From NCBI GenBank assembly GCA_028707085.1, contig JAQTUW010000005.1, positions 1 through 64,000 on the forward strand: DNA of 64,000 nt. The letters are read 5' to 3'. Of the stretch, positions 1 to 64,000 are shown one piece after another. The DNA comes from Methylococcales bacterium. Its GTDB lineage: Bacteria > Pseudomonadota > Gammaproteobacteria > Methylococcales > Methylomonadaceae. Each line of letters opens with the position of its first letter. Position 1 is the stretch's first letter. The position numbers were made by a program, and so were the translations under genes. The notes beneath the pieces were generated by a model, which worked only from the letters and a program-made list of their open reading frames with translations, did not search any database and had not been told where the DNA came from.

Positions 1-20
1 GACGTGTGCTCTTCCGATCT
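1..20. other. Illumina adapter sequence left at the contig end
   Basis: The first 20 bases (ending GCTCTTCCGATCT) match the 3' part of the Illumina TruSeq read-2 adapter, recalled from general knowledge. They are not genomic. The gatA reading frame runs straight into them, so any protein sequence predicted past position 21 is artefactual. The window therefore begins at an untrimmed assembly end rather than at an arbitrary cut in a longer contig. Confidence 0.95.
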
Positions 21-358
21 ACCGCTCCGGCCGCGTTGAATTTTTCGACCACGGTTGCATTGTACGGGGCAATAAAATTATCCAGCATTGCGGAGCCGCA
101 ACTGGTCTTGACGCCCTGGGTGCAAAAAATATCCTTTTGCGCCACCGGAATGCCGGTCAACGGCCCGCCGCCGCCCATCGCCAGCAACTGGTCGGCGGCT
201 TTGGCCTGTTCCAGCGCCGTATCGGGGCACACGCTAATAAAGGCGTTCAGATGCCGATGCCTGTCTATCCGGCTTAAAAAAGCCCGGGTCAGCTCCTCAC
301 TGGAAAACTCGCGGCTGCGCAATCCGGCCGCCAGTTCGGTAAGCGTTTTAGTATGCAT
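21..358 (-). CDS. gatA: GatA, Asp/Glu-tRNA amidotransferase subunit A (N-terminal fragment)
   Basis: This is the N-terminal 112 codons of the amidase subunit of the GatCAB amidotransferase, which converts Glu-tRNA(Gln) or Asp-tRNA(Asn) to the amide form. The translation starts [20 protein letters not shown] and contains the amidase-signature start [20 protein letters not shown], whose lysine corresponds to the catalytic Lys of the Ser-Ser-Lys triad in this family. The start ATG is at 356-358, eight bases after the gatC stop, so the two genes form an operon in the order gatC-gatA. The rest of the gene (normally about 480 residues) is lost at the adapter-contaminated contig end. Confidence 0.93.
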
Positions 359-366
359 GGACGTCC

Positions 367-654
367 TTAATCAATCACTTTGGGCACCAGATACAATCCG
401 GCTTCAGTTTGCGGCGCTATGCTCTGAAAAAGCTGGCGCTGATCGGTTTCGCTGACCACATCCTCGCGCATCCGCTGCATCTGATCCAGCGGATGCGCCA
501 TCGGACGAATGCCGCGGGTATCCGCCTCGCCCATTTTTGTCATCAGCTCCAGCATGCCGGATAAGTCTTTCGCATAATTTTCAATATCCTGTTCAGCGAT
601 GCCCAGCCTGGCCAGGTGAGCGATTTTCTTGACGTCATCAGCAGTTAACGACAT
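367..654 (-). CDS. gatC: GatC, Asp/Glu-tRNA amidotransferase subunit C
   Basis: A complete 95-residue protein of normal length for GatC, the small subunit that stabilises the GatA-GatB complex. The N-terminus [19 protein letters not shown] and the C-terminal [15 protein letters not shown] are typical of the family. The middle carries the usual M-R-EDVV segment that wraps around the partner subunits. It is the first gene of a minus-strand operon with gatA, transcribed away from glnL. The roughly 490 bp between the two divergent start codons must hold both promoters. Confidence 0.95.
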
Positions 655-870
655 TTTACGGCTCCGAATCTATTCAATATAAATCGGCTCATTATAGCCT
701 ATCTTGCCAGGCTATTTATAGAAGCCCTTCAATATTAACCGGGCGACGCCCAAATCGCTGACCGCCTGCAATCAGCAGCCGGCAAGCCCGCCCCGCCATT
801 CAAATGCCAATCGGCCCGCACAGCCGTTTTTGAAATCCGCACCAAAAATATGCATAACGCCTACCAATAA

Positions 871-886
871 GCACTATAATGGTGCA
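871..886 (+). promoter_or_regulatory. Candidate NtrC (NRI) binding site, overlapping a TATAAT
   Basis: GCACTATAATGGTGCA closely resembles the enterobacterial NtrC operator (GCAC-N6/7-GGTGCA), such as the enhancer sites upstream of glnA. It lies about 220 bp upstream of the sigma-54 element before glnL, a normal enhancer distance. The central TATAAT could also serve as a -10 box, so bound NtrC might repress a sigma-70 promoter there, as at E. coli glnAp1. Binding is inferred from sequence only. Confidence 0.55.
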
Positions 887-1103
887 TACCTTAACCCCAT
901 GACGATGGCTTACCGTTCTGGCCGTCCGCCATCCTGCGCGGCCGCCTGGTTCAAGACCATTTTTACCTTAAAAAACAACAATACCTTATGGGATAAGCGG
1001 ACGCCATATTGCGGCTAACCGAGTCTGCGCATCCATATAACCGATTTTTACCCGGACTCGTTATCCTATTCCTATCGTTAATCTGCAATGCCCTATAAAT
1101 CCC

Positions 1104-1119
1104 TGGCTCGAAACTTGCA
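1104..1119 (+). promoter_or_regulatory. Candidate sigma-54 promoter of glnLG
   Basis: TGGCTCGAAACTTGCA fits the RpoN consensus TGGCACG-N4-TTGCA, with the invariant GG and GC dinucleotides correctly spaced. Transcription would start near 1130, upstream of the glnL ATG at 1145 and downstream of the alternative ATG at 1088. It therefore also argues for the shorter glnL start. An NtrC-like site lies upstream at 871-886, which suggests autogenous activation of ntrBC. Confidence 0.6.
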
Positions 1120-1144
1120 TCATCGGACAGTAGCCTCCTACGCC

Positions 1145-2209
1145 ATGATCACAGTGTATAAAAAAATACTTGAACACCTTAATGAAGCGATTCTGCTGTT
1201 CGACAGGAATATGCTTCTGACCTATATCAACCCCGCCGGTGAAATACTTTTTGCCGACAGCGCCAAGCATTTGCTTGGCAGTCCGGCGCACAAGCTGTTC
1301 AGAACGGCCAATACCCAATTGTTCGAAGAAATGCTGCAACGCCTGCATTTGCATGAACCCCTGGTGGACAGGGAATTGATTCTGGAACGCATGAATCAGT
1401 CGATCACGGTGAATCTTAGCGCCACCCCATTGCTGGAACAGAACGAACTGAGCGATATTCTGATAGAAGTGCAGCAGGTGGACAGACATTTACGGATTAC
1501 CAAGGAAGAGCAACTGCTTGCCCAGCAAAACACCAGCCGGATGCTGGTGCGCGGACTGGCTCACGAAATCAAGAATCCGCTTGGCGGGCTACGCGGCGCG
1601 GCGCAATTGCTGGATCTGGAATTGCATGATCCGGAACTGAAGGAATATACCCAGATCATCATCGCCGAATCGGATCGTTTGCAGGATTTGATGGATAAAA
1701 TGCTGGGCCCCAATAAACCGGCGCACAAAAGTCTGCTAAGCATTCACGAGGTTCTGGAACGCGTCCGGCAGTTAGTGGCTGTGGAAGCCAATCACTCCAT
1801 CGTCCTGCTGACGGATTACGACCCCAGCATTCCCGATCTGTTTGCCGATAAAAACCAGTTGATCCAGGCCCTGCTGAATATTGTGCGCAATGCCGTGCAG
1901 GCCATCCAGAAAGAAGGCGAAATAACCATCAGAACCCGTATTCACCGTCACATGACAATAGGCCGGAAACGTTACAGGCTGACCATTAAAATCGATATCA
2001 CCGATAACGGCCCCGGCATCAAACCGGAACTGATGGATCAGATTTTTTATCCGATGATCACCGGACGCGCCGAAGGCACGGGCCTGGGGTTATCCATTGC
2101 CCAATCGCTGATCAATCAGCATAACGGTTTAATCGAATGCGAAAGCGAACCCGGACACACGGTGTTTTCCATCTATTTACCTTTGGAGAATGTCCATGCA
2201 GAAAATTGA
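1145..2209 (+). CDS. glnL: NtrB/NRII nitrogen-regulation sensor histidine kinase
   Basis: A 354-residue cytosolic two-component kinase of about the E. coli NtrB length. It phosphorylates or dephosphorylates NtrC according to PII status. An N-terminal PAS domain (ILEHLNEAILLFD onward) is followed by the H-box GLAHEIKNPLGG, with His at residue 140 (E. coli His139). The ATPase motifs follow: the N-box (NIVRNAVQAI), DNGPGI and GTGLGLS. An upstream in-frame ATG at 1088 would add 19 residues but lies before the candidate sigma-54 promoter, so 1145 is preferred. The next gene, glnG, overlaps its end. Confidence 0.93.
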   Translation: MITVYKKILEHLNEAILLFDRNMLLTYINPAGEILFADSAKHLLGSPAHKLFRTANTQLFEEMLQRLHLHEPLVDRELILERMNQSITVNLSATPLLEQNELSDILIEVQQVDRHLRITKEEQLLAQQNTSRMLVRGLAHEIKNPLGGLRGAAQLLDLELHDPELKEYTQIIIAESDRLQDLMDKMLGPNKPAHKSLLSIHEVLERVRQLVAVEANHSIVLLTDYDPSIPDLFADKNQLIQALLNIVRNAVQAIQKEGEITIRTRIHRHMTIGRKRYRLTIKIDITDNGPGIKPELMDQIFYPMITGRAEGTGLGLSIAQSLINQHNGLIECESEPGHTVFSIYLPLENVHAEN

Positions 2210-3614
2210 TAAGGTCTGGATCGTCGATGACGACAAATCGATACGCTGGGTGCTGGAAAAGGCCCTGCAAAAATCCGGCATCGAAACCCAGAGTTTCTCC
2301 AGTGCCGGCGATTTGCTGAAACATATGGCCAACGGCATACCGCAGGTGCTGATTACCGACATCCGCATGCCCGGCATGGATGGTCTTGAGCTATTGAAAA
2401 ACATCCAGGATCATTACCCCGATTTGCCGGTTATCGTCATGACGGCGCATTCCGATCTGGAGAGCGCTGTTTCGGCATTTCATGGCGGTGCTTTCGAGTA
2501 TCTGCCCAAGCCTTTCGACGTCAATGTGGTAGTCGAGACCGTACAACGGGCCTGCGTGCATAGCAAGCAATTACAGGCGGACTACTGCAAGCAGCCTGAA
2601 GCTGTGGAAGAAATGCCCGAAATTATCGGCGAGGCGCCGGCCATGCAGGAGGTATTTCGGGCCATAGGCCGCCTGGCCCGCTCGCATATCACAGTGCTGA
2701 TCAATGGCGAATCGGGAACCGGCAAGGAACTGGTCGCCAAAGCCCTGCACCGCCATAGCCCGCGCGCCACGCAACCGTTTATCGCCCTAAACATGGCCGC
2801 CATTCCCAGAGATCTGATGGAGTCGGAATTGTTCGGCCATGAAAAAGGGGCTTTTACCGGCGCACAGGCCCGGCGTATAGGTCGATTCGAACAGGCCAAT
2901 AACGGCACCCTGTTTCTGGATGAAATCGGCGACATGCCCGCCGAACTGCAAACCCGTCTGCTGCGGGTGCTGGCCGATAACGAATTTTATCCGGTTGGCG
3001 CGCATGCCTCAGTGAAGGTGAATGTGCGCATTATCGCCGCGACTCATCAGAACCTGGAAACCCTGGTGGCTCAGGGCCGATTTCGGGAAGATCTGTTTCA
3101 TCGGTTGAATGTCATCCGCATTCATATTCCGCCGTTGCGCGAACGGCGTCAGGATATCGGTTTATTGATGCGCTATTTTCTCTATCAGAGCGCCAAGGAA
3201 TTGAATACCGAAATCAAAGTCCTGAAACCGGAAACCGAGCAATTGCTCAGCTCCCTGAAATGGCCGGGCAATGTCCGCCAATTGGAAAATATTTGCCGCT
3301 GGCTAACGGTTATGGCTTCCGGCCGGGAAATTCACATCGAAGATTTACCGCCGGAACTGACCCAGCCCAGCCATGAGTCACCCGCAAGCAACAACCACGC
3401 AAACTGGGAAGCGACGGTCAGCAACTGGATAAGGCAGCAACTGACCTCCGGCAAGATCGATATCGCCAAGTACGCCATCCCGACCATGGAGACGCTTTTG
3501 ATAGAAGCCGCCCTGCAACATACCCACGGCAGAAAGCACGAGGCCGCAATTTTGCTCGGCTATGGCCGAAACACGCTGACCCGCAAACTTAAAGATTTGA
3601 ATATCAAGGAATAA
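2196..3614 (+). CDS. glnG: NtrC/NRI nitrogen-regulation response regulator, sigma-54 activator
   Basis: A 472-residue three-domain regulator. The receiver domain has the acidic pocket VDDD and phospho-acceptor Asp55 in LITDIRMPG. The AAA+ domain has Walker A GESGTGKE and the sigma-54-contacting GAFTGA loop. A Fis-type HTH ends the protein (HEAAILLGYGRNTLTRKL). Two ATGs, at 2190 and 2196, are possible. GGAG at 2185-2188 is 7 bases from the second and only one from the first, so 2196 is chosen. It overlaps the end of glnL, which implies translational coupling. Its partner kinase is glnL and its likely own operator is at 871-886. Confidence 0.95.
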   Translation: MQKIDKVWIVDDDKSIRWVLEKALQKSGIETQSFSSAGDLLKHMANGIPQVLITDIRMPGMDGLELLKNIQDHYPDLPVIVMTAHSDLESAVSAFHGGAFEYLPKPFDVNVVVETVQRACVHSKQLQADYCKQPEAVEEMPEIIGEAPAMQEVFRAIGRLARSHITVLINGESGTGKELVAKALHRHSPRATQPFIALNMAAIPRDLMESELFGHEKGAFTGAQARRIGRFEQANNGTLFLDEIGDMPAELQTRLLRVLADNEFYPVGAHASVKVNVRIIAATHQNLETLVAQGRFREDLFHRLNVIRIHIPPLRERRQDIGLLMRYFLYQSAKELNTEIKVLKPETEQLLSSLKWPGNVRQLENICRWLTVMASGREIHIEDLPPELTQPSHESPASNNHANWEATVSNWIRQQLTSGKIDIAKYAIPTMETLLIEAALQHTHGRKHEAAILLGYGRNTLTRKLKDLNIKE

Positions 3615-3711
3615 ATTACAGCATTTACTTTAGGTTTTTCGGTTTAAAAACATGGGTGTATACTCCCGCCGTCGGATAATTCCAACTACAAAAAAACAAG
3701 GCTGAAATCTC

Positions 3712-5067
3712 ATGGCGGAAAAAACGGTTAGCAAACATCTTATTAATCTCGAAAAACAATTTGCAGCAACCGATCCCGTTTTGCAAAAGGCGGCCAAGGT
3801 CTTCCAGGAACTGGATCAGCTCGAATTCGACATGGGCCTGCTGGATAGCGAGGAAACCACCGCCCGCAAATGCTCATGGTGGCCGTTAATCAGCACCCTG
3901 GGCGGCTATTCGCCCGCCAAATCCGAATTTATCAAGCAGTATCTCGGCGTCAATCCGCATACCACACGCCATAAATTTACCGTGCTGCAATATACCCCGC
4001 AAACCAATACCGCCACCCTGCCCGGTTCTGCGCTGGACGCCGACCACAGGCTGCCGTTTTACCAGATCGGCCGGGAAATCGATCAACTGGTCAGCGGCGA
4101 AAGCGCAAAACTCAATTCTTATCTGGAATTGCTGACGGTCAATAGCCCGATGCTGAAAAACAAACTGGTGATCGATACCGCAGTGCTGAATCCGGCTACC
4201 GAAAGCCCAGTGACGGCGCTGTTGCGGAAACATGTGATCGACATTTCCGATCTGGTGCTGGTGTTTACCGATTTGTTCGAGGCCGACGCCGATATCATCG
4301 GCGATACGGTGGCCAATATTGTCAATCAGCAGGATACCAATAAATTTTTATTTGTTATCGACCATTCGGAAATCAGCCTCGACCCGCTCAAGCGCCAGGA
4401 CATTGCCGCCTCCTGGCAGCGCCGACTGGCCGAATTCGGCATACACACCGGGCAATTTCTGGTTTTATCGCAAGGCGGCGATACCGGGCTGATCGATCAG
4501 CGGGTACATAATCTGACCAACGACCGCTCCTACCGGATACTGGCCAATCTGGAAAAAAGCATCCGCAATGTCGAGGACGTGGTGCTGCATGAAGTGGAAG
4601 AAGCCATCCGCGCCTGGAAAGAACGCAGCAACGCCACCACGCTGATCATCCTGGGCTTTGTCATCATGCTGGTTCTATTTGCGGAAATTGCCGGCGGGGT
4701 GCTGGATCTGCTGTTTAATCCGCTGATAGGGCCTATCGTGGTGCTGGCGTCCATCGCCATCCTGACGCCTATCCATCTGATGATCACCCGCTTTCACGGC
4801 AAACTGATCATCGACCAGTTGCACAAACGCCAGAAACAATTAAACCTGTCCGAAGATCTGGCCGGGCTGTTTGAAAAAAGCATGGGATTCTGGCGCATGC
4901 TGCTGCCCATTAACAGCCCCGTCGGCAAAAACAAGAAAACCCGCCGGAAACTTCAGGCCATGATCGAACAGACCAAGGATTTGGTGCAGGCGCTGAACGA
5001 TCAGTATAGCCATACCCAGCTTCAGGATTTCCGGGCGCAACTTGAGGGTTACTCACTTGGCGAGTGA
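3712..5067 (+). CDS. Divergent dynamin-like GTPase-fold membrane protein (uncertain)
   Basis: A 451-residue protein with no firm family assignment. A P-loop-like element GGYSPAKS lies at residues 64-71 (canonical G-x4-GK[ST]; the second Gly is Ala), followed by EFIKQYLG, reminiscent of the STLINALLG helix of bacterial dynamin-like proteins. LVIDTAVL (Asp155) sits where a DxPG switch motif would be, but PG is missing, and no clear [NT]KxD is seen. Two hydrophobic helices at about 309-327 and 335-356 form a hairpin, followed by a basic, coiled C-terminus. I infer a membrane-associated, possibly non-hydrolysing relative. It stands alone, with a 97-bp upstream gap after glnG. Confidence 0.5.
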   Translation: MAEKTVSKHLINLEKQFAATDPVLQKAAKVFQELDQLEFDMGLLDSEETTARKCSWWPLISTLGGYSPAKSEFIKQYLGVNPHTTRHKFTVLQYTPQTNTATLPGSALDADHRLPFYQIGREIDQLVSGESAKLNSYLELLTVNSPMLKNKLVIDTAVLNPATESPVTALLRKHVIDISDLVLVFTDLFEADADIIGDTVANIVNQQDTNKFLFVIDHSEISLDPLKRQDIAASWQRRLAEFGIHTGQFLVLSQGGDTGLIDQRVHNLTNDRSYRILANLEKSIRNVEDVVLHEVEEAIRAWKERSNATTLIILGFVIMLVLFAEIAGGVLDLLFNPLIGPIVVLASIAILTPIHLMITRFHGKLIIDQLHKRQKQLNLSEDLAGLFEKSMGFWRMLLPINSPVGKNKKTRRKLQAMIEQTKDLVQALNDQYSHTQLQDFRAQLEGYSLGE

Positions 5068-5281
5068 CTGATGACCCGCCGGATTCCAGGCAACCCGGAC
5101 AAAGCCAGGCCGCCTGCCGAATCACGGGGCCTTTAACCCGCTCCGCCGCCCGGAAATTTGTTAGCTGCGAATAAAACAGCCAAAACCGGATTGCCGCCGC
5201 AAACCGGCTGTCCGCCATATTCCGCCTTTTTATCCGGATTTGAAAACCTGAACAATCAGCCGCTTCACCCCCATACCTTAA

Positions 5282-5848
5282 ATGATCCAGGAAACACTCA
5301 TTACCACGGTTAACTCGCAAGGCAAACCGCATATCGCCCCAATGGGGGTACACATTATCGACGACCAGTTTGTGATCATGGCCTTCCGCCCTAATCTGAC
5401 GCTGAACAACATCCTGGAAACCCGTACCGCGGTAGTTAATTATTGCGACGACGTACGGATTTTCGCCGGCTGCCTGACCGGACGCCGGGACTGGCCCTTG
5501 CAGGCGGCCGAAAAAATTAAAGGCTACTTTCTAGCGGATACCCTGGCCCACGCCGAACTGGAGCTGATCAATCTTGCGGACGACCCGGTGCGGCCGAAAC
5601 TGTTCTGCAAACCGGTGCACAGCGTCAACCACAAACCGTTTCAGGGTTTTAACCGGGCTCAGTATTCGGTGCTGGAAGCGGCGATTTTAATCAGCCGTCT
5701 AGGCCGGCTGCCCTGGGATAAAATTGAATCCGAACTGGATTATCTACGCATCGGCATGCAGAAAACCGCCGGCCCGAGAGAGAAACTGGCCTGGCAATGG
5801 TTAATGGAATTCATCGAGCAACATAAAAACACCGGAGGCAATTCATGA
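5282..5848 (+). CDS. DUF447-family protein, probable C1-cofactor biosynthesis
   Basis: A 188-residue protein of the DUF447 type, a flavin-reductase-like beta-barrel family found in methanogens and in methylotroph tetrahydromethanopterin/methylofuran gene clusters. The N-terminal ETLITTVNSQGKPHIAPMGV and the NYCDDVRIFAGCLTG segment are characteristic. Its last bases overlap the mfnB start, which ties it to furan-cofactor synthesis. The precise reaction is not established to my knowledge. The ATG at 5282 has no strong Shine-Dalgarno element, and the preceding 214 bp contain no other recognisable gene. Confidence 0.75.
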   Translation: MIQETLITTVNSQGKPHIAPMGVHIIDDQFVIMAFRPNLTLNNILETRTAVVNYCDDVRIFAGCLTGRRDWPLQAAEKIKGYFLADTLAHAELELINLADDPVRPKLFCKPVHSVNHKPFQGFNRAQYSVLEAAILISRLGRLPWDKIESELDYLRIGMQKTAGPREKLAWQWLMEFIEQHKNTGGNS

Positions 5849-6528
5849 GTCTGATGCTGGCCAGCGTGAATAGTCTGACCGAAGCCCGGCTGGCGCGGGA
5901 CTGCGGGGTGGACATCATCGACCTCAAGCAACCGGCCGCAGGCGCGCTGGGCGCGCTGGACGTATCCGAGGTCGCAGCCATCGTCGCCGGCCTGCCTGCC
6001 GATGCCCGTATCAGCGCCACTGTCGGCGACCTGCCGATGCAACGGGCAATAGTGGTTCAAGCCACGGCGGACATGGCCGCCACCGGCGTGGATTATGTGA
6101 AGATCGGCTTTTTCCCCGGCGGCGAGCCGCTGGATTGCCTGGCCGGCCTGACCGGAATTGCTGCACAAGGTCACGCGCTAATCGCGGTATTGTTCGCCGA
6201 CACCCGCCCCAATCCGGCGCTGATAGACGCCATCGCCGCAGCCGGCTTCCGCGGCGTGATGCTGGACACCCTGGATAAAAGCCTGGGCAGCCTGACGCAG
6301 TTGCTAAGTCTGAATGAACTGGCGACGTTCGTGACCAGCGCCAAAAGCCACAGCCTGCTGACCGGTCTGGCCGGTTCGCTGGCGGCAAAAGACATCCCCG
6401 CCCTGCTGACGCTTGAGGCCGATTACTTGGGCTTCCGGGGGGCGTTGTGTACGGGCAGCCGGCGCACGGCGGCGGTGGATGAGGAGCGGATTAGGGCTAT
6501 TTGTAGTAGTTTGCGGGCAGTTTGCTAA
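5845..6528 (+). CDS. mfnB: MfnB-like (5-formylfuran-3-yl)methyl phosphate synthase
   Basis: A 227-residue protein of the DUF556/UPF0264 family. In methanogens MfnB condenses two glyceraldehyde-3-phosphate molecules to the furan precursor of methanofuran, and methylotrophs use homologues for methylofuran. Family features are the N-terminal LASVNSLTEARLARDCGVDI followed by IDLKQPAAGALGA, the YVKIGFF strand and the GLAGSLAAKD segment of a TIM-barrel fold. It overlaps the DUF447 gene by ATGA. The pair is one of the best indications that the organism oxidises formaldehyde through H4MPT/methylofuran-dependent reactions. Confidence 0.85.
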   Translation: MSLMLASVNSLTEARLARDCGVDIIDLKQPAAGALGALDVSEVAAIVAGLPADARISATVGDLPMQRAIVVQATADMAATGVDYVKIGFFPGGEPLDCLAGLTGIAAQGHALIAVLFADTRPNPALIDAIAAAGFRGVMLDTLDKSLGSLTQLLSLNELATFVTSAKSHSLLTGLAGSLAAKDIPALLTLEADYLGFRGALCTGSRRTAAVDEERIRAICSSLRAVC

Positions 6529-6575
6529 CCTGGCGGGGTATGTAGCAGGTTATAAGAACCTTCGGAGCGATGGCG

Positions 6576-6884
6576 TCAGGCTTCGAAACCTGTCTCGGAT
6601 GAGGAAAGGCCGGATTCGTCCCCATAGATCAAAGACAAACAGGCGGGGTCGGGCGCGTCGATCCGATCCGCAGAATACGCGTCCAATAGCGGGACGACAT
6701 GCCGCGCCGATCCGGGCGTGGTGTACACGAAATAGCAAGTTCCGTCGTCAGACCAGCATCCGAACATCGCCATGCCATCAGGCCCGTTTCTGGCCACATA
6801 GGCCGCCCGGAATGCGCCCATCAGCACACCCATTTCACCGGATTCGTATGCCTGACGCGAGAGTGTCATCCGATACCAGCTCAT
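6576..6884 (-). CDS. Conserved hypothetical protein
   Basis: A 102-residue protein beginning MSWYRMTLSRQAYESGEMG if the ATG at 6882-6884 is used. An upstream ATG at 6959 would add 25 residues of poor quality. It has no signal peptide or membrane segment. Aromatic and acidic positions (MAMFGCWSDDGTCYFVY) suggest a small alpha/beta fold, but I cannot name a family. It is convergent with mfnB (47-bp gap). The reading frame seems protein-like in composition, so I call it real but of unknown function. Confidence 0.55.
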   Translation of the reverse strand: MSWYRMTLSRQAYESGEMGVLMGAFRAAYVARNGPDGMAMFGCWSDDGTCYFVYTTPGSARHVVPLLDAYSADRIDAPDPACLSLIYGDESGLSSSETGFEA

Positions 6885-7165
6885 GGTTTTTGCAGTCTCA
6901 TGCCTGCTGTCATTAACATCACCCCAATTTATCGGCAAAGCGCCGGCATGTTGCGTCAAGCCCTGGATCGTTGGTCGGCCAAACGGCCGTGCAGCCCGGT
7001 GCGCGATGGCCCAGTCAATAATACGATAAGGCGATCAAGGCTTTTATATACCATTTCTGGTTACAGTCTGCAATGCGGAAGTAAGCAGCCGATTCTGCAA
7101 AGGCCGGCATCTGGCCCCTTGCATATTGTCAGACAATCCAAATTGGCGTTTGCCCTGAATGGCGA

Positions 7166-8158
7166 TCAGACCTGGTGTCTGGAACTGAGGTTTTTGATAA
7201 TTTCTTCCAGCGGCACCAGATTGAGCTTGATTCTGAACAGGATGGTCTTGTCCCCCATCATGCCGTAACACTCGTAGGTGCGCAGCATGATACTGGTGTT
7301 GTTCAGGGTGTTTTCCTTTGATTCTGGCAGTTGTCTGACCAGAATATGCAGTTTGTCGTTATTTTTGATGCGGGCCAGCAACTGGCGGTCGATGGATATG
7401 TCGTGCGAGGTGTACACCATGGGGTTGCGCTTAAAATCGTGATTTTCCATCTGGGCTTTTTCCAGCAGGGCTCCAGAAGTCAGGCTACAGGGGAACACTT
7501 CCGGATAATGGGCTATGTGCAGCAGTTCGTCAAAATAATCCGATTGTTCCGCCAGCGAACCGGACAGAAAGTTTTTGACATTGCCGTTGTGCATCCATTT
7601 GCGTTTCAGGAAAAAATCCGTGCCTGGCACCATGGTTTTGTCGGCCAGTTCATTGAGATCCGGCAGACTGCTGAAATCGGTATGGGCCAGAAACAGCGGG
7701 GTTTTGGTCTCTTTCTTGTAGCCCAGCAATATGGTCTTGCCTTGCGACTTGATGGCTATGCGGTTGGTGAGCGTCAGTTCCGGAATGGTGGTTATCAGGG
7801 TTTTTTTGATGTTCAGCGTCATTTCCTGGCGCGGACGCAGGGCGTTGACGAAGGTGATCTGGTAGTTGCTGAAACGCAACTGGTTTTCGGCAATGATCTG
7901 ATCCTCGTGCTGGGCTTCCCGATATAGCCGCATCTGGTATTCGATGAGGGTGTTAAGCTGAAAGCCCAGCACGATTGGACCTTTGAAGGGATTATGGGTG
8001 ATCTGTAGCCACTTGTGTTTGTCGTGGAACAGGTTGAAATCGTCGGAGGCGTTACGAGCGACCTCGATGTGTATCTGATCGAAAACAAAGGATTGATCTG
8101 TCATGCGTTTAAGGTTGGCGAATTTCCGGTTGGCTTGAATGCAGACGGGAATAGTCAT
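7166..8158 (-). CDS. MaoC-like hotdog-fold protein, function unknown
   Basis: A 330-residue cytoplasmic protein. Residues about 37-70 (SDDFNLFHDKHKW ... GPIVLGFQLNTLIEYQ) resemble the hydratase motif D-x-N-x-x-H-x-D of MaoC/R-specific enoyl-CoA hydratases, followed by the usual F-x-N-ALRPRQEMTL strand. The length would allow two hotdog halves, but the second half is less clear. Substrate is unknown; an acyl-CoA or acyl-ACP thioester is an inference. An internal ATG at 8104 (MTDQSFVF) is an equally good start and would shorten it by 18 residues. It lies just downstream of the giant repeat gene on the same strand, with a hairpin between. Confidence 0.55.
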   Translation of the reverse strand: MTIPVCIQANRKFANLKRMTDQSFVFDQIHIEVARNASDDFNLFHDKHKWLQITHNPFKGPIVLGFQLNTLIEYQMRLYREAQHEDQIIAENQLRFSNYQITFVNALRPRQEMTLNIKKTLITTIPELTLTNRIAIKSQGKTILLGYKKETKTPLFLAHTDFSSLPDLNELADKTMVPGTDFFLKRKWMHNGNVKNFLSGSLAEQSDYFDELLHIAHYPEVFPCSLTSGALLEKAQMENHDFKRNPMVYTSHDISIDRQLLARIKNNDKLHILVRQLPESKENTLNNTSIMLRTYECYGMMGDKTILFRIKLNLVPLEEIIKNLSSRHQV

Positions 8159-8229
8159 GAAAAGCCTGGCGTCGTCAGCCGGCCGCCCAGCCCTATCTCA
8201 AACATCCTACATCTGCTAGTCTGCATATT

Positions 8230-8266
8230 ACAGTCTTTCCGGCAGATGCGCCGCCGAAAAGACTGT
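8230..8266 (-). terminator. Hairpin downstream of the giant repeat gene
   Basis: ACAGTCTTT (8230-8238) pairs perfectly with AAAGACTGT (8258-8266). An inner CGGC/GCCG stem extends the helix across one mismatch. It lies 24 bp past the stop codon of the 2902-residue gene and before the next gene on the same strand. No clear U-run follows on the minus strand, so it may act as a 3' stabilising hairpin or a weak terminator. Confidence 0.5.
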
Positions 8267-8289
8267 TGCATTGGTCTATTGAGACGAGA

Positions 8290-11200
8290 TCAGGCTACAG
8301 TGATCAGACCCAGGCTGTCATGTACGCCAACGACACTGACGGCGGCGACAGCCGCCGTGGTAGCCAGACCGCTAACCGTCACCGATTGGTTGCTGATGGC
8401 GGCGCCGCTATCGCTGTCCCAGCCGGCCGCGGCGTTCAGCTCGTAGGCCGCGCCCGTGCTCGATGTAGTACCGTTGGCGTTGACGAAGCTGTTGACCAGG
8501 GTTTTGTCTGCACCGCTCAGGGTCAGAGTAAAACCGTCGGCGGAGAGCTTGCTGACCTTGTCGCTGCCGGTAAAGACATAGCTGCCGACGCCGTCGGTCA
8601 GGCTGAAGTCTTTGACGTTAATGCCGCCGGCTGAGCCATGATTATCCAGAGCAGCGCCGGCAACCGTGAATACGCCGGTTTTGGCGTCGTAGCTAACGGT
8701 CGAGATAGTTGGCGCGACGACATTGCCGACGCTAATGGCCTGGGTTTTGATGGCGGATGCGCCGGTATCCCAGCCGGCTGCGGCGGACAGATTATAAGCT
8801 GTGCCGTCATTAGCCTGGGTTCCGTCATGGTTGAGCAGGCCGTCTATCGCCAGTTGATCCTTGGCGGAAAGCAGGATGCTGACGCTGCCGCTACTCGGCG
8901 TGCCGGTGACGGCGCTGCCGTGGCTGAGGGTATAGGCCGCACCGCCGTCACCTTTGATCGTAAAGTCGGCAACCTTATAACCGGCAGTGAGGCTGGTCAG
9001 GTTGGCGCCGGTCAGTGTCAGTACGCCGGTCGTGGCGTCGTAGGCGCTACCGGTCAGTATCGGCTTCAGATTGAAGACACTAACCGTTTGCGTGGCGATT
9101 GCGCTGCCGCTGTCGCTATCCCAGTTGGCGGCGACCGCCAGATTATAGGCCGTACCATTGATAGAGCTGCCGCCGTTGGCGTCCAGATGACTATTCAGCG
9201 CAACTTGGTCGGCATGATTCAGGGTAATGATAAAGCTGTTCGCCGTCATCTTGCCTACAGCGTCCTTGCCGCCGAAAGTCAGACCGCCATTCACCCCGCT
9301 GAGGGTAAAGTTGCTGAGAACGACGCCATTGGCCGAACCATGCCGGGTAAAGTCCGCGCCGATGACGGTAAGCACCCCGGTAGCGGCATTGTAACTGACG
9401 GCGCTGATGGTCGGCGCAACAACAGTGCTGGCGGTAATAGCCTGAGTTTTAATGCCGGCCGCCCCGGCATCCCAACCGGCGGCGGCGGACAGATTATAGG
9501 TCGTGCCGTCATTGGCCTTGACACCGTCATGGTTGAGCAGGCCGTTGACCGCCAGTTGATCGCGGGCCGACAGGTCGATGCTGACGCTAGTGGAACCCGA
9601 GATGCTGACGACATGGCTGGAGCCGGTCAGTCTGTATTTTGCTCCGCCATCGCCCTGTAGTGTAAAGCTGCCGACATTGTAGCCGCCGGCTTTGGCGGTT
9701 AAAAATTCGCCGCTCAGGGTCAGCACACCTGTGGCGGCGTTATAGCTGGCCGCCGACAGAAAGGGCTTGCCGTGATTGACGATGACAGATTGAGAACTGA
9801 TCGCCAGACCGTTACCGCTATCCCAGCCGGCGGCAGCCGTCAGATTATAGGCTGTGCCGCTGCCGGAACTGACCCCGTTGGCGTTAAAATCGGCAAGAAT
9901 GGCGGCTTTATCGGTACTGTTCAGCGTAACGGTGAAGTGGGTGGAGCTGAGTTTGCCCAGCGTATCGAGGCTGCTAAAATTAAAACTGCCAAGATTGCTG
10001 CCGACAGAAAGATTGCTCAGATTGATGCCGTTATTGCCGCCGGAATTGACCAGATGAGCGCCGATGAAAGTGAAAACGCCGCTGGCGGCATTGTAAACCA
10101 CCTTGCTGATGGCCGGGGTGATGACATTGGTGACCGTGATGCTCTGGACGCCGAATGCGCTGGCGCCTTTATCCCAGCCGCTGACCGCCGAAAGATTGTA
10201 GAGCGAACTAACGTTGTCATTGGCGGTATTGCCCTGTTTGTCCAGCAAACCGTCCACTGCAAGCTGATCGGCTGCCGACAGGTGGATGGTCACGCTGTTC
10301 GAGCCCTGTCTTGCGCTGACAACGCTGCCTTTGGTCAGTGTATAGCCGATGCCATTGTAGCCGGTAATGGTCAGATCGGGAATTTTGTAGCCGCCGGTCA
10401 GGTAATTTCCGGTCAGGGTCAGTTTGCCGGTAGTGTAATTATAACTGGCCGTATCCACATTGGGCTGAACATTGCTGACAATCACCGTCTGGGCGCCGAT
10501 GGCCGCGCCGCTATCGCTATCCCAGCTTGCGGTGGCGCTAAGATTGTAGGCGGGGCCTTTCAGGGGCGAAATGCCGTTGGCTGTCACGAACAGATCCAGT
10601 TTTTCTTTGTCGGCGATCCCCAGATTCAAATTGAAGCCGGTGGCGGTCAGGTTGCTGACGGTGTCGCCGACGGCGTTCAGGGTAATGCTACCGATCTGTT
10701 TTTTACTGATCAGTCCGCCAGTGATGGTGAGGTCGCCAATTGCGATGCCGTTGCTGGCGCCGTGATTGGTCAGGTTTTCACCGCTGACGCTGAGTACCCC
10801 GGTGGTAGCGTTGTAGCTGACCGCCGAAATGGTTGGCGCAGTGACATTGCTGACGGTAATCGCTTCGCCGCTTATCGCGGCCCCGGCTGTGTCCCATCCG
10901 CTGCTGGCGGAAAGACTGTAGCCCGTTCCATCAATGGCCATAGCGCCATTACTGTTGAGCAGCCCATTGACAGCCACCTGATCGGCGGCGGAAAGCTGAA
11001 TGCTGACGCTACTGCTGGTCGCCGTGCCGGACAGACTGCCGCCGGTCAAAGTGTAGGCAGCTCCGCCATCGCCTTTTAGAGTGAAATCGCCGATATTATA
11101 GTCGGATGCCGTAGCGGTCAGATTATGGCCGCTCAATGTTAGTACGCCGCTTTTGGCGTCGTACGCCACGCCAGTCAGGGTAGGCGGTACGCCATTCACC

Positions 11201-14200
11201 GAGACGGCGTTACTGGTAAATGCCGAACCGCTATTGCTGTCCCAGTTTGCGCCGGCGCTAAAATTATACGCCGCGCCAGCGAGGCTGCTGCTGCCGTTGG
11301 CGTCAACGAAGGCGTTAACCGTAGCCCTGTCTGCGCTGTTTAGCGTGATGGTAAACGCAGATGCGCTCAGATTGCCGACAGTGTCGTTGGCAGCGCTGAA
11401 CGCATAGCTGCCGCTACCTGCGCTCAGGGTAAAATCCCCCAGCGCGATGCCGTTATTGCCGCCATGATTGGTGAAATTGCCGCCGGTGACTGTGAATACG
11501 CCAGTCGCCGCATCGTAGTTGACATTAGCAATACTGGGGGCTGTGACATTGCTGACGCTGACGGCGTCGGTCGCCACTGCCGCCGCAGCGGCAGTATCCC
11601 AACCCGCGGCCGCAGACAAATTGTAAACCGAAACCCCGTCATTGGCTGTTGTGCCGGACTTGTTGAGCAAGCCGTCCACCGCCAGTTGATCGGCGGCGGA
11701 AAGCTGGATGCTAAAACCGGCGCTGGTGGGCGTACCGCTGATGACGCTGCCGCCGGTCAGGGTATACATGACGCCGCCATCGCCTTTCAGGCTGATATCG
11801 GTGACTGTGTAGTCGCTAGCAGCGGTGGTCATATTGGCGCCGCTCAGGGTCAGGACGCCGGTGGCGGCGTTGTAGGCGCTGCCTGTCAGCACCGGTGTCA
11901 GGCCGCTGACCACGACTGCCTGAGTGCTAATGGCGTTGCCGCTGCCGCTATCCCAGTTCGCGGCGGCGGTCAGATTGTAGGCCGAGCCATTAATGCCAAG
12001 ACTACCATTGGCGTCCAGAATGCCATTGACCGCTGCCCGGTCGGCGCTGTTCAGGGTAACGGTAAAGCCGTTTGCCGTTAGATTGCCCACAGTATCGTTA
12101 GTGGTGCTGAAATTGTATGTAGCCCCCTTGTCGCCGCTAACGCCGAACTGCTGCAGGGCAATGCCGTTGCCGCCGCCGGCGTTGACCAGATGGCTGCCGC
12201 TAAAGGTGAATACTCCACTCGCCGCATCATAACTGACGCCGGTGATAGCCGGTGCGACCACATTGCTGACGCTGACGGCTTCGGTCGTCACCGCCCCGGC
12301 GGCGGTATCCCAGCCGGCGGCCGCCGACAGATTGTAAACCGAAACCCCGTCGTTGGCCGTTGTGCCGGACTTGTTGAGCAAGCCGTCCACCGCCAGTTGA
12401 TCGGCGGCGGAAAGCTGGATGCTAAAACCGACGCTGGTGGGCGTACCGCTGATGACGCTGCCGCCGGTCAGGGTATACATAACGCCGCCCTCGCCAGTCA
12501 GGCTGAAGTCGGCGCCCGAGTAATCGCTAGCCGCAGTGGTGAAATTGGTTCCGCTCAGAGTCAGGATGCCAGTGGCGGCGTTGTAGGCCACGGCGCCCAG
12601 GGTAGGCGTATTGACACCGCTGACGGTAACGGCCTGAGTATTGATGGCCGCGCCGCTATCGCTATCCCAGTTTGCACTGGCGCTGAAGTTATAGGCTGCG
12701 CCGCCGAGCGTGGTGTTGCCGTTGGCGTCGACATTGGCGTTGACAAGCGCTTTGTCCGCGCTGCTTAAAGTGATGGTAAAACCCGATGCAGTCAGATTGC
12801 TGACGATGTCGTTGCCGGTGCTGAACGCATAGTTGCCGCTGCCTGCGCTCAGAGTGAAATCCGCCAGCGCGATGCCATTACTGCCGCCATGATTGGTGAA
12901 ATTGCCGCCGGTGACTGTGAATGCGCCGGTCGCCGCATCGTAGCTGACGCTGGAAATGCTGGGCGCTGTGACATTGCTGACATTGAATGTTTCGCCGGTA
13001 ATGGCGCTAGCGGCGGCTGTATCCCAGCCGGCGGGAGCGGACAAATTGTAAACCGTCCCGTCGTTGGCCATGTAGCCGGTTTTGTTGAGCAATCCATCCA
13101 GCGCCAGTTGATCGGCGGCGGACAACTGAATGGTCAGGCTGGCGCCGGTTGGCGTACCGGTAATGACGCTACCGTTGTTCAGGGTGTATGTGGTACCGCC
13201 ATCGCCTTTAAAGGTGAAATCGGTAAGCGAGTAATCGGCAGCCAAAGCGGTGAAATTACTGCCGCTCAGCGTCATTACGCCGGTTGCTTCGTCGTAAGCT
13301 ACCCCGGTCAGCGAAGGCGATACGCCGCTGACGGTAACGGCTTGGGTAGCGATGGCCGCGCCGCTATCGCTATCCCAGTTTGCACTAGCGCTGAAGTTAT
13401 AGGCTGCGCCGCCGAGCGTGGTGTTGCCGTTGGCGTCGACATTGGCGTTGACAAGCGCTTTGTCCGCGCTACTTAAGGTAATGGTAAAACCCGATGTAGT
13501 CAGATTGCTGACGATGTCGTTGCCTGTGCTGAAAGTATAGCCGCCGCCGCTACCGTCGGAAGCCGTAAAATTCGCCACCGCGATACCGTTACTGCCGCCA
13601 TGATTGGTGAAATTGCTGCCGGTGACTGTGAATACGCCGGTCGCCGCATCGTAACCGACGCTGGAAATGCTGGGTGCGGCGACATTGCTGACGCTGATAG
13701 CCTGGGTAGTCACTGTGCCGGCGCCGGTATCCCAGCCCGCGGTTGCCGACAGATTGTAAACCGAAAGACCATCGTTGGCCATTGTGCCTGATTTGTTGAG
13801 CAGGCCGTCTACAGCCAGTTGATCGGCGGCGGAAAGCTGAATGCTAAAACCCGTGTTGGTGGGCGCGCCACTAATGACGCTGCCGCCGGTGAGGGTATAG
13901 CTGACGCCGCCATCGCCTGTCAGGCTGAAGTCCGTGACTGAGTAATCGCCCGCCGCAGTGGTGAGATTGGTTCCGCTCAGGGTCAGGACGCCGGTTTGGG
14001 CGTTATAGCCGACGGAAGTAATTGCAGGCGTGGAAGGCGTGCTCAGATTGATCAGCGTACCACCAAAACCATCGCTAGCGGTCGTAAAAGTATCGCCCGC
14101 ATAATTACCGACCACATCCAAGGTCAGGGAGCCGGTTCGGGTGCCTATGGTCAGCACGCCACCGCTCCATGACGCGGAAGAGACGGATCCGACACTCGTC

Positions 14201-16998
14201 AAATCAATGCTGTCGCCGGTATTGAAGCCCAGAATGCTGCCGGCAAAACTTTTCGGAATATCCAAAAGCAGATTGCCAGCACCCGAACCGAACGTCACCG
14301 ACACGCCTGAATTAACGGCCGTATCAAATTCGACTATGCCGCCGTTACCGATCAACGCCCCATCGGCTATGCCGCCGCTATTGACGGTTAGCCAGCCGCC
14401 GCTCTCGACCGTAGCGCCGCTGGCTACGCCACCGTTGGAAATGAATTCCAATCCGCCGTTCAGCGTGGAACCACTGTCTATCCCGCCACTGAAAATATTC
14501 AGCGTGCCGCCGCTTTCCACCGTGGCGGCGCTAACGACGCCGCCGGAAATATTTTCCGTGCCGCCGTTCTGGACGATGGAGCCATTGGCGCTGCCGGCGA
14601 AAACGGTCAGTGTACCGCCACTTTCGATGGTAGTCGCGCCGGCCAGGCCACCGGAGATATATTCGTTGCCGCCATTTTGTATGGTAGAGCCGCTATCGGT
14701 TCCCGCACTGAAAACAGTCAACGTACCGCCGCTGCCGATCATGGCGGCGCTGCCTGCGCCGCCGGAGATATTTTCGCTGCCGCCGGCATTGATAATGGAG
14801 CCGCTTTCGACGCCGCCGGCATAGACATTCGCCATGCCGCCGCTGTTGATTGTAATGCCGTTGTCAGTACCTGAGTTGTCTTCAGTACCACTGCCGCCCA
14901 AAATCACGCCGCTGGCTACGCCGCCCAAATCTATTTTTACCTGTCCGCCGCTATCGGTCAGGCCGGAAACGGTCAGTGAAGCTCCTGAACCGATTTCCAG
15001 CACATGCGCTGCGCCGCCAAATACCGTGCCGTTGAGGACAAACCCGCCGGAAGTCGCATTGATTGAACCGCTGGTCAGGATCAACCCGCCGAGATTGTTG
15101 CCGCTTTCCGTCACAGTGCCGGTCAGTTCGCCGCCGCTGAGCAACGTCAAGTTTGCGCCGCTTTCAAAATTGACCCCACTAACGACGCCGCCGCTGGAGA
15201 TCACCAGCGTACCGCCGCTGACTATCGTGCTATTGCTATCGACGCCGCCATTTAATACGGTCAGCGTGGCGCCACTTTCGACAGTCGCGCCATTGACTGC
15301 GCCGCCGGAGACGTTTTCGCTGCCGCCACCATTGATAATGACGCCGCTATCGACGCCGCCGCTATAGACGTTTTCGACGCCGCCGCTGTTGATGGTGGTG
15401 GCGTTGGCCGCACCGTAAAGATTTTCGACGCCGCCGCTGCCCAGCGTGACGCCGCTAGCTATGCCGCCCAAATCTATTTTAAAAGTCAGGCCGGTATCGG
15501 TAAGACCTGAAGCCGAGGCCCCGGAGCCGATTTCCAGCACGTTTGCAGGGCCGCCCAGCACGGTACCGTTGATAACAAAGCCGCCGGAAGTTGCGCTGAT
15601 CGAACCGCTGGTCAGGATCAGTCCACCGACATTGCCGCCGCTTTCCGTCACGGCGCCAATCAGTTCGCCGCCGCTGAGCAGGGTCAGATGCGCGCCGCTG
15701 TCCAGAATCAGGCCAGAAACGATACCGCCGCTGGAAATGATCAGCGTACCGCCGCTGGCGACAGTGGTGCCGTTATCGACACCGCCGTTCTGCACCGTTA
15801 GCGTGCCGCCGTTTTCGACCGTGCCGCCATTGACCGTACCGCCTGAAAAGATATATTCGTTGCCGCCGCTATTGATGACGGAACCGTTTTCGACGCCGCC
15901 GCTATAGACGTTTTCGACGCCGCCGCTATTGATGGTGGTGACGTTGGCGCCGCCATAGAGGTTTTCGATGCCGCCGCTATTAAGCACGGCGCCGCTTGCC
16001 GTGCCGCCGAAATCGACCTTCAAGGTTTCCCCGTTGTCGGTAAACCCGGAAATTGATGCCCCGGAGCCTACTTCCAGTCCGATCATGGCCCCGCTTTGCA
16101 CGCTGATGCCGTCTATTACCTGCGTGCCGGCGCCAAAAGTCAGCGAACCACTGCTTAAAACCAGACCAGTCACAATACCGCCGCTCTGGACTGTGCCGCC
16201 CGATAACTGGCCGCCGGCGTTCAGCGTCAGCGAACCGCCGCTCAAAACCGTGACATTGCCGGCGGTGCCGCTAACCTGCTCGCCGCCGCCGCTGCTGACG
16301 ATAGCATTACTGGTGACGCCGCCGCTTTGCACGGTTTCCAGTCCGCCGCTTAGCACGACGGTATTAACCGCTTGTCCGCCGCTCGAGATTATCTGCTGGC
16401 CGCCACTCTGGATTTGGGTACCGGTCACGCTACCGCTGTCGATCAAAGTGCCGCCGCTCAATATCGCGCCGCTACCGGTACCGCCTCTTTGAACCAGTTC
16501 GACGCCACCGCCGCCAATAGTGTCATTGTTGGAGAATCCGCCGCTTTGCACCACTTCGTTGCCGCCGCTTTGCACAGTGGTGGCGCTATCGTGACCGCCA
16601 CTGAAAACGACTTCGAAACCTGCGGAAAGCACCGTGGTGCTCACCACTGTGCCATAATCGTATAAATTGCCGCCACTGACCGTGACGCCGCTGGCCTCAC
16701 CGGAGGTCACCAGCAGCACGCCTTTATTTTCGATCAGCGTGCTAAAGACAGCGCCGCCTACAACTCCCTGAAAACCGCCATTGACCGTCGCACCGCTTGC
16801 CACACCGCCAGTCTCCACATCCTGACTGCCGCCGGCATTGATGGTGGCGCTTATCGAGGTTCCATAGACATCATCCGTTCCACCGCTCATGACTAAAGTA
16901 TTGATGGAGGAGCCGCCGTTCTGAATATTCTCCAGACTGCCGCTGCTGACGACAACACCGCTGCTGGATGTACCGCTGGATATGGTTATTGTACTCAT
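8290..16998 (-). CDS. Giant repeat protein (2902 aa), strand-loop-strand target of the adjacent heptosyltransferase
   Basis: A probable surface or secreted adhesin. Residues 1 to about 895 are short Gly/Ser-rich strand-loop-strand repeats (SGGxENVYSGG type, the AIDA/TIGR04415 kind), including three copies of a ~179-residue super-repeat marked by EIGSGAS. A linker domain at about 905-985 (GNLLLDIPKSFAG, TGDSIDLTSVG) follows. From residue 990 come sixteen ~118-residue units alternating A (YNAATGVLTLSG, QLSAADQLAVDGLLN, GWDT) and B (YDAATGVFTVTG, NHGGSNGIA, NWDSDSGAAI). I see no cysteine, no signal peptide, no C-terminal beta-barrel and no RTX repeats. AGGAG precedes the ATG. The heptosyltransferase gene ends 40 bp upstream, so both are probably co-transcribed and the N-terminal repeats are the likely glycosylation sites. 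Confidence 0.85.
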   Translation of the reverse strand: MSTITISSGTSSSGVVVSSGSLENIQNGGSSINTLVMSGGTDDVYGTSISATINAGGSQDVETGGVASGATVNGGFQGVVGGAVFSTLIENKGVLLVTSGEASGVTVSGGNLYDYGTVVSTTVLSAGFEVVFSGGHDSATTVQSGGNEVVQSGGFSNNDTIGGGGVELVQRGGTGSGAILSGGTLIDSGSVTGTQIQSGGQQIISSGGQAVNTVVLSGGLETVQSGGVTSNAIVSSGGGEQVSGTAGNVTVLSGGSLTLNAGGQLSGGTVQSGGIVTGLVLSSGSLTFGAGTQVIDGISVQSGAMIGLEVGSGASISGFTDNGETLKVDFGGTASGAVLNSGGIENLYGGANVTTINSGGVENVYSGGVENGSVINSGGNEYIFSGGTVNGGTVENGGTLTVQNGGVDNGTTVASGGTLIISSGGIVSGLILDSGAHLTLLSGGELIGAVTESGGNVGGLILTSGSISATSGGFVINGTVLGGPANVLEIGSGASASGLTDTGLTFKIDLGGIASGVTLGSGGVENLYGAANATTINSGGVENVYSGGVDSGVIINGGGSENVSGGAVNGATVESGATLTVLNGGVDSNSTIVSGGTLVISSGGVVSGVNFESGANLTLLSGGELTGTVTESGNNLGGLILTSGSINATSGGFVLNGTVFGGAAHVLEIGSGASLTVSGLTDSGGQVKIDLGGVASGVILGGSGTEDNSGTDNGITINSGGMANVYAGGVESGSIINAGGSENISGGAGSAAMIGSGGTLTVFSAGTDSGSTIQNGGNEYISGGLAGATTIESGGTLTVFAGSANGSIVQNGGTENISGGVVSAATVESGGTLNIFSGGIDSGSTLNGGLEFISNGGVASGATVESGGWLTVNSGGIADGALIGNGGIVEFDTAVNSGVSVTFGSGAGNLLLDIPKSFAGSILGFNTGDSIDLTSVGSVSSASWSGGVLTIGTRTGSLTLDVVGNYAGDTFTTASDGFGGTLINLSTPSTPAITSVGYNAQTGVLTLSGTNLTTAAGDYSVTDFSLTGDGGVSYTLTGGSVISGAPTNTGFSIQLSAADQLAVDGLLNKSGTMANDGLSVYNLSATAGWDTGAGTVTTQAISVSNVAAPSISSVGYDAATGVFTVTGSNFTNHGGSNGIAVANFTASDGSGGGYTFSTGNDIVSNLTTSGFTITLSSADKALVNANVDANGNTTLGGAAYNFSASANWDSDSGAAIATQAVTVSGVSPSLTGVAYDEATGVMTLSGSNFTALAADYSLTDFTFKGDGGTTYTLNNGSVITGTPTGASLTIQLSAADQLALDGLLNKTGYMANDGTVYNLSAPAGWDTAAASAITGETFNVSNVTAPSISSVSYDAATGAFTVTGGNFTNHGGSNGIALADFTLSAGSGNYAFSTGNDIVSNLTASGFTITLSSADKALVNANVDANGNTTLGGAAYNFSASANWDSDSGAAINTQAVTVSGVNTPTLGAVAYNAATGILTLSGTNFTTAASDYSGADFSLTGEGGVMYTLTGGSVISGTPTSVGFSIQLSAADQLAVDGLLNKSGTTANDGVSVYNLSAAAGWDTAAGAVTTEAVSVSNVVAPAITGVSYDAASGVFTFSGSHLVNAGGGNGIALQQFGVSGDKGATYNFSTTNDTVGNLTANGFTVTLNSADRAAVNGILDANGSLGINGSAYNLTAAANWDSGSGNAISTQAVVVSGLTPVLTGSAYNAATGVLTLSGANMTTAASDYTVTDISLKGDGGVMYTLTGGSVISGTPTSAGFSIQLSAADQLAVDGLLNKSGTTANDGVSVYNLSAAAGWDTAAAAAVATDAVSVSNVTAPSIANVNYDAATGVFTVTGGNFTNHGGNNGIALGDFTLSAGSGSYAFSAANDTVGNLSASAFTITLNSADRATVNAFVDANGSSSLAGAAYNFSAGANWDSNSGSAFTSNAVSVNGVPPTLTGVAYDAKSGVLTLSGHNLTATASDYNIGDFTLKGDGGAAYTLTGGSLSGTATSSSVSIQLSAADQVAVNGLLNSNGAMAIDGTGYSLSASSGWDTAGAAISGEAITVSNVTAPTISAVSYNATTGVLSVSGENLTNHGASNGIAIGDLTITGGLISKKQIGSITLNAVGDTVSNLTATGFNLNLGIADKEKLDLFVTANGISPLKGPAYNLSATASWDSDSGAAIGAQTVIVSNVQPNVDTASYNYTTGKLTLTGNYLTGGYKIPDLTITGYNGIGYTLTKGSVVSARQGSNSVTIHLSAADQLAVDGLLDKQGNTANDNVSSLYNLSAVSGWDKGASAFGVQSITVTNVITPAISKVVYNAASGVFTFIGAHLVNSGGNNGINLSNLSVGSNLGSFNFSSLDTLGKLSSTHFTVTLNSTDKAAILADFNANGVSSGSGTAYNLTAAAGWDSGNGLAISSQSVIVNHGKPFLSAASYNAATGVLTLSGEFLTAKAGGYNVGSFTLQGDGGAKYRLTGSSHVVSISGSTSVSIDLSARDQLAVNGLLNHDGVKANDGTTYNLSAAAGWDAGAAGIKTQAITASTVVAPTISAVSYNAATGVLTVIGADFTRHGSANGVVLSNFTLSGVNGGLTFGGKDAVGKMTANSFIITLNHADQVALNSHLDANGGSSINGTAYNLAVAANWDSDSGSAIATQTVSVFNLKPILTGSAYDATTGVLTLTGANLTSLTAGYKVADFTIKGDGGAAYTLSHGSAVTGTPSSGSVSILLSAKDQLAIDGLLNHDGTQANDGTAYNLSAAAGWDTGASAIKTQAISVGNVVAPTISTVSYDAKTGVFTVAGAALDNHGSAGGINVKDFSLTDGVGSYVFTGSDKVSKLSADGFTLTLSGADKTLVNSFVNANGTTSSTGAAYELNAAAGWDSDSGAAISNQSVTVSGLATTAAVAAVSVVGVHDSLGLITVA
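8373..14031 (-). repeat. Eight A-B dyads (about 711 bp each) encoding sixteen ~118-aa units
   Basis: The coding repeat of the giant gene. Identical landmarks recur exactly 711 bp apart: the CAGTTGATCGGCGGCGGA block at 11683 and 12394, and the long block around 12660 and 13371. Each period encodes one A unit plus one B unit. Neighbouring dyads in the 11.6-13.8 kb part are nearly identical at DNA level, while dyads near the 3' end (8.4-10.8 kb) have diverged more. This gradient suggests recent expansion or gene conversion in the middle and upstream part. Confidence 0.8.
14990..16090 (-). repeat. Three ~179-aa super-repeats within the strand-loop-strand region
   Basis: The landmark encoding EIGSGAS/EVGSGAS recurs at about 14991, 15528 and 16068, that is at 537 and 540 bp. 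Each copy is followed by a TD-G segment, an [DI]LGG-ASG segment and an ENLYG-AN-TTINSGG-type block. These longer units are built from the 19-20 residue strand-loop-strand repeats and indicate block duplication during growth of the passenger region. Confidence 0.7.
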
Positions 16999-17038
16999 GA
17001 GTTGTACTCCTGTAATTTTTTATAAATGCAGATGGCTG

Positions 17039-18559
17039 CTAATTATTAACTTGGGATTCAACGAATCCCGGAATTCTTTTGATCACTGCCTTGACCGCTT
17101 CCGCAGTAATCAGCCGCGTACATTCAAACTGCCGCGGGGTATTTTTATGTCTTGGACACCAGAGGAAATCCTTGTGGTCAAAACGTAGCCGCACATCGTT
17201 CCAGCAACTATTGCAAGCATGGTAATTGATGACTCTATAAGGTGTATCGAATTCGGTAGTGGGGTGGCTGAAGCCGCTGATCAGCACCACGGGCGAATCC
17301 ATAGCCCAGGCCAACCAGGACAGGCCGCTGCCCAGGCCAATGAAAAAGTCGGCATGCTTCAGCCAGCGCGCCCTTTCCAGCAATGGCCGGTCGCCGGTCT
17401 GGTCTTCGGCGCCGTAAGGGATATGGTTCCAGACCAGATCCATGCCGTATACCGGTTTCTGGTCTATGCATATCACCCGGTAACCCTGGGCCTTGAGATA
17501 GCTGACGATCTCCCGCCAGCCGTAAGGGTTGTTCCAGTATTTGCATTGCGTGGTGCTTTGGGTGGCTATGCAGACATAGCGTTCCGCCAGCGGTCGGCTG
17601 TCATCCGCCAACCGGATGCGCGGCGGGATTTCCGCGGGATCCACGCCCAGAATATAACCGGCGGTGCGGTGCAGGCCGACCAGCCTGAAATCGCAGGGCT
17701 GATTGACGCCCGCCTCATCGTCAAAGAACAGCCCGATGCGATAGGTGGCGTAGAAGCGATCCGCCTGCACCTGTTCGTGACTGATGAAATCGATTTCCGG
17801 GTAAGCATCGCGAAATAGCGGTATCAGCCGTTCGGCCATCGCACAGCTCATGCGGCAACCGTGCACGCCCTGAAAGCGGGCGGCATAGGGAAACCAGCCT
17901 ACCGTGTCGCCCAGCGTGCCAACCGGCAACTGCACCAGAATATCCTGATCCGCAGCCGAATAGTCATGCGTGAATACCGGCTCGTCCTCCGCCCAGACCT
18001 CGATCCGGAAACGGATAAAATAACGTTTTGAAGAATTGATGCGGCCGCCGACAATCCGCGTTTCATAGACGATATTGCCGGTATCGAGATCGGAAAGCCT
18101 GACCCGCCAGTTGCCTTCCGGCAAAGCGAGCCGACAACCATCGTTAAAGTCGTAACGAATGCCCATGGGGCCGGTGCGGGTCGGCAAATCGGCGGCAGCC
18201 TGAAAATTCTGTTTTTTACCGTTATCCGCCGCAGTTACCGAAGCCGCAGGCCCGCTTTCTGCATCCGGAGGGTTTACGCCGGGTTCGACAGGGTTTTCGT
18301 CACCGACCGGTTCCGGATGTTCAGCAGACGGCGGGGTTGCCAACTGTATAGCCTTGTCATTCGTCATCTGCATTGGATTGTGTTCGGTAATCGCGGATAT
18401 AAACATATTCCAGGCCGACCCCGGAAATTGGTCAGCATGAATATTTTTGGACAATCGAGACAGGACGGCTTCCTGTTCCGCTGACAACACTCGTCTGCCA
18501 ATAGCGTGATATGACTGGATAATGAAAATTACATCTTGCGCAAGATGTAATTTTTCCAC
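17039..18559 (-). CDS. TibC/Aah (BAHT)-family autotransporter heptosyltransferase
   Basis: The family O-glycosylates strand-loop-strand repeats with heptose from ADP-heptose. A beta-strand N-terminal domain (LPEGNWRVRLSDLDTGNIVY, YFIRFRIEVWAEDEP) is followed by VGTLGDTVGWFPYAARFQ and a GT-B catalytic part (YVCIATQSTTQCKYWNN, FIGLGSGLSWLAWA). The C-terminal C-x2-C-x15-C-x11-C (HACNSCWNDV ... WCPRHK ... FEC) matches the iron-binding cysteine set of TibC, whose first three spacings are x2 and x15. At 506 residues it is longer than TibC (about 400), with a Pro/Ala-rich linker around residues 60-110. The nominal start is GTG at 18559, but this lies inside a promoter/palindrome, so the true start may be downstream. 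It is the first gene of the pair with the giant protein. Confidence 0.88.
   Translation of the reverse strand: MEKLHLAQDVIFIIQSYHAIGRRVLSAEQEAVLSRLSKNIHADQFPGSAWNMFISAITEHNPMQMTNDKAIQLATPPSAEHPEPVGDENPVEPGVNPPDAESGPAASVTAADNGKKQNFQAAADLPTRTGPMGIRYDFNDGCRLALPEGNWRVRLSDLDTGNIVYETRIVGGRINSSKRYFIRFRIEVWAEDEPVFTHDYSAADQDILVQLPVGTLGDTVGWFPYAARFQGVHGCRMSCAMAERLIPLFRDAYPEIDFISHEQVQADRFYATYRIGLFFDDEAGVNQPCDFRLVGLHRTAGYILGVDPAEIPPRIRLADDSRPLAERYVCIATQSTTQCKYWNNPYGWREIVSYLKAQGYRVICIDQKPVYGMDLVWNHIPYGAEDQTGDRPLLERARWLKHADFFIGLGSGLSWLAWAMDSPVVLISGFSHPTTEFDTPYRVINYHACNSCWNDVRLRFDHKDFLWCPRHKNTPRQFECTRLITAEAVKAVIKRIPGFVESQVNN
18525..18554. promoter_or_regulatory. Perfect 30-bp palindrome at the heptosyltransferase promoter
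   Basis: AAAATTACATCTTGC (18525-18539) is followed immediately by its exact reverse complement (18540-18554). The palindrome begins where transcription from the adjacent minus-strand promoter would start. It could be a repressor operator, or form a 15-bp 5' stem in the mRNA. Under the nominal GTG start it would be codons 2 to 12 of the glycosyltransferase. Confidence 0.75.
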
Positions 18560-18588
18560 ACATTACTAGCTAGATATTCACTTGTCAA
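18560..18588 (-). promoter_or_regulatory. Sigma-70-like promoter of the heptosyltransferase operon
   Basis: On the minus strand TTGACA (18588-18583) and TAATGT (18565-18560) are separated by exactly 17 bp. The predicted start of transcription falls near 18553, at the edge of the 30-bp palindrome. The nominal GTG start codon at 18559 would then lie upstream of the transcript start. Confidence 0.6.
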
Positions 18589-18679
18589 GAATGTGGAATG
18601 TCGGGATGGCGGGACTGCTTGCGGAATGGCATGCGCCCCGTTATTTGCGGCGCACGCCGTGCGGCTTGCAGGGAATTGG

Positions 18680-19228
18680 CTAGAACAGACCGAGTTGAAC
18701 CTGGGCGACTTCCGACATCATTTCCCGCGACCAGGGCGGATCAAGGACTACTTCGACATTGACCGAACTAACGCCCGGCAACGCGCGGATGCATTTTTCC
18801 ACATCGCCCTGAATGACCGGCCCCATGCCGCAACCGGGGGCGGTGAGGGTCATTTCGACGCCTACATCGTTGCCGCCCTGCGGATTGGGCGTGGCGCTGC
18901 AGCGATAAACCAGGCCCAGATCGACTATATTGACCGGAATTTCCGGATCGTACACGGTTTTCATGACTTCCCAGCAGTTTTTTTCGACAGCCTGACTGTC
19001 GGTTTCTTCGACCAGGGTATGCAACTGGTGCGACTCCATGTCCAGCGCATCGGCGTCGGCCCCGGCTATGCGCACCATGTGTCCATAATCGGTAATCACC
19101 GTATAGTTGTTTCCCAGCGCCTGATGCAGGGTGACTGACTGGCCTTTGTGCAGAATACCCTGCTCGCCATCGGGAATGGTGACGATATTGACATCTCTTT
19201 TTAACACTATAATTTCTTTATCCGCCAT
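18680..19228 (-). CDS. sufT: SufT, Fe-S cluster assembly/maintenance protein (MIP18/DUF59 family)
   Basis: A 182-residue SufT protein. The N-terminal KEIIVLKRDVNIVTIPDGEQ is a family-specific domain. The C-terminal half is the DUF59 fold with DPEIPVNIVDLGLVYR and the conserved TLTAPGCGMGPVI segment, which contains the Cys implicated in cluster handling. SufT assists maturation of Fe-S proteins. ATG at 19228 is preferred because GAGAG lies 4-8 bases upstream; a TTG at 19240 is the alternative. The yciK stop overlaps this ribosome-binding region, so translation is likely coupled. It sits with ubiG-mupP-yciK rather than in a suf operon. Confidence 0.92.
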   Translation of the reverse strand: MADKEIIVLKRDVNIVTIPDGEQGILHKGQSVTLHQALGNNYTVITDYGHMVRIAGADADALDMESHQLHTLVEETDSQAVEKNCWEVMKTVYDPEIPVNIVDLGLVYRCSATPNPQGGNDVGVEMTLTAPGCGMGPVIQGDVEKCIRALPGVSSVNVEVVLDPPWSREMMSEVAQVQLGLF

Positions 19229-19236
19229 AACATCTC

Positions 19237-19983
19237 TCAAGGTTTAAACGTCTGGGCATCTATCGTTTGTCCGGTCACGCCGATACTGGCGGAGCCGAAC
19301 AGATAGCAATACAAGGCATCCAGGCTGTTCATGGCCGGCAGGCCGGCCTTGTCTTCCGCCGGATAGGCCTTTTTGCGCAAGGGTGAGTCTATCGGACCGG
19401 GCATCAGGATGTTGACCCGAATTTTCCGGCCGGCTTCCAGTTCCTCAGCCAGGATTCTGGCAAAACCTTCCAGGGCGATTTTGGATACCCCATAGGCGCC
19501 GGCATAAGCTGGGGCCTTGCGCGCCGCCGAGTCGGTGGTGAAGACGATGGCGGCCTGCGCGCTGTTCTGTAGCACGGGCAGCAATACCCTGCTCAGTAGA
19601 AATGCGGCGTTGAGATTGACATTCAGGGTGTGCCCCCAATCACGGGTATTGTGGCTGGCGATAGGGGTGTAGGCGCTAAACTCGACAGCCGAGTGCAACA
19701 ATCCCTGCAACGAACCGTAACGCTGGCGAATGGCGTCCGCCATCTCCTGATATTGTTCTTCGCTGGCGCCCGCCAGATCGAAAGGATAGAGCATGGGCTC
19801 CGGGCCGCCGCCGGCGACGATGGCGTCGTAGGTTTTTTCCAGCCTGGGGATGCTTTTATCCAGCAGGATGATGTGAGCCCCCTGCCGGGCCAGAGCCAGC
19901 GCGGCTGTGGCTCCAAGCCCGCCGCCGGCGCCGGTGATGAGTATGACCTGTTTGCTTAATGGCATAGTGCTAATTGTATCCAT
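19237..19983 (-). CDS. yciK: YciK-family short-chain dehydrogenase/reductase
   Basis: A 248-residue SDR enzyme. The Rossmann glycine motif ITGAGGGLGA follows LSKQV, and the catalytic Ser and Y-x3-K appear in TTDSAARKAPAYAGAYGVSK. The chain ends in the family-typical SASIGVTGQTIDAQ. Substrate is unknown. It follows mupP with a 28-bp overlap and precedes sufT. The ubiG-mupP-yciK order is conserved in pseudomonads and other gammaproteobacteria, supporting the YciK assignment over a generic SDR. A second in-frame ATG at 19965 (MPLSKQ) is possible. Confidence 0.85.
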   Translation of the reverse strand: MDTISTMPLSKQVILITGAGGGLGATAALALARQGAHIILLDKSIPRLEKTYDAIVAGGGPEPMLYPFDLAGASEEQYQEMADAIRQRYGSLQGLLHSAVEFSAYTPIASHNTRDWGHTLNVNLNAAFLLSRVLLPVLQNSAQAAIVFTTDSAARKAPAYAGAYGVSKIALEGFARILAEELEAGRKIRVNILMPGPIDSPLRKKAYPAEDKAGLPAMNSLDALYCYLFGSASIGVTGQTIDAQTFKP

Positions 19984-20630
19984 TGCTGTAATTGCCGGGG
20001 ATGCTCTATTACGGCGTCCGCCCCCCAGTTTTGCGGCTGGTCGCCAGCCTGCAGATAACCGTATAGCGCCGCCAGGGTTTTCATGCCGACATCCCTGCCG
20101 GCTGTGATGTCATGCGCGGCGTCACCGATGAACACGCAGTTTTCCGGTAGTACGCCTGCCTGTCTGCAGGCCGCCAGCATTGGTTCCGGGTGCGGTTTGC
20201 TGTTCGCGGTGGTGTCGCCGCTGACGATGCAGGCGGCGCGCCGGCTTAAATCGAGGGCGTCCAGCAACGGCCGGGTAAAGCGTTGCCGTTTGTTGGTGAC
20301 CACGCCCCATTTCAACCCCTGCTCCTCGATGCTGCGCAGTATTTCATCCATGCCGGCGTAAATCCGACTGTGCTCGGCGATATTGTGCAGATAATAGTCC
20401 AGCATATAGTCCAGCATTTGCTGCTTCAAACCTGCATCGGCGTCCGCGGCGGCGTGGTCGAGCATGGCCATTGCCCCGTGCGATATCAGCGGCCTGACAT
20501 GGCCAGCGGCAATCTGCGGGTAACCGTGAACGGTCAGACTGCGGTTGAGACTGGCGAGCAAATCCGGGGCGGTATCGACCAAGGTGCCGTCGAGATCGAA
20601 CAGAACGCAGACCAGCTTGAATGCCGTCAT
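19956..20630 (-). CDS. mupP: MupP/Gph-type HAD phosphatase
   Basis: A 224-residue haloacid dehalogenase-superfamily phosphatase. Motif I is LFDLDGTLVDT, motif II is the Thr of VVTNK, motif III is the Lys of NSKPHPEP, and motif IV is FIGDAAHD. A helical cap sits between motifs I and II. Position between ubiG and yciK matches pseudomonad mupP, the N-acetylmuramate-6-phosphate phosphatase of the cell-wall recycling pathway. Phosphoglycolate phosphatase (gph) is the alternative by sequence alone. Start ATG at 20630 follows the ubiG stop by 2 bp. Confidence 0.8.
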   Translation of the reverse strand: MTAFKLVCVLFDLDGTLVDTAPDLLASLNRSLTVHGYPQIAAGHVRPLISHGAMAMLDHAAADADAGLKQQMLDYMLDYYLHNIAEHSRIYAGMDEILRSIEEQGLKWGVVTNKRQRFTRPLLDALDLSRRAACIVSGDTTANSKPHPEPMLAACRQAGVLPENCVFIGDAAHDITAGRDVGMKTLAALYGYLQAGDQPQNWGADAVIEHPRQLQQWIQLALCH

Positions 20631-20632
20631 GA

Positions 20633-21340
20633 TTATTCAGGGCGCATGAAGGCGGCGATGTAATTGACGTCCAGATCCCGGCCCAGTTTGAACTGTGCGG
20701 CGAACGGCTGATATTCGATGCCGGTCATGCCTTGCAGTTCCAGGCCGGCATTCCGGGCCATCTGGCTAAGCTCCGCCGGCCGAATAAAGGTTTTGTAGTC
20801 GTGGGTGCCTTTGGGTAGCATTTTAAGCAGATGTTCCGCCGCGACGATAGCCAGAAGCCAGGCTTTGGGCACCCGGTTGAGCGTGGAGAAAAACACCATG
20901 CCGCCAGGCTTGACCAACGTGGCGCAAGCCTGAATGACCGACTGCGCATCCGGCACATGCTCCAGCATTTCCATGCAGGTGACATGATCGAAACCGGCCG
21001 GCATTTGCCGGGCCAGCGCTTCCGCGCTAATCACCTGATACTGGGCGCTGATGCCGGTCTCCAGCCCGTGCAGGTCGGCAATGTCGATCAGTTCCTCGCT
21101 CAGGTCTATGCCCAGCGCATCAGCGCCGGCCTCGGCCAGCGCCTCGGTCAAAATCCCGCCGCCGCAGCCGACATCCACTATCCGTTTGCCCTTTAAGTCC
21201 AGGAATTGCTGAATAAACTGCAGGCGCAGAGGGTTGACCTGGTGCAGGGTTTTAAATTCGCCTTGCGGATCCCACCAGCGTTCGGCCAACGCGCCGAACT
21301 TGTTTATTTCATGCAGATGTACATTCTTTGTAGCCGTCAT
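20633..21340 (-). CDS. ubiG: UbiG, ubiquinone biosynthesis O-methyltransferase
   Basis: A 235-residue SAM-dependent methyltransferase that performs both O-methylations of ubiquinone synthesis. The SAM-binding motif is VDVGCGGGILTEALAEAGAD, followed by VTCMEMLEHVPD, all as in UbiG. The N-terminal FGALAERWWDPQGEFKTLHQ is a family hallmark. It heads the ubiG-mupP-yciK-sufT minus-strand operon. The 630 bp upstream hold IS debris, so the promoter is probably just upstream of 21340, where AT-rich sequence is found (21361-21395). Confidence 0.95.
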   Translation of the reverse strand: MTATKNVHLHEINKFGALAERWWDPQGEFKTLHQVNPLRLQFIQQFLDLKGKRIVDVGCGGGILTEALAEAGADALGIDLSEELIDIADLHGLETGISAQYQVISAEALARQMPAGFDHVTCMEMLEHVPDAQSVIQACATLVKPGGMVFFSTLNRVPKAWLLAIVAAEHLLKMLPKGTHDYKTFIRPAELSQMARNAGLELQGMTGIEYQPFAAQFKLGRDLDVNYIAAFMRPE

Positions 21341-21658
21341 AATCGCACCCTTTGGATAAGGTATAGTTTACTATATTACTAGGTTTTTAGTTGTTTGCCT
21401 GTTTCGCTTGCTGTGAAGTTTTCACAAGGGAGGCCGTTTTATGGAAGGAAGGTTCGATGCGCGCCACGGCCATGGCTTTTTATGCCTTATGCTTACCCGC
21501 ACGGCATCCTGTATCGTCAGGTTAAGCAATAACAGCTCCTCTCTCAATGCTGTTAAGTTAGGCATCAACTTGCTCTCTCCTCCCTCGGCAGATGGGGTGA
21601 GGAGCATTCCGTTTTAACTCAACAGCCTTGCCGCAGCATCTGTTTCACTTTTTATATT

Positions 21659-21790
21659 TTAAACTATTCGCCACAGGCTTGCTTTAGCGTAATTACGATG
21701 GCGGAATGCCCTGTCCAAGCGTGGAATATCCTTGCGCCCAGAGGGCCGATAGCTAAAAAATTCTTCCTGGATGATATCGGCACCGCGCAT
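21659..21790 (-). pseudogene. Possible transposase N-terminal remnant
   Basis: A 43-codon fragment starting MRGADIIQEEFFSYRP resembles the MRGAD-x-QE-x-LF start of IS5/IS1182-type transposases. The similarity ends after about 16 residues and the frame soon stops, so it would be a short decayed relic. It lies next to another transposase-like fragment on the other strand. Confidence 0.35.
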
Positions 21791-21807
21791 GAGGTAAAAC
21801 CGGATAG

Positions 21808-21957
21808 TTAGAACTTCTTGATCAATCCCGCCTCACCCCTTCTGCTTTCACCCGTCAACGTATTTTGACCTTTCCCGTCATGCTGGTGAGCATGATCTCT
21901 GGCTTCAAGGCCAGCGTTGCTAATCGTATCTACGGCCCTGTCGATACCATTATTGAA
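21808..21957 (+). pseudogene. IS4-type transposase N-terminal remnant
   Basis: The plus-strand frame reads LDQSRLTPSAFTRQRILTFP followed by VMLVSMISGFKAS. The pattern AFTRQRxLTFPxxxLxxxxxxKxS is typical of the N-terminus of IS4-family transposases. There is no start codon, and homology fades after VAN, so this is a decayed fragment running into the 3' end of the opposite-strand gene. Confidence 0.45.
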
Positions 21958-21969
21958 TATTCTCCAATA

Positions 21970-22506
21970 TCAGCACAGCAGAACCAGCAAAACAAGCCCC
22001 GGAATGATGCCTAAAATCAGGCCTATCACAATGGCGATAACTTCGCCTGTGGTGTAATGGCAGCCCGTACTGCCCACTTTCAGATTGGCGGCATTATCAT
22101 CCAGTCCGGCCAGCATAATACCGGAGAACTCATCGGCGACCTGTTTCTGGGAAACTGCGGCTAACATACGGGTACGGGCCTCATTCAGCCGGTTTTTGGC
22201 TGCGATCAGATCATCGCCGATCGGCATGATAATGCTGGCGTTATCAAGTGCGTCGATGGCTTGCTCAGTGGGAGCAAGCGCCATTATCCGGGCTTGCTCA
22301 ACGGTTTCGGCGGTGGCGATGTCCATTCTCAGTTTATTAAGTTCCTGAAACTGTACCAAACCGGTTGGGCAGCTAGCGTTAATCAAGTCCAGGGTATCTG
22401 CCATAGGCCATATATTTGCGCTTGCAGTTGCTGATAGGCCTAGGCAGGATGTCAGGATGAGTGCGAGCAAAGCCAGCACTGATAATACTTGTTTAATTTT
22501 AGACAT
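21970..22506 (-). CDS. Hypothetical envelope protein with signal sequence and C-terminal membrane helix
   Basis: A 178-residue protein of unknown family. The N-terminus is a signal sequence with a possible lipobox LTSC (Cys21), or alternatively a signal peptidase I site at ASA-N. The middle is helical (VEQARIMALAPTEQAIDALD, AKNRLNEARTRMLAAVSQ), and the last 25 residues are one hydrophobic helix ending in Cys. It is monocistronic, flanked by IS debris and 173 bp of non-coding sequence before mtaD. I infer an inner-membrane or lipid-anchored periplasmic protein. Confidence 0.6.
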   Translation of the reverse strand: MSKIKQVLSVLALLALILTSCLGLSATASANIWPMADTLDLINASCPTGLVQFQELNKLRMDIATAETVEQARIMALAPTEQAIDALDNASIIMPIGDDLIAAKNRLNEARTRMLAAVSQKQVADEFSGIMLAGLDDNAANLKVGSTGCHYTTGEVIAIVIGLILGIIPGLVLLVLLC

Positions 22507-22679
22507 GCGTTCTCACTTGATAAAAAGGGTTGCCATTTTGTTTTTTATGGGCGGCGTCACCTCGGTTACGAAAGAGATGTGTCCTTTGTCAGCGGCGGGG
22601 ATGGTGGGAGCATTTTTTTGCGAACGGGTACCGATGACGCCAATTGTTCAATGTCTTAGATGGCGTCATGAATCATAAC

Positions 22680-23993
22680 TCACTTCTCAACCAGTCTCTC
22701 CCGCCAAACCGCAACTCTTTGCTGCAAATCATCAAGATCCAGCGTAGTCAGCTCCCGGTTTTTCAGCAATTGCCTACCGGCCACCCAGACATCGGTAACC
22801 TGCTGCCGACCGACGGCGTAGACCACATGCGCCAGCGGATTCAGCACCGGCTGGGTTTCAATCTGGCCCAGATCGATTGCCGTCAGGTCGGCGGCCTTGC
22901 CGATTTGCAGCGAGCCGATGTCCGCGTCCAGGCCCAGAGCTTTTGCGCCGTTGAGGGTCGCCATTTTCAAAGCCTGCATGGCGGGCACCGAGCCGGGGTC
23001 GCCGGACAAGCCTTTGGCCAGCAGGGCGGCGGTGCGCATTTCCGCCAGCATGTCCAGATCGTTGTTGCTGGCCGAGCCATCGGTGCCCAATGCGACATTA
23101 ATCCCCGCCGCCAGGCATTTCGCCAGCGGACAAAAGCCGCTGGCCAGCTTCAGATTGGATTCCGGGCAGTGGACAATATGACCGCCGGTTTGTGCATAAT
23201 CAGCAATGTCCTGCTCGGTTAATTGCGTCATGTGCACCGCCATGAAGGACGGCGTGATCAAACCCAGATCAATGAGACGCTGCAAAGCGGTTTGTCCGGT
23301 TTTTTGCTGTTGTTCCTCGACCTCATGCCGGGTTTCGTGGACATGCATGTGAATAGTCAGATTCATTTCATCGGCAAAGGTGCGCAGCTTTGCCAGCGGC
23401 TCGTCGGAAACCGTATAGGGCGCATGGGGTGCAAAAGAGGTGGTCAGCAGGCTGTAGTTGCGTAGTTGTTCGTGTAGAGCCAGACCTTTCTCAAGGTAGG
23501 CATCGGCATTTTCGGCCCAGACGGTGGGAAAATCGAAGACGATCAGGCCGATATTGGCCCGCATCCCATGTTGCAATACCTGCTGGGCGGTAACTTCCGG
23601 GAAGAAGTACATATCGTTGAAACAGGTTGTGCCGCTACGCAACATCTGGGCTATCGCCAGGTCTGTGCCGTCTCTGACAAAGGCTTCGCTGACCCATTTC
23701 TGTTCCGCCGGCCAGATGTGGTTTTGCAGCCAATCCATCAGCGGCAGGTCGTCGGCCAGGCCGGACAGTAAAGTCATGGCGGCATGGGTATGGCAGTTGA
23801 CCAGACCGGGTATCAGCACATGCCGATCCAGTTTTTCCAGACTGCGCGGCCGATATTTTTGCAGGGCGGACTCATTGTCCAGCAAATCCACGATCTTGCC
23901 GTCATCGATTACCAGACTATAATTTTCGTGGATTACGGATTCAGGTTCAACGGGTATAATCCAGCGTGCTTGAATAATAAGATCGGCCTGCAT
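22680..23993 (-). CDS. mtaD: MTA/SAH deaminase (TRZ/ATZ amidohydrolase family)
   Basis: A 437-residue metal-dependent amidohydrolase, probably 5-methylthioadenosine/S-adenosylhomocysteine deaminase. It has the HxH motif in LVNCHTHAAMTLLSGLADDL, later metal ligands in HMHVHET and VHMTQL, and LGTDGSASNNDLDML carrying the catalytic Asp. ATG at 23993 is chosen because GAGGAAAG lies 4-11 bases upstream; a longer frame to 24041 adds 16 unsupported residues. It is divergent from mtnA, 75 bp away, and both would act on methylthioadenosine-derived metabolites. Other TRZ/ATZ deaminases (guanine, chlorohydrolases) are less likely. Confidence 0.85.
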   Translation of the reverse strand: MQADLIIQARWIIPVEPESVIHENYSLVIDDGKIVDLLDNESALQKYRPRSLEKLDRHVLIPGLVNCHTHAAMTLLSGLADDLPLMDWLQNHIWPAEQKWVSEAFVRDGTDLAIAQMLRSGTTCFNDMYFFPEVTAQQVLQHGMRANIGLIVFDFPTVWAENADAYLEKGLALHEQLRNYSLLTTSFAPHAPYTVSDEPLAKLRTFADEMNLTIHMHVHETRHEVEEQQQKTGQTALQRLIDLGLITPSFMAVHMTQLTEQDIADYAQTGGHIVHCPESNLKLASGFCPLAKCLAAGINVALGTDGSASNNDLDMLAEMRTAALLAKGLSGDPGSVPAMQALKMATLNGAKALGLDADIGSLQIGKAADLTAIDLGQIETQPVLNPLAHVVYAVGRQQVTDVWVAGRQLLKNRELTTLDLDDLQQRVAVWRERLVEK

Positions 23994-24068
23994 GACTTTC
24001 CTCGGCGCAAAAAAACAATTATACCCTTTCAACTTCCGCAATCATCGTAAATCGAAGGTGTTTTAGTA

Positions 24069-25103
24069 ATGAGCAATCCCAAGCAACTCTGCGTACAATC
24101 GCTGCAATGGACCGGACACAGTCTGAAAGTGCTGGATCAGCGCCTGCTGCCGGAACAAATCCACTACGATGAATACAGCGATGCCGCCGGCGTGACCGAA
24201 GCCATCCGCTCCATGCGGGTGCGCGGCGCGCCGGCGATAGGCATTGCCGCAGCCTATGGGGTGGCCTTGTCCGCTATTCGGCATTATCCGGCCGCCGACT
24301 GGCGACAACGGGTGACCGCCGATATTGGGATGCTGGCGGCCTCCCGGCCTACTGCGGTCAATCTGTTCTGGGCGCTGGACAGAATGCGTAAACAACTGGA
24401 CAACGGCGACGGGCAGCCGGTCGCCGCCCTGAGCGCGCTGGCCGAGCAGATACATGCGGAAGATTTTGCCGCCAATCGCGCCATGGGCGAACGCGGCGCG
24501 GATCTGCTGGGCGAATCCAAAGCCGTGCTGACGCATTGCAATGCCGGCGCGCTGGCGACCGGCGGCTATGGCACCGCGCTGGGGGTGATACGTAGCGCTT
24601 TTCAACGCGGCCATTTACAGCAGGTGTTTGCCGCCGAGACTCGGCCCTGGCTGCAAGGCGCACGGCTGACGGTCTGGGAACTGGCGCAGGACAGAATCCC
24701 GGCGACGTTGATTGCCGATTCGGCGGCCGCCTGGCTGATGAAATCCGGGCGGATAGACTGGATCGTGGTGGGGGCGGATCGGATTGCCGCCAACGGCGAT
24801 GTCGCCAACAAGATTGGCACTTATTCGCTGGCGGTGCTGGCTGGGCGGCATGGCGTCAAAGTCATGGTGGCTGCGCCCACCTCCACTTTTGACTTTAGCC
24901 TGGAAAACGGCGACGGCATTGAAATTGAGGAACGCCATCCCGGGGAATTGCTGCCGGACTGTTATCAGGGAGACGGTTCGCTGGTCAGCGCCTGGAACCC
25001 GGTGTTTGACGTGACGCCGGCGGCGCTAATCACGGCCATCGTCACCGAACGCGGCGTGGTGCTGAACCCCGGCGAACAGGGCGTCAGGAGTCTGGCGATA
25101 TGA
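24069..25103 (+). CDS. mtnA: MtnA, S-methyl-5-thioribose-1-phosphate isomerase
   Basis: A 344-residue aldose-ketose isomerase of methionine salvage, in the eIF2B-alpha-like fold. Signatures are [16 protein letters not shown] near the N-terminus, the catalytic Cys in [19 protein letters not shown], and the catalytic Asp in [20 protein letters not shown]. It is divergent from the MTA deaminase gene and overlaps cysZ by ATGA. mtnP, mtnK and the rest of the pathway are not in the window, so the salvage route cannot be completed from this sequence. Confidence 0.95.
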
Positions 25104-25843
25104 TGGCGGTCAATAACGGCAATAATCCGCTATTTGCCCTGCACTGTCTGTGGCAGGGGGTAAAACTGTTGCGGCACAAGGACTTGCGCGCTTTTTTGGT
25201 GACGCCGCTGCTGATCAATCTAGTACTGTATTCCATTATGTTTGCACTGGGTTATTACACAGTTTCCGCATTGATAGCGCAGCTTATCCCCGACTGGCTA
25301 AGCTGGCTGACCTGGATTTTATGGCCGCTGTTTTTTATAAGCTTCATGGTGCTGGGCTTTTTCAGCTTCACACTACTGGCGAATCTGCTGGCCGCCCCCT
25401 TTTATGGCCGGTTGTCGGCAAAAACCCTGGAAATCCTCAGCGGGGTGAAGGCCGTCGGCCCCGAAGCGCCCTGGTATAAGGTGTTTTACGGCGAACTGGG
25501 ACGGGTGAAATATCTGTTGCTGCGCATTCTGCCCTTGCTGGCGCTATTCGCCATTCCGGTGGTGAATCTGGTCGCGCCGGTTTTGTGGACACTGTTCGCG
25601 GCCTGGGGCATGGCGATGGAATTCATGTCTTATCCGCTGGAGGAGCGCGGCTTGCTGTTTGCCGAGCAGAAACGCTTCATGCAGCAGAACCGGCTGGGGA
25701 TGCTGAGTTTTGGCGGGGCGATAGGCTTTGGTCTGACGCTGCCGGTAGTGAATCTGCTGATTACGCAGGCGGCGGTGATCGGGGCGACGATTTACGTCAA
25801 CCGGCTGAACAAGGCCGAGGATGCGGACGGAATCTGGCGCTAA
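25100..25843 (+). CDS. cysZ: CysZ-type (EI24/DUF540) membrane protein, sulfate uptake
   Basis: A 247-residue integral membrane protein of the EI24/CysZ family, which mediates sulfate uptake for cysteine synthesis in E. coli. Typical features are [20 protein letters not shown] followed by LLINLVLY, the [19 protein letters not shown] loop after the second hydrophobic pair, and [20 protein letters not shown]. About four to six membrane or half-membrane helices are visible. Start ATG at 25100 overlaps the mtnA stop, and a second ATG follows directly. Co-expression with mtnA fits sulfur metabolism. Confidence 0.85.
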
Positions 25844-25859
25844 GCCGGTTTGCAGAGGG

Positions 25860-25882
25860 TGGGCGCGCCCGATGCGCCCACT
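25860..25882. repeat. GTGGGCGC hairpin (REP-like)
   Basis: GTGGGCGC (25860-25867) and GCGCCCAC (25875-25882) form a perfect 8-bp stem with a 7-base loop just after cysZ. The same arms occur in a longer hairpin at 50748-50775, so this may be a dispersed intergenic palindrome. It lies between convergent genes and could also stabilise or end transcripts. Confidence 0.5.
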
Positions 25883-25952
25883 GCGCTACGTTTAGCGCCT
25901 ACACACTATTGTTTTAATAGCCTTAAAAAGACGCTGAATCCTTGCCGGCCGC

Positions 25953-26315
25953 CTAGATGAACCAGAATATCTGCTTGGTGAAGGCAACCTTGACGATATA
26001 AACCAGACAGAAGATGGAGCCCGCCAGGGCGTACCAGCGTTTTTCGCCTTCGCTTTTCAGAGTCAGGATGCCCAGGCCGATAAAAACGAACATCAAAATC
26101 AGTTTGACCACGATCCAGCCGTAATTGCCGTCCAGCCAGTTGCCCTGAAAAACCAGCCCGAAACCGGTGAGCAACAACATGCCGGCGAGAATGTGCGGGG
26201 TGATTTTAAGCCATTTGTTGGCCAGCATGTCCGGTTTGAACTGGGCGAGGTAAACCCGCCAGAAGAAGATGCCGATCACCAGGGCGACAAACAGTAGATG
26301 CAGATGTTTTAGCAT
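25953..26315 (-). CDS. SirB2-family membrane protein
   Basis: A 120-residue protein with four hydrophobic segments, matching SirB2-type proteins in length and pattern: MLKHLHLLFVALVIGIFFWR, then ITPHILAGMLLLTGFGLVF, WIVVKLILMFVFIGLGIL and a final helix. Histidines in HLH and PHI could bind a haem or metal, but this is not proven. SirB2 was named from Salmonella but its biochemical role is unknown. It is monocistronic and convergent with cysZ. Confidence 0.8.
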   Translation of the reverse strand: MLKHLHLLFVALVIGIFFWRVYLAQFKPDMLANKWLKITPHILAGMLLLTGFGLVFQGNWLDGNYGWIVVKLILMFVFIGLGILTLKSEGEKRWYALAGSIFCLVYIVKVAFTKQIFWFI

Positions 26316-26410
26316 GAAATTTACTCCGGGTTATTGAATTCAAAAAAGGCTACTTTACGTTGCAGCCGGAAGTTGATAAAGCAGAATGGCTACCGGTTTG
26401 GATTTGAAAA

Positions 26411-26869
26411 TCAGGCGTCGGGCATTTCAACTTTTGCCTCCCGGGCTTTTTTCGCCAGCGCCGTGTAATGCCTGCGCAATAATACCAGCTCTTCCTCTTC
26501 CAGTTCTTCCAGATCCAGCAAGGCATTATTGGCGCCTTCAACGGCGCGGATCAACTCGTCCAGTTTAACCTGCATGGCTTCGGTATCCCGGTTCTGGGTA
26601 TGCTGGATCAGGAATACCATCAAAAACGTGATAATGGTGGTCGCAGTGTTGATGACCAGTTGCCAGGTATCGCTAAAACCGAACATCGGCCCGCTGACAA
26701 TCCAGACCAGTATGATAGCCAATGCAATATTAAATACCAGCGGCTTTCCCGACAATCGGCCGAACAAGCGGGCGAAATGATCGAATCTGACGTTCCAATA
26801 AGCGGCCTTATCCATTTTTGCAGCATTTGGAAGCCATTGTTTTAAAAGCTTCCTGATTGATTTGTGCAT
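26411..26869 (-). CDS. Low-affinity iron permease family membrane protein
   Basis: A 152-residue protein of the iron-permease-like family (PF04120 type). The order is a cytoplasmic N-terminus with FDHFARLFGRLSGKPLVFNI, two membrane helices (ALAIILVWIVSGPMF; VINTATTIITFLMVFLIQ), the family signature HTQNRDTEAMQVKLDELIRA and an acidic coiled tail. The name comes from yeast Fet4 similarity, and bacterial transport activity is not demonstrated. It lies some 1.4 kb from feoABC, but orientation differs, so a shared iron role is only suggestive. Confidence 0.8.
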   Translation of the reverse strand: MHKSIRKLLKQWLPNAAKMDKAAYWNVRFDHFARLFGRLSGKPLVFNIALAIILVWIVSGPMFGFSDTWQLVINTATTIITFLMVFLIQHTQNRDTEAMQVKLDELIRAVEGANNALLDLEELEEEELVLLRRHYTALAKKAREAKVEMPDA

Positions 26870-27057
26870 ATAGACCTCTTTATTTTTATTAATTATTTAG
26901 GTGGCTCGGAATCATTATAAACCGGCTTATCATACCTTTTGTCGGCTATTGCCAGGAAATATATCGTTGACTTTTTCCACCCCGGCCGTATGCTTGGAAT
27001 CGATGCGATATATGCGTAGCGGTTTGCCCCCCCCTGCCCTTTTGTTGAGTCAAGGCC

Positions 27058-28191
27058 ATGAAGCACCCCGAATTCCCGTTAAGCGAGGAATTGATCTATC
27101 TGAACCATGCCGCCGTCAGCCCGTGGCCATTGCGCACCTGCCAGGCGGTGAGCCGCTTCGCGGAACAGAACACCGTCTACGGCTCGCATTTTTACGGTGA
27201 CTGGCTAAAAAAGGAAACCGAAATCCGCAGCCAGTTGCAAACCTTGCTGAATGCACCATCCGCCGCCGACATCGCGCTGGTCAAAAACACCTCAGAAGCC
27301 TTGTCGTTTGTGGCCTACGGCCTGCCGTGGCGGGCTGGCGACAATATCGTCACCAGCAACCAGGAGTTTCCTTCCAACCGAATCCCCTGGGAATCGCTGG
27401 CCGACCAGGGCGTGGAGCTGAGGCAGGCCGACCTGAACGGTGCGGCCAGCCCGGAAGAGGCCCTGTTCGCACTGGCGGACAGCCATACCCGCCTCATCAC
27501 CATCAGTTCCATCCAGTTCGCTTCCGGCTTGCGGATCGACCTGGAACGGGTAGGCGCATTCTGCAAGCAGCGCGGCATTCTGTTTTGCATAGACGCCATT
27601 CAAAGCCTGGGGGCCGTGCAGTTCGACGTGCAGCGCTATCAGGCGGATTTTGTGATGGCCGACGGCCACAAATGGATGCTGGGCCCGGAAGGCCTGGGGG
27701 TGTTTTATAGCAATCCTGAAGCCAGGGAGCGGCTAAAACTAACCCAGTACGGCTGGCATATGATAAAGGACAGCCATAATTATGAAAACCTGCCCTGGGA
27801 AGTTCATCCCACGGCCCGCCGTTTTGAATGCGGCAGTCCAAACATGCTGGGCATTCATGCCTGGTCGGCCAGCCTGTCCTTATTGCTGGAAACCGGCATG
27901 GCGGAAATAGAGACCGGCGTCACCGCAAACGCCTTTCACTTGCAGCAGGCGATTGCCGCCAGCGAACATCTGCAATTACTGTCCGACAGTCAAAGACCGC
28001 TGCAGTCCGGAATTGTGGTTTTCAGGCATCGCAGCCTGAGCAACGACCGCGTTTACCGGCATTTACAAAACCACGGCGTAGTCTGCGCATTGCGTGGCGG
28101 CGGAATACGCTTTTCGCCGCATTTTTACAACCGTTTTGCAGAACTTGACGCGGCTCTCGAATTATTAAAAAACAGCAGCGATATTGCTTAA
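27058..28191 (+). CDS. Class V aminotransferase-fold PLP enzyme
   Basis: A 377-residue PLP-dependent enzyme of the cysteine desulfurase/class V fold. Visible are the N-terminal YLNHAAVSPWP, the phosphate-binding KNTSEALSFVAYGL, the cofactor Asp in CIDAIQSLGA and the Schiff-base lysine in MADGHKWMLGPEGLGVFYS. It lacks the long C-terminal active-site Cys loop of desulfurases, so an aminotransferase or lyase-type activity is more likely. The gene is 46 bp before feoA on the same strand. The Fur-like site lies between them, so they may be separate units. Confidence 0.8.
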   Translation: MKHPEFPLSEELIYLNHAAVSPWPLRTCQAVSRFAEQNTVYGSHFYGDWLKKETEIRSQLQTLLNAPSAADIALVKNTSEALSFVAYGLPWRAGDNIVTSNQEFPSNRIPWESLADQGVELRQADLNGAASPEEALFALADSHTRLITISSIQFASGLRIDLERVGAFCKQRGILFCIDAIQSLGAVQFDVQRYQADFVMADGHKWMLGPEGLGVFYSNPEARERLKLTQYGWHMIKDSHNYENLPWEVHPTARRFECGSPNMLGIHAWSASLSLLLETGMAEIETGVTANAFHLQQAIAASEHLQLLSDSQRPLQSGIVVFRHRSLSNDRVYRHLQNHGVVCALRGGGIRFSPHFYNRFAELDAALELLKNSSDIA

Positions 28192-28203
28192 AGTATGATC
28201 TAA

Positions 28204-28218
28204 TGAGAACCGTTATTA
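28204..28218 (+). promoter_or_regulatory. Candidate Fur box upstream of feoA
   Basis: TGAGAAC-C-GTTATTA matches 10 of 14 positions of the 7-1-7 Fur consensus TGATAAT-N-ATTATCA. It is centred 27 bp upstream of the feoA ATG, where a repressor would block initiation. The match is moderate, but the context (ferrous iron uptake) is the expected Fur target. Confidence 0.4.
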
Positions 28219-28237
28219 ATTGCATTCGAGTTAAGCT

Positions 28238-28471
28238 ATGTCCACTTATCTCAAAGCGCTGGCGGTTGGCGATTCCGGCCGCATCATCGGTTTCGATCAA
28301 TCCGGCGGCGTATACCGCAAAAAGCTGCTGGCCATGGGCTTGACGCCCGGCACCGAATTTAGCATCACCCGCTTCGCCCCCATGGGCGATCCGGTGGAAA
28401 TCAGAATCCGCGGTTTTTCTCTGACCTTGCGCAAAAATGAAGCCTCGGTGCTACTGATAGAAAAAATATGA
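28238..28471 (+). CDS. feoA: FeoA, ferrous iron transport accessory protein
   Basis: A 77-residue SH3-like FeoA protein. The conserved G-x-x-YRKKLLAMGLTPGTEFSITR segment and the VEIRIRGFSLTLRKNEASVL strand pair are typical. FeoA is a cytoplasmic partner required for full FeoB activity. The stop codon overlaps the feoB start by ATGA, so the two are translationally coupled. A Fur-like operator lies upstream. Confidence 0.95.
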   Translation: MSTYLKALAVGDSGRIIGFDQSGGVYRKKLLAMGLTPGTEFSITRFAPMGDPVEIRIRGFSLTLRKNEASVLLIEKI

Positions 28472-30780
28472 CTAACACGTTCACCATCGGTGTGGTCGGC
28501 AACCCCAATTGCGGTAAAACCACAGTGTTTAACGCCCTGACTGGCTCCCGGCAGCATGTCGGCAACTGGCCTGGCGTCACGGTCGAAAAAAAATCCGGCG
28601 AATACCGGTTTCACGGTACCCAAATCACCGTGGTCGATCTGCCCGGCACCTACTCGCTGGAAGCGGACGACGATAGCGTATCCCTGGATGAAAAAGTCGC
28701 CCGCGATTACGTCGCCAGCCGTCAGGCCCATCTGATCGTCAACATTCTCGACGCTTCCAATATCGAACGCAATCTGTACCTGACCACCCAGTTGCTTGAA
28801 ATGCGGGTTCCCATGCTACTGGTGCTGAACATGATGGACGCCGTCAAGCGCCGTGGCGTCAAAATCGACATCGAACTACTGGCCAGGCGTCTGGGCTGCC
28901 CGGTTGTGCCGGTGATTGCCGCGAACGGCGTCGGCATAAAGGAATTGCGGGAAACCATCAACAAGGCCTGCCTGACAGCGCCGGCGCCTGTGCTGGAAGT
29001 GCGCTACCACGACGAGATTGAAAGCGCGGTACAGGCGCTGGAAACCGAATTTTCACACGCCGTATCGGCATTGAACTGCGACAGACGATGGCTGGCGCTG
29101 AGATTGCTGGAAAACGACACCCTGGCGAAACAGCTCGCCAACCCCGAGCTTTGCCAGTTTGCCGAACATTTGCGACAGAGGATCGAAAGCCGTACCCGGG
29201 ACGACATCGATATTCTGGCCGCCGACGCCCGATACGGCTTGGTCAATGAACTGGTGCGGGCTACAGTCTGCAAGCTCAACGAAGTCTCGCGCAGCGCCAC
29301 CGACAAAATCGACAACGTGGTGCTGAACCGGTTCTTGGGCATACCGGTGTTTTTGCTGGTGATGTACGCCATGTTCATGTTCACCATCAACATCGGCAGC
29401 GCCTTTGTGGATTTTTTCGACAAGGCGGTCGGCGCGTTGCTGGTCGAGGGTTTAAGCGTCCTGCTACACGATCTGGCCTGGCCGGACTGGCTGGTGGTGC
29501 TCATCGCCAACGGAATCGGCGGCGGCATACAGGTGGTTTCGACTTTTATTCCCATAGTCGGTTTTCTGTTCGTGTTTCTATCCATGCTGGAGGACTCGGG
29601 CTATATGTCCAGAGCGGCTTTTGTGATGGATCGGCTCATGTGCGTCATCGGCCTGCCCGGCAAATCCTTCGTGCCGATGATAGTGGGTTTCGGCTGCAAT
29701 GTCCCCGCCATCATCGCCACCCGCACGCTGGATAACCCTCGCGACCGAATTTTGACCAATCTGATGAATCCGTTCATGTCCTGCGGCGCGCGGCTACCGG
29801 TTTACGCGCTGTTTGCCGCGGCGTTTTTCCCGGTTGGCGGCCAGAATCTGGTATTCGGCCTCTATCTGTTCGGCATCGTCATCGCCGTGCTGACCGGGCT
29901 GATCATGCGCCACACCCTGCTCCGGGGCGAACCCAGCCCGTTTCTGATGGAACTGCCGACCTATCATCTGCCGACCTGGCAGGGCGTCTACACCAAAACC
30001 TGGGAAAGGCTGAAAGGCTTTATCGTCAACGCCGGCAAAATCATCATCCCCATGGTGCTGGTGCTGAATGTGCTGAATTCCTGGGGAACCGACGGCAGCT
30101 TCGGTCGCGAAAACAGCGAACAGTCGGTTCTAAGCGAGATAGGCCGCAGCCTGACCCCTGTGTTTGCGCCGATGGGCATCCATCATGACAACTGGCCGGC
30201 CACGGTTGGCATCTTTACCGGAGTGCTGGCCAAGGAAGCCGTGGTCGGCACACTGGACGCCCTCTACAGCCAGATGGCGAACGCCAATGCCGAAATCGCC
30301 CCAAAAAAATTCGAGCTTGGCCAGTTGCTGCTCGACGCCTGCCTGAGCATACCCAACAATCTGCTGACCGTGGCCGATAAACTTTTTGACCCGCTGGGCA
30401 TAGGCATCGGCAATTTGACCACGCCGGACAAGGCGGCGCAACAGCAAATCAAGGTCGGCGCCTTTGCGGTGATGCAAAGCCATTTCGACGGACAGACCGG
30501 CGCATTCGCCTATCTGCTGTTTATCCTGCTTTACGCGCCCTGCGTTGCGGCTACGGCGGCCATTTACAAGGAAACCAGCGCCGGCTGGGCGGTATTTACG
30601 GTGTGCTGGACAACCTTTATCGCCTATATCACCGCCACGCTGTTCTATCAGTGCATGACTTTTGCCGCCCACCCGCTGCCGAGCATCATCTGGTCCGTCG
30701 GACTGGTCATGCTGTTCCTGGGGCTTTTACTGGGCTTGCGGTTATGCGGCTCACGGCAATCGTGGCGGGTATCGCCATGA
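28468..30780 (+). CDS. feoB: FeoB, ferrous iron transporter with GTPase domain
   Basis: A 770-residue full-length FeoB. The N-terminal G-domain has G1 GNPNCGKTT, G3 DLPGTYSL and G4 NMMDAVK. The membrane part has the conserved gate motifs GFGCNVPAIIATRTLDNPRD and SCGARLPVYALFAAAFF, followed by further helices and GVLAKEAVVGTLDALY. It imports Fe(II) across the inner membrane. It is flanked by feoA (4-bp overlap) and feoC (4-bp overlap), forming a complete feoABC operon. Confidence 0.97.
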   Translation: MTNTFTIGVVGNPNCGKTTVFNALTGSRQHVGNWPGVTVEKKSGEYRFHGTQITVVDLPGTYSLEADDDSVSLDEKVARDYVASRQAHLIVNILDASNIERNLYLTTQLLEMRVPMLLVLNMMDAVKRRGVKIDIELLARRLGCPVVPVIAANGVGIKELRETINKACLTAPAPVLEVRYHDEIESAVQALETEFSHAVSALNCDRRWLALRLLENDTLAKQLANPELCQFAEHLRQRIESRTRDDIDILAADARYGLVNELVRATVCKLNEVSRSATDKIDNVVLNRFLGIPVFLLVMYAMFMFTINIGSAFVDFFDKAVGALLVEGLSVLLHDLAWPDWLVVLIANGIGGGIQVVSTFIPIVGFLFVFLSMLEDSGYMSRAAFVMDRLMCVIGLPGKSFVPMIVGFGCNVPAIIATRTLDNPRDRILTNLMNPFMSCGARLPVYALFAAAFFPVGGQNLVFGLYLFGIVIAVLTGLIMRHTLLRGEPSPFLMELPTYHLPTWQGVYTKTWERLKGFIVNAGKIIIPMVLVLNVLNSWGTDGSFGRENSEQSVLSEIGRSLTPVFAPMGIHHDNWPATVGIFTGVLAKEAVVGTLDALYSQMANANAEIAPKKFELGQLLLDACLSIPNNLLTVADKLFDPLGIGIGNLTTPDKAAQQQIKVGAFAVMQSHFDGQTGAFAYLLFILLYAPCVAATAAIYKETSAGWAVFTVCWTTFIAYITATLFYQCMTFAAHPLPSIIWSVGLVMLFLGLLLGLRLCGSRQSWRVSP

Positions 30781-31007
30781 TATTGTCCGATTTGCGCGAT
30801 TATCTGCGGAACAAACACCGGGCCACGCTGAATGAGCTGGTCATCCATTTTCAGATGGATGCCGACGCCCTGCGCGGCATGCTGGGAAAATGGATCAGCA
30901 AGGGCAAGGTGCGGCAACTACCGGCCAGCAATGCCGCCTGCGGCAGCAGTTGCTGCCAGTGCGACCCGCTATTGATGGAGATTTATGAATGGGTGGACGA
31001 AGGCTGA
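30777..31007 (+). CDS. feoC: FeoC-like winged-helix protein
   Basis: A 76-residue FeoC-type protein starting at the ATG that overlaps the feoB stop: MILSDLRDYLRNKHRATLNE, then ELVIHFQMDADALRGML. The wing carries four cysteines in CGSSCCQC, which in FeoC proteins bind an oxygen-sensitive Fe-S cluster; here two Cys are adjacent. FeoC modulates FeoB stability or the operon's expression. It ends immediately before the stop codon of the convergent downstream gene. Confidence 0.88.
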   Translation: MILSDLRDYLRNKHRATLNELVIHFQMDADALRGMLGKWISKGKVRQLPASNAACGSSCCQCDPLLMEIYEWVDEG

Positions 31008-31295
31008 CTATTTCTCGGCCAGCCAGCCTTGCAATGCGTCAATGATCTCCTGCGCCTGTTTTTCGCTGGAAATATTGAATTTTGATTTTTGCTGGTATTC
31101 GCCATTGCGTTTCTGATAACGGCGGATGGTGAATTTGTCCTGGCTGTATTGCTCCTTGGCAGGCTCCCAGTCCTGATAACGATAGATCACAGTTGCCCAG
31201 GCGCCCTTGCTCAGGACTTTTTTATCCAGTTCCTTGACGGTTTCAACGCCGCCATCTTCGTAACGGACGGTTAATTCTTCTACGGTTTCAGCCAT
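31008..31295 (-). CDS. Conserved hypothetical protein convergent with feoC
   Basis: A 95-residue cytoplasmic protein: MAETVEELTVRYEDGGVETV at the N-terminus, then a conserved-looking KGAWATVIYRYQDW strand pair and a SKFNISSEKQAQEIIDALQG helix. The alternating strands and C-terminal helix suggest a small alpha/beta domain. I do not recognise a characterised family. ATG at 31295 is preferred over an in-frame upstream start at 31310 because GAGTG lies a few bases before it. The stop codons of this gene and feoC abut. Confidence 0.7.
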   Translation of the reverse strand: MAETVEELTVRYEDGGVETVKELDKKVLSKGAWATVIYRYQDWEPAKEQYSQDKFTIRRYQKRNGEYQQKSKFNISSEKQAQEIIDALQGWLAEK

Positions 31296-31359
31296 AATAC
31301 ACTCAAGCAAAGTTCAAAACGGCGGGCAGTCTATCATACATACCCGAAAAACCCTGTTG

Positions 31360-32304
31360 TCAATAGCTAATAAATTCACCAAATGCCCGGCTGCCCTCTC
31401 CGGTAGCGATGGTATCGACCACCTGCAGGGTTTTGGCGTCGATGACCGAGACATTATTGTCGAACCAGTTGGCGACATAGACATGCCGATCATCGGCGTC
31501 GGTGCTAACGCCTTCCGGCTTGTCGCCGACAGTGATAACCGCAATCTGTTTCAGACTGCCGGTATCGACCACCGAAACCGTGCCGTCGTCCTGGTTGGTG
31601 ACGAACAGCAGGCTGCCGCCCTTGGCCAACGCCGCCGCGTACGGCCTTGCCCCGACCTTGACGGTCGCCAGCCTCTTAAGGCCGTGGGTATCCAGCACCG
31701 TCACGTCGTCACTTTCGACATTGGCGGCGTAAAGCCGTTTGCCCTGACTATCCAGAACAATACCGAACGGATGCCGGCCGACCCGAGTGGTGTTGCGCAG
31801 TGCAAACTTTTTTATATCGATCTGTGAAACCGAGTCGTCTATCCGGTTGGCGACATACAGCCAGCGGTTGTCCGGACTGACTGTCATCCCGGAGGGTGAC
31901 TTGCCGACCTTGAGCGTAGTCAGCTTGTCGAAACTGTCGGCATTGAACACGGTCACGGTATTTTCATACCAGTCCGCCACAAAGATCAGTTTGCCCGCCC
32001 TGTCCTGGGCAATGCCCAACGAAGCGCCGCCCACCTTGACGGTTTTCAGCAATTTGAGGCTTTCACTGTCCAGCACCACAAAGCCGCCCGCCTCCGGAGT
32101 GCTGATATAGACTTGTTTCAGGCGCTGGTTTACCGCAACCCCGGCCGGCTTGCCTTCAACCCTGATGGTGTCGATAACCTGCCGGCTGCGGGTGTCGATG
32201 ACCGACACCGAATTATCCAGTTGATTGGTGATAAAGGCGCGTGGCTGGGCCAAAACCGGATTGGACAGTAAAATCAGCGACAGTATCGGCAGAGAAAATT
32301 TCAT
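31360..32304 (-). CDS. YVTN-family beta-propeller periplasmic protein
   Basis: A 314-residue exported protein with signal peptide MKFSLPILSLILLSNPVLAQ and seven ~42-residue blades of the YVTN type (xVSVIDTxxxxVxxTIxVGxxPxGVA; YVANWxDNxVSVIDA). Such propellers often accompany quinoprotein dehydrogenase genes as accessory or scaffold proteins. The MxaD-like gene lies 169 bp upstream on the same strand, which would fit methanol-oxidation physiology. An ATG at 32331 would add nine residues; 32304 gives the best signal peptide. Confidence 0.85.
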   Translation of the reverse strand: MKFSLPILSLILLSNPVLAQPRAFITNQLDNSVSVIDTRSRQVIDTIRVEGKPAGVAVNQRLKQVYISTPEAGGFVVLDSESLKLLKTVKVGGASLGIAQDRAGKLIFVADWYENTVTVFNADSFDKLTTLKVGKSPSGMTVSPDNRWLYVANRIDDSVSQIDIKKFALRNTTRVGRHPFGIVLDSQGKRLYAANVESDDVTVLDTHGLKRLATVKVGARPYAAALAKGGSLLFVTNQDDGTVSVVDTGSLKQIAVITVGDKPEGVSTDADDRHVYVANWFDNNVSVIDAKTLQVVDTIATGEGSRAFGEFISY

Positions 32305-32473
32305 CGGCAGGTGTATAAGAAATTGGATCATACAAGATCAGGTTTGCAGACAAGCCCCCGGCCTATCTTCGCCTTGCGGGCGGGGACTGGCCGTGCTACA
32401 AAACCGCCGGCTTATCGCCACGGCCCGACCCTCTCCGGCGCGAAGAGGGCGAAGCGCATTGCCGAACGGGCAA

Positions 32474-33070
32474 TTAACGTTTAATTTCGATATTGACGCT
32501 GCCGGCGCTGGCGCCGACTTTTTTAGCCAGATTGGTCAGACCGGAGGTCAAAACGTCGGTCACTGCCTTGTCAGCGGCTTCTTCGTTCAGTTCGGCAGGG
32601 GGATTATTGTTGACATAGGCGCGATAATAAGTGGCGACCCATTCAACTTCGGCTTTGCCGCCTTTGTCGGTCACTGAAATTTCCGCGGCATAATTGCCGA
32701 CCGGCAAAACCGGAATATGCTCATCCTGTCCGGCATGTTTAAGGGTGCCGATGGAACTCATCTCGGTAATTTTATATTTATAGGCAAATTTGCTGGCGTC
32801 ATAGGCTTTTAATTCTTCGGTAATGGTGCCGCCGTTTGCCAAATGCAGAGTGCGGATAGCGCCCTTGTTATTGGTGCCTTCGCCGGTTACGCTTCTAACC
32901 GAAGGCAGCCAGGACATGTCGTCGTAATTCTTGATCACATCCCATACCTTGGCAGCCGGGGCGTCAATGGTAATGCTGGCGGTCATTTTTGCTCTGACCG
33001 GGCCATGGGCATACGCCATGCCGGCAAACAAAAACAGAGCAGCAGAAACAAATAGCGAGGTTTTTTTCAT
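32474..33070 (-). CDS. MxaD-like SRPBCC-family periplasmic protein
   Basis: A 198-residue exported protein. Signal peptide MKKTSLFVSAALFLFAGMAYA is followed by HGPVRAKMTASITIDAPAAK and VWDVIKNYDDMSWLPSV, a START-like SRPBCC domain. The HGP start after the signal peptide and the W-x-x-KNYDDMSWLPSV pattern resemble MxaD, which aids electron transfer between methanol dehydrogenase and its cytochrome in methylotrophs. It is not near an mxa/xox dehydrogenase in this window, so the role is inferred. It probably forms a unit with the downstream YVTN protein. Confidence 0.75.
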   Translation of the reverse strand: MKKTSLFVSAALFLFAGMAYAHGPVRAKMTASITIDAPAAKVWDVIKNYDDMSWLPSVRSVTGEGTNNKGAIRTLHLANGGTITEELKAYDASKFAYKYKITEMSSIGTLKHAGQDEHIPVLPVGNYAAEISVTDKGGKAEVEWVATYYRAYVNNNPPAELNEEAADKAVTDVLTSGLTNLAKKVGASAGSVNIEIKR

Positions 33071-33197
33071 AACACTTTCCTATGATGGTCACATAAAATG
33101 AAGCTGGCGATTATAAATAAAATCCCGGCGCAAGTCCGCATAAATGCAAATTTGCGGAAAATTTCCCGATATTCATACCCCAAACGAAGAAACAGAC

Positions 33198-34643
33198 ATG
33201 ACAGACAGCACATTTTTCTGGCACGATTACGAAACCTTTGGCACAGACCCGCAGCGCGACCGGGTTTGCCAGTTCGCCGGAATACGCACGGATCAGAACC
33301 TGGAGATCATCGGCGAACCGGTCATGGCTTACTGCCGGCCAACCGACGATTACCTGCCGCACCCGGAAGCCTGTCTGATTACCGGCATTACCCCGCAGAT
33401 CGCCGCCGCCAGCGGCGTCAATGAAGCCGGTTTCGCGGCGCTGGTTCACGCCCAACTGGCTCAACCCAACACCTGCGCACTGGGCTACAACAGTCTGCGC
33501 TTTGACGACGAAGTCAGCCGCAACCTGCTCTACCGCAACTTCTACGACCCTTACGGCCGCGAATGGCAGAACGGCAATTCGCGCTGGGATTTGATCGATG
33601 TGGCCCGCGCCACGCGCGCCCTACGGCCGGAAGGCGTCAACTGGCCGCTAAACGCCGACGGCGTAGCCAGCTTCAGACTGGAAGAGCTGACCCAGGCCAA
33701 CGGTATAGCGCATCAGTCGGCGCACGACGCGCTGGCGGACGTTTACGCCACCATCGCCATCGCCAGACTGATCAGACAGCGCCAGCCCAGGCTTTATCAT
33801 TACCTGTTTGAGCATCGCGGCAAAGCCGCTGTGCAAAAACTGCTGCAGCTCGGCAGCTTCACGCCGCTGGCGCATGTCTCCGGGCGTTTTCCGGCCCGCA
33901 ACAACTGCCTGGCCATCGTCCTGCCACTTTGTGAGCACCCCGGCAAAAGCAATGAAGTAGTGGTGTATGATTTATCGGTATCGCCCGAACCGCTGCTGGA
34001 TTTAACGGCGGCCGAAATCCGGCAGCGGGTTTTTACCGCCACCGACGCCCTGCCGGCCGGCGTGGATAGAATTCCCTTAAAAACCATACACATCAATAAG
34101 TGTCCGGTATTGGCTCCGGTTTCCGTGATCGGGCCGGCAGACGCCGAGCGGCTGGCGATAGACCAAGGTATCTGCATGGCCAATCTGCAAAAGCTAAAGG
34201 CTGCGACCGGCCTGAACGCAAAACTGGCGGAAGTGTTTACCAGCGAATACGGCACGGAAATCAGCGATCCCGATCTGATGATATACAGCGGCGGTTTTTT
34301 CAGCAACCACGACAAGACATTGATGGCCAAAATCCGCAACGCCAGCCCCGGGCAACTAGCTAAGTTTCGCGGCGATTTCCAGGATCGGCGGCTGCCGGAA
34401 ATGCTGTTCCGTTACCGGGCCCGCAATTTTCCGGACAGCCTGTCGGCCGAAGAGTCCGCCCTCTGGCGGGCGTTCCGCCACGGGCGTCTGCATGCCGACA
34501 ACCATGACGGCTCGCTTAATCTGGCCAGCTATCAGCAAAAAATACAGTCATTGCGAACCGAACCCGGCGGCAAGCCGGAAATTCTGGATCAGCTTGAAGC
34601 CTGGGCGAGGCTGTTGCAGGCAAATTGTATGGAACCGGCTTAA
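33198..34643 (+). CDS. sbcB: SbcB, exodeoxyribonuclease I
   Basis: A 481-residue 3'-5' single-strand DNA exonuclease, close to the 475 residues of E. coli ExoI. DEDD active-site residues appear in FFWHDYETFGTDP (Asp, Glu) and AHDALADVYATIAIA. The SH3-like and C-terminal ExoI domains follow (YSGGFFSNHDKTLM, FRYRARNFPDSLS). ATG at 33198 lies behind GAAGAA, and a frame opening at 33144 would add 18 unsupported residues. It acts in recombination and mismatch repair. No partner gene is adjacent. Confidence 0.94.
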   Translation: MTDSTFFWHDYETFGTDPQRDRVCQFAGIRTDQNLEIIGEPVMAYCRPTDDYLPHPEACLITGITPQIAAASGVNEAGFAALVHAQLAQPNTCALGYNSLRFDDEVSRNLLYRNFYDPYGREWQNGNSRWDLIDVARATRALRPEGVNWPLNADGVASFRLEELTQANGIAHQSAHDALADVYATIAIARLIRQRQPRLYHYLFEHRGKAAVQKLLQLGSFTPLAHVSGRFPARNNCLAIVLPLCEHPGKSNEVVVYDLSVSPEPLLDLTAAEIRQRVFTATDALPAGVDRIPLKTIHINKCPVLAPVSVIGPADAERLAIDQGICMANLQKLKAATGLNAKLAEVFTSEYGTEISDPDLMIYSGGFFSNHDKTLMAKIRNASPGQLAKFRGDFQDRRLPEMLFRYRARNFPDSLSAEESALWRAFRHGRLHADNHDGSLNLASYQQKIQSLRTEPGGKPEILDQLEAWARLLQANCMEPA

Positions 34644-34869
34644 AAAGTGCTGTGGGCGACGCATCACCAGCAACAAATGCGCTTCATGCCGGCCGGCTTT
34701 TCCAAAATTCAGACTCGCCGGCTGTCTGAATTAAATGCTTTATCAGCTCTTTCAAGCCGTCCGGCGTATAGTTAGTACGCTTGGAATGGGCCTTGGATTG
34801 CAGCGAGACAACCTCTTGATGTTGATGATACGTCTCTTTGCCGTTCCAAAATGATTTTATACCAGGCAC
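34644..34869. other. Short non-coding stretch before the tRNA-Thr terminator
   Basis: Between sbcB and the tRNA-Thr terminator I see no convincing gene. A 61-codon minus-strand frame (34684-34869) starts inside the tRNA terminator region and shows no family resemblance. It could be decayed coding sequence, because tRNA 3' ends are common integration sites, but no integrase motif is visible. Confidence 0.4.
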
Positions 34870-34902
34870 AAAAAAAGCCCTTGGAATTTCTTACAAGGGC
34901 TT
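34870..34902 (-). terminator. Rho-independent terminator of tRNA-Thr
   Basis: On the minus strand AAGCCCTTG and CAAGGGCTT form a perfect 9-bp stem with a 10-base loop, followed by a run of seven U residues (the A-run at 34870-34876). It lies 8 bp past the tRNA-Thr CCA end. Confidence 0.9.
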
Positions 34903-34910
34903 GATTTATA

Positions 34911-34986
34911 TGGAGCTGGTGATGGGACTCGAACCCGCGACCGGCTGATTACAAATCAGCTGCTCTACCAACTGAGCTACACCAGC
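34911..34986 (-). tRNA. tRNA-Thr (anticodon TGT)
   Basis: A 76-base cloverleaf with encoded CCA. The acceptor stem GCTGGTG pairs with ATCACCAGC-side bases, the D-loop is AGTTGGTAGA, the anticodon loop reads TTTGTAA with anticodon TGT between CTGA/TCAG stems, and the T-loop is GGTTCGAGTCC. It is read on the minus strand and followed by a strong terminator. Confidence 0.95.
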
Positions 34987-34997
34987 GAATTCCGTCC

Positions 34998-35026
34998 ATT
35001 ATAGACTGCTCAGGCATGCTTGTCCA
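34998..35026 (-). promoter_or_regulatory. Promoter of tRNA-Thr
   Basis: On the minus strand TGGACA (35026-35021) and TATAAT (35003-34998) are spaced by 17 bp, and the -10 ends 11 bp before the tRNA 5' end. The GGACG downstream of the -10 box resembles a GC-rich stringent-type discriminator. Confidence 0.6.
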
Positions 35027-35071
35027 GCAATTTAGCCTGAACGGCATACAGAAGCCCGGATAAAACCCGGC

Positions 35072-36250
35072 TTAACTAGCCTGCTTGATGCGTTTTACGG
35101 CGTTTTCCAGATTGCTCATGCTGGTGGCGATGGAAATGCGGATGTGGCCGGGGCAACCGAACGCAGAGCCCGGCACCAGCGCCACGCCGGCATTTTCGAT
35201 CAAATATTCGCTATAGGCCAGATCATCTTTTATGCCCAGCCTTGCCAGCAGTTTTTCCACGTTTGGAAACACATAAAAAGTACCGTCGGTCGGCAGGCAT
35301 TCCACGCCGTCTATGTTGTTGAGTTCCGCCACCACGAAATCATGGCGTTTTTTAAATTCCATCAGCATGGTATCGATAAAACCCTGATCGCCGTTTAAGG
35401 CTTCCTCCGCCGCCACTTGGGAGATGGAGGTCGGGTTCGAGGTGCTTTGCGACTGGATGATGCACATGGCTTCGATCAGCGGCGCAGAACCGGCGGCATA
35501 GCCGATACGCCAGCCGGTCATGGAATAGGCTTTGGAAACGCCATTCAGCACGATGGTTCGCTCATAAAAATCCGGGTGGGCGTTCAGGATGTTCACAAAC
35601 TCGCCCTTTTGCCACAGGATGTGTTCGTACATGTCGTCGGTGGCGATCAACACCTGCGGAAAGTCGCGCAGCACGTCGCCCAGGGCTTTCAGTTCGTCCA
35701 GACTATAGGCGGCGCCGGTGGGATTGGACGGGCTGTTGATGACCAGCAACCGGGTTTTGGCTGTGATGGCGTTGCGCAATTGCGCCGGGGTGATCTTGAA
35801 GTGCTGCGCCTGCCCTGCTTCCACGATTACCGGCACGGCATCGGCCAGCAGCACCATGTCCGGATAAGACACCCAGTACGGAGCGGGGATGATGACTTCG
35901 TCGCCGTGATTCAGCAAGGCTTGAGCCAGATTGTAAAAACTTTGTTTGCCGCCGCAGGAGACCAGTATCTGCTCAGGCCGGTAGTCCAGGCCGTTGTCGC
36001 GTTTAAATTTTTGGATAACGGCTTTTTTCAGGCCGGCCGTGCCGTCCACCGCGGTATATTTCGTAAAGCCCTTGTTTATGGCGGTTATGGCGGCGGCCTT
36101 GATATGATCGGGGGTGTCGAAATCAGGTTCACCCGCGCCAAGGCCAATAATATCTTTGCCCGCCGCGCGCATGGCGGCGGCTCTGGCGGTAATGGCTAAA
36201 GTGGGGGACGGCTTGACCGCTTTAACTCTGTCGGACAATGTAATGCTCAT
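35072..36250 (-). CDS. aspC: Aspartate-type class I aminotransferase
   Basis: A 392-residue PLP aminotransferase of subgroup I-beta (Thermus-type aspartate/prephenate aminotransferase). The N-terminal LSDRVKAVKPSPTLAITARA is followed by GLGAGEPDFDTPDHI. The cofactor-binding Asn is in INSPSNPTGAAYS, and the Schiff-base Lys is in LNGVSKAYSMTGWRIGYAAG. The C-terminal substrate Arg is in GHIRISIATS. GAGGAATC precedes ATG 36250, and an upstream frame start at 36274 is less likely. Activity on aspartate, glutamate or prephenate cannot be resolved by eye, so the symbol is provisional. Confidence 0.85.
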   Translation of the reverse strand: MSITLSDRVKAVKPSPTLAITARAAAMRAAGKDIIGLGAGEPDFDTPDHIKAAAITAINKGFTKYTAVDGTAGLKKAVIQKFKRDNGLDYRPEQILVSCGGKQSFYNLAQALLNHGDEVIIPAPYWVSYPDMVLLADAVPVIVEAGQAQHFKITPAQLRNAITAKTRLLVINSPSNPTGAAYSLDELKALGDVLRDFPQVLIATDDMYEHILWQKGEFVNILNAHPDFYERTIVLNGVSKAYSMTGWRIGYAAGSAPLIEAMCIIQSQSTSNPTSISQVAAEEALNGDQGFIDTMLMEFKKRHDFVVAELNNIDGVECLPTDGTFYVFPNVEKLLARLGIKDDLAYSEYLIENAGVALVPGSAFGCPGHIRISIATSMSNLENAVKRIKQAS

Positions 36251-36457
36251 GATTCCTCGATCGAAATAAAACACAAAATGTTGCCATTATACGGCATTAG
36301 TGGAGCATTGACTGCAAAGTCTGCAATTTTTTCAACGCTATCGACCGCTGGCAATTGCTTGGTGAAGACCAATTTTTTGGCTGGCCGTTCCGCAAAAATT
36401 TAAAGCCGCTAAAATTAGCCTGTAATATGTCGGTTTTTACCCGTAACCACCGAAGTG

Positions 36458-37759
36458 ATGCCTCAATTTTTTTCCGGAATACTTACTCGATCCGCCTGGA
36501 TCAAGGTTCATTTATATCTAGCCCTCAGCCTGGGCCTGGTATTTGCGCTGATGGGCCTGACCGGTAGCCTGAGCGTGTACAGGGACGAACTGGACGAATT
36601 GTTTAATCCGCAACTCTATATAGAGCAAACCGGCCAGCCGGCGTTGCCGCCGGATAAAATCATCGCCGCCGTGCGAGCCGCCCAGCCCGAACGCTACGGA
36701 GTGTGGACGCTGGAAATGCCGCGCACCGCGCACGGCGCACTGATCGCCTGGTTTGAAAAACCGCGTGAAACCATAGGCGAGTTTTATGCGCCGCTGATGG
36801 TGGCGGTCAATCCCTATACCGGCGAAATCCTGGACAGCCGCTTATGGGGCAGGACGTTTACCACCTGGATACTGGACTTGCACACCCAGTTGCAGATGGA
36901 TGGCCTAGGCCGCAAACTGGTAGCGATAACGGCTGTCTTTCTGATGCTGTCCGTCGGCAGCGGCCTGTATTTGTGGTGGCCGGGATGGCGGCGACTGCCG
37001 GCCGCGCTTGTCGTGCGCCACGACGCGGGCCTGATGCGCCTGCTGTTCGATCTGCATCGACTGCTGGGCCTGCTCAGCGCCGGGGTTTTGCTGTTGCTGG
37101 CGTTTACCGGTTTTCATCTCGCCTATCCGCCGCTGCTGGAGACGCTGACCGCCTCGACCGGCATGGGCCACGGCGGAGACGAGGGGCCGAATGTACATAG
37201 CAGCGCCGTACCCAATAACCGGCCGGTCAGTCTTGCCGAGGCAGTGCTGATAGCGCGCGGCCTGTTCCCAAGCTCGGATGTGCGGCGCATTACCACGCCG
37301 CTGGGCGAAACCGGTACATACCGCATCAATTTGCGCCAGCATCATGAAATCAATCAGCACCATCCGCTGACCACGGTATGGATAGACCGCTGGAGCGGTC
37401 AGATACGCGACGTGCGCAATCCGGTCAAATTCAGCGCCGGCCAGACTTTTACCAGCTGGCTATGGCCGCTGCATACTGGCGAGGCATTTGGCGGGAACGG
37501 GCGGCTGATCTGGTGCCTGACCGGACTGACGCCGCTGCTGCTTTTTATCAGCGGCGTCTGCCACTGGCTATACCGCCACGGCGTAATCAAGGACAGGGTT
37601 TTGAATTGGGCGGACGGGCGACGGAAGATGGTGGCGACGGCAAGCCGCCTGTATGCCGGACTGGCGCAAATCGCCAGATTGGCCGAGCCGCACATCCGAT
37701 CAAAAACGCTGTTGATTTACAACAAATTATTGAGTTTCTGGGCGGAATTCAAAAAATAA
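36458..37759 (+). CDS. PepSY-associated membrane (TM-helix) protein
   Basis: A 433-residue inner-membrane protein of the PepSY-TM family. The first helix (WIKVHLYLALSLGLVFALMG, LTGSLSVYRDELDELF) and the periplasmic PepSY region are followed by WILDLHTQLQMDGLGRKLVA, whose His residues may ligate haem. Two further helices, a second PepSY-like domain and a final helix near WPLHTGEAFGG...LIWCLTGLTPLLLFISG follow. Relatives act as ferric-siderophore or other periplasmic reductases, but specificity is unknown. The start is ATG 36458, directly after an in-frame GTG. No TonB receptor is adjacent. Confidence 0.85.
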   Translation: MPQFFSGILTRSAWIKVHLYLALSLGLVFALMGLTGSLSVYRDELDELFNPQLYIEQTGQPALPPDKIIAAVRAAQPERYGVWTLEMPRTAHGALIAWFEKPRETIGEFYAPLMVAVNPYTGEILDSRLWGRTFTTWILDLHTQLQMDGLGRKLVAITAVFLMLSVGSGLYLWWPGWRRLPAALVVRHDAGLMRLLFDLHRLLGLLSAGVLLLLAFTGFHLAYPPLLETLTASTGMGHGGDEGPNVHSSAVPNNRPVSLAEAVLIARGLFPSSDVRRITTPLGETGTYRINLRQHHEINQHHPLTTVWIDRWSGQIRDVRNPVKFSAGQTFTSWLWPLHTGEAFGGNGRLIWCLTGLTPLLLFISGVCHWLYRHGVIKDRVLNWADGRRKMVATASRLYAGLAQIARLAEPHIRSKTLLIYNKLLSFWAEFKK

Positions 37760-37783
37760 GTCTGCAATTTTTAGTCATAACGC

Positions 37784-37811
37784 TTGCACAAAGTAAATAC
37801 ATCGCTATAAT
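37784..37811 (+). promoter_or_regulatory. Promoter of tRNA-Val
   Basis: TTGCAC (37784-37789) and TATAAT (37806-37811) are separated by 16 bp. The tRNA starts 24 bp after the -10 box. This is a strong sigma-70 type match directly after the PepSY gene. Confidence 0.7.
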
Positions 37812-37834
37812 TAGCGGCTCGAACGATAGACTTT

Positions 37835-37912
37835 AGGCGTGTAGCTCAGTTTGGTTAGAGCACCACCTTGACATGGTGGGGGTCGGTGGTTCGAGTCCAC
37901 TCGCGCCTACCA
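37835..37912 (+). tRNA. tRNA-Val (anticodon GAC)
   Basis: A 78-base cloverleaf with encoded CCA. Acceptor AGGCGTG pairs with CGCGCCT, and the anticodon stem CCACC/GGTGG encloses TTGACAT with anticodon GAC. The T-loop is GGTTCGAGTCC. It is followed by a terminator and then thrS. Confidence 0.93.
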
Positions 37913-37920
37913 AACACAGT

Positions 37921-37947
37921 AAAGCACCGCAAGACGGTGCTTTTTTT
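37921..37947 (+). terminator. Rho-independent terminator after tRNA-Val
   Basis: AAAGCACCG and CGGTGCTTT form a 9-bp stem with a 5-base loop, followed by T residues to 37947. It separates the tRNA from thrS, whose start codon is only 16 bp downstream. A transcript reading through from the tRNA promoter could therefore be attenuated before thrS. Confidence 0.85.
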
Positions 37948-37962
37948 ATTGCGGAATCCAAC

Positions 37963-39888
37963 ATGCCAGTAATTACACTTCCGGATGGCTCACAGCGTCA
38001 ATTCGATCAGGCATTAAGCGTGATGGATGTCGCCAAATCGATAGGCTCGGGTCTGGCCAAGGCCACCCTGGCGGGCAAAGTGGACGGCAAACTGGTCGAC
38101 GCCGGCGCCCTGATCGAATCGGACGCCAGCCTGCAAATCATCACCGCAAAGGACGAAGAAGGCGTCGAGATTATCCGCCACTCCACAGCCCATTTACTGG
38201 CGCAAGCCGTCAAGCAGCTATTTCCTGCCGCGCAGGTGACCATAGGCCCAGTCATCGAAAACGGCTTTTACTATGATTTTGCCTACGAACGTTCGTTTAC
38301 GCCGGACGACCTGACGGCGATTGAAAACAAAATGCTGGAACTATCCGCGCAAGATGCGGAAATTACCCGTTCGCTGATGTCGCGCGACGAGGCCGTGCAG
38401 TTTTTTACCGACCTGGGCGAAAAATACAAAGCCGAAATTATCGGATCGATACCGACTAATGAAGACCTGTCGCTTTACCGTCAGGGCGAGTTTACCGACT
38501 TGTGCCGCGGCCCGCATGTGCCCAGCACCGGCAAGCTGAGAGCCTTCAAACTGATGAAAATCGCCGGCGCATACTGGCGCGGCGACTCCAAAAACGAAAT
38601 GCTGCAGCGCATCTACGGCACAGCTTGGGGCGACGCCAAGGAACTGGCCGCCTATCTGCACAGACTGGAAGAAGCCGAAAAGCGCGACCACCGCAAAATC
38701 GGCAAGGCCCTGGATCTGTTTCACACCCAGGAAGAAGCGCCGGGCATGGTGTTCTGGCACGAAAAAGGCTGGAATATCTACCAGCAGGTGGAGCAGTACA
38801 TACGCCAGAAACTGCGCGTCAACGGCTATAGCGAAATCAAGACCCCGCAAATTGTTGACCGCAGCCTGTGGGAGAAATCCGGGCACTGGGACAAATTCGG
38901 CGACATGATTTTCACCACGCATTCGGAAAACCGCGATTACGCGATAAAACCGATGAACTGCCCTTGCCACATCCAGATTTACAACCAGGGCATCAAAAGT
39001 TACCGCGATCTGCCGGTGCGTCTGGCGGAGTTCGGCTCCTGCCATCGCAACGAGCCGTCAGGCACCCTGCACGGCCTGATGCGGGTCAGAAACTTTGTGC
39101 AGGACGACGCGCATATTTTCTGTACCGAAGACCAGATACAGGAAGAGGTCGCTACCTTTATCGACCTGCTGTTCGAGGTTTATAAGGATTTTGGCTTTGA
39201 AGACGTGCTGATCAAGCTTTCTACCCGTCCCGTAAACCGGGTCGGCGACGACGCGGTGTGGGACAAAGCCGAGAGCGCGCTGGAACTGGCACTGAACACC
39301 AAGGGACTGGCCTGGCAATTACAGCCGGGCGAAGGCGCATTCTATGGCCCTAAAATCGAGTTTTCCCTAAAAGACTGCATAGGCCGGGTCTGGCAATGCG
39401 GCACCATACAGGTGGATTTCTCCATGCCTGACAGGCTGGGAGCAACGTATATCGGCGAAGACAGCGCCCGGCATGTGCCGGTGATGTTGCACCGCGCCAT
39501 TCTGGGTTCGCTGGAACGATTCATCGGCATACTTATAGAACAGCATGCCGGCATCTTCCCTTTATGGCTGGCTCCGATACAGCTTGTGGTGCTGAATATT
39601 ACCGACCGCCATGCCGATTATGCCCGCCAAATCTGCCTGGAACTTGAAAAACAAGGTTTTAGAGTCAAAATAGACTTGAGAAATGAGAAAATAGGCTTTA
39701 AAATCCGCGAACATTCCATGCAGCGTGTGCCGTATCTCATTATTATCGGCGACAAAGAACTGGAAAATCACGCTGTCACGCTACGCAGCCAGCAGGGTGA
39801 AGACCTTGGAAGTCTGTCAGTCATTGAACTGATCGAACGCCTGAAAACCGAGATAGCGGACAGGAATAATAATAACGTGGAGGATTAG
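37963..39888 (+). CDS. thrS: ThrS, threonyl-tRNA synthetase
   Basis: A 641-residue class II synthetase, the same length as E. coli ThrRS. An N-terminal TGS domain ([15 protein letters not shown]) is followed by the editing domain with [16 protein letters not shown]. The catalytic core includes zinc ligands in [12 protein letters not shown], motif 2 [20 protein letters not shown] and motif 3 [15 protein letters not shown]-terminal anticodon-binding domain completes it. The start at 37963 is fixed by the conserved N-terminus; the frame upstream runs through the tRNA. infC follows in the same frame, three bases after the stop. Confidence 0.97.
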
Positions 39889-39891
39889 GGT

Positions 39892-40416
39892 ATCAGCTCT
39901 AAAAAAGATGCAACGCGCTTAAACACCGAAATTACCGCCAGACGGGTTAGGGTTATAGGCGCTGAAGGTGAACAAGTTGGTGTTGTTTCAATAAACGAAG
40001 CGTTACAGCTCGCCTATGATGTGAACATGGATCTGGTCGAAATTTCGCCCAATGCAGATCCACCTGTTTGCAAAGTCATGGATTACGGTAAATATCAGTT
40101 TGAACAAAACAAGAAACTGCAAGCCGCCAAGAAAAAGCAAAAACAAATCCAGATCAAGGAAATCAAGTTCAGACCCGGTACTGAAGAAGGCGACTATCAG
40201 GTTAAACTCCGCAGCCTGATCAAGTTTCTGAGCGAAGGCGACAAGACCAAGATCACCGTCCGCTTCAAAGGCCGGGAACTGACCCACCGCGAGTTGGGCA
40301 TGGATTTGCTGAAGCGCATAGAAACCGATCTGGAAGAAGTTGCCGCAGTCGAACAGTTTCCCAAACTGGAAGGCCGACAGATGGTCATGGTCATGGGGCC
40401 GAAAAAGAAAAAATAA
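39892..40416 (+). CDS. infC: InfC, translation initiation factor IF-3 (AUC start codon)
   Basis: A 174-residue IF-3. The N-domain reads [20 protein letters not shown], the linker is Lys-rich ([17 protein letters not shown]) and the C-domain begins [16 protein letters not shown]. The frame is closed upstream by the thrS TAG at 39886-39888, leaving only GGT and ATC before the conserved N-terminus. GGAGG at 39879-39883 lies 8 bases before ATC, so translation must start at AUC. This mirrors the AUU start of E. coli infC, through which IF-3 represses its own synthesis. Confidence 0.93.
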
Positions 40417-40671
40417 TGTAGCTATTCATCCCGGATCGCAAAAATGCGCCCTGTTGCGTTCATCCTCTTAATAAGCCACTGGTTTTAAAGACGGCAAGCG
40501 ATCCCAAAAATAGTCATATCGGTTTTAGCCGTTTTAAACAAACGGCTTTACGGTTCAGGATGAATCGTCAACCGGCATCCTTGCGGATGCCAGAAATTCA
40601 ATGGGGCCAAGCATTTTGCCTCACTGGGTTTTATCTCAGGGACTTTATTTTATTTACACTGGAGAAAACAA
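40417..40671 (+). promoter_or_regulatory. infC-rpmI leader with hairpins, candidate L20 control region
   Basis: The 255 bp before rpmI contain no gene. They hold the stem GCCGTTT-TAAAC-AAACGGC (40528-40546) and GGCATCC-TTGC-GGATGCC (40574-40591). In many bacteria L20 represses rpmI-rplT by binding a structured leader here. Matching the known pseudoknot or the 23S-like L20 site needs folding and alignment, so this is a positional inference. Confidence 0.4.
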
Positions 40672-40869
40672 ATGCCAAAGATGAAAAGCCATAGCGGCGC
40701 CGGCAAGCGGTTCAAGAGAACCGGTACCGGCGGCTTTAAGTGCAAACAATCGCACAAGCGTCATATTCTGACCAAAAAATCCACCAAGCGGAAAAGACAA
40801 CTGCGTAAAACAGCCATTCTTCACCCTTCAGATGCGCCATTGGTAGCGCGTATGCTGCCATACAGTTGA
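40672..40869 (+). CDS. rpmI: Ribosomal protein L35
   Basis: A 65-residue L35, the standard length: [20 protein letters not shown] at the N-terminus, then [20 protein letters not shown]. It is a basic 50S subunit protein. GGAGAA at 40661-40666 is well placed. It is followed 29 bp later by rplT, the usual IF3-L35-L20 order. Confidence 0.98.
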
Positions 40870-40898
40870 TTTAACATCGTTATTGAAGAGAGTAAAAC

Positions 40899-41261
40899 AT
40901 GGCTAGAGTAAAACGCGGCGTCACCGCTAGAGCAAGACACAAGAAAATTTTAAAGCTGGCAAAAGGTTATTACGGCGCTCGCAGCCGGGTTTACCGGGTT
41001 GCCAAGCAGGCGGTCATCAAAGCCGGTCAATATGCGTACCGCGACCGCAAACAGAAAAAACGTCAGTTCCGCGCCCTGTGGATTGTGCGTATCAATGCAG
41101 CTGCCCGTCAGTTCGGCATTTCGTACAGCCGCTTGATTAACGGTCTGAATAAGGCCAATGTGGCAATCGACCGTAAAGTGCTGGCGGATCTGGCAGTACG
41201 CGACATAGATGCTTTTGGCGCCATCGCCAAAATCGCTATCGCAAATCAAAGCAAACCATAA
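40899..41261 (+). CDS. rplT: Ribosomal protein L20
   Basis: A 120-residue L20, the 23S-binding assembly protein of the 50S subunit: [20 protein letters not shown], then [20 protein letters not shown], ending in a globular domain ([20 protein letters not shown]). L20 usually autoregulates this operon. GAGAG at 40888-40892 precedes the ATG. Confidence 0.98.
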
Positions 41262-41311
41262 TTAATTTGGGTTGCCGGCCTGCGAAATCTTAACAGGCCA
41301 AATGCAATACA

Positions 41312-42432
<1,121 letters not shown>

Positions 42433-42446
42433 CGGTGAATTAATTC

Positions 42447-44825
42447 ATGCAAGTCACTGAAATCTGGTTAAGAGAACGGGTCAATCCTGCCGTCGATATC
42501 CAAACCCTGGTCGCGCAACTGACCATGGCCGGCCTGGAAGTGGACACCGTGCAACCGGTCGCCGCTGAATTCAGCGGCGTGGTCGTGGCTGAAGTCTTAT
42601 CCACTGTCCAGCATCCCAACGCCGACAAGCTCAGAGTCTGCCAGGTCAATACCGGCGCCGAGCAGCCACTGCAAATCGTCTGCGGCGCCAGCAATGTCAG
42701 ACCGGGCTTAAAAGTGCCGGCCGCCCTGATCGGCGCGGTGCTGCCCGGCGATTTCAGGATCAAGGAATCCAAATTGCGTGGCGAATTATCCTTCGGCATG
42801 CTGTGCTCGGAAAAGGAGCTGGGGCTGGCCACGACGTCCGACGGCCTGATGGAGCTGCCCGCCGATGCGCCGGTTGGCGCGAATATACGCGACTATCTGC
42901 TGCTTGACGACCATGTCATCGAACTGGGACTGACGCCCAATCGCGCCGATTGTCTCAGCGTGGAAGGCGTGGCCCGGGAAGTAGCTGTGCTGAATAAACA
43001 ACCGTTCCAGCCTGTCAGTTTTGAGACTGTGGCGGTCAGCCATCAGGATAACCTGGAAATCCAGGTTGCCGACCCCGCCGCCTGCCCGGTTTATCTGGGC
43101 AGGCTGATCAAAAACATCGACCCGCAGGCCGTCACGCCGCTGTGGATGCAGGAACGCCTGCGCCGTTGCGGCATCAGAAGCCTGAGTCCGGTGGTGGATG
43201 TCACTAATTATGTATTACTGGAACTGGGGCAGCCCCTGCATGCCTTCGATGCCGGCAAACTGGCTGCGCCTATCGTCGTCAGACGCAGCCGGATCGAAGA
43301 AGCCTTGACGCTGCTAAACGATCAAACCATTGCGCTTGATGGCGATACGCTGATCATCGCCGACCAGCAACAGCCACTGGCGCTGGCCGGGGTGATGGGC
43401 GGCAAGCATAGCGCCGTATATGGCGAAACCCGCGACATCTTTCTGGAATGCGCATTTTTCACGCCGCTGTGCGTGGCCGGAAAAGCCCGGCAATACGGCT
43501 TGCACACCGATTCTTCCCACCGCTTTGAACGCGGCGTGGATTTTACCCTGCAACATCGGGCCATGGAACGGGCCACGCAATTGATTCTGGCGATTGCCGG
43601 CGGCAGCGCAGGCCCGGTCAGCGAGGCGGTCAGCCGCCCTGCCCTGCCGGTGCGGACGCCGGTGGCCTTGCAAACGCAACGCATCGAAAAAATGCTGGGC
43701 ATCAGCCTGGACAATGCCGACTTGACCGCCCTGTTTGCCGGTCTGGGCATGCAGATCAGTGCGACTGCCGATGGCTGGGAGATTACCCCGCCCGGTTTCC
43801 GGTTCGATATCGCCATAGAAGAAGACCTGCTGGAGGAAATAGCCCGCATCTACGGCTATAACAATTTGCCCAGCAACAGCCTGCTGATGCGCTCCGAACT
43901 GGCGCAAGCGCCGGAAGCGACGCTACCGATAGACAGACTACAGGATCTGCTGGTCGATAGAAGCTATCAGGAAGCGATTACCTACAGCTTTGTCGATGAA
44001 GTCATGCAAAACGCGCTGGCTCCGGATGATGAGTTTATCCGCATCAGCAACCCGATTTCGTCCGAACTGTCCATCATGCGCACCACTTTATGGTGCGGCT
44101 TGCTGAATGCGGCGATTTACAACATCAATCGCCAGCAACCCAGAGTCCGGCTGTTTGAAGCTGGCCTGAGATTCTACCGGGAAAATGGCCGGATTCAGCA
44201 GCGTAAAACGCTGTCCGGTCTGGCTTACGGCAGCCTATATCCAGAACAATGGGCCGAAAAAGCCCGAAATGTGGATTTTTTCGACATCAAGGCCGATGTA
44301 GAGACCTTACTGGCGGCAAGCGGCCGATCCGCAGTTTTTCAGGCCGCTCGCCACCCCGCCCTACATCCCGGCCAAACCGCGCAAATCCGTACTGCGGACG
44401 GCAAAAACATCGGCTTGCTGGGCATGCTGCACCCGACGTTGGAAAAGCAGTTCGGCTTCGACAGCCCGGTGTTTTTGTTCGAATTAAACCAGGAAGCCAT
44501 ACTGGACAGACAGACGCCAAAATTCGTGACTTTGTCCAAATTCCCGTCCGTGCGCCGGGATCTGGCTCTGATTTTTGAAGAAACGGTGGCGGCAAGCGAT
44601 ATTATCGATTGCATCCATGCCCATGCCGGTAGCGGCGTGATTCACGAAGTACAGATTTTTGACATCTATCGCGGCCCGGGGGTCGCGGCAGGATACAAAA
44701 GTATTGCATTAAGCATGATTTTACAGGATTACAATCAGACACTTACAGAATCTCAAATTGATGCTATAGTTAATGAGGTACTGGTTGTGTTGCGATTAAA
44801 ACTAAATGCGGAATTGAGGGAGTGA
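42447..44825 (+). CDS. pheT: PheT, phenylalanyl-tRNA synthetase beta subunit
   Basis: A 792-residue beta subunit of normal length. Domains in order are a tRNA-binding EMAP/OB-fold (VVAEVLSTVQHPNADKLRVC, CGASNVRPG), the B3/B4 editing domain (CLSVEGVAREVAVLNKQPF), B5 (FRFDIAIEEDLLEEIARIYG), a pseudo-catalytic core and the C-terminal FDX-ACB domain (FPSVRRDLALIFEETVAASD). The stop overlaps the ribosome-binding region of ihfA, as in E. coli pheST-ihfA. Confidence 0.96.
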   Translation: MQVTEIWLRERVNPAVDIQTLVAQLTMAGLEVDTVQPVAAEFSGVVVAEVLSTVQHPNADKLRVCQVNTGAEQPLQIVCGASNVRPGLKVPAALIGAVLPGDFRIKESKLRGELSFGMLCSEKELGLATTSDGLMELPADAPVGANIRDYLLLDDHVIELGLTPNRADCLSVEGVAREVAVLNKQPFQPVSFETVAVSHQDNLEIQVADPAACPVYLGRLIKNIDPQAVTPLWMQERLRRCGIRSLSPVVDVTNYVLLELGQPLHAFDAGKLAAPIVVRRSRIEEALTLLNDQTIALDGDTLIIADQQQPLALAGVMGGKHSAVYGETRDIFLECAFFTPLCVAGKARQYGLHTDSSHRFERGVDFTLQHRAMERATQLILAIAGGSAGPVSEAVSRPALPVRTPVALQTQRIEKMLGISLDNADLTALFAGLGMQISATADGWEITPPGFRFDIAIEEDLLEEIARIYGYNNLPSNSLLMRSELAQAPEATLPIDRLQDLLVDRSYQEAITYSFVDEVMQNALAPDDEFIRISNPISSELSIMRTTLWCGLLNAAIYNINRQQPRVRLFEAGLRFYRENGRIQQRKTLSGLAYGSLYPEQWAEKARNVDFFDIKADVETLLAASGRSAVFQAARHPALHPGQTAQIRTADGKNIGLLGMLHPTLEKQFGFDSPVFLFELNQEAILDRQTPKFVTLSKFPSVRRDLALIFEETVAASDIIDCIHAHAGSGVIHEVQIFDIYRGPGVAAGYKSIALSMILQDYNQTLTESQIDAIVNEVLVVLRLKLNAELRE

Positions 44826-44828
44826 TTG

Positions 44829-45125
44829 GTGGCGTTAACAAAAGCAGACATAGCAGAGAAACTGTTTGAAGACCTGGGCCTTAACAAACGCGAGGCCAAG
44901 GAAATCGTCGAACTGTTTTTTGAAGAGATCAAAACCTCGCTGGAAACCGGCGAGCAGGTAAAAATTTCCGGATTCGGAAAATTTGAATTACGGGACAAAA
45001 CCGGCCGTCCCGGCAGAAACCCAAAGACAGGCGAGGAAATTCCCATTACTCCGCGCCGGGTCGTAACGTTCAGAACCGGTCAAAAACTGAAGGCCAGGGT
45101 GGAATCGTATGCTGGAACCCAGTAA
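44829..45125 (+). CDS. ihfA: IhfA, integration host factor alpha subunit
   Basis: A 98-residue DNA-bending HU/IHF protein. It has [20 protein letters not shown] and [18 protein letters not shown] helices, [17 protein letters not shown] and the arm [20 protein letters not shown] with the intercalating proline. Starts at 44826 (TTG) and 44829 (GTG) are adjacent. GAGGGAG at 44816-44822 fits either; GTG is chosen. It heterodimerises with IhfB (not in the window). The stop overlaps the next gene by 17 bp. Confidence 0.95.
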
Positions 45126-45462
45126 TAATAACGAACTACCGGCCATTCCGGCCAAAAGATACTTCACCATAGGCGAAGTCAGCGAATTATGCGCGGTAAA
45201 ACCCCATGTCCTGCGCTACTGGGAACAGGAATTTACCGAACTCAGCCCGGTAAAAAGACGCGGCAACCGCCGCTATTACCAGCGGCATGACGTCTTGCTG
45301 ATCCGCCAGATTCGCAGCCTGCTATATGAGCAAGGCTACACCATAGGCGGAGCCAGGGCGCATCTGACCAGCGATAACGCCAAAGAAGACTCCTCGCGCA
45401 GCAAACAGCTTGTCCATCAAATGATAGGCGAACTGGAGGATATTCTGGAACTGCTCAGGTAG
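45109..45462 (+). CDS. MerR-family transcriptional regulator
   Basis: A 117-residue regulator with a MerR-type winged helix: [20 protein letters not shown] followed by [20 protein letters not shown]. The dimerisation helix ([20 protein letters not shown]) is short and lacks metal- or effector-binding cysteines. This small MerR gene follows ihfA in many gammaproteobacteria and its target is unknown. It overlaps ihfA, so it is part of the pheST-ihfA operon, which then ends before tRNA-Pro. Confidence 0.9.
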
Positions 45463-45476
45463 TATTTGCCCGGCTA

Positions 45477-45504
45477 TTGTGGTATCATAGCCGGCTGCTA
45501 ATAT
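45477..45504 (+). promoter_or_regulatory. Possible promoter of tRNA-Pro
   Basis: TTGTGG (45477-45482) and TAATAT (45499-45504) are spaced by 16 bp, 33 bp before the tRNA. The region also holds the palindrome CCGGCTAT/ATAGCCGG (45470-45494), which might end the upstream operon. Confidence 0.4.
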
Positions 45505-45537
45505 CAAAAGCAGAAATAACAATATCTTGATAAACTT

Positions 45538-45614
45538 CGGGGCGTAGCGCAGTTTGGTAGCGCACTATACTGGGGGTGTAGGGGTCGTGGGTTCAAGTCC
45601 CGCCGTCCCGACCA
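45538..45614 (+). tRNA. tRNA-Pro (anticodon GGG)
   Basis: A 77-base cloverleaf with encoded CCA. Acceptor CGGGGCG pairs with CGTCCCG (one G-U), the D-arm is GCGCAGTTTGGTAGCGC, and the anticodon loop reads TGGGGGT with anticodon GGG. The T-loop is GGTTCAAGTCC. A strong terminator follows. Confidence 0.93.
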
Positions 45615-45646
45615 AGTTTATGATTCACATTGTTCGATAAAATTCC

Positions 45647-45683
45647 AAAAAACCCGCAAGCTGTCTGGCTTGGCGGGTTTTTT
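45647..45683 (+). terminator. Rho-independent terminator after tRNA-Pro
   Basis: AAAACCCGC and GCGGGTTTT form the outer stem, with AAGC/GCTT extending it inward, followed by T residues to 45683. It lies 33 bp past the tRNA end. Confidence 0.88.
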
Positions 45684-45790
45684 ATTGTCCAGTGGATGCA
45701 TGGCGTCTAGACCGGAATGGCGTTAATCGACATCCAAATTTTGCCGGCTTTAGACCTAAATAGGCTTCAAAATCGTAAACGCTCGAATAA

Positions 45791-45889
45791 CTACATATTC
45801 CAATTTATCCAGCCGGCGTTAATATATTCTGCATCCACATTCCACGGCAGCAGGCGTTCGATATCCTCCAAGGCCTGCGCCCGGCAGTT
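45791..45889 (-). pseudogene. Possible IS66-type transposase C-terminal scrap
   Basis: The minus-strand frame reads NCRAQALEDIERLLPWNVDA and stops soon after. The DIERLLPWNV segment resembles the ELLPWNW-type ending of IS66 transposases (the IS66 C-terminal element). It has no start and no further homology that I can see, so this is a weak call. Confidence 0.3.
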
Positions 45890-46126
45890 CTTTAAAAACC
45901 GCCTATCCGGGCAACCGTCTCCCTATGCAAAGAAACAGTACTCCATTACACTGACTTGGCGCTCAGACTCTGGCCGTTCATTTTTTGGAGGTGAGAAATC
46001 CCCCGTGTAAAAACCTGGCCTGTGGGAATTTGCGGACTCATCTGTGGCGGCGCTTTGCGACCCCGTTTAGGAAAATGATTTTAGCCGTGTCCCTGTCTGA
46101 CGCATTTTATCCATTGGGAGGTAAAT

Positions 46127-46213
46127 ATGGCGAAAAAATTCAAATCAACAAACGGTCTACCGGTTATTCATCCTCGAGCGGCGGGTATTGATATTGGATC
46201 GCGTTTTCATTAA
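46127..46213 (+). pseudogene. IS110-family transposase, N-terminal 28 codons only
   Basis: An ATG behind GGGAGG opens MAKKFKSTNGLPVIHPRAAG followed by IDIGSRFH and then a TAA. The HP-x-AAGIDIGSR pattern is the start of the DEDD catalytic domain of IS110-family transposases, whose first Asp is the D of GIDIG. Everything after SRFH is missing and is replaced by the HTH gene in another frame. About 100 bp of upstream sequence may be the left end of the element. Confidence 0.75.
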
Positions 46214-46490
46214 GCAAATTGAACAGGTGTTGGCTGTTTTAAATGTCGCCAAATCGTTCCCGGAACAGGCCGCGAATCTTCAGGCTCGTGCCGAGTTAAT
46301 GCAACAAATTGCAGCCATTATTAAGGCAAATAACTGGAAACAAGCTGAAGCAGCAAACCATTGTGGATTGACTCAGCCCCGGATAAATGATCTGTTGCGT
46401 GGTCGTGTATCAAATTTTTCTCTGGATGCACTAGTCAATATTGCCGTAGCTCTTGGTCAGCGAGTGCATGTTACTTTAGAAGCCGCCTGA
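46188..46490 (+). CDS. XRE/HTH_37-type antitoxin-like protein, probably 5'-truncated
   Basis: A frame of 100 codons whose C-terminal two thirds is a helix-turn-helix domain of the HigA/HTH_37 kind: QARAELMQQIAAIIKANNWK, QAEAANHCGLTQPRINDLLR, SNFSLDALVNIAVALGQRVH. Only TTG codons (46188, 46194) are available as starts, and these lie inside the IS110 fragment. The native N-terminus was therefore probably lost when the IS110 end was joined. No cognate toxin (HigB/Gp49 type) is visible on either side. It may be an orphan or dead antitoxin. Confidence 0.55.
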   Translation: MILDRVFIKQIEQVLAVLNVAKSFPEQAANLQARAELMQQIAAIIKANNWKQAEAANHCGLTQPRINDLLRGRVSNFSLDALVNIAVALGQRVHVTLEAA

Positions 46491-46785
46491 TATCGGAGGC
46501 ATAAAGGCTCTGATTCATTAGAAATCGATTGCATCGCTGTCAATTAGTTTTTGGGAAAAAGTTATGATACTGTGCCAAGGGTATTTTTAGTGCGCAAATA
46601 AAAATCGAATACGACAATAGCCCATAAATTTAAGATCCTCGAAAACCCAGCCCTTGGCGCTCCGAGATACGCGGCACGAGCGGTAAACCATTTATTTACA
46701 AAAGGTTGCGTTCGCGTCAGGCTCATTGATACCCGGTTTTTCGAGGTTCCGCTACGCAATTCAAGTTCAAGTGAGATCATTTATC
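46491..46785. other. Non-coding stretch upstream of the thiopurine methyltransferase gene
   Basis: About 295 bp with no gene I can support. The plus-strand frame around 46630-46785 stays open but shows no family motif. It may be residual mobile-element sequence from the neighbouring IS scar. Confidence 0.4.
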
Positions 46786-47421
46786 GTGGATACAAGGTTT
46801 TGGCATCAAAAGTGGGAAAAAAATGATATAGGTTTTCATGGCAGCGCAGCCAACCCGCTGCTGCTGAAATATTTCAATGCGCTTTCCCTTGCCCAAGGCA
46901 GCCGGGTCTTTTTGCCATTATGCGGCAAGACGCTCGATATTTCCTGGTTGCTTGCCAATGGTTATCGTGTTGCCGGAGCGGAACTGAGCAAAGTCGCCAT
47001 CGAGCAATTATTTGCAGAACTCGGACTGGAGCCGGAAATATCAGGCGTTGGCGAACTAGACCGCTACAGTGCAAAAAATATCGACATCTTTGTGGGCGAT
47101 ATATTCGATCTGTCCGAAAACATGCTAGGCCTGGTCGATGCGATTTATGACCGGGCGGCTCTGGTTGCTCTGCCCGAAGCAGTGCGCAATCGCTATACGG
47201 CGCACCTAATGAAGATTGCGGATAAAGCGCCGCAGTTGCTAATTAGCTATGAATACGACCAAAGCCTGATGGAAGGGCCGCCTTTTTCAATCAGCGCAGA
47301 CGAAGTATTTCGACACTATCAGAACAGGTATGATTTAACGTTCATGGGCAGTGCAGATGTCCCGGGTGGATTAAGAAAATGCGCGGCAAAAGAGCATGTC
47401 TGGTTGCTAAAAAATGCGTAA
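46786..47421 (+). CDS. tpm: Thiopurine S-methyltransferase family protein
   Basis: A 211-residue SAM-dependent methyltransferase. The N-terminal VDTRFWHQKWEKNDIGFHGS, the SAM-site region SRVFLPLCGKTLDISWLLAN and VDAIYDRAALVALP are diagnostic of bacterial TPMT. Related proteins methylate thiopurines or tellurite/selenite. GTG at 46786 is chosen, with GTGAG at 46771-46775 as a weak ribosome site; the open frame starts at 46726. It stands alone after the IS scar. Confidence 0.88.
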   Translation: MDTRFWHQKWEKNDIGFHGSAANPLLLKYFNALSLAQGSRVFLPLCGKTLDISWLLANGYRVAGAELSKVAIEQLFAELGLEPEISGVGELDRYSAKNIDIFVGDIFDLSENMLGLVDAIYDRAALVALPEAVRNRYTAHLMKIADKAPQLLISYEYDQSLMEGPPFSISADEVFRHYQNRYDLTFMGSADVPGGLRKCAAKEHVWLLKNA

Positions 47422-47604
47422 CCGGGACATGGATGCTGTAGCGCCTACACCGTCTTCATAATGACCTTGGCCCCTAGGGAACAGTAGAAAATCCGGCCGG
47501 CAGCCTGACATTTCAAAAAGTGCAGTCAGGTGCTTGTTGTTATAATGGTGGTTTATCCGCCCATATCGAAGCAGCCCGATCATTATTCCGCAGGAGCATG
47601 CCTG

Positions 47605-50034
47605 ATGAACGCAACCTATCCAAGAACAAACAGACTTGTATTACTGCTATTGAGCATTTCGATGCTGGTTGCCTGCAGCTCTCCGGAAGAAACCGCCCAG
47701 AAGCATTTGCAGGCCGGCAAAACCTACATGGAAAAAGGCGACCTGGATAATGCCCTGCTGGAATTCAAGGCGTCAAATCAGGACGGCAAGCATGCCGAAG
47801 CTTATTATTATATGGCTCTGCTGGACGAAAGGCATGACAACCTTGCCGCCATGCGCGAGAATTTGCATAGCTGTCTGCTGGTGGATGAGGGCATGATTCC
47901 GGCCAAACTAAAACTGGCGCAGCTCGAGCTTGGCTTTGGCAATACGGATGAAGCCATGAAGCAGGTCAATGGGGTGCTGATAGGACATGCCGACAATATT
48001 TCGGCGCAATTGCTAAAAGCCGAGATCTACCTCAAAAAGGCTAAATACCCGGACGCCGCCGCCATGCTGGATACTGTGCTGAACAGCCATCCGGACAATG
48101 TGGAGGCGCTGTCCGCGAAAGCCGAATATTTTTTGCGGCAAAATGAACTGGATCAAGCGCAGGACATGACAGATGCCGCGCTGAAAATAAACCCCGATTA
48201 TAAACGGGCCTATCAACTCAGAGTCAACATCCACGCCCGGCGCAGGAATATCGAAGCTATGATCGGCGATTTCCGGGAACTGATCCGACTGGATCCCGGC
48301 AATGAAAATTATAAATTGCGTCTGGCGCCGCTTTACGCCGTCAATAATAAATTACCGGAAGCCGAGGCCCTGCTGCGCGACATGATCAGCCAAAACCCCG
48401 GCCGGGTCGAAAACAAGCTGTTACTGCTCCAATTTCTGGAAAGCCATGCCCCGGAGCGGGTGGCGACCGAATACGAACAATGGCTTAATTCCAGTCCCTT
48501 GCTGCCCGAGTCTTCCAGAACCGGGCAATTACTGGAGTTATCCCGGTGGATGATGGCCAATGACCGTCCGGATCTGGCGGCAACCGGCCTTAAACAAATT
48601 GTGGACAAAGAAAAAAACCCGCAGTTGAATCTGACGGCGCAGACCGATCTGGCGGAAATAGCCCTCATCAAAAACCAGTACCAGGAAGCGGAGGCGGCTG
48701 CCGACGCCATTCTTAAACAGAATTCGGATTTTATTCAGGCCAGTTTTTTGAAAGCGCGGATCTATTTAAGCCGGCACCGCACTGACGACGCCATTAAACT
48801 GTTGAACGGCCTAACATGGGCCAAAAACGAGTCCGGTGATCTTTACACTTATCTGGGCATGGCTTATTTACAAAAAAACGATCAGCAGCAGGCGGATAAA
48901 AACTTCAAACTGGCGCTGGAACAAAACCCCGCCAACCGGACAGCTTTTTTCCCGGTTTATAACAGCTATCTGCAAGCCAATCAGCCGGAAAACGCCAAAC
49001 AGATGCTGGATAAGGCCTTAAAATATAAACCTCATCAGGATTGGCTGCTGATTGCCAAAGCTGAAATGGAGATTCAGGAAAAAAACTGGGACGAAGCGCG
49101 AAATACCGTGCAACTGCTGACCATGTTCTCCAAAAACACGGCAGCCACCGCTTATTTGCGAGCCAATATTTTACAGGGCGCAGGGCAATTTCCTGCCGCC
49201 ATTGTCGCTTACCAGAAACTGCTGGAACTGGCCCCGGACAATATTAATGCATTGCTTAATCTGGCCCGCTCATATGAAGCCATTAAATCCCGGGACAAGG
49301 CGATTGCCTTTCTGGAAGCATTGAATGAAAAACATCCAGACAATTTTGCCATCGTCAGCGTACTTGGCAACCTCTATTCCGTCAGCAAGGAGCCGGACAA
49401 GGCCGAAAAACTCTATACAGAGCAGGTGCAACGCACACCCAAAATAGCGGAGCTTTATATTAATCTGGCCAGACTTTTCGGCAGTGAACACAAAAAACCG
49501 GAAGAAGCAAAGGAAATTCTGTTAAATGGCCTGAAAAACAATCCAGATGATTTGAAATTGAGCCTGGCTCTGGCAGGCTGGTATGATGAAAATGGCGACA
49601 CCAACGGCGCCCGTCCTCTCTATGAAAAATTATGGGAAAAATATCCGGATTCCAATGTGATTTCCAACAATCTGGCCAACATTCTGCTCAATTCCAAATC
49701 CGACACCGATATAGCCAGAGGGATCGCCCTTGCCCAGCGCTTTAAAGAATCCGAAAATCCCGACTATCAGGATACTTACGCCTGGTCGCTGGTCAAGTCC
49801 GAGCAGGGTGCGAAAGCCGTTCCGCTGCTTAAAGCGCTGATCACAAAACTACCCGAACTGGCGGATATCCACCACCATCTTGGCGTAGCGTATTTAATCA
49901 GCGGCCAAAGAAACCTGGCTTTAACCGAGTTCAAACAGGCCCTGGCGCTGTCCGACAAGCATAAACACAACTTTCCCGGTAAAACCAAAGCCATCAATCT
50001 GGTGCAGGAGTTAGGGGCGACCAACAAAAATTAA
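47605..50034 (+). CDS. TPR-repeat lipoprotein
   Basis: An 809-residue exported protein. A lipoprotein signal ends in LVACSS (Cys24 or so), followed by TPR repeats over nearly the whole chain (AGKTYMEKGDLDNALLEFKA; LNLARSYEAIKSRDKAIAFL; HHLGVAYLISGQRNLALTEF). The overall plan resembles PrsT-like TPR lipoproteins linked to exosortase/PEP-CTERM or exopolysaccharide systems, but no exosortase gene is present here. CAGGAG at 47591-47596 precedes ATG 47605. It is a single-gene unit, probably an outer-membrane or periplasmic scaffold. Confidence 0.85.
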   Translation: MNATYPRTNRLVLLLLSISMLVACSSPEETAQKHLQAGKTYMEKGDLDNALLEFKASNQDGKHAEAYYYMALLDERHDNLAAMRENLHSCLLVDEGMIPAKLKLAQLELGFGNTDEAMKQVNGVLIGHADNISAQLLKAEIYLKKAKYPDAAAMLDTVLNSHPDNVEALSAKAEYFLRQNELDQAQDMTDAALKINPDYKRAYQLRVNIHARRRNIEAMIGDFRELIRLDPGNENYKLRLAPLYAVNNKLPEAEALLRDMISQNPGRVENKLLLLQFLESHAPERVATEYEQWLNSSPLLPESSRTGQLLELSRWMMANDRPDLAATGLKQIVDKEKNPQLNLTAQTDLAEIALIKNQYQEAEAAADAILKQNSDFIQASFLKARIYLSRHRTDDAIKLLNGLTWAKNESGDLYTYLGMAYLQKNDQQQADKNFKLALEQNPANRTAFFPVYNSYLQANQPENAKQMLDKALKYKPHQDWLLIAKAEMEIQEKNWDEARNTVQLLTMFSKNTAATAYLRANILQGAGQFPAAIVAYQKLLELAPDNINALLNLARSYEAIKSRDKAIAFLEALNEKHPDNFAIVSVLGNLYSVSKEPDKAEKLYTEQVQRTPKIAELYINLARLFGSEHKKPEEAKEILLNGLKNNPDDLKLSLALAGWYDENGDTNGARPLYEKLWEKYPDSNVISNNLANILLNSKSDTDIARGIALAQRFKESENPDYQDTYAWSLVKSEQGAKAVPLLKALITKLPELADIHHHLGVAYLISGQRNLALTEFKQALALSDKHKHNFPGKTKAINLVQELGATNKN

Positions 50035-50272
50035 AGTCACGCCCCGGTATCCATCGACTCGCGAGCAGGAATAAAGCCAAGATTGCGACAGATGCGCCAA
50101 GCGCGGCGCATTATGCGGCCTGTTGTTTTATAACAAAAAATAGACGGACAAATCGCCCAGACCTGAGCGGGCCACGCCTGTAAACAAAAAATTTGCAGGT
50201 TTGGATAGCTTGTGCAAAAATTCCCGAGGATTTTACTAGGATATTAATTCTGTCTATCATCAGGAGAACATC
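50035..50272. other. Intergenic region before bcp
   Basis: No gene is visible. The sequence is AT-richer near 50150-50270 and contains TTGCAGG and TAGGATATTAATT, which may be part of the bcp promoter. AGGAG at 50261-50265 is the bcp ribosome site. Confidence 0.4.
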
Positions 50273-50743
50273 ATGCCATTATTACAAAAAAAACATCCGG
50301 CGCCCGCATTCACCACCTTGAATCAGCAGAAGCAAACGGTGTCGTTAGCCGATTTTCTCGGTAAAAAGCATGTGGTGCTGTACTTTTATCCCAAGGACGA
50401 TACGCCGGGCTGCACCATAGAAGCCAATGAGTTTACTGCACTGGCCGATGAGTTTGCCGGGCTGGATACGGTCATCCTCGGCGTCAGCAAGGATGATTGC
50501 GCCAGTCATCTGGCTTTCATCGAAAAATATGTATTGAATCTGCAATTGCTGGCCGACACCAGCGGCGAATTGTGCGACAGTTATGGGGTTTGGCAGGAGG
50601 TGGAGAAGGACGGGGTTAAAAAATTGAAAATCGTCCGCTCAACTTTCATTATCGACAAACAGGGCATGCTGGCGGAAGTCATGTATGGCGTGAACCATGC
50701 AGGACACGCCCAAGCCGTGCTGGACATCGTTAAAACATTGTAA
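50273..50743 (+). CDS. bcp: Bcp/PrxQ thioredoxin-dependent peroxiredoxin
   Basis: A 156-residue peroxiredoxin of the Bcp (AhpC/TSA) family that reduces hydroperoxides using thioredoxin. The active-site motif YFYPKDDTPGCTIEANEF has the peroxidatic Cys47. The expected resolving Cys five residues later (PxxxTPGCTxExC) is replaced by Asn, so this is the one-Cys or atypical variant, with other cysteines at DDC and ELCDSYG. It is convergent with the cytochrome c4 gene across a large palindrome. Confidence 0.93.
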   Translation: MPLLQKKHPAPAFTTLNQQKQTVSLADFLGKKHVVLYFYPKDDTPGCTIEANEFTALADEFAGLDTVILGVSKDDCASHLAFIEKYVLNLQLLADTSGELCDSYGVWQEVEKDGVKKLKIVRSTFIIDKQGMLAEVMYGVNHAGHAQAVLDIVKTL

Positions 50744-50747
50744 GGCT

Positions 50748-50775
50748 ACAGTGGGCGCGGAATCGCGCCCACTGT
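50748..50775. repeat. Perfect 12-bp-stem hairpin between bcp and cytochrome c4
   Basis: ACAGTGGGCGCG (50748-50759), GAAT loop, and CGCGCCCACTGT (50764-50775). It shares the GTGGGCGC/GCGCCCAC arms with the hairpin at 25860-25882. It lies between two convergent stop codons and may act as a bidirectional 3' end structure or be a dispersed REP-like element. Confidence 0.6.
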
Positions 50776-50792
50776 GCTGGAACCAGCGAGGC

Positions 50793-51362
50793 TTACTGTC
50801 CCAGGGAGCCGAGATAAGCGGCGATTTCCCTGATGTCTTCGTCGCTCAGGGTTTTTGCGACGGCATTCATGGCAGGGCCTGATCTGGCTCCCGTTTTGAA
50901 GTCATGCAATTGTTTGTCGAGATATTCGGGATGCTGTCCCGCCAGCCTGGGGCGACCGCCCAGACCCAAAAAGTTTCCGCCATGGCAACCCATGCACATG
51001 GTGGCCTTGGCCTTGCCTTTTTCGGCAAGCTTGGCGTCGCCGCCCGCCGTACTCGCTGGCTGGCTGGCAAAATAGGCGCTGATGTCCTGAATGTCCGGAT
51101 CTCCCAGGGTAGCCGTCATGGACTTCATGACCGGATTTTCGCGGACGCCCCCTTTGTAATTATTTAACTGCGCTTCCAGATAAATTGCAGACTGGCCACC
51201 CAGATTCGGCACACCCTGATTGCGGTTGTTGCCCTGCACCCCATGGCAGCCCTGACAGACTTCAGACCGGGTCTGCCCAGCTATGCTGTCGGCGGCGTTG
51301 GCCACGCCGGCAGACAGCCATATCAGTAAAGCGAAAATAATTTTATTGTTTTTGTTAGGCAT
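50793..51362 (-). CDS. Dihaem cytochrome c4-type protein
   Basis: A 189-residue periplasmic cytochrome. Signal peptide MPNKNNKIIFALLIWLSAGV-ANA is followed by two class I cytochrome c domains, each with CxxCH: SEVCQGCHGVQGNNRNQGVP and ATMCMGCHGGNFLGLGGRPR. The axial Met ligands are probably in NPVMKSMTATL and GPAMNAVAKTL. Cytochrome c4 passes electrons to terminal oxidases. The LGGQSAIYLEAQLNNYK and LAGQHPEYLDKQLHDFK segments show the internal duplication. Confidence 0.92.
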   Translation of the reverse strand: MPNKNNKIIFALLIWLSAGVANAADSIAGQTRSEVCQGCHGVQGNNRNQGVPNLGGQSAIYLEAQLNNYKGGVRENPVMKSMTATLGDPDIQDISAYFASQPASTAGGDAKLAEKGKAKATMCMGCHGGNFLGLGGRPRLAGQHPEYLDKQLHDFKTGARSGPAMNAVAKTLSDEDIREIAAYLGSLGQ

Positions 51363-51555
51363 TAAAAATCCTGATAGTTTTGTTGTAACATATTGATTAT
51401 TAAACTTGCCGGCAAACTTTTCATCTTCAATAAAAAGCCCGACGTCCCCGAAAAAACACTAAAACACCGGCTTTGACTCCCGGGACAAAACCTCGAATAA
51501 CTGTTTCGGGTTTGCCGGGCGTTTCAGCCGTACAGCCTGACCGCGATTATAACCG

Positions 51556-52152
51556 ATGCCTCTATTAGCCGATCAGATCAATCTAGCTCCTGTAGACGGC
51601 GAACTGTACCTGCTGCGCGGATTTTATCCGTCTGATCTGGCCGACCGCTACTTTAATCTTCTGCATCAGTCGCTGCACTGGCAATCGGAACAACTGTACA
51701 TTTATGGCCGCTGGCTGAATGTTCCCCGGCTTATAGCCTGGTACGGCGACGAGAGGGCCGTTTACCGCTACTCCCGGGTAGACCATACCCCCCTGCCCTG
51801 GACGGCCGAATTACTGGCGTTGAAAACGGCAATGGAAGCAATTTGCCGGCAACCTTTCAATAGCGTGCTGGCCAATCTGTACCGCGACGGCCAGGATTCC
51901 ATGGGCTGTCATGCCGACGATGAAAAAGAACTGGGCCCGAATCCGGTCATTGCTTCATTGAGCTTTGGCGAAAGCCGTTTGCTGCGTTTCCGGCATGAAC
52001 AAGGTGACAGACTGGACATGGAACTGGCGCATGGCGACTTGCTGATCATGGCCGGCGCCTTACAGCACCATTGGCGGCACGAAGTACCGAAAACCCGCAA
52101 GAACAAACAAGCCCGAATCAATCTGACTTTCAGGCTGATCGACTGCGGATAG
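51556..52152 (+). CDS. alkB: AlkB-type 2-oxoglutarate/Fe(II) dioxygenase
   Basis: A 198-residue DNA-repair dioxygenase of the ALKBH2/3-like bacterial type. Iron ligands are in GCHADDEKELG (HxD) and HHWRHEVPKT; the 2-oxoglutarate-binding arginines are in ARINLTFRLI. The N-terminal WLNVPRLIAWYGDERAVYRY resembles the nucleotide-recognition lid. It removes alkyl lesions from DNA or RNA. It is not near ada or alkA. Confidence 0.9.
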   Translation: MPLLADQINLAPVDGELYLLRGFYPSDLADRYFNLLHQSLHWQSEQLYIYGRWLNVPRLIAWYGDERAVYRYSRVDHTPLPWTAELLALKTAMEAICRQPFNSVLANLYRDGQDSMGCHADDEKELGPNPVIASLSFGESRLLRFRHEQGDRLDMELAHGDLLIMAGALQHHWRHEVPKTRKNKQARINLTFRLIDCG

Positions 52153-52184
52153 TCCATAATGCAGCAAGCGTTTTACCTACGCTT

Positions 52185-52712
52185 TCAATGACTTTTCAAT
52201 TGCAAAAACTTGAAAATATCCACATCAATCACGGCGAAGGCCACGATCCACAGCACTGCGTCGTAGGCGTCCAGCCAGGCGGATCGGGATAGCCAGATGC
52301 CGACCATCGCCAGTAGGCCGATAAACACGCCCAGCGTCGCCAGCCAATAGGCTTGCGGATGATTCAGCACGGTCTGCGGATAACGGATTTCCAGTTCCAG
52401 CAGGGCTATCAGCATAAACCAGAGCACGGCATTGCCAACATCCAGCCATTCATTGCTGCCGATATATATGAAAAACACCGCCAGAACAACCAGTATCAGC
52501 GCATTGCGCATCATGCACCGGGTTGCTGTGCTGAAGGGCGCGGTCTGACTAAATGCTTCCAGCTCAAACATGATCAGCAGCAACACCCAGCACAAGGCGT
52601 CGATGGCGTTGAGCAGATTATGGGAAATGGCGTAAATCAGTACATTTAGCGATAGCAGAGCCAGTACGGTCAGCTTGAACCATGAGCAGGACGATAAAAT
52701 CTGTTTAATCAT
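52185..52712 (-). CDS. Membrane protein with three 57-residue repeats, unknown function
   Basis: A 175-residue integral membrane protein, about six hydrophobic segments. Three related units are visible at residues 34-54 (LNAIDALCWVLLLIMFELEA), 90-110 (LDVGNAVLWFMLIALLELEI) and 147-167 (LDAYDAVLWIVAFAVIDVDI), 56-57 residues apart. Each has a W followed by acidic residues at the helix end. No known family is recognised. The gene is monocistronic and convergent with alkB. Confidence 0.65.
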   Translation of the reverse strand: MIKQILSSCSWFKLTVLALLSLNVLIYAISHNLLNAIDALCWVLLLIMFELEAFSQTAPFSTATRCMMRNALILVVLAVFFIYIGSNEWLDVGNAVLWFMLIALLELEIRYPQTVLNHPQAYWLATLGVFIGLLAMVGIWLSRSAWLDAYDAVLWIVAFAVIDVDIFKFLQLKSH

Positions 52713-52837
52713 GAACCGGGCTTATATTGTGCAAAGTTCCTGATTACCGAAATACGCAACATCTCGGCAATCAGAACCGTCAGCAGTTGAAAGGCAGTCT
52801 GGCCACACGCCATTGTGCGCCGGCCAGCCTGTGCCTG

Positions 52838-53239
52838 TTATTGAACAAAACAGGCTTTTTCGGCTTCGGTTTCGGTCTGCTTGAGTTTGCCTTTCAAATC
52901 CTTGGATTGCTGGGGATCGCGAAAAACAGCGCCTGCTTCGCCGGGAGTCTTTTGCATTTGTACAAAGGTTTTGGCGGCTTCATAGTCGGCAAAACTGAGC
53001 TTTTCGGCAATCTTGTCGATTTTGCAACCGCAGGCGTATTGATTGATATAGCTCAGACCACCGTGTTTGGCGACACATTCCAACACATAATCGACCCGAT
53101 CGCGGGTTGGATAATCGTTGGCCGGCTGGGCTTCGGCCGGCGACGCGGCCAACGTTTCCTGCGGCGGACAGTCCTGCATGGCTGCGCAGCCGCTTAGCAG
53201 GGGGAACAGGACGGTGGCGAGACATAAGATGTTTTTCAT
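52838..53239 (-). CDS. Small Cys-containing lipoprotein
   Basis: A 133-residue lipoprotein: signal MKNILCLATVLFPLLSGC with lipobox LSGC, then VDYVLECVAKHGGLSYINQY followed by ACGCKIDKIAEKLSFADYEA. The YVLEC...Y-CGC-ID-IA-L-YEA pattern is recalled from small periplasmic proteins of methylotrophs and other proteobacteria near quinoprotein dehydrogenase genes, but this memory is uncertain. Four mature-part cysteines could form disulfides. It lies 28 bp downstream of the DUF302 lipoprotein, so the two are probably one operon. Confidence 0.65.
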   Translation of the reverse strand: MKNILCLATVLFPLLSGCAAMQDCPPQETLAASPAEAQPANDYPTRDRVDYVLECVAKHGGLSYINQYACGCKIDKIAEKLSFADYEAAKTFVQMQKTPGEAGAVFRDPQQSKDLKGKLKQTETEAEKACFVQ

Positions 53240-53267
53240 GCTGATCTTTATTTTTTAATGTTAAAGG

Positions 53268-53726
53268 TTAAGGGGTAGCGGCAAAATCGACAATCTGTTT
53301 CAGTTGCGGGTTCATTTCCCCGGCAAATTTGTCCAGGGCAGCATTGCCGGTATTCTCCGGCAGCAAATGCGTTTTGATGATGGTCTTGCCCACAGACTGG
53401 TAAGTGACTATATTGCAGGGCATATAGCCAATTGCCTGCGGACTGATTTCCAGCGCCTGCTTTGCCAGAGTCAGATTACAGAACTGTATGGTATCGTATT
53501 CCGGAAAGTCCGGCGCGCCGCGTTCGCGTATGACCTTGCCGACCCGGCTATGACCTGTGATCCGGAAGTTGTGTTCGGCAATGGCGATTTCCAGTTCCGC
53601 CAGGACTTCGTCGTAAGGCTTGTCGGTCTGCACTTGATAGTAGGGCACCAGATCGGTATTGGGCGGCTGCGTAACACAGCTTGCAATCAACGGCAGGCTT
53701 GCGAAAATGGCGACTGTTTTTAACAT
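53268..53726 (-). CDS. DUF302-family lipoprotein
   Basis: A 152-residue exported protein: signal MLKTVAIFASLPLIASCVTQ with lipobox IASC, then a DUF302-like domain (YYQVQTDKPYDEVLAELEIA, IRERGAPDFPEYDTIQFCNL, IGYMPCNIVTYQ). DUF302 is a small alpha/beta fold of unknown role in periplasmic or cytoplasmic proteins. The start lies only 17 bp from the divergent mobA ATG, so the two promoters must overlap the opposite coding regions. Confidence 0.8.
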   Translation of the reverse strand: MLKTVAIFASLPLIASCVTQPPNTDLVPYYQVQTDKPYDEVLAELEIAIAEHNFRITGHSRVGKVIRERGAPDFPEYDTIQFCNLTLAKQALEISPQAIGYMPCNIVTYQSVGKTIIKTHLLPENTGNAALDKFAGEMNPQLKQIVDFAATP

Positions 53727-53743
53727 GGTTAAAGCTTACCATC

Positions 53744-54355
53744 ATGAGCGGACAAAACAAAGTCAGCGGCGTAGTGCTGGCCGGTGGTCTGGCGCGGCGC
53801 ATGCAGCAGCAGGACAAGGGACTGGTGCAGTTTCAAGGCAGGGCCATGATCAGCTATGCGCTGGCCGCCATGTCGCCGCTGGTGGACGAATTGCTGATCA
53901 GCGCCAACCGCCATCAGCATGAATATGGCCGTTATGGGCTGCCGGTCATCGGCGACAGCAGCCCGACATTCGACGGCCCGCTGGCCGGGATACTGGCCGC
54001 GATGCGGGTAGCGCGACATCCGCTATTGCTGGTGACGCCGTGCGATTCACCGCTGATCGGGACGGCGCATTTACAACGCCTGCTGGCGACCTTGAACGGC
54101 GCTTGCGATGCGGCGGTCGCCTTCGACGGCGCACGCCTGCATCCTGTCGTCATGGTATTGAGAACACGTCTGCAAGACAGCCTGTCGGACTATTTGCACA
54201 GCGGCGAACGCAAAATGGCAAACTGGTTACAGCAACAGCAAATGATCAGGGCCGATTTTAGCGACATGCCGGCGATATTCGCCAATATCAACACCCCGAA
54301 CGAATTGCTGGCTCTGGAAGCGGCGGCCTGCTATAGCGATCTGCCTACCACCTGA
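53744..54355 (+). CDS. mobA: MobA, molybdenum cofactor guanylyltransferase
   Basis: A 203-residue nucleotidyltransferase that attaches GMP to molybdopterin. The nucleotide-binding loop is VVLAGGLARRMQQQDKGLVQ (LAGGxxxRMGGxDKGL in the family; both middle Gly are Gln here). GDSSPTFDGPLAGILAAMRV and VTPCDSPLI carry the metal-binding Asp. ATG 53744 is set by the conserved N-terminus; the frame is open upstream to 53681. No other Mo-cofactor gene is nearby. Confidence 0.93.
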   Translation: MSGQNKVSGVVLAGGLARRMQQQDKGLVQFQGRAMISYALAAMSPLVDELLISANRHQHEYGRYGLPVIGDSSPTFDGPLAGILAAMRVARHPLLLVTPCDSPLIGTAHLQRLLATLNGACDAAVAFDGARLHPVVMVLRTRLQDSLSDYLHSGERKMANWLQQQQMIRADFSDMPAIFANINTPNELLALEAAACYSDLPTT

Positions 54356-54392
54356 TTCTCGGGCGGCTGCCCACAACAGGCCATGCCGCAAC

Positions 54393-55274
54393 TCAACGGC
54401 TGTTTTTTAAAGCCTCTATCCGTTCTTCCAGAGAAGGATGGCTCATGAACAACTGCCTGATGCCGCTACCGCCGCCGTTAATGCCGAACGCCGCCAGTTC
54501 TCCCGGCAGTTGCACAGGCTCCTGGGAACGTTGCAGGGCCTGCAGCGCCGATATCATTTTCTGACGACCGGCCAGTTGGGCACCGCCGGCGTCGGCGCGA
54601 AATTCACGGTGACGCGAAAACCACATCACCAGCATGGAAGCCAGTATGGATAGCGCGATCTGGGCGACGATCTGGGTAACGTAGTAAGCCGGGCCATAGC
54701 CGCGCTCGGTTTTGAACACCATTCTGTCCACCACATAGCCAATGATGCTGGCGAAAAAATAGACGAAGGTATTGACCACCCCCTGCATCAGGGACATGGT
54801 GACCATGTCGCCGTTGGCGACGTGGCTGATTTCGTGACCGATAACAGCCTCCACTTCGTCCGCGCTCATGCTGTGCAGCAAACCGGTGCTAACCGCAACC
54901 AGCGAGCTGTTACGGCTGGCGCCGGTTGCAAAGGCATTGGGTTCCGGCACGTCGAAAACGCCCACTTCAGGCATGCCGATGCCGGCCTGTTTCGATAGCC
55001 GGGCTACGACGCCAACCAGCCATTGTTCGGTCTGGTTTTGCGGCTGTTCGATGACGTGGACGCCCATGGCGTGTTTTGCCGACCATTTGGACATCAGCAA
55101 CGAGATGAAGGAGCCGCTCATGCCGATCACCGCCGACATGATCAGCAAGGACTGCAGATTGAGATTGACGCCTTGCGCATCCAGCGTACCTTGCAATCCC
55201 AATACATTGAATATGATGGTGACTGCAATCATGATGGCGACATTGGTGGCCAGAAAAAGTAAAATTCTCATCAT
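54393..55274 (-). CDS. htpX: HtpX, membrane zinc metalloprotease
   Basis: A 293-residue M48 protease, identical in length to E. coli HtpX. The N-terminal MMRILLFLATNVAIMIAVTI forms the first membrane helix, with a second at VNLNLQSLLIMSAVIGMSG. The zinc motif HEISH lies in AVIGHEISHVANGDMV, with the third ligand Glu in FRADAGGAQLAGR, and two more helices between. It degrades misfolded membrane proteins under stress. The start is fixed by the conserved MMRI N-terminus, with AGGA 12 bases upstream. Confidence 0.95.
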   Translation of the reverse strand: MMRILLFLATNVAIMIAVTIIFNVLGLQGTLDAQGVNLNLQSLLIMSAVIGMSGSFISLLMSKWSAKHAMGVHVIEQPQNQTEQWLVGVVARLSKQAGIGMPEVGVFDVPEPNAFATGASRNSSLVAVSTGLLHSMSADEVEAVIGHEISHVANGDMVTMSLMQGVVNTFVYFFASIIGYVVDRMVFKTERGYGPAYYVTQIVAQIALSILASMLVMWFSRHREFRADAGGAQLAGRQKMISALQALQRSQEPVQLPGELAAFGINGGGSGIRQLFMSHPSLEERIEALKNSR

Positions 55275-55385
55275 AATTAAAAAATCCTGTGATTGTGGTT
55301 GATATGCAAAATGGAGTGGCGGATACTTAATTTCAAGGTGGTAGAGTGTTAAGATGCCGTAAAGTTTATTTGAGAGACTCAAAAA

Positions 55386-56501
55386 ATGAAAGTTGCCGGA
55401 TTATTAAAATTTTTGACTCTGCTGCTGGTCGGTCATGTCTGTCAGGCCGCCTCGCCCGAACACGAAGCCGTATTGCGGCAACTGCATTTACCGCCCGGCT
55501 TCAAAATTTCCATCTATGCCGAAAACATGCCCAGCGCACGCAGTCTGGCGCTGGGCGATGACGGCGTGGTTTTTGTGGGCAGCCGTAACGGCGAAGTTTA
55601 CGCCCTGCGAGACGCCGATCATAATGGTTATGCCGAACAGCGTCATGTTCTAGCTGAAAAACTGTATATGCCCAACGGCGTAGCTTACAAGGACGGGGCG
55701 CTGTATGTGGCGGAGGTGAACCGCATCATCCGCTTCGACGACATAGTCAGGCATCTGGGCAATCCGCCCTCGCCCGCCATCGTTTACGCCAAATTCCCGA
55801 CTGACAGACATCATGGCTGGAAATACCTGCGCTTCGGCCCGGACGGCAAGTTATATACCGCCGTAGGCGCGCCATGCAATATCTGCAAGCCGGAAAAAAC
55901 CATTTACGCCTCGCTGCTGCGCATGGACGCCAATGGCGGCAACATGGAAATACTGGCGCATGGCATACGCAATACGGTCGGTTTCGATTGGCAGCCGGGA
56001 AGCGGACATTTGTTTTTTAATGACAATGGCCGCGATTATCTGGGCGACGATGCCCCGCCGGAAGAGTTGAACCGCTGGTCGCATCCCGGCGAAGATTTCG
56101 GCTACCCTTACTGCCACGGCGGCGATATCGCCGATCCGCAATACGGTAACGATGGTTCCTGCCAGAACAGTGTGCCGCCGATCTGGAAATACAAGGCCCA
56201 TATCGCTCCGCTGGGCATGCGGTTTTATACCGGCGACCGGTTTCCGGCCCACTACCGACAGCAGTTATTTGTCGCCCAGCATGGCTCGTGGAACCGCAGC
56301 CAGCCGCAGGGTTATCAGATTTCCGTCATTCACTTTGCAGACGACAGGCCGGTCAGCGAAGAGGCGTTCATCACCGGCTGGCTGACCGCAAACAACGAGA
56401 CGCTGGGCCGGCCGGTAGACATTCTGCAATTGCCGGACGGCAGCCTGCTGATCAGCGATGACAAGCTGGGCGTGGTTTACCGGCTTGAGTACATAAAGTG
56501 A
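55386..56501 (+). CDS. Sorbosone/glucose dehydrogenase-like periplasmic beta-propeller
   Basis: A 371-residue exported protein: signal peptide MKVAGLLKFLTLLLVGHVCQ-A, then a six-bladed GSDH-like propeller (LPPGFKISIYAENMPSARSL, NGEVYALRDADHNGYAEQ, RHHGWKYLRFGPDGKLYTAV, GIRNTVGFDWQPGSGHLFF). Family members are PQQ-dependent sugar dehydrogenases (L-sorbosone type), but most are uncharacterised. GVGAPCNICKP and PYCHGGD contain cysteines, perhaps disulfide-linked. The stop overlaps the nudF GTG start by 4 bp. Confidence 0.85.
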   Translation: MKVAGLLKFLTLLLVGHVCQAASPEHEAVLRQLHLPPGFKISIYAENMPSARSLALGDDGVVFVGSRNGEVYALRDADHNGYAEQRHVLAEKLYMPNGVAYKDGALYVAEVNRIIRFDDIVRHLGNPPSPAIVYAKFPTDRHHGWKYLRFGPDGKLYTAVGAPCNICKPEKTIYASLLRMDANGGNMEILAHGIRNTVGFDWQPGSGHLFFNDNGRDYLGDDAPPEELNRWSHPGEDFGYPYCHGGDIADPQYGNDGSCQNSVPPIWKYKAHIAPLGMRFYTGDRFPAHYRQQLFVAQHGSWNRSQPQGYQISVIHFADDRPVSEEAFITGWLTANNETLGRPVDILQLPDGSLLISDDKLGVVYRLEYIK

Positions 56502-57103
56502 GCCGCAAGGATTTTGAGGTATTAAGCCGGGAAACCGTCTATAGCGGTTTTTTCAGCCTGGAAAAATATGCGCTCAGACATACGCTGTATCAGGGTGGCT
56601 GGAGCCAGACCGTCAGCCGCGAGCTGTTTCGGCGCAATAACTGCGTGGCGGTATTGCTCTATGATCCGGAACGCGATGAAGTCGTACTGACCGAACAGTT
56701 CCGGGTGGGCGCATTACAGCACCCCCAGCGCGCCTGGCTGCTGGAGATCGTGGCCGGCGCGATCGAGGACGGCGAAACCGCCGAACAGGTCGCCTATCGG
56801 GAGTCTCTGGAGGAAGCCGGTTGCGAAATCGGCGAGCTGCTGGAAATCATGCAGTTTTATACCACTCCTGGCGGTTCTTCGGAACGCATCACCCTGTATT
56901 GCGGGCGGGTGGACAGCAGCCGCGCGAGCGGCGTCCATGGCTTACAGGAAGAAGGCGAAGATATACTGGTCAGCACCGTCAAGGCGGAGCAGGCATTCAA
57001 ACTGCTGGCGGACGGCGGTTTCGAATCCGGGCCGGCGATTATCGCCATCCAGTGGCTGTACATGCACCGTCAGCGCTTGCGCGAGCAGTGGCTGGGCGCG
57101 TGA
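56498..57103 (+). CDS. nudF: ADP-ribose pyrophosphatase (Nudix)
   Basis: A 201-residue Nudix hydrolase splitting ADP-ribose to AMP and ribose-5-phosphate. The Nudix box (Gx5Ex7REUxEExGU) is GAIEDGETAEQVAYRESLEE followed by AG. VVLTEQFRVGAL and the PGGSSERITLYCG stretch after the box are typical of the ADPRase subfamily. It starts with GTG overlapping the upstream TGA. Coupling to the sorbosone-type dehydrogenase gene is probably only positional. Confidence 0.92.
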   Translation: MSRKDFEVLSRETVYSGFFSLEKYALRHTLYQGGWSQTVSRELFRRNNCVAVLLYDPERDEVVLTEQFRVGALQHPQRAWLLEIVAGAIEDGETAEQVAYRESLEEAGCEIGELLEIMQFYTTPGGSSERITLYCGRVDSSRASGVHGLQEEGEDILVSTVKAEQAFKLLADGGFESGPAIIAIQWLYMHRQRLREQWLGA

Positions 57104-57186
57104 CGACGGGCGGGCGATCGGCTGTTCCGAACAACCCCGGAGTTGAGTTTGGAAAGAAATGTGCTCCCCTCCAGGGCGCGGGCTTT

Positions 57187-57207
57187 TATTCTCGGACAGG
57201 CTCCTAG
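57187..57207 (+). repeat. Solitary copy of the 59.5-kb MITE terminal repeat
   Basis: TATTCTCGGACAGGCTCCTA followed by G is an exact copy of the reverse complement of the left terminal repeat of the element at 59479-59645. No second end is found here, so it may be a solo terminus or a remnant. It lies between the convergent nudF and lipocalin-like genes. Confidence 0.75.
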
Positions 57208-57214
57208 GTCAGGT

Positions 57215-57607
57215 TTATTTTTTGGTCATGAAAAAATAAACGGTCTGGCATTTCAGCACCATTTGTTGTCCGGTTCTTTCGACAACCGAGCAAGTTTCCA
57301 TTTTTGACCGGCCGGGAGCAGCCTGCTTAACCAGTTTGCCGTCCTCGATACTGTAGTTCAGTACCGCGCGCACCTGGTTGATACGGGCATGTTTGTCCGA
57401 CGATTCATCGGACGTGCCTTCCATGGTGCCGTCTTCCCGGAATGTCCAGACGGTATTGATCTCTTTGGCGTTGCTGCCGTCACTATGCATCGACTCCTTG
57501 TCGATTTGCCAGGCGCCCAGTAAATCGGCGCGGGTCAGTTGCAAATCCGCTGCGAATGCAGAACAGGAAATCAGCAGGGCGATGGCGGCAGGGAGTTTAA
57601 TTTGCAT
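57215..57607 (-). CDS. Hypothetical periplasmic lipocalin-like protein
   Basis: A 130-residue exported protein with signal peptide MQIKLPAAIALLISCSAFA-A. The mature part LLGAWQIDKESMHSDGSNAK, TVWTFREDGTMEGTSD and MVLKCQTVYFFMTKK has the GxW start and strand pattern of small lipocalin-like barrels. There are two cysteines (CSVVE, KCQ). No specific function can be given. Confidence 0.65.
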   Translation of the reverse strand: MQIKLPAAIALLISCSAFAADLQLTRADLLGAWQIDKESMHSDGSNAKEINTVWTFREDGTMEGTSDESSDKHARINQVRAVLNYSIEDGKLVKQAAPGRSKMETCSVVERTGQQMVLKCQTVYFFMTKK

Positions 57608-57736
57608 GATTGTGCCTTATTTGTAGTAGTTTTAGTGGCCTGGATTGTACCACAGGCAGTGCGGGATTAAGCCAGACCCTGTTATTTGACAGGACAAATG
57701 CCGGGCCAGTTTTCGGCCTATTCCTGTTCCGGCCGG

Positions 57737-58414
57737 TTATGGGATCGTAACGGATGGCTTGTGTTTTGTCCGCCATTCGGCGATCAGTTTTTCGGCTTTT
57801 TTGATTTCGGCCTTGCTCATGGGCGGCTCCAGCCCCAGGAAGCTTTTGACCTGTTCTTCCAGGCCATGCGCCGCGGCAAGCTGCAGCCACTTATAGCCCT
57901 GGATGGCGCTACGCTCCACGCCCTCGCCTTTAAAATACATCGAGCCCAGATTAAACTGCGCCCTGGCAAAGCCTTGTTCCGCGGATTTTCGATACCAGTC
58001 GGCCGCCTGTCGGTAATCGTGCTCCACGCCCAGCCCTTCGTCATACATGGCGGCCAGGTTGTATTGCGCCCTGGCGTAGCCTTGTTCCGCCGCCTTGCGA
58101 TACCACTCCACTGCCTGTACGTAATCCCGGGACACCCCTATGCCCTGATCGTAGATAATACCCAGCAACAATTGCGCCTCGGCATAGCCCTGCTCCGCGG
58201 ACTTACGATACCAGCTTAAGGCCGTCGCCTTGTCCTGGGCGACGCCTTCGCCCTTATCGTACATTTTACCCTGCCTGAATTGCCAGACGGGATCGTTGTG
58301 ATCGGGTTCAGAACCCCACTGCTGCAACAGCAGATTATTCGGCCCATCCGTTTCAGCGTTAACCACTTTGACAAACAGGCCCGCCAATAGACAAAAAATC
58401 GCTAAAAAGCGCAT
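57737..58414 (-). CDS. Sel1-like repeat protein, exported
   Basis: A 225-residue protein with signal peptide MRFLAIFCLLAGLFVKVVNA and four Sel1-like repeats of 36 residues (KMYDKGEGVAQDKATALSWY, AEAQLLLGIIYDQGIGVSRD, ARAQYNLAAMYDEGLGVEHD, ARAQFNLGSMYFKGEGVERS). The C-terminal helix AEIKKAEKLIAEWRTKHKP closes the solenoid. Sel1 proteins scaffold protein-protein contacts; the partner is unknown. It is monocistronic. Confidence 0.88.
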   Translation of the reverse strand: MRFLAIFCLLAGLFVKVVNAETDGPNNLLLQQWGSEPDHNDPVWQFRQGKMYDKGEGVAQDKATALSWYRKSAEQGYAEAQLLLGIIYDQGIGVSRDYVQAVEWYRKAAEQGYARAQYNLAAMYDEGLGVEHDYRQAADWYRKSAEQGFARAQFNLGSMYFKGEGVERSAIQGYKWLQLAAAHGLEEQVKSFLGLEPPMSKAEIKKAEKLIAEWRTKHKPSVTIP

Positions 58415-58602
58415 ATTTCACTCTGATTATTCATTTTTCGAAAACTTACCGCAAACTTTCTGGTCAAAGGCGGAGATTTTGGTTAACAGTGTCCAGGCTA
58501 TGATTGCGGTATCTTCATAATCAAAAGTCTGCCACTCCGACAAAATTATCGGCGTTAGATAACGCAATTGCGCTTGGCTTATTGTGCATCAGGAGGTGAA
58601 AC

Positions 58603-59472
58603 ATGACAACCCGGATCGAGACGGAAAATACCGTACTGCATTCGCGGCAGGTAGAACAAATATTGACAGGAATCGCGACATCCGACGGCGCTGGCGTTAA
58701 ATTGACGCGCTTGCTGGATCACGAGCTGCAAGCCAGGCTGGATCCATTTCTGATGCTGGACGCCTTTAATAACGACAAAGCCGAAGATTACATTGCCGGT
58801 TTTCCCAACCATCCTCATCGCGGCTTCGAAACCCTGACCTATCTGCTGGCCGGCCGCATGCGGCATAGCGACAACGCCGGTCATCACGGTGTACTGGAAT
58901 CCGGCGGCATACAATGGATGTGCGCCGGCCAGGGCATTATTCATTCGGAAATGCCCGAACAGCGCGATGGCCTGCTGGCGGGTTTCCAGTTATGGATCAA
59001 TCTGCCGGCCGAACATAAAATGCAGGCTCCCTGGTACCGGGATGTGCAAAATAATGAGATACCGGAATACGTCTCACTGCAAGGGGCGCTGGTTCGGATC
59101 ATAGCCGGCCATTCCCAGGGAATGGCCGGCGCCATACAACGTCCGGTTACCCAGCCGCTGTTTCTGGATCTGCATTTTGCCGACAGCACAGCGTTTAGCC
59201 AGCCGCTGCCGGCCGAACACAATGCTTTTATTTATGTATACAGCGGCGAGGTATCGGTAGCCGGACAGGACATAGCGGCAAACAGCATGGCGATTTTGAC
59301 GACTGCCGCCGCTGATGACGGGGTGATCGTGCAGGCCGGGCGCAGCAGCCGGATCATTCTGGTTGCCGGCGCGCCGCTGCATGAGCCAATTGTGCAGCAT
59401 GGGCCGTTTGTGATGAACACCCGGCAGGAAATTGCCCAGGCAATCGAGGATTTTAAGGTCGGACGATTCTAG
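58603..59472 (+). CDS. Pirin-family cupin protein
   Basis: A 289-residue bicupin of the pirin family. The metal site is in FPNHPHRGFETLTYLLAGRM, with further ligands in HSDNAGHHGVLESGGIQWMC followed by AGQGIIHSEMPEQ. Pirins act as quercetin dioxygenases, redox sensors or regulators, and this one cannot be assigned. GGAGG at 58591-58595 precedes the ATG. The MITE-like element starts 7 bp past the stop codon. Confidence 0.92.
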   Translation: MTTRIETENTVLHSRQVEQILTGIATSDGAGVKLTRLLDHELQARLDPFLMLDAFNNDKAEDYIAGFPNHPHRGFETLTYLLAGRMRHSDNAGHHGVLESGGIQWMCAGQGIIHSEMPEQRDGLLAGFQLWINLPAEHKMQAPWYRDVQNNEIPEYVSLQGALVRIIAGHSQGMAGAIQRPVTQPLFLDLHFADSTAFSQPLPAEHNAFIYVYSGEVSVAGQDIAANSMAILTTAAADDGVIVQAGRSSRIILVAGAPLHEPIVQHGPFVMNTRQEIAQAIEDFKVGRF

Positions 59473-59478
59473 CGAAAG

Positions 59479-59645
59479 CTAGGAGCCTGTCCGAGAATAG
59501 AAAACCTACTGCGGAAAAGCCCTTTTGGCCGGATTTCCTGCGCATTTTCGTTAAATAGCGCAACTATTCCGCCTCAAATGCGCAAAAAATTCAACTCAAA
59601 ATGGCTTTCCCTCGCTACGGCTTCTATTCTCGGACAGACTCCTAG
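59479..59645. mobile_element. MITE-like element (167 bp) with 22-bp terminal inverted repeats
   Basis: The left end CTAGGAGCCTGTCCGAGAAT-AG (59479-59500) and right end CTATTCTCGGACAGACTCCT-AG (59624-59645) match in 21 of 22 positions when inverted. The inside is non-coding, with an internal pair GCGCATTT/AAATGCGC. It is too short to encode a transposase, so it would need one in trans. A lone end occurs at 57187-57207. The element separates pirin from the next membrane-protein gene. Confidence 0.8.
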
Positions 59646-59757
59646 CGCCCTACCGGATGTGATACACTACAAAAAGGAGTGCTGAGGGAAAGATTCAGAG
59701 GACGAAGGATAATGCCGGGCGTTTGCGGCCACTAAATCAAAAACAGGCAGGTATTTT

Positions 59758-60132
59758 ATGAATGATATTATCAGCAATGAAAGAACTCCCGAAGAATTGC
59801 AGTCGTTAAAACGGCTGACGGCCACGGTTTATCTGTGCCAACTACTTACCTTCATGCTGGCCGGCCTGCCGCTGCTGGCCGGCGTGGCGCTCAACTTCCT
59901 GAAACACGACGCCGTGAAGGGCACATGGCTTGAATCCCATTTCGACTGGCAAATCAAGACCGCCTGGGTCGTGCTGGCGGGCTTCGCCATTTCCGGCTTA
60001 ACGTTTACCATGGGTATCGGAATTTTCGTCTTGCTGATAACCGTGGTGTGGATGATCTACAGAATCACCATAGGCTGGCATGCGCTGATTGACGGCAACC
60101 CGATCAAGGCTTCGGATAATGCTTCAATATAA
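59758..60132 (+). CDS. Small membrane protein, DUF4870-like
   Basis: A 124-residue protein with three hydrophobic helices (ATVYLCQLLTFMLAGLPLLA; TAWVVLAGFAISGLTFTMG; GIFVLLITVVWMIYRITIGW). ESHFDWQIKTAWVVL and the IYRITIGWHALIDG end resemble the Tic20/DUF4870-type proteins found widely in bacteria. Function unknown. A hairpin CAGCCCGC/GCGGGCTG follows at 60154-60173. Confidence 0.75.
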   Translation: MNDIISNERTPEELQSLKRLTATVYLCQLLTFMLAGLPLLAGVALNFLKHDAVKGTWLESHFDWQIKTAWVVLAGFAISGLTFTMGIGIFVLLITVVWMIYRITIGWHALIDGNPIKASDNASI

Positions 60133-60153
60133 TTGCGTCGCCCGATCGATGAG

Positions 60154-60173
60154 CAGCCCGCCTTAGCGGGCTG
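60154..60173 (+). terminator. Hairpin after the small membrane-protein gene
   Basis: CAGCCCGC-CTTA-GCGGGCTG forms a perfect 8-bp stem, 22 bp past the stop codon. The following TCATT is only weakly T-rich, so termination efficiency is uncertain. Confidence 0.55.
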
Positions 60174-60198
60174 TCATTACCGATCGATGCAAGGAAAG

Positions 60199-60226
60199 AT
60201 GCGCCGCCGCATTGCGGTTGGCGCAT
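60199..60226 (-). terminator. Hairpin downstream of dsbD
   Basis: ATGCGCC and GGCGCAT form the outer stem and CCGC/GCGG an inner one. It is 33 bp past the dsbD stop. The minus-strand continuation CTTTCCTT is moderately T-rich. Confidence 0.5.
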
Positions 60227-60258
60227 ATTGGGACTATTGTTTTAAAAGGCGGAACAGT

Positions 60259-62493
60259 TTAAAGCCCCTGTAAAGTCCTGACAAAAGCCGCCGCATCCTG
60301 AAAACCGATTACCCGGCTGGCAGTCTGTTCCCGGCCATCGGCCGCAAAAAAGATGATACCCGGCGGCCCCACCAGTCCAAACCGCTGTAGCAAAGCCTTG
60401 TCGTCCGCGCTATTCTCCGTCACGTCCGCTTGCAACAGCACAAAACCGGCCAGCCCCTGCCGCACTGCGGCGTCGGTAAAGGTATAGGACTCCATTTCCT
60501 TGCAGGACACGCACCAGTCCGCATAAAAATCCAGCATGACCGGCTGCCGGCTGTCAGCCGCCTGTTTCAGCCTGGACTCCAGCTCGGCGACAGATTTCAC
60601 CCGTTGAAACGCCACGCCATGCTGTTCCGCAACCGGCCCGCCGGCGGACAACAAACCGCGCAAGGGTTGCAACAGATTGTCGCTACCGGCGCTGAGGCCG
60701 ATCAGCATCAGCAGGCCATAAGCCAGCATGGCCACGCCCAGCCCCTTCCACAACTTGCGCCAGCCGGAAGCCGATACGGGTAAATACTCCATCGCCCCCA
60801 GAAACACCGCCGACGTCATCAGCAGCATTGCGGTCAGCAACATGGTCGCCGCCACCGGCAAAATCCGCGACAGCATCCAGATTGCCACGGCCAGCATGAT
60901 CACGCCAAAAACCGACTTGGTGGTATCCAGCCATGTGCCGGCTTTCGGCAACAGTTTGCCGGCCGAGGCGCCCAGCAGCAGCAATGGCGCCCCCATGCCC
61001 AAACCCATGACGAACAGCGCCGAACCACCCAGCACCACATCCCCGGTCTGACCGATATAAATCAGGGCCGCCGCCAGCGGCGCGGCCACGCAGGGGCCGA
61101 CAATCAACGAAGACAGCGCCCCCATTATCGCCGCGCCCAGATACGAACCATCCCTGTGCCTGTCGCTGGAATTGATGAACTTGGCCTGTAGCGCCTGCGG
61201 CATTTCCAGATTGTAAAAACCGAACATCGACAAGGCCAGCCCCACAAACAGGGCGCTGAAAACCGCAATCACCCACGGCTCCTGAAAGGCGGCTTGCAGA
61301 TTCTCGCCAAACAGGGCGGCCAGAATCCCGAACAGGGTATACATCAGCGCCGAGGCCAGCACATAACTCAGGGACAGCAGAAACGCCTTGCGAGTCGTGA
61401 TCGTATCACCCTGCCCGACAATAATACCCGACAAAATCGGAATCATCGGAAATACGCAAGGCGTAAAGGCCAGCAATAGCCCAAAGCCGAAGAAACTGAC
61501 CAGAGTCGGCAGCAGGCTATCCTGTTTCAGGCTGTTGACGATCTGATCCTGTTCCGGTGCGGCCCCGGCAGCGGCCGGCGCCGGCATGGCGGAAACGGAA
61601 ATCGAAGCGGCGGACACAGCCGGCAGGGACAGGCTCAGGCTGGACTCCAAAGGCGGATAACAAACCCCGCGATCCGCGCAACCCTGATATTTGGCGGTCA
61701 GAATAACGGTTTCCGCCTGCGAACTCTGTCTTGACAGATGCACGTCGGCGCTGACCTCCTGCCGATAAATCTCCACATCGCCAAATTCGGCGTCATGATG
61801 CATCTCGCCTTTCGGCAACACATAATGATCCAGACCGACCGACGGCTCGCCGACCAGACTCAGCGCCAGTTTGTTTTTATATAAATAGTATCCCTCGGCC
61901 GCCAGCCAGCTAACGTGCAGGGTATGTTCATCCTTGACGGTGGCGAAAAACTGAAACGCCTGTTCCGGCGGCAACAAATCACTGGAAAACAGCCCGCCAG
62001 TCAGCCCCTTCAAACCCTGCGCCATCTGCTGCAGGGCCGGGGAACCCCCGATCGCCGCAGTAGCCGGGAGATTCACATCCAGCTCCACCTTCTGCGGCGG
62101 ATAACAGACGCCGAGATCTGCACAGCCCTGATATTTGACAAACAGTTTAAACTGCGGCAGATGCTGCGGATTGAGCAGCAAAACCGCCGCCTCCAGCGCC
62201 TGCCGGTACACCACCATATCGCCGAATACCGGATCATGATCGATCTCGCCTTCCGGCAGGGTGATCTCGGCCACTTTCACGGTATCGGTTCGCGACTCGA
62301 TTTTGATTTTATCCCGGTACAGATGATAGCCCTTGGCCACCGCCCAGTTGAGTTGCAGCCTGTCGTTAGCCAGGCCTTTGACCGACAGTTTGAACGCCTC
62401 GTCAACCGGCAAAATATCCTTACCGTCCAGCGCCGCAGCCGAATGGGCAAAAAACGCCAGAAATCCTAAAAAAATCAATCGATATGCAAACAT
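60259..62493 (-). CDS. dsbD: DsbD, thiol:disulfide interchange reductase with two N-terminal alpha domains
   Basis: A 744-residue inner-membrane protein that carries reducing power from thioredoxin to the periplasm. After the signal peptide come two copies of the nDsbD-like domain (about residues 30-145 and 175-290). Each ends in GCAD[LR]GVCYPP with paired cysteines (Cys124/130, Cys272/278). E. coli DsbD has one copy and about 565 residues. The beta membrane domain (LLAFTPCVFPMIPILSGIIV ... SLIVGPCVAAPLAAAL) has the two conserved Cys, and the C-terminal thioredoxin domain has WCVSCK (Cys661/664). cutA overlaps upstream by 19 bp, as in many gammaproteobacteria. Confidence 0.94.
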   Translation of the reverse strand: MFAYRLIFLGFLAFFAHSAAALDGKDILPVDEAFKLSVKGLANDRLQLNWAVAKGYHLYRDKIKIESRTDTVKVAEITLPEGEIDHDPVFGDMVVYRQALEAAVLLLNPQHLPQFKLFVKYQGCADLGVCYPPQKVELDVNLPATAAIGGSPALQQMAQGLKGLTGGLFSSDLLPPEQAFQFFATVKDEHTLHVSWLAAEGYYLYKNKLALSLVGEPSVGLDHYVLPKGEMHHDAEFGDVEIYRQEVSADVHLSRQSSQAETVILTAKYQGCADRGVCYPPLESSLSLSLPAVSAASISVSAMPAPAAAGAAPEQDQIVNSLKQDSLLPTLVSFFGFGLLLAFTPCVFPMIPILSGIIVGQGDTITTRKAFLLSLSYVLASALMYTLFGILAALFGENLQAAFQEPWVIAVFSALFVGLALSMFGFYNLEMPQALQAKFINSSDRHRDGSYLGAAIMGALSSLIVGPCVAAPLAAALIYIGQTGDVVLGGSALFVMGLGMGAPLLLLGASAGKLLPKAGTWLDTTKSVFGVIMLAVAIWMLSRILPVAATMLLTAMLLMTSAVFLGAMEYLPVSASGWRKLWKGLGVAMLAYGLLMLIGLSAGSDNLLQPLRGLLSAGGPVAEQHGVAFQRVKSVAELESRLKQAADSRQPVMLDFYADWCVSCKEMESYTFTDAAVRQGLAGFVLLQADVTENSADDKALLQRFGLVGPPGIIFFAADGREQTASRVIGFQDAAAFVRTLQGL

Positions 62494-62792
62494 GAATTAA
62501 TCCATTCCAAATAATCGGTAGAAGCGGCGTCAATAGCCAGAGCGATAATCTCCGGCAATTGATAGGGATGCAGTTTTTTAATGGCGGCTTCAACAGCCGC
62601 AAATTGCTGCTGATGGGTTTTGATCAACAGCAAATGTTCCTGAGCGGTTTCCACCGCCCCCTGCCATTCATAGACGGATTTGAGCCCCGGCAGGATGTTC
62701 ACGCAGGCAGCCAGCCGATCCGCAATCAGCGCGGCCGCCAGCGTATCGGCAGTTTCCGCATCAGGGCAGGTACAGAGTATCACTTGGTACAT
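62475..62792 (-). CDS. cutA: CutA divalent-ion tolerance protein
   Basis: A 105-residue trimeric CutA1 protein: MYQVILCTCPDAETADTLAA, LAACVNILPGLKSVYEWQGA, HPYQLPEIIALAIDAASTDY. It is linked to copper tolerance in E. coli, and its mechanism is unclear. The start could also be ATG 62801, but AGGA at 62804-62807 is too close to that one. It overlaps dsbD (cutA-dsbD order, as in E. coli cutA-dsbD). Confidence 0.93.
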   Translation of the reverse strand: MYQVILCTCPDAETADTLAAALIADRLAACVNILPGLKSVYEWQGAVETAQEHLLLIKTHQQQFAAVEAAIKKLHPYQLPEIIALAIDAASTDYLEWINSCLHID

Positions 62793-62801
62793 GGGAATCA
62801 T

Positions 62802-63154
62802 TATCCTGTCTGTTCACACAGCCGTTTAGTATAAATCTTTTAGAGCGGTTTTTCGCGACTCCCTTTAGGCAAGCAGCAATCGCGCCAGAACCTAACTTCC
62901 TTGAATATCAATGCCAAAATCATTTTTGATGCATGCAGAATACTACCTTAATTGCAGAACCTGCAATTAAGGTATGCAAAAACGGTAGACTGACGCCAGA
63001 TGCGGCCTGTTGCGGCGAAACAGCCGAAAACCAAAAATATCCTGCCCAAAGTGATAGAATCATCCGCTCATGCCGAACCTTCGACTTTGCTCGGGCGGGC
63101 CTTGCGGAACGGGTTCGTGGTTCACTGTAATTGCTTTGCCAGCCGGACAAATCC
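62802..63154. other. Intergenic region between cutA and fxsA
   Basis: About 350 bp between divergent cutA and fxsA with no supportable gene. It contains the strong inverted repeat at 62944-62974. Promoters for both genes are presumably here, but I cannot fix them with confidence. Confidence 0.5.
62944..62974. repeat. Perfect 14-bp inverted repeat with 3-bp loop
   Basis: TACCTTAATTGCAG (62944-62957), AAC, then CTGCAATTAAGGTA (62961-62974). It lies in the divergent cutA-fxsA gap. No U-run follows on either strand, so it is not an obvious terminator. It may be a regulator-binding palindrome or a REP-like element. Confidence 0.7.
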
Positions 63155-63601
63155 GTGAAATTAATTCAAATCCTGTTGCTTTTTTTCCTTGTCGTGCCCT
63201 TTGTGGAAATCTATGTCCTGCTGGAAGTCGGCAGTCTGATTGGCGCATTTCCCACCATCTTTCTGGTCGTGCTGACTGCTGTGCTCGGCGCATGGCTGTT
63301 GCGACGCCAGGGCTTCACCACCTGGCAGCGTTTTCAGAGCAATCTGCAACAAGGCGTGATCCCGGCTTACGAAATGATAGAAGGCCCCATACTGCTGGTC
63401 GGCGGCGCACTGTTGCTCACCCCCGGTTTTTTCACCGACATTCTCGGTTTCGCCTGCCTGATCCCTTCCCTGCGCCGGAAAATCGCCAAGTTCATGATTG
63501 AAAATTACCTGTTAAAAGCCGAAGCCCACGTCATGTTCAAACAAAAAGCCCGTTTCAATGAGGGCGTGATAGAAGGTGAATGCAAAAAGGAAGAAAAATA
63601 G
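63155..63601 (+). CDS. fxsA: FxsA family membrane protein
   Basis: A 148-residue inner-membrane protein. The N-terminal VKLIQILLLFFLVVPFVEIY and LLEVGSLIGAFPTIFLVVLT helices, then GAWLLRRQGFTTWQRFQSNL, a third helix (GPILLVGGALLLTPGFFTDI) and a cytosolic basic tail match FxsA. In E. coli, overproduction eases F-exclusion of phage T7; the normal role is unknown. GTG 63155 is chosen from the conserved N-terminus. Confidence 0.9.
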   Translation: MKLIQILLLFFLVVPFVEIYVLLEVGSLIGAFPTIFLVVLTAVLGAWLLRRQGFTTWQRFQSNLQQGVIPAYEMIEGPILLVGGALLLTPGFFTDILGFACLIPSLRRKIAKFMIENYLLKAEAHVMFKQKARFNEGVIEGECKKEEK

Positions 63602-63713
63602 TCGCCCGAATTTGATCTGCGACGGAGATATCCGATAGAACGGGAATTGACGACATGGTCATCAGTTGCAAGTCGAAAGAAGTTTAGATTAATAAAACAT
63701 GGTCTGTCCCTGA

Positions 63714-64000
63714 TTAGCGCTCCGGAAACAAACCCGGCATCCAGCGATGAGCAAGGTTTGCAGGAAAAGCAAGACGCAAAGGCGCACGCGAGCTGTCGGA
63801 AATCAGGATTCCTCGACCGATCAAATCGGACGTTATCCGGCGCGCATGGCGATCGCCAGAATCTAATATCGCAGGCACATCCCCCCGCGAAAGTTCGCCT
63901 CGATATAACAAAGCCTCCAGAATTTTTCCGGCTTTGCCTGGTAAAGCATTCGTGCGGATTTCTTCCTCCGCCCATAACAGGATGCGGGTTCGCAGCCTTT
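63714..64000 (-). CDS. Fic-family protein, C-terminal fragment
   Basis: The minus-strand frame is open from the window edge down to a TGA at 63714-63716 and encodes about 95 residues: LRTRILLWAEEEIRTNALPG, ALLYRGELSRGDVPAILDSG, DRHARRITSDLIGRGILISD, APLRLAFPANLAHRWMPGLF. This is the winged-helix C-terminus typical of a group of bacterial Fic proteins (AMP-transferase fold). The catalytic HPFx[DE]GNGR motif would lie upstream, outside the window. No ATG exists in the visible part. It is convergent with fxsA. Confidence 0.75.
   Translation of the reverse strand, partial: RLRTRILLWAEEEIRTNALPGKAGKILEALLYRGELSRGDVPAILDSGDRHARRITSDLIGRGILISDSSRAPLRLAFPANLAHRWMPGLFPER

Follow-up and report, generated by a model that had tools for sequence, protein, structure and literature searches.

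A TibC-type heptosyltransferase beside a giant strand-loop-strand protein in a methanotroph: a candidate route from cytosolic glycosylation to type I secretion

The closest described systems are TibC-TibA of enterotoxigenic E. coli and Aah-AIDA-I, in which the enzyme gene lies upstream of the gene for a strand-loop-strand (SLS) substrate. BAHT enzymes are described as autotransporter modifiers, and TibA and AIDA-I are both autotransporters that depend on Sec for export and have a barrel at the C-terminus. According to PMC8151025, type V proteins leave the Sec translocon unfolded and BAHT enzymes may recognise partly folded targets. The gene pair described here lies in a window of 64,000 nucleotides, the whole stretch of Methylococcales DNA that was analyzed. 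It shares with both systems an enzyme that is homologous over its whole length from the N-terminal beta-barrel domain onwards, the iron-finger cysteines and the Asp110 position, an SLS substrate of the same family, and the gene order. Unlike TibA and AIDA-I, the substrate is a giant of 2902 aa with 16 A/B repeats and without a barrel or visible signal peptide, and its exporter is most likely of type I. The initial annotation presented the pair as a candidate for an undescribed system; curated NCBIfam models already cover the enzyme-SLS pairing, which is widespread, with relatives encoded in 564 stretches, and the new part is the export route. A literature search, with subscription literature mostly outside its reach, recognised no paper linking the BAHT family to type I secretion.

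The enzyme ORF (17039..18559, minus strand; 506 aa counted from GTG) belongs by sequence to the O-heptosyltransferases (BAHT) of the TibC/Aah type, and its product is predicted to act in the cytosol and to transfer heptose. It scored 655.5 bits against TIGR04414 in an NCBIfam profile search (E 2.1e-197; curated equivalog cut-off 200), and a Pfam search detected PF01075 together with the TibC-type N-terminal domain PF21129 TibC_1st (102.9 bits). TibC sequences of PDB 4rap and 4rb4 matched residues 119-497 (E 3.9e-145). The iron-finger cysteine codons (residues 449, 452, 468 and 480; 17120..17215, minus strand), located by cysteine position and TibC spacing, follow the pattern C-x2-C-x15-C-x11-C, and all four cysteines are invariant among 16 aligned enzymes. 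PMC4358343 places the TibC iron-finger at Cys339/342/358/370, with the same spacing, and names a D110A ligand complex of TibC. Asp218 of the enzyme (codon 17906..17908, minus strand), which aligns with TibC position 110 and hence with an Ala of the 4rb4 sequence, is invariant in 16/16 aligned enzymes. The GTG start at 18559 is doubtful because seven close relatives start far downstream, near Met63 and Met65 of the window enzyme; judged from this comparison, translation probably begins at Met63 (18373) or Met65 (18367). A promoter scan gave two sites against a shuffle mean of 1.6, nothing above the shuffles. The genome encodes an HldE homologue as well as PF02461 AMO/PmoA (425.7 bits), which identifies the organism as a methanotroph, and the nearest named enzymes among the best 80 of the 564 relatives belong to Methylococcaceae/Methylococcales MAGs. 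The proposal that an enzyme of TibC type adjoins an SLS protein in a methylotroph thus held. Of the two outcomes named as refuting it, a lack of hits to the strand-loop-strand model did not occur, and the sequence match to TibC makes a structural placement outside the BAHT family unlikely.

The giant SLS protein (8290..16998, minus strand; 280 kDa, pI 4.05, cysteine-free) starts right at its N-terminus with SLS (AIDA/TIGR04415) repeats, assigned by profile matches to residues 1-890 (14329..16998, minus strand). TIGR04415 gave 195.9 bits in 17 stretches and PF16168 gave 64.6 bits (cut-off 27); all TIGR04415 matches listed fall within 14341-16968, or residues 11-886, in line with the earlier description of the first ~900 residues as strand-loop-strand. 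Crystal sequences of TibA and of Ag43/AidA-I type match inside residues 146-457. The repeats are followed by a cap-like segment (residues about 886-989; 14032..14343, minus strand), which in phmmer searches gave 130 bits to L169 and a weak likeness (26-36 bits) to the Bradyrhizobium SLS proteins L047, L052, L056, L063 and L065. Next come 16 alternating A- and B-type repeats of 116-124 aa (~118) each, the last including the tail (residues 990-2880; 8359..14031, minus strand). The A/B repeats matched no Pfam family at E 1e-3, and such units occur in 18/237 genomes of the family. A short hydrophobic tail, similar by eye to that of sibling L202, ends in VSVVGVHDSLGLITVA (residues 2878-2902; 8293..8367, minus strand). 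E. coli SLS proteins are smaller than the giant, so that part of its description as far larger than the known substrates stands; SLS ORFs of 3875 aa in the same genus (L163) and of >3260 aa in Bradyrhizobium overtake it.

The N-terminus begins MSTITISSGTSSSG and by eye is unlike the leaders found in four Burkholderiaceae kin; reading it revealed no signal peptide. N-terminal hydropathy was 1.27-1.63 for barrel proteins (n=4), 0.32-1.59 for non-barrel proteins and 0.98 for the giant, with overlapping groups; because this measure failed to separate barrel from non-barrel proteins, the reading by eye is the basis for describing the giant as free of a signal peptide.

The giant gene lies downstream of the enzyme gene, and exactly 40 bases (16999..17038, minus strand) separate the enzyme stop from the giant's ATG, so the reported arrangement of a GT-B enzyme with the TibC cysteine cluster 40 bp upstream was recovered in full. 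The gap holds a Shine-Dalgarno AGGAG at 17011-17007 and no terminator-like site on the minus strand. Directly past the giant's stop, folding of a 101-base stretch gave a 16-pair hairpin (8230..8266, minus strand; whole-stretch z -4.16) without a T-tract, and no terminator with a T-tail was found there. The ORF at 7166-8158 (minus strand, 330 aa) had no match in Pfam or NCBIfam.

The best reading, to which we assign a probability of roughly two in three, is that the two genes form a modifier-substrate unit in which the giant is heptosylated in the cytosol and then exported by type I secretion. The TibC-type enzyme would place heptose on the SLS repeats in the cytosol, and the heptosylated giant would then be secreted by the PrtD-HlyD-TolC type I system without Sec or a barrel. 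After export, its SLS part may form a long glycosylated stalk at the cell surface or beyond it, with the 16 A/B domains following, and the protein could act as an adhesin or as a biofilm/matrix protein. The two halves of this reading may conflict, because TibC reportedly binds a beta-helix and type I substrates pass the exporter unfolded. The pair was earlier called dedicated: only one TIGR04414 enzyme in the genome exceeds the cut-off, in keeping with that term, but a second SLS protein is encoded on contig C57 and is probably modified by the same enzyme.

The autotransporter framing of the initial annotation, which missed the type I link, did not survive. The autotransporter barrel PF03797 is absent from the giant and, at E 1e-3, from its entire genome, with a positive E. 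coli control, and the giant was rejected as an autotransporter for this genome. The genome does contain one PrtD and one HlyD over the cut-off, in a row with TolC on contig C14, a different contig from that of the giant; the PrtD belongs to exporter family TIGR01842. On these sequence comparisons the giant most likely leaves the cell through this type I system, without Sec and without a barrel, and we infer that it carries an export signal of its own.

PrtDEF-exported serralysin/RTX proteins share with the giant's relatives a serralysin-like C-terminal module, found in 15/18 of the family's other SLS ORFs whose C-terminus is closed (73-158 bits by a profile built from ten of the ORFs it scores; the count omits a 104-aa closed SLS fragment of L206). 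Further likenesses are the RTX PF00353 and M10_C PF08548 of sibling L034 and the TIGR01842 exporter. The giant, unlike these proteins, has no RTX repeats and lacks the module (5.9 bits), which is kept in the C57 protein. These facts would suit a giant that is heptosylated as proposed yet has degraded or lost its export signal, a protein that once left by type I secretion but now stays in the cytosol or is exported poorly, its role having passed to the C57 protein. We consider this unlikely, although it is the alternative that fares best: the 2902 codons form an unbroken frame, a strong hairpin lies past the stop and the enzyme gene is still 40 bases upstream. Furthermore, the giant is not alone in lacking the module, since it is also missing from the remaining three of the 18, the G136 siblings L202, L203 and L204 (0.7, -0.4 and 10.5 bits), and from the non-SLS A/B proteins L193 and L196. 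The tail of L202 ends in DIALVGVHALSLA, similar to the giant's, and, judged by eye alone, the giant's tail looks like those of L202, L161 and L196. Decay and the existence of a second type of tail are therefore equally plausible. Loss through a frameshift was rejected, with no remnant of the sibling module seen by eye in the three frames past the stop, where the hairpin lies. Two further SLS loci at G136 contig ends, L201 (open N-terminus) and L164 (open C-terminus), may be one gene.

Cytosolic heptosylation followed by type I export also draws on the family genomes. TIGR04415 was found in 6/237, all six among the seven genomes with a close enzyme (>650 bits), and in 0/230 elsewhere (Fisher 3e-11, across genomes that are related to one another). 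In G117, of the same genus, a second enzyme, an SLS plus A/B protein and the sole PrtD match of that genome at E <= 1e-100 lie within about 15 kb. This close co-occurrence of enzyme and SLS repeats, together with the 655-bit equivalog match and the invariant key residues, makes it improbable that, with type I export real, the enzyme transfers a sugar other than heptose or mainly modifies the A/B region or some other protein. That reading draws on an enzyme assignment made at family level and on distant enzymes of the family that adjoin (TSG)n proteins instead of SLS proteins.

The export route was then compared across named loci, taken as the best 80 of the 564 relatives. Among their 61 SLS ORFs, 18 with an open C-terminus were left out of the barrel scan, and 23/24 of the F/W/Y-ending SLS proteins carry PF03797. 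An HlyB/PrtD plus HlyD pair, with examples confirmed by NCBIfam, lies beside the enzyme in 18/56 loci without an F/W/Y-ending SLS protein and in 0/24 loci with one; these loci are not independent, the barrel loci being nearly all Burkholderiaceae and the type-I-linked loci mostly Bradyrhizobium and Reyranella. Among the 56 are the Burkholderiaceae loci L083 and L106, which have no closed SLS C-terminus, and 38/56 show no such pair in the flanks covered, some of their contigs being short. L044, L045, L048 and L051 are probably from the same genomes as G068, G058, G073 and G075. The enzyme tree (n=89 rows: window, the 80 named loci and 8/15 other family enzymes; midpoint root; TibC and Aah outside the set) places 23 barrel loci in one clade (support 100/96) and the window in a second (99/92), which also contains every one of the 18 type-I-linked loci. 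L103, assumed to be the F/W/Y-ending protein without PF03797, received no AT label in the tree. As drawn, the methanotroph enzymes (99/95) have as their sister L046, a locus with enzyme, HlyB/PrtD-like ABC and HlyD genes in a row. A strictly TibC-TibA-like system, with the giant an autotransporter or, once heptosylated, brought to the surface through a type V pathway, would fit the enzyme and repeat families shared with TibA/AIDA-I and the barrels of those F/W/Y-ending proteins, but it is largely refuted here and very improbable, given a PF03797 barrel in neither giant nor genome, an N-terminus without a leader like those of the four Burkholderiaceae proteins, and a window enzyme outside the barrel clade.

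The 18 type-I-linked loci come from Bradyrhizobium, Reyranella, Enhydrobacter, Xanthobacteraceae and uncultured Rhodospirillales. Like the giant, the closed SLS ORFs found in them are barrel-free, and some have a cap-like segment. They differ in having the exporter genes near the enzyme, whereas those of the window genome are on another contig, and in having other C-termini, e.g. QPHA-type ends; in 6/18 the stretch covered shows no SLS ORF. We lean, with somewhat less assurance than for the locus itself, towards a broader proposal: a whole clade of 'autotransporter' heptosyltransferases, the window's included, may be dedicated to type I secretion of SLS giants heptosylated in the cytosol, with enzyme phylogeny tracking the export route of the substrate and one methanotroph enzyme serving several giants.

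If this large clade does feed type I exporters, chains already carrying heptose must pass through a one-step channel, and it would become a testable question in what order glycosylation, folding and export take place. Methanotrophs and Bradyrhizobium would join the likely hosts of heptosylation, and the name of the BAHT family would be called into question. Furthermore, the proteins described here would offer candidate glycosylated surface proteins of very large size from bacteria that are not pathogens.

The TibC/Aah-type O-heptosyltransferase gene (17039..18559, minus strand, 506 aa) ends 40 bases upstream of the gene for the 2902-aa strand-loop-strand (SLS) protein, here termed the giant (8290..16998, minus strand), in agreement with the initial annotation. 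The proposed family assignment was borne out by profile search (TIGR04414, 655.5 bits versus a cut-off of 200). Pfam profiles identified the TibC N-terminal domain (PF21129) and Glyco_transf_9 (PF01075), and residues 119-497 matched the TibC crystal sequence (E 3.9e-145). According to PMC4358343, the TibC iron finger comprises Cys339/342/358/370, the spacing of which is reproduced by the predicted cluster C449/452/468/480. Asp218 aligns with position 110 of TibC, which is Ala in the construct used for the ligand complex (PMC4358343). Cys449, 452, 468, 480 and Asp218 were all invariant across 16 aligned enzymes. The GTG start appears doubtful, since close relatives begin near Met63/Met65. A SufT-like gene (TIGR03406, 230 bits; 18680-19240, minus strand) lies upstream on the same strand with no evident link to the enzyme, whose family does, however, bind iron.

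With a pI of 4.05 the giant is acidic; it is cysteine-free and 280 kDa in size. Its first ~900 residues had been read as SLS repeats, and residues 1-890 indeed matched TIGR04415 (195.9 bits in 17 stretches) and PF16168 (64.6 bits), as well as crystal sequences of the TibA and Ag43 type. A cap-like segment follows. After it come 16 repeats, two types in alternation (A/B units, 116-124 aa each), for which Pfam and NCBIfam searches at E 1e-3 returned no match. A/B units were present in 18 of 237 Methylomonadaceae genomes and also occurred in proteins lacking an SLS match, e.g. a 1808-aa protein of the same genome (L191); the two repeat regions are therefore separate modules.

Pairing of this enzyme with SLS repeats is already known, and its distribution was examined across the 237 genomes. 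TIGR04414 matches (E <= 1e-20) were found in 16, of two kinds: seven with >650 bits and nine with 113-327 bits. TIGR04415 repeats occurred in six genomes, all among the seven (6/7 versus 0/230, Fisher 3e-11, the genomes being related and not independent); the seventh is 80% complete, and none of the nine matched TIGR04415. The giant's own genome contains one enzyme over cut-off and a second SLS protein of 1229 aa on contig C57 (L043, 6273-9962, plus strand) with SLS repeats, A/B repeats and a type I module, so the term "dedicated" for the enzyme-giant pair was too strong. The C57 protein carries a metalloprotease-like motif, HELTHAMGR, near its N-terminus. In G117, a genome of the same genus, one enzyme is followed after 23 bases by an SLS+A/B protein of 2351 aa, and a second enzyme has such a protein, in a 2661-codon frame, on its upstream side. 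The giants at these loci (L028, L029), each adjoining its own enzyme, are ~90% identical over 1587 aligned positions, a duplication of the pair; L028 has NHL repeats between its A/B repeats and C-terminal module. In genome G136, at least seven frames matched SLS repeats and one matched TIGR04414 (E <= 1e-20); no SLS-matching ORF was found within ~8 kb upstream and ~10 kb downstream of this enzyme.

A scan of named genomes yielded 564 stretches encoding enzyme relatives, of which the best 80 are counted here. An SLS ORF was present in 61 of the 80; in 56 of them it lies no more than 500 bases from the enzyme, counting overlapping frames. The C-terminus is closed in 43 SLS ORFs. The last residue is F/W/Y in 24, all but one of which (23) carry the autotransporter barrel (PF03797); the barrel was found in 0 of the other 19, five of which contain Hint_2 and one RTX. 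A flanking HlyB/PrtD-like plus HlyD pair occurred at 18 of 56 loci without an F/W/Y-ending SLS protein versus 0 of 24 with one (Fisher 9e-4, loci not independent). The SLS ORF of these 18 type-I-linked loci is closed and non-barrel in seven and open in five; six have none. NCBIfam confirmed HlyB (L056, L049), PrtD (L119) and HlyD (L056, L119) in the examples scanned. Gene order varies. The exporter pair lies upstream on the same strand at most Bradyrhizobium type-I-linked loci and beyond the SLS gene in Reyranella (L049, L050, L074); the order is enzyme-ABC-HlyD in L046 and PrtD-HlyD-enzyme in Bradyrhizobium sp. BTAi1 (L119). In a tree of 89 enzymes, drawn from a midpoint root, all 23 barrel-labelled rows fell within one clade of 25 (100/96), while the window and all 18 type-I-linked loci fell within a clade of 43 (99/92) with zero barrel-labelled rows. 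With this rooting, the nine methanotroph rows have L046 as their sister (99/95).

The weakest step of the proposed mechanism is the giant's own export. No PF03797 barrel was detected across its genome, the E. coli control being matched. One PrtD (758.6 bits) and one HlyD (389.3 bits) exceeded cut-off, and the PrtD, HlyD and TolC genes form one row on contig C14. The N-terminus, MSTITISSGTSSSG, has no signal peptide on reading by eye. Four Burkholderiaceae barrel-type SLS proteins have long N-terminal leaders, charged and hydrophobic; by a simple measure of hydropathy, this group could not be told from the others. Eighteen SLS siblings from the family, all with closed C-termini, were compared (L028, L029, L031, L034, L043, L163, L165, L166, L167, L168, L169, L201-L207). 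Most look like type I substrates, since 15 of 18 end in a shared module, YLYYNxxxGGLYYDANG...EIAxIGxxxHPxxLxxxDFxLI, and in L034 RTX domains occur together with serralysin C-terminal domains. A profile built from 10 of the 15 (L029, which repeats L028 here, and four others lay outside it) scored 73-158 bits on the 15 versus 5.9 on the giant. The three siblings lacking the module are all from G136: L202 (0.7), L203 (-0.4) and L204 (10.5, which keeps the motif's last part). By eye only, the giant's tail, VSVVGVHDSLGLITVA, resembles that of L202, DIALVGVHALSLA, and those of L196 and L161, the latter a protein beside the exporter of the giant's genome. A stretch of ~15 kb in G117 contains the second enzyme, the SLS protein paired with it and the sole PrtD match of that genome at E <= 1e-100.

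Other substrates are conceivable for some of the enzymes. Genomes with the more distant TIGR04414 enzymes of the family (~35% identity) had no TIGR04415 match. Loci from eight of the nine were read, G093 (partial enzyme) being set aside. In seven, the enzyme's neighbour is a small Sec-type protein bearing a (TSG)n-like tract (L035 10117-10818, minus; L036 5860-6810, plus; L037 7739-8602, plus; L038 11312-12193, minus; L040 11104-11901, minus; L041 9105-9827, plus; L042 11027-11998, minus); in the eighth the tract is serine-rich (L039 9992-10411, minus). These proteins are a possible second kind of substrate. Three Bradyrhizobium loci (L117, L119, L102) have the row ABC-HlyD-enzyme and no SLS ORF in the stretches read; the enzyme ORFs of L117 and L119, at 711-712 aa, are extended at the C-terminus. 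In L119 and L102 the enzyme is followed by proteins beginning MANNTFNPTALANGTSNLL, perhaps a third kind of substrate.

The host is a methanotroph, as its genome (73 contigs, 3.0 Mb, 99.89% complete) contains a PmoA/AMO gene and the nearest named enzymes, among the best 80 of 564 relatives, come from Methylococcaceae/Methylococcales MAGs. A DUF447 gene adjoins 4HFCP_synth (PF04476) at 5282-6528 (plus strand), which fits one-carbon metabolism. A literature search that left aside Lu et al. (2014), a parallel paper on the family, brought up no study recognised as linking TIGR04414 enzymes with type I secretion. An HldE homologue is encoded in the genome. The enzyme would heptosylate the SLS region of the giant prior to export, the type I system would export the heptosylated protein, and the exported giant may serve this methanotroph as a surface or matrix adhesin.
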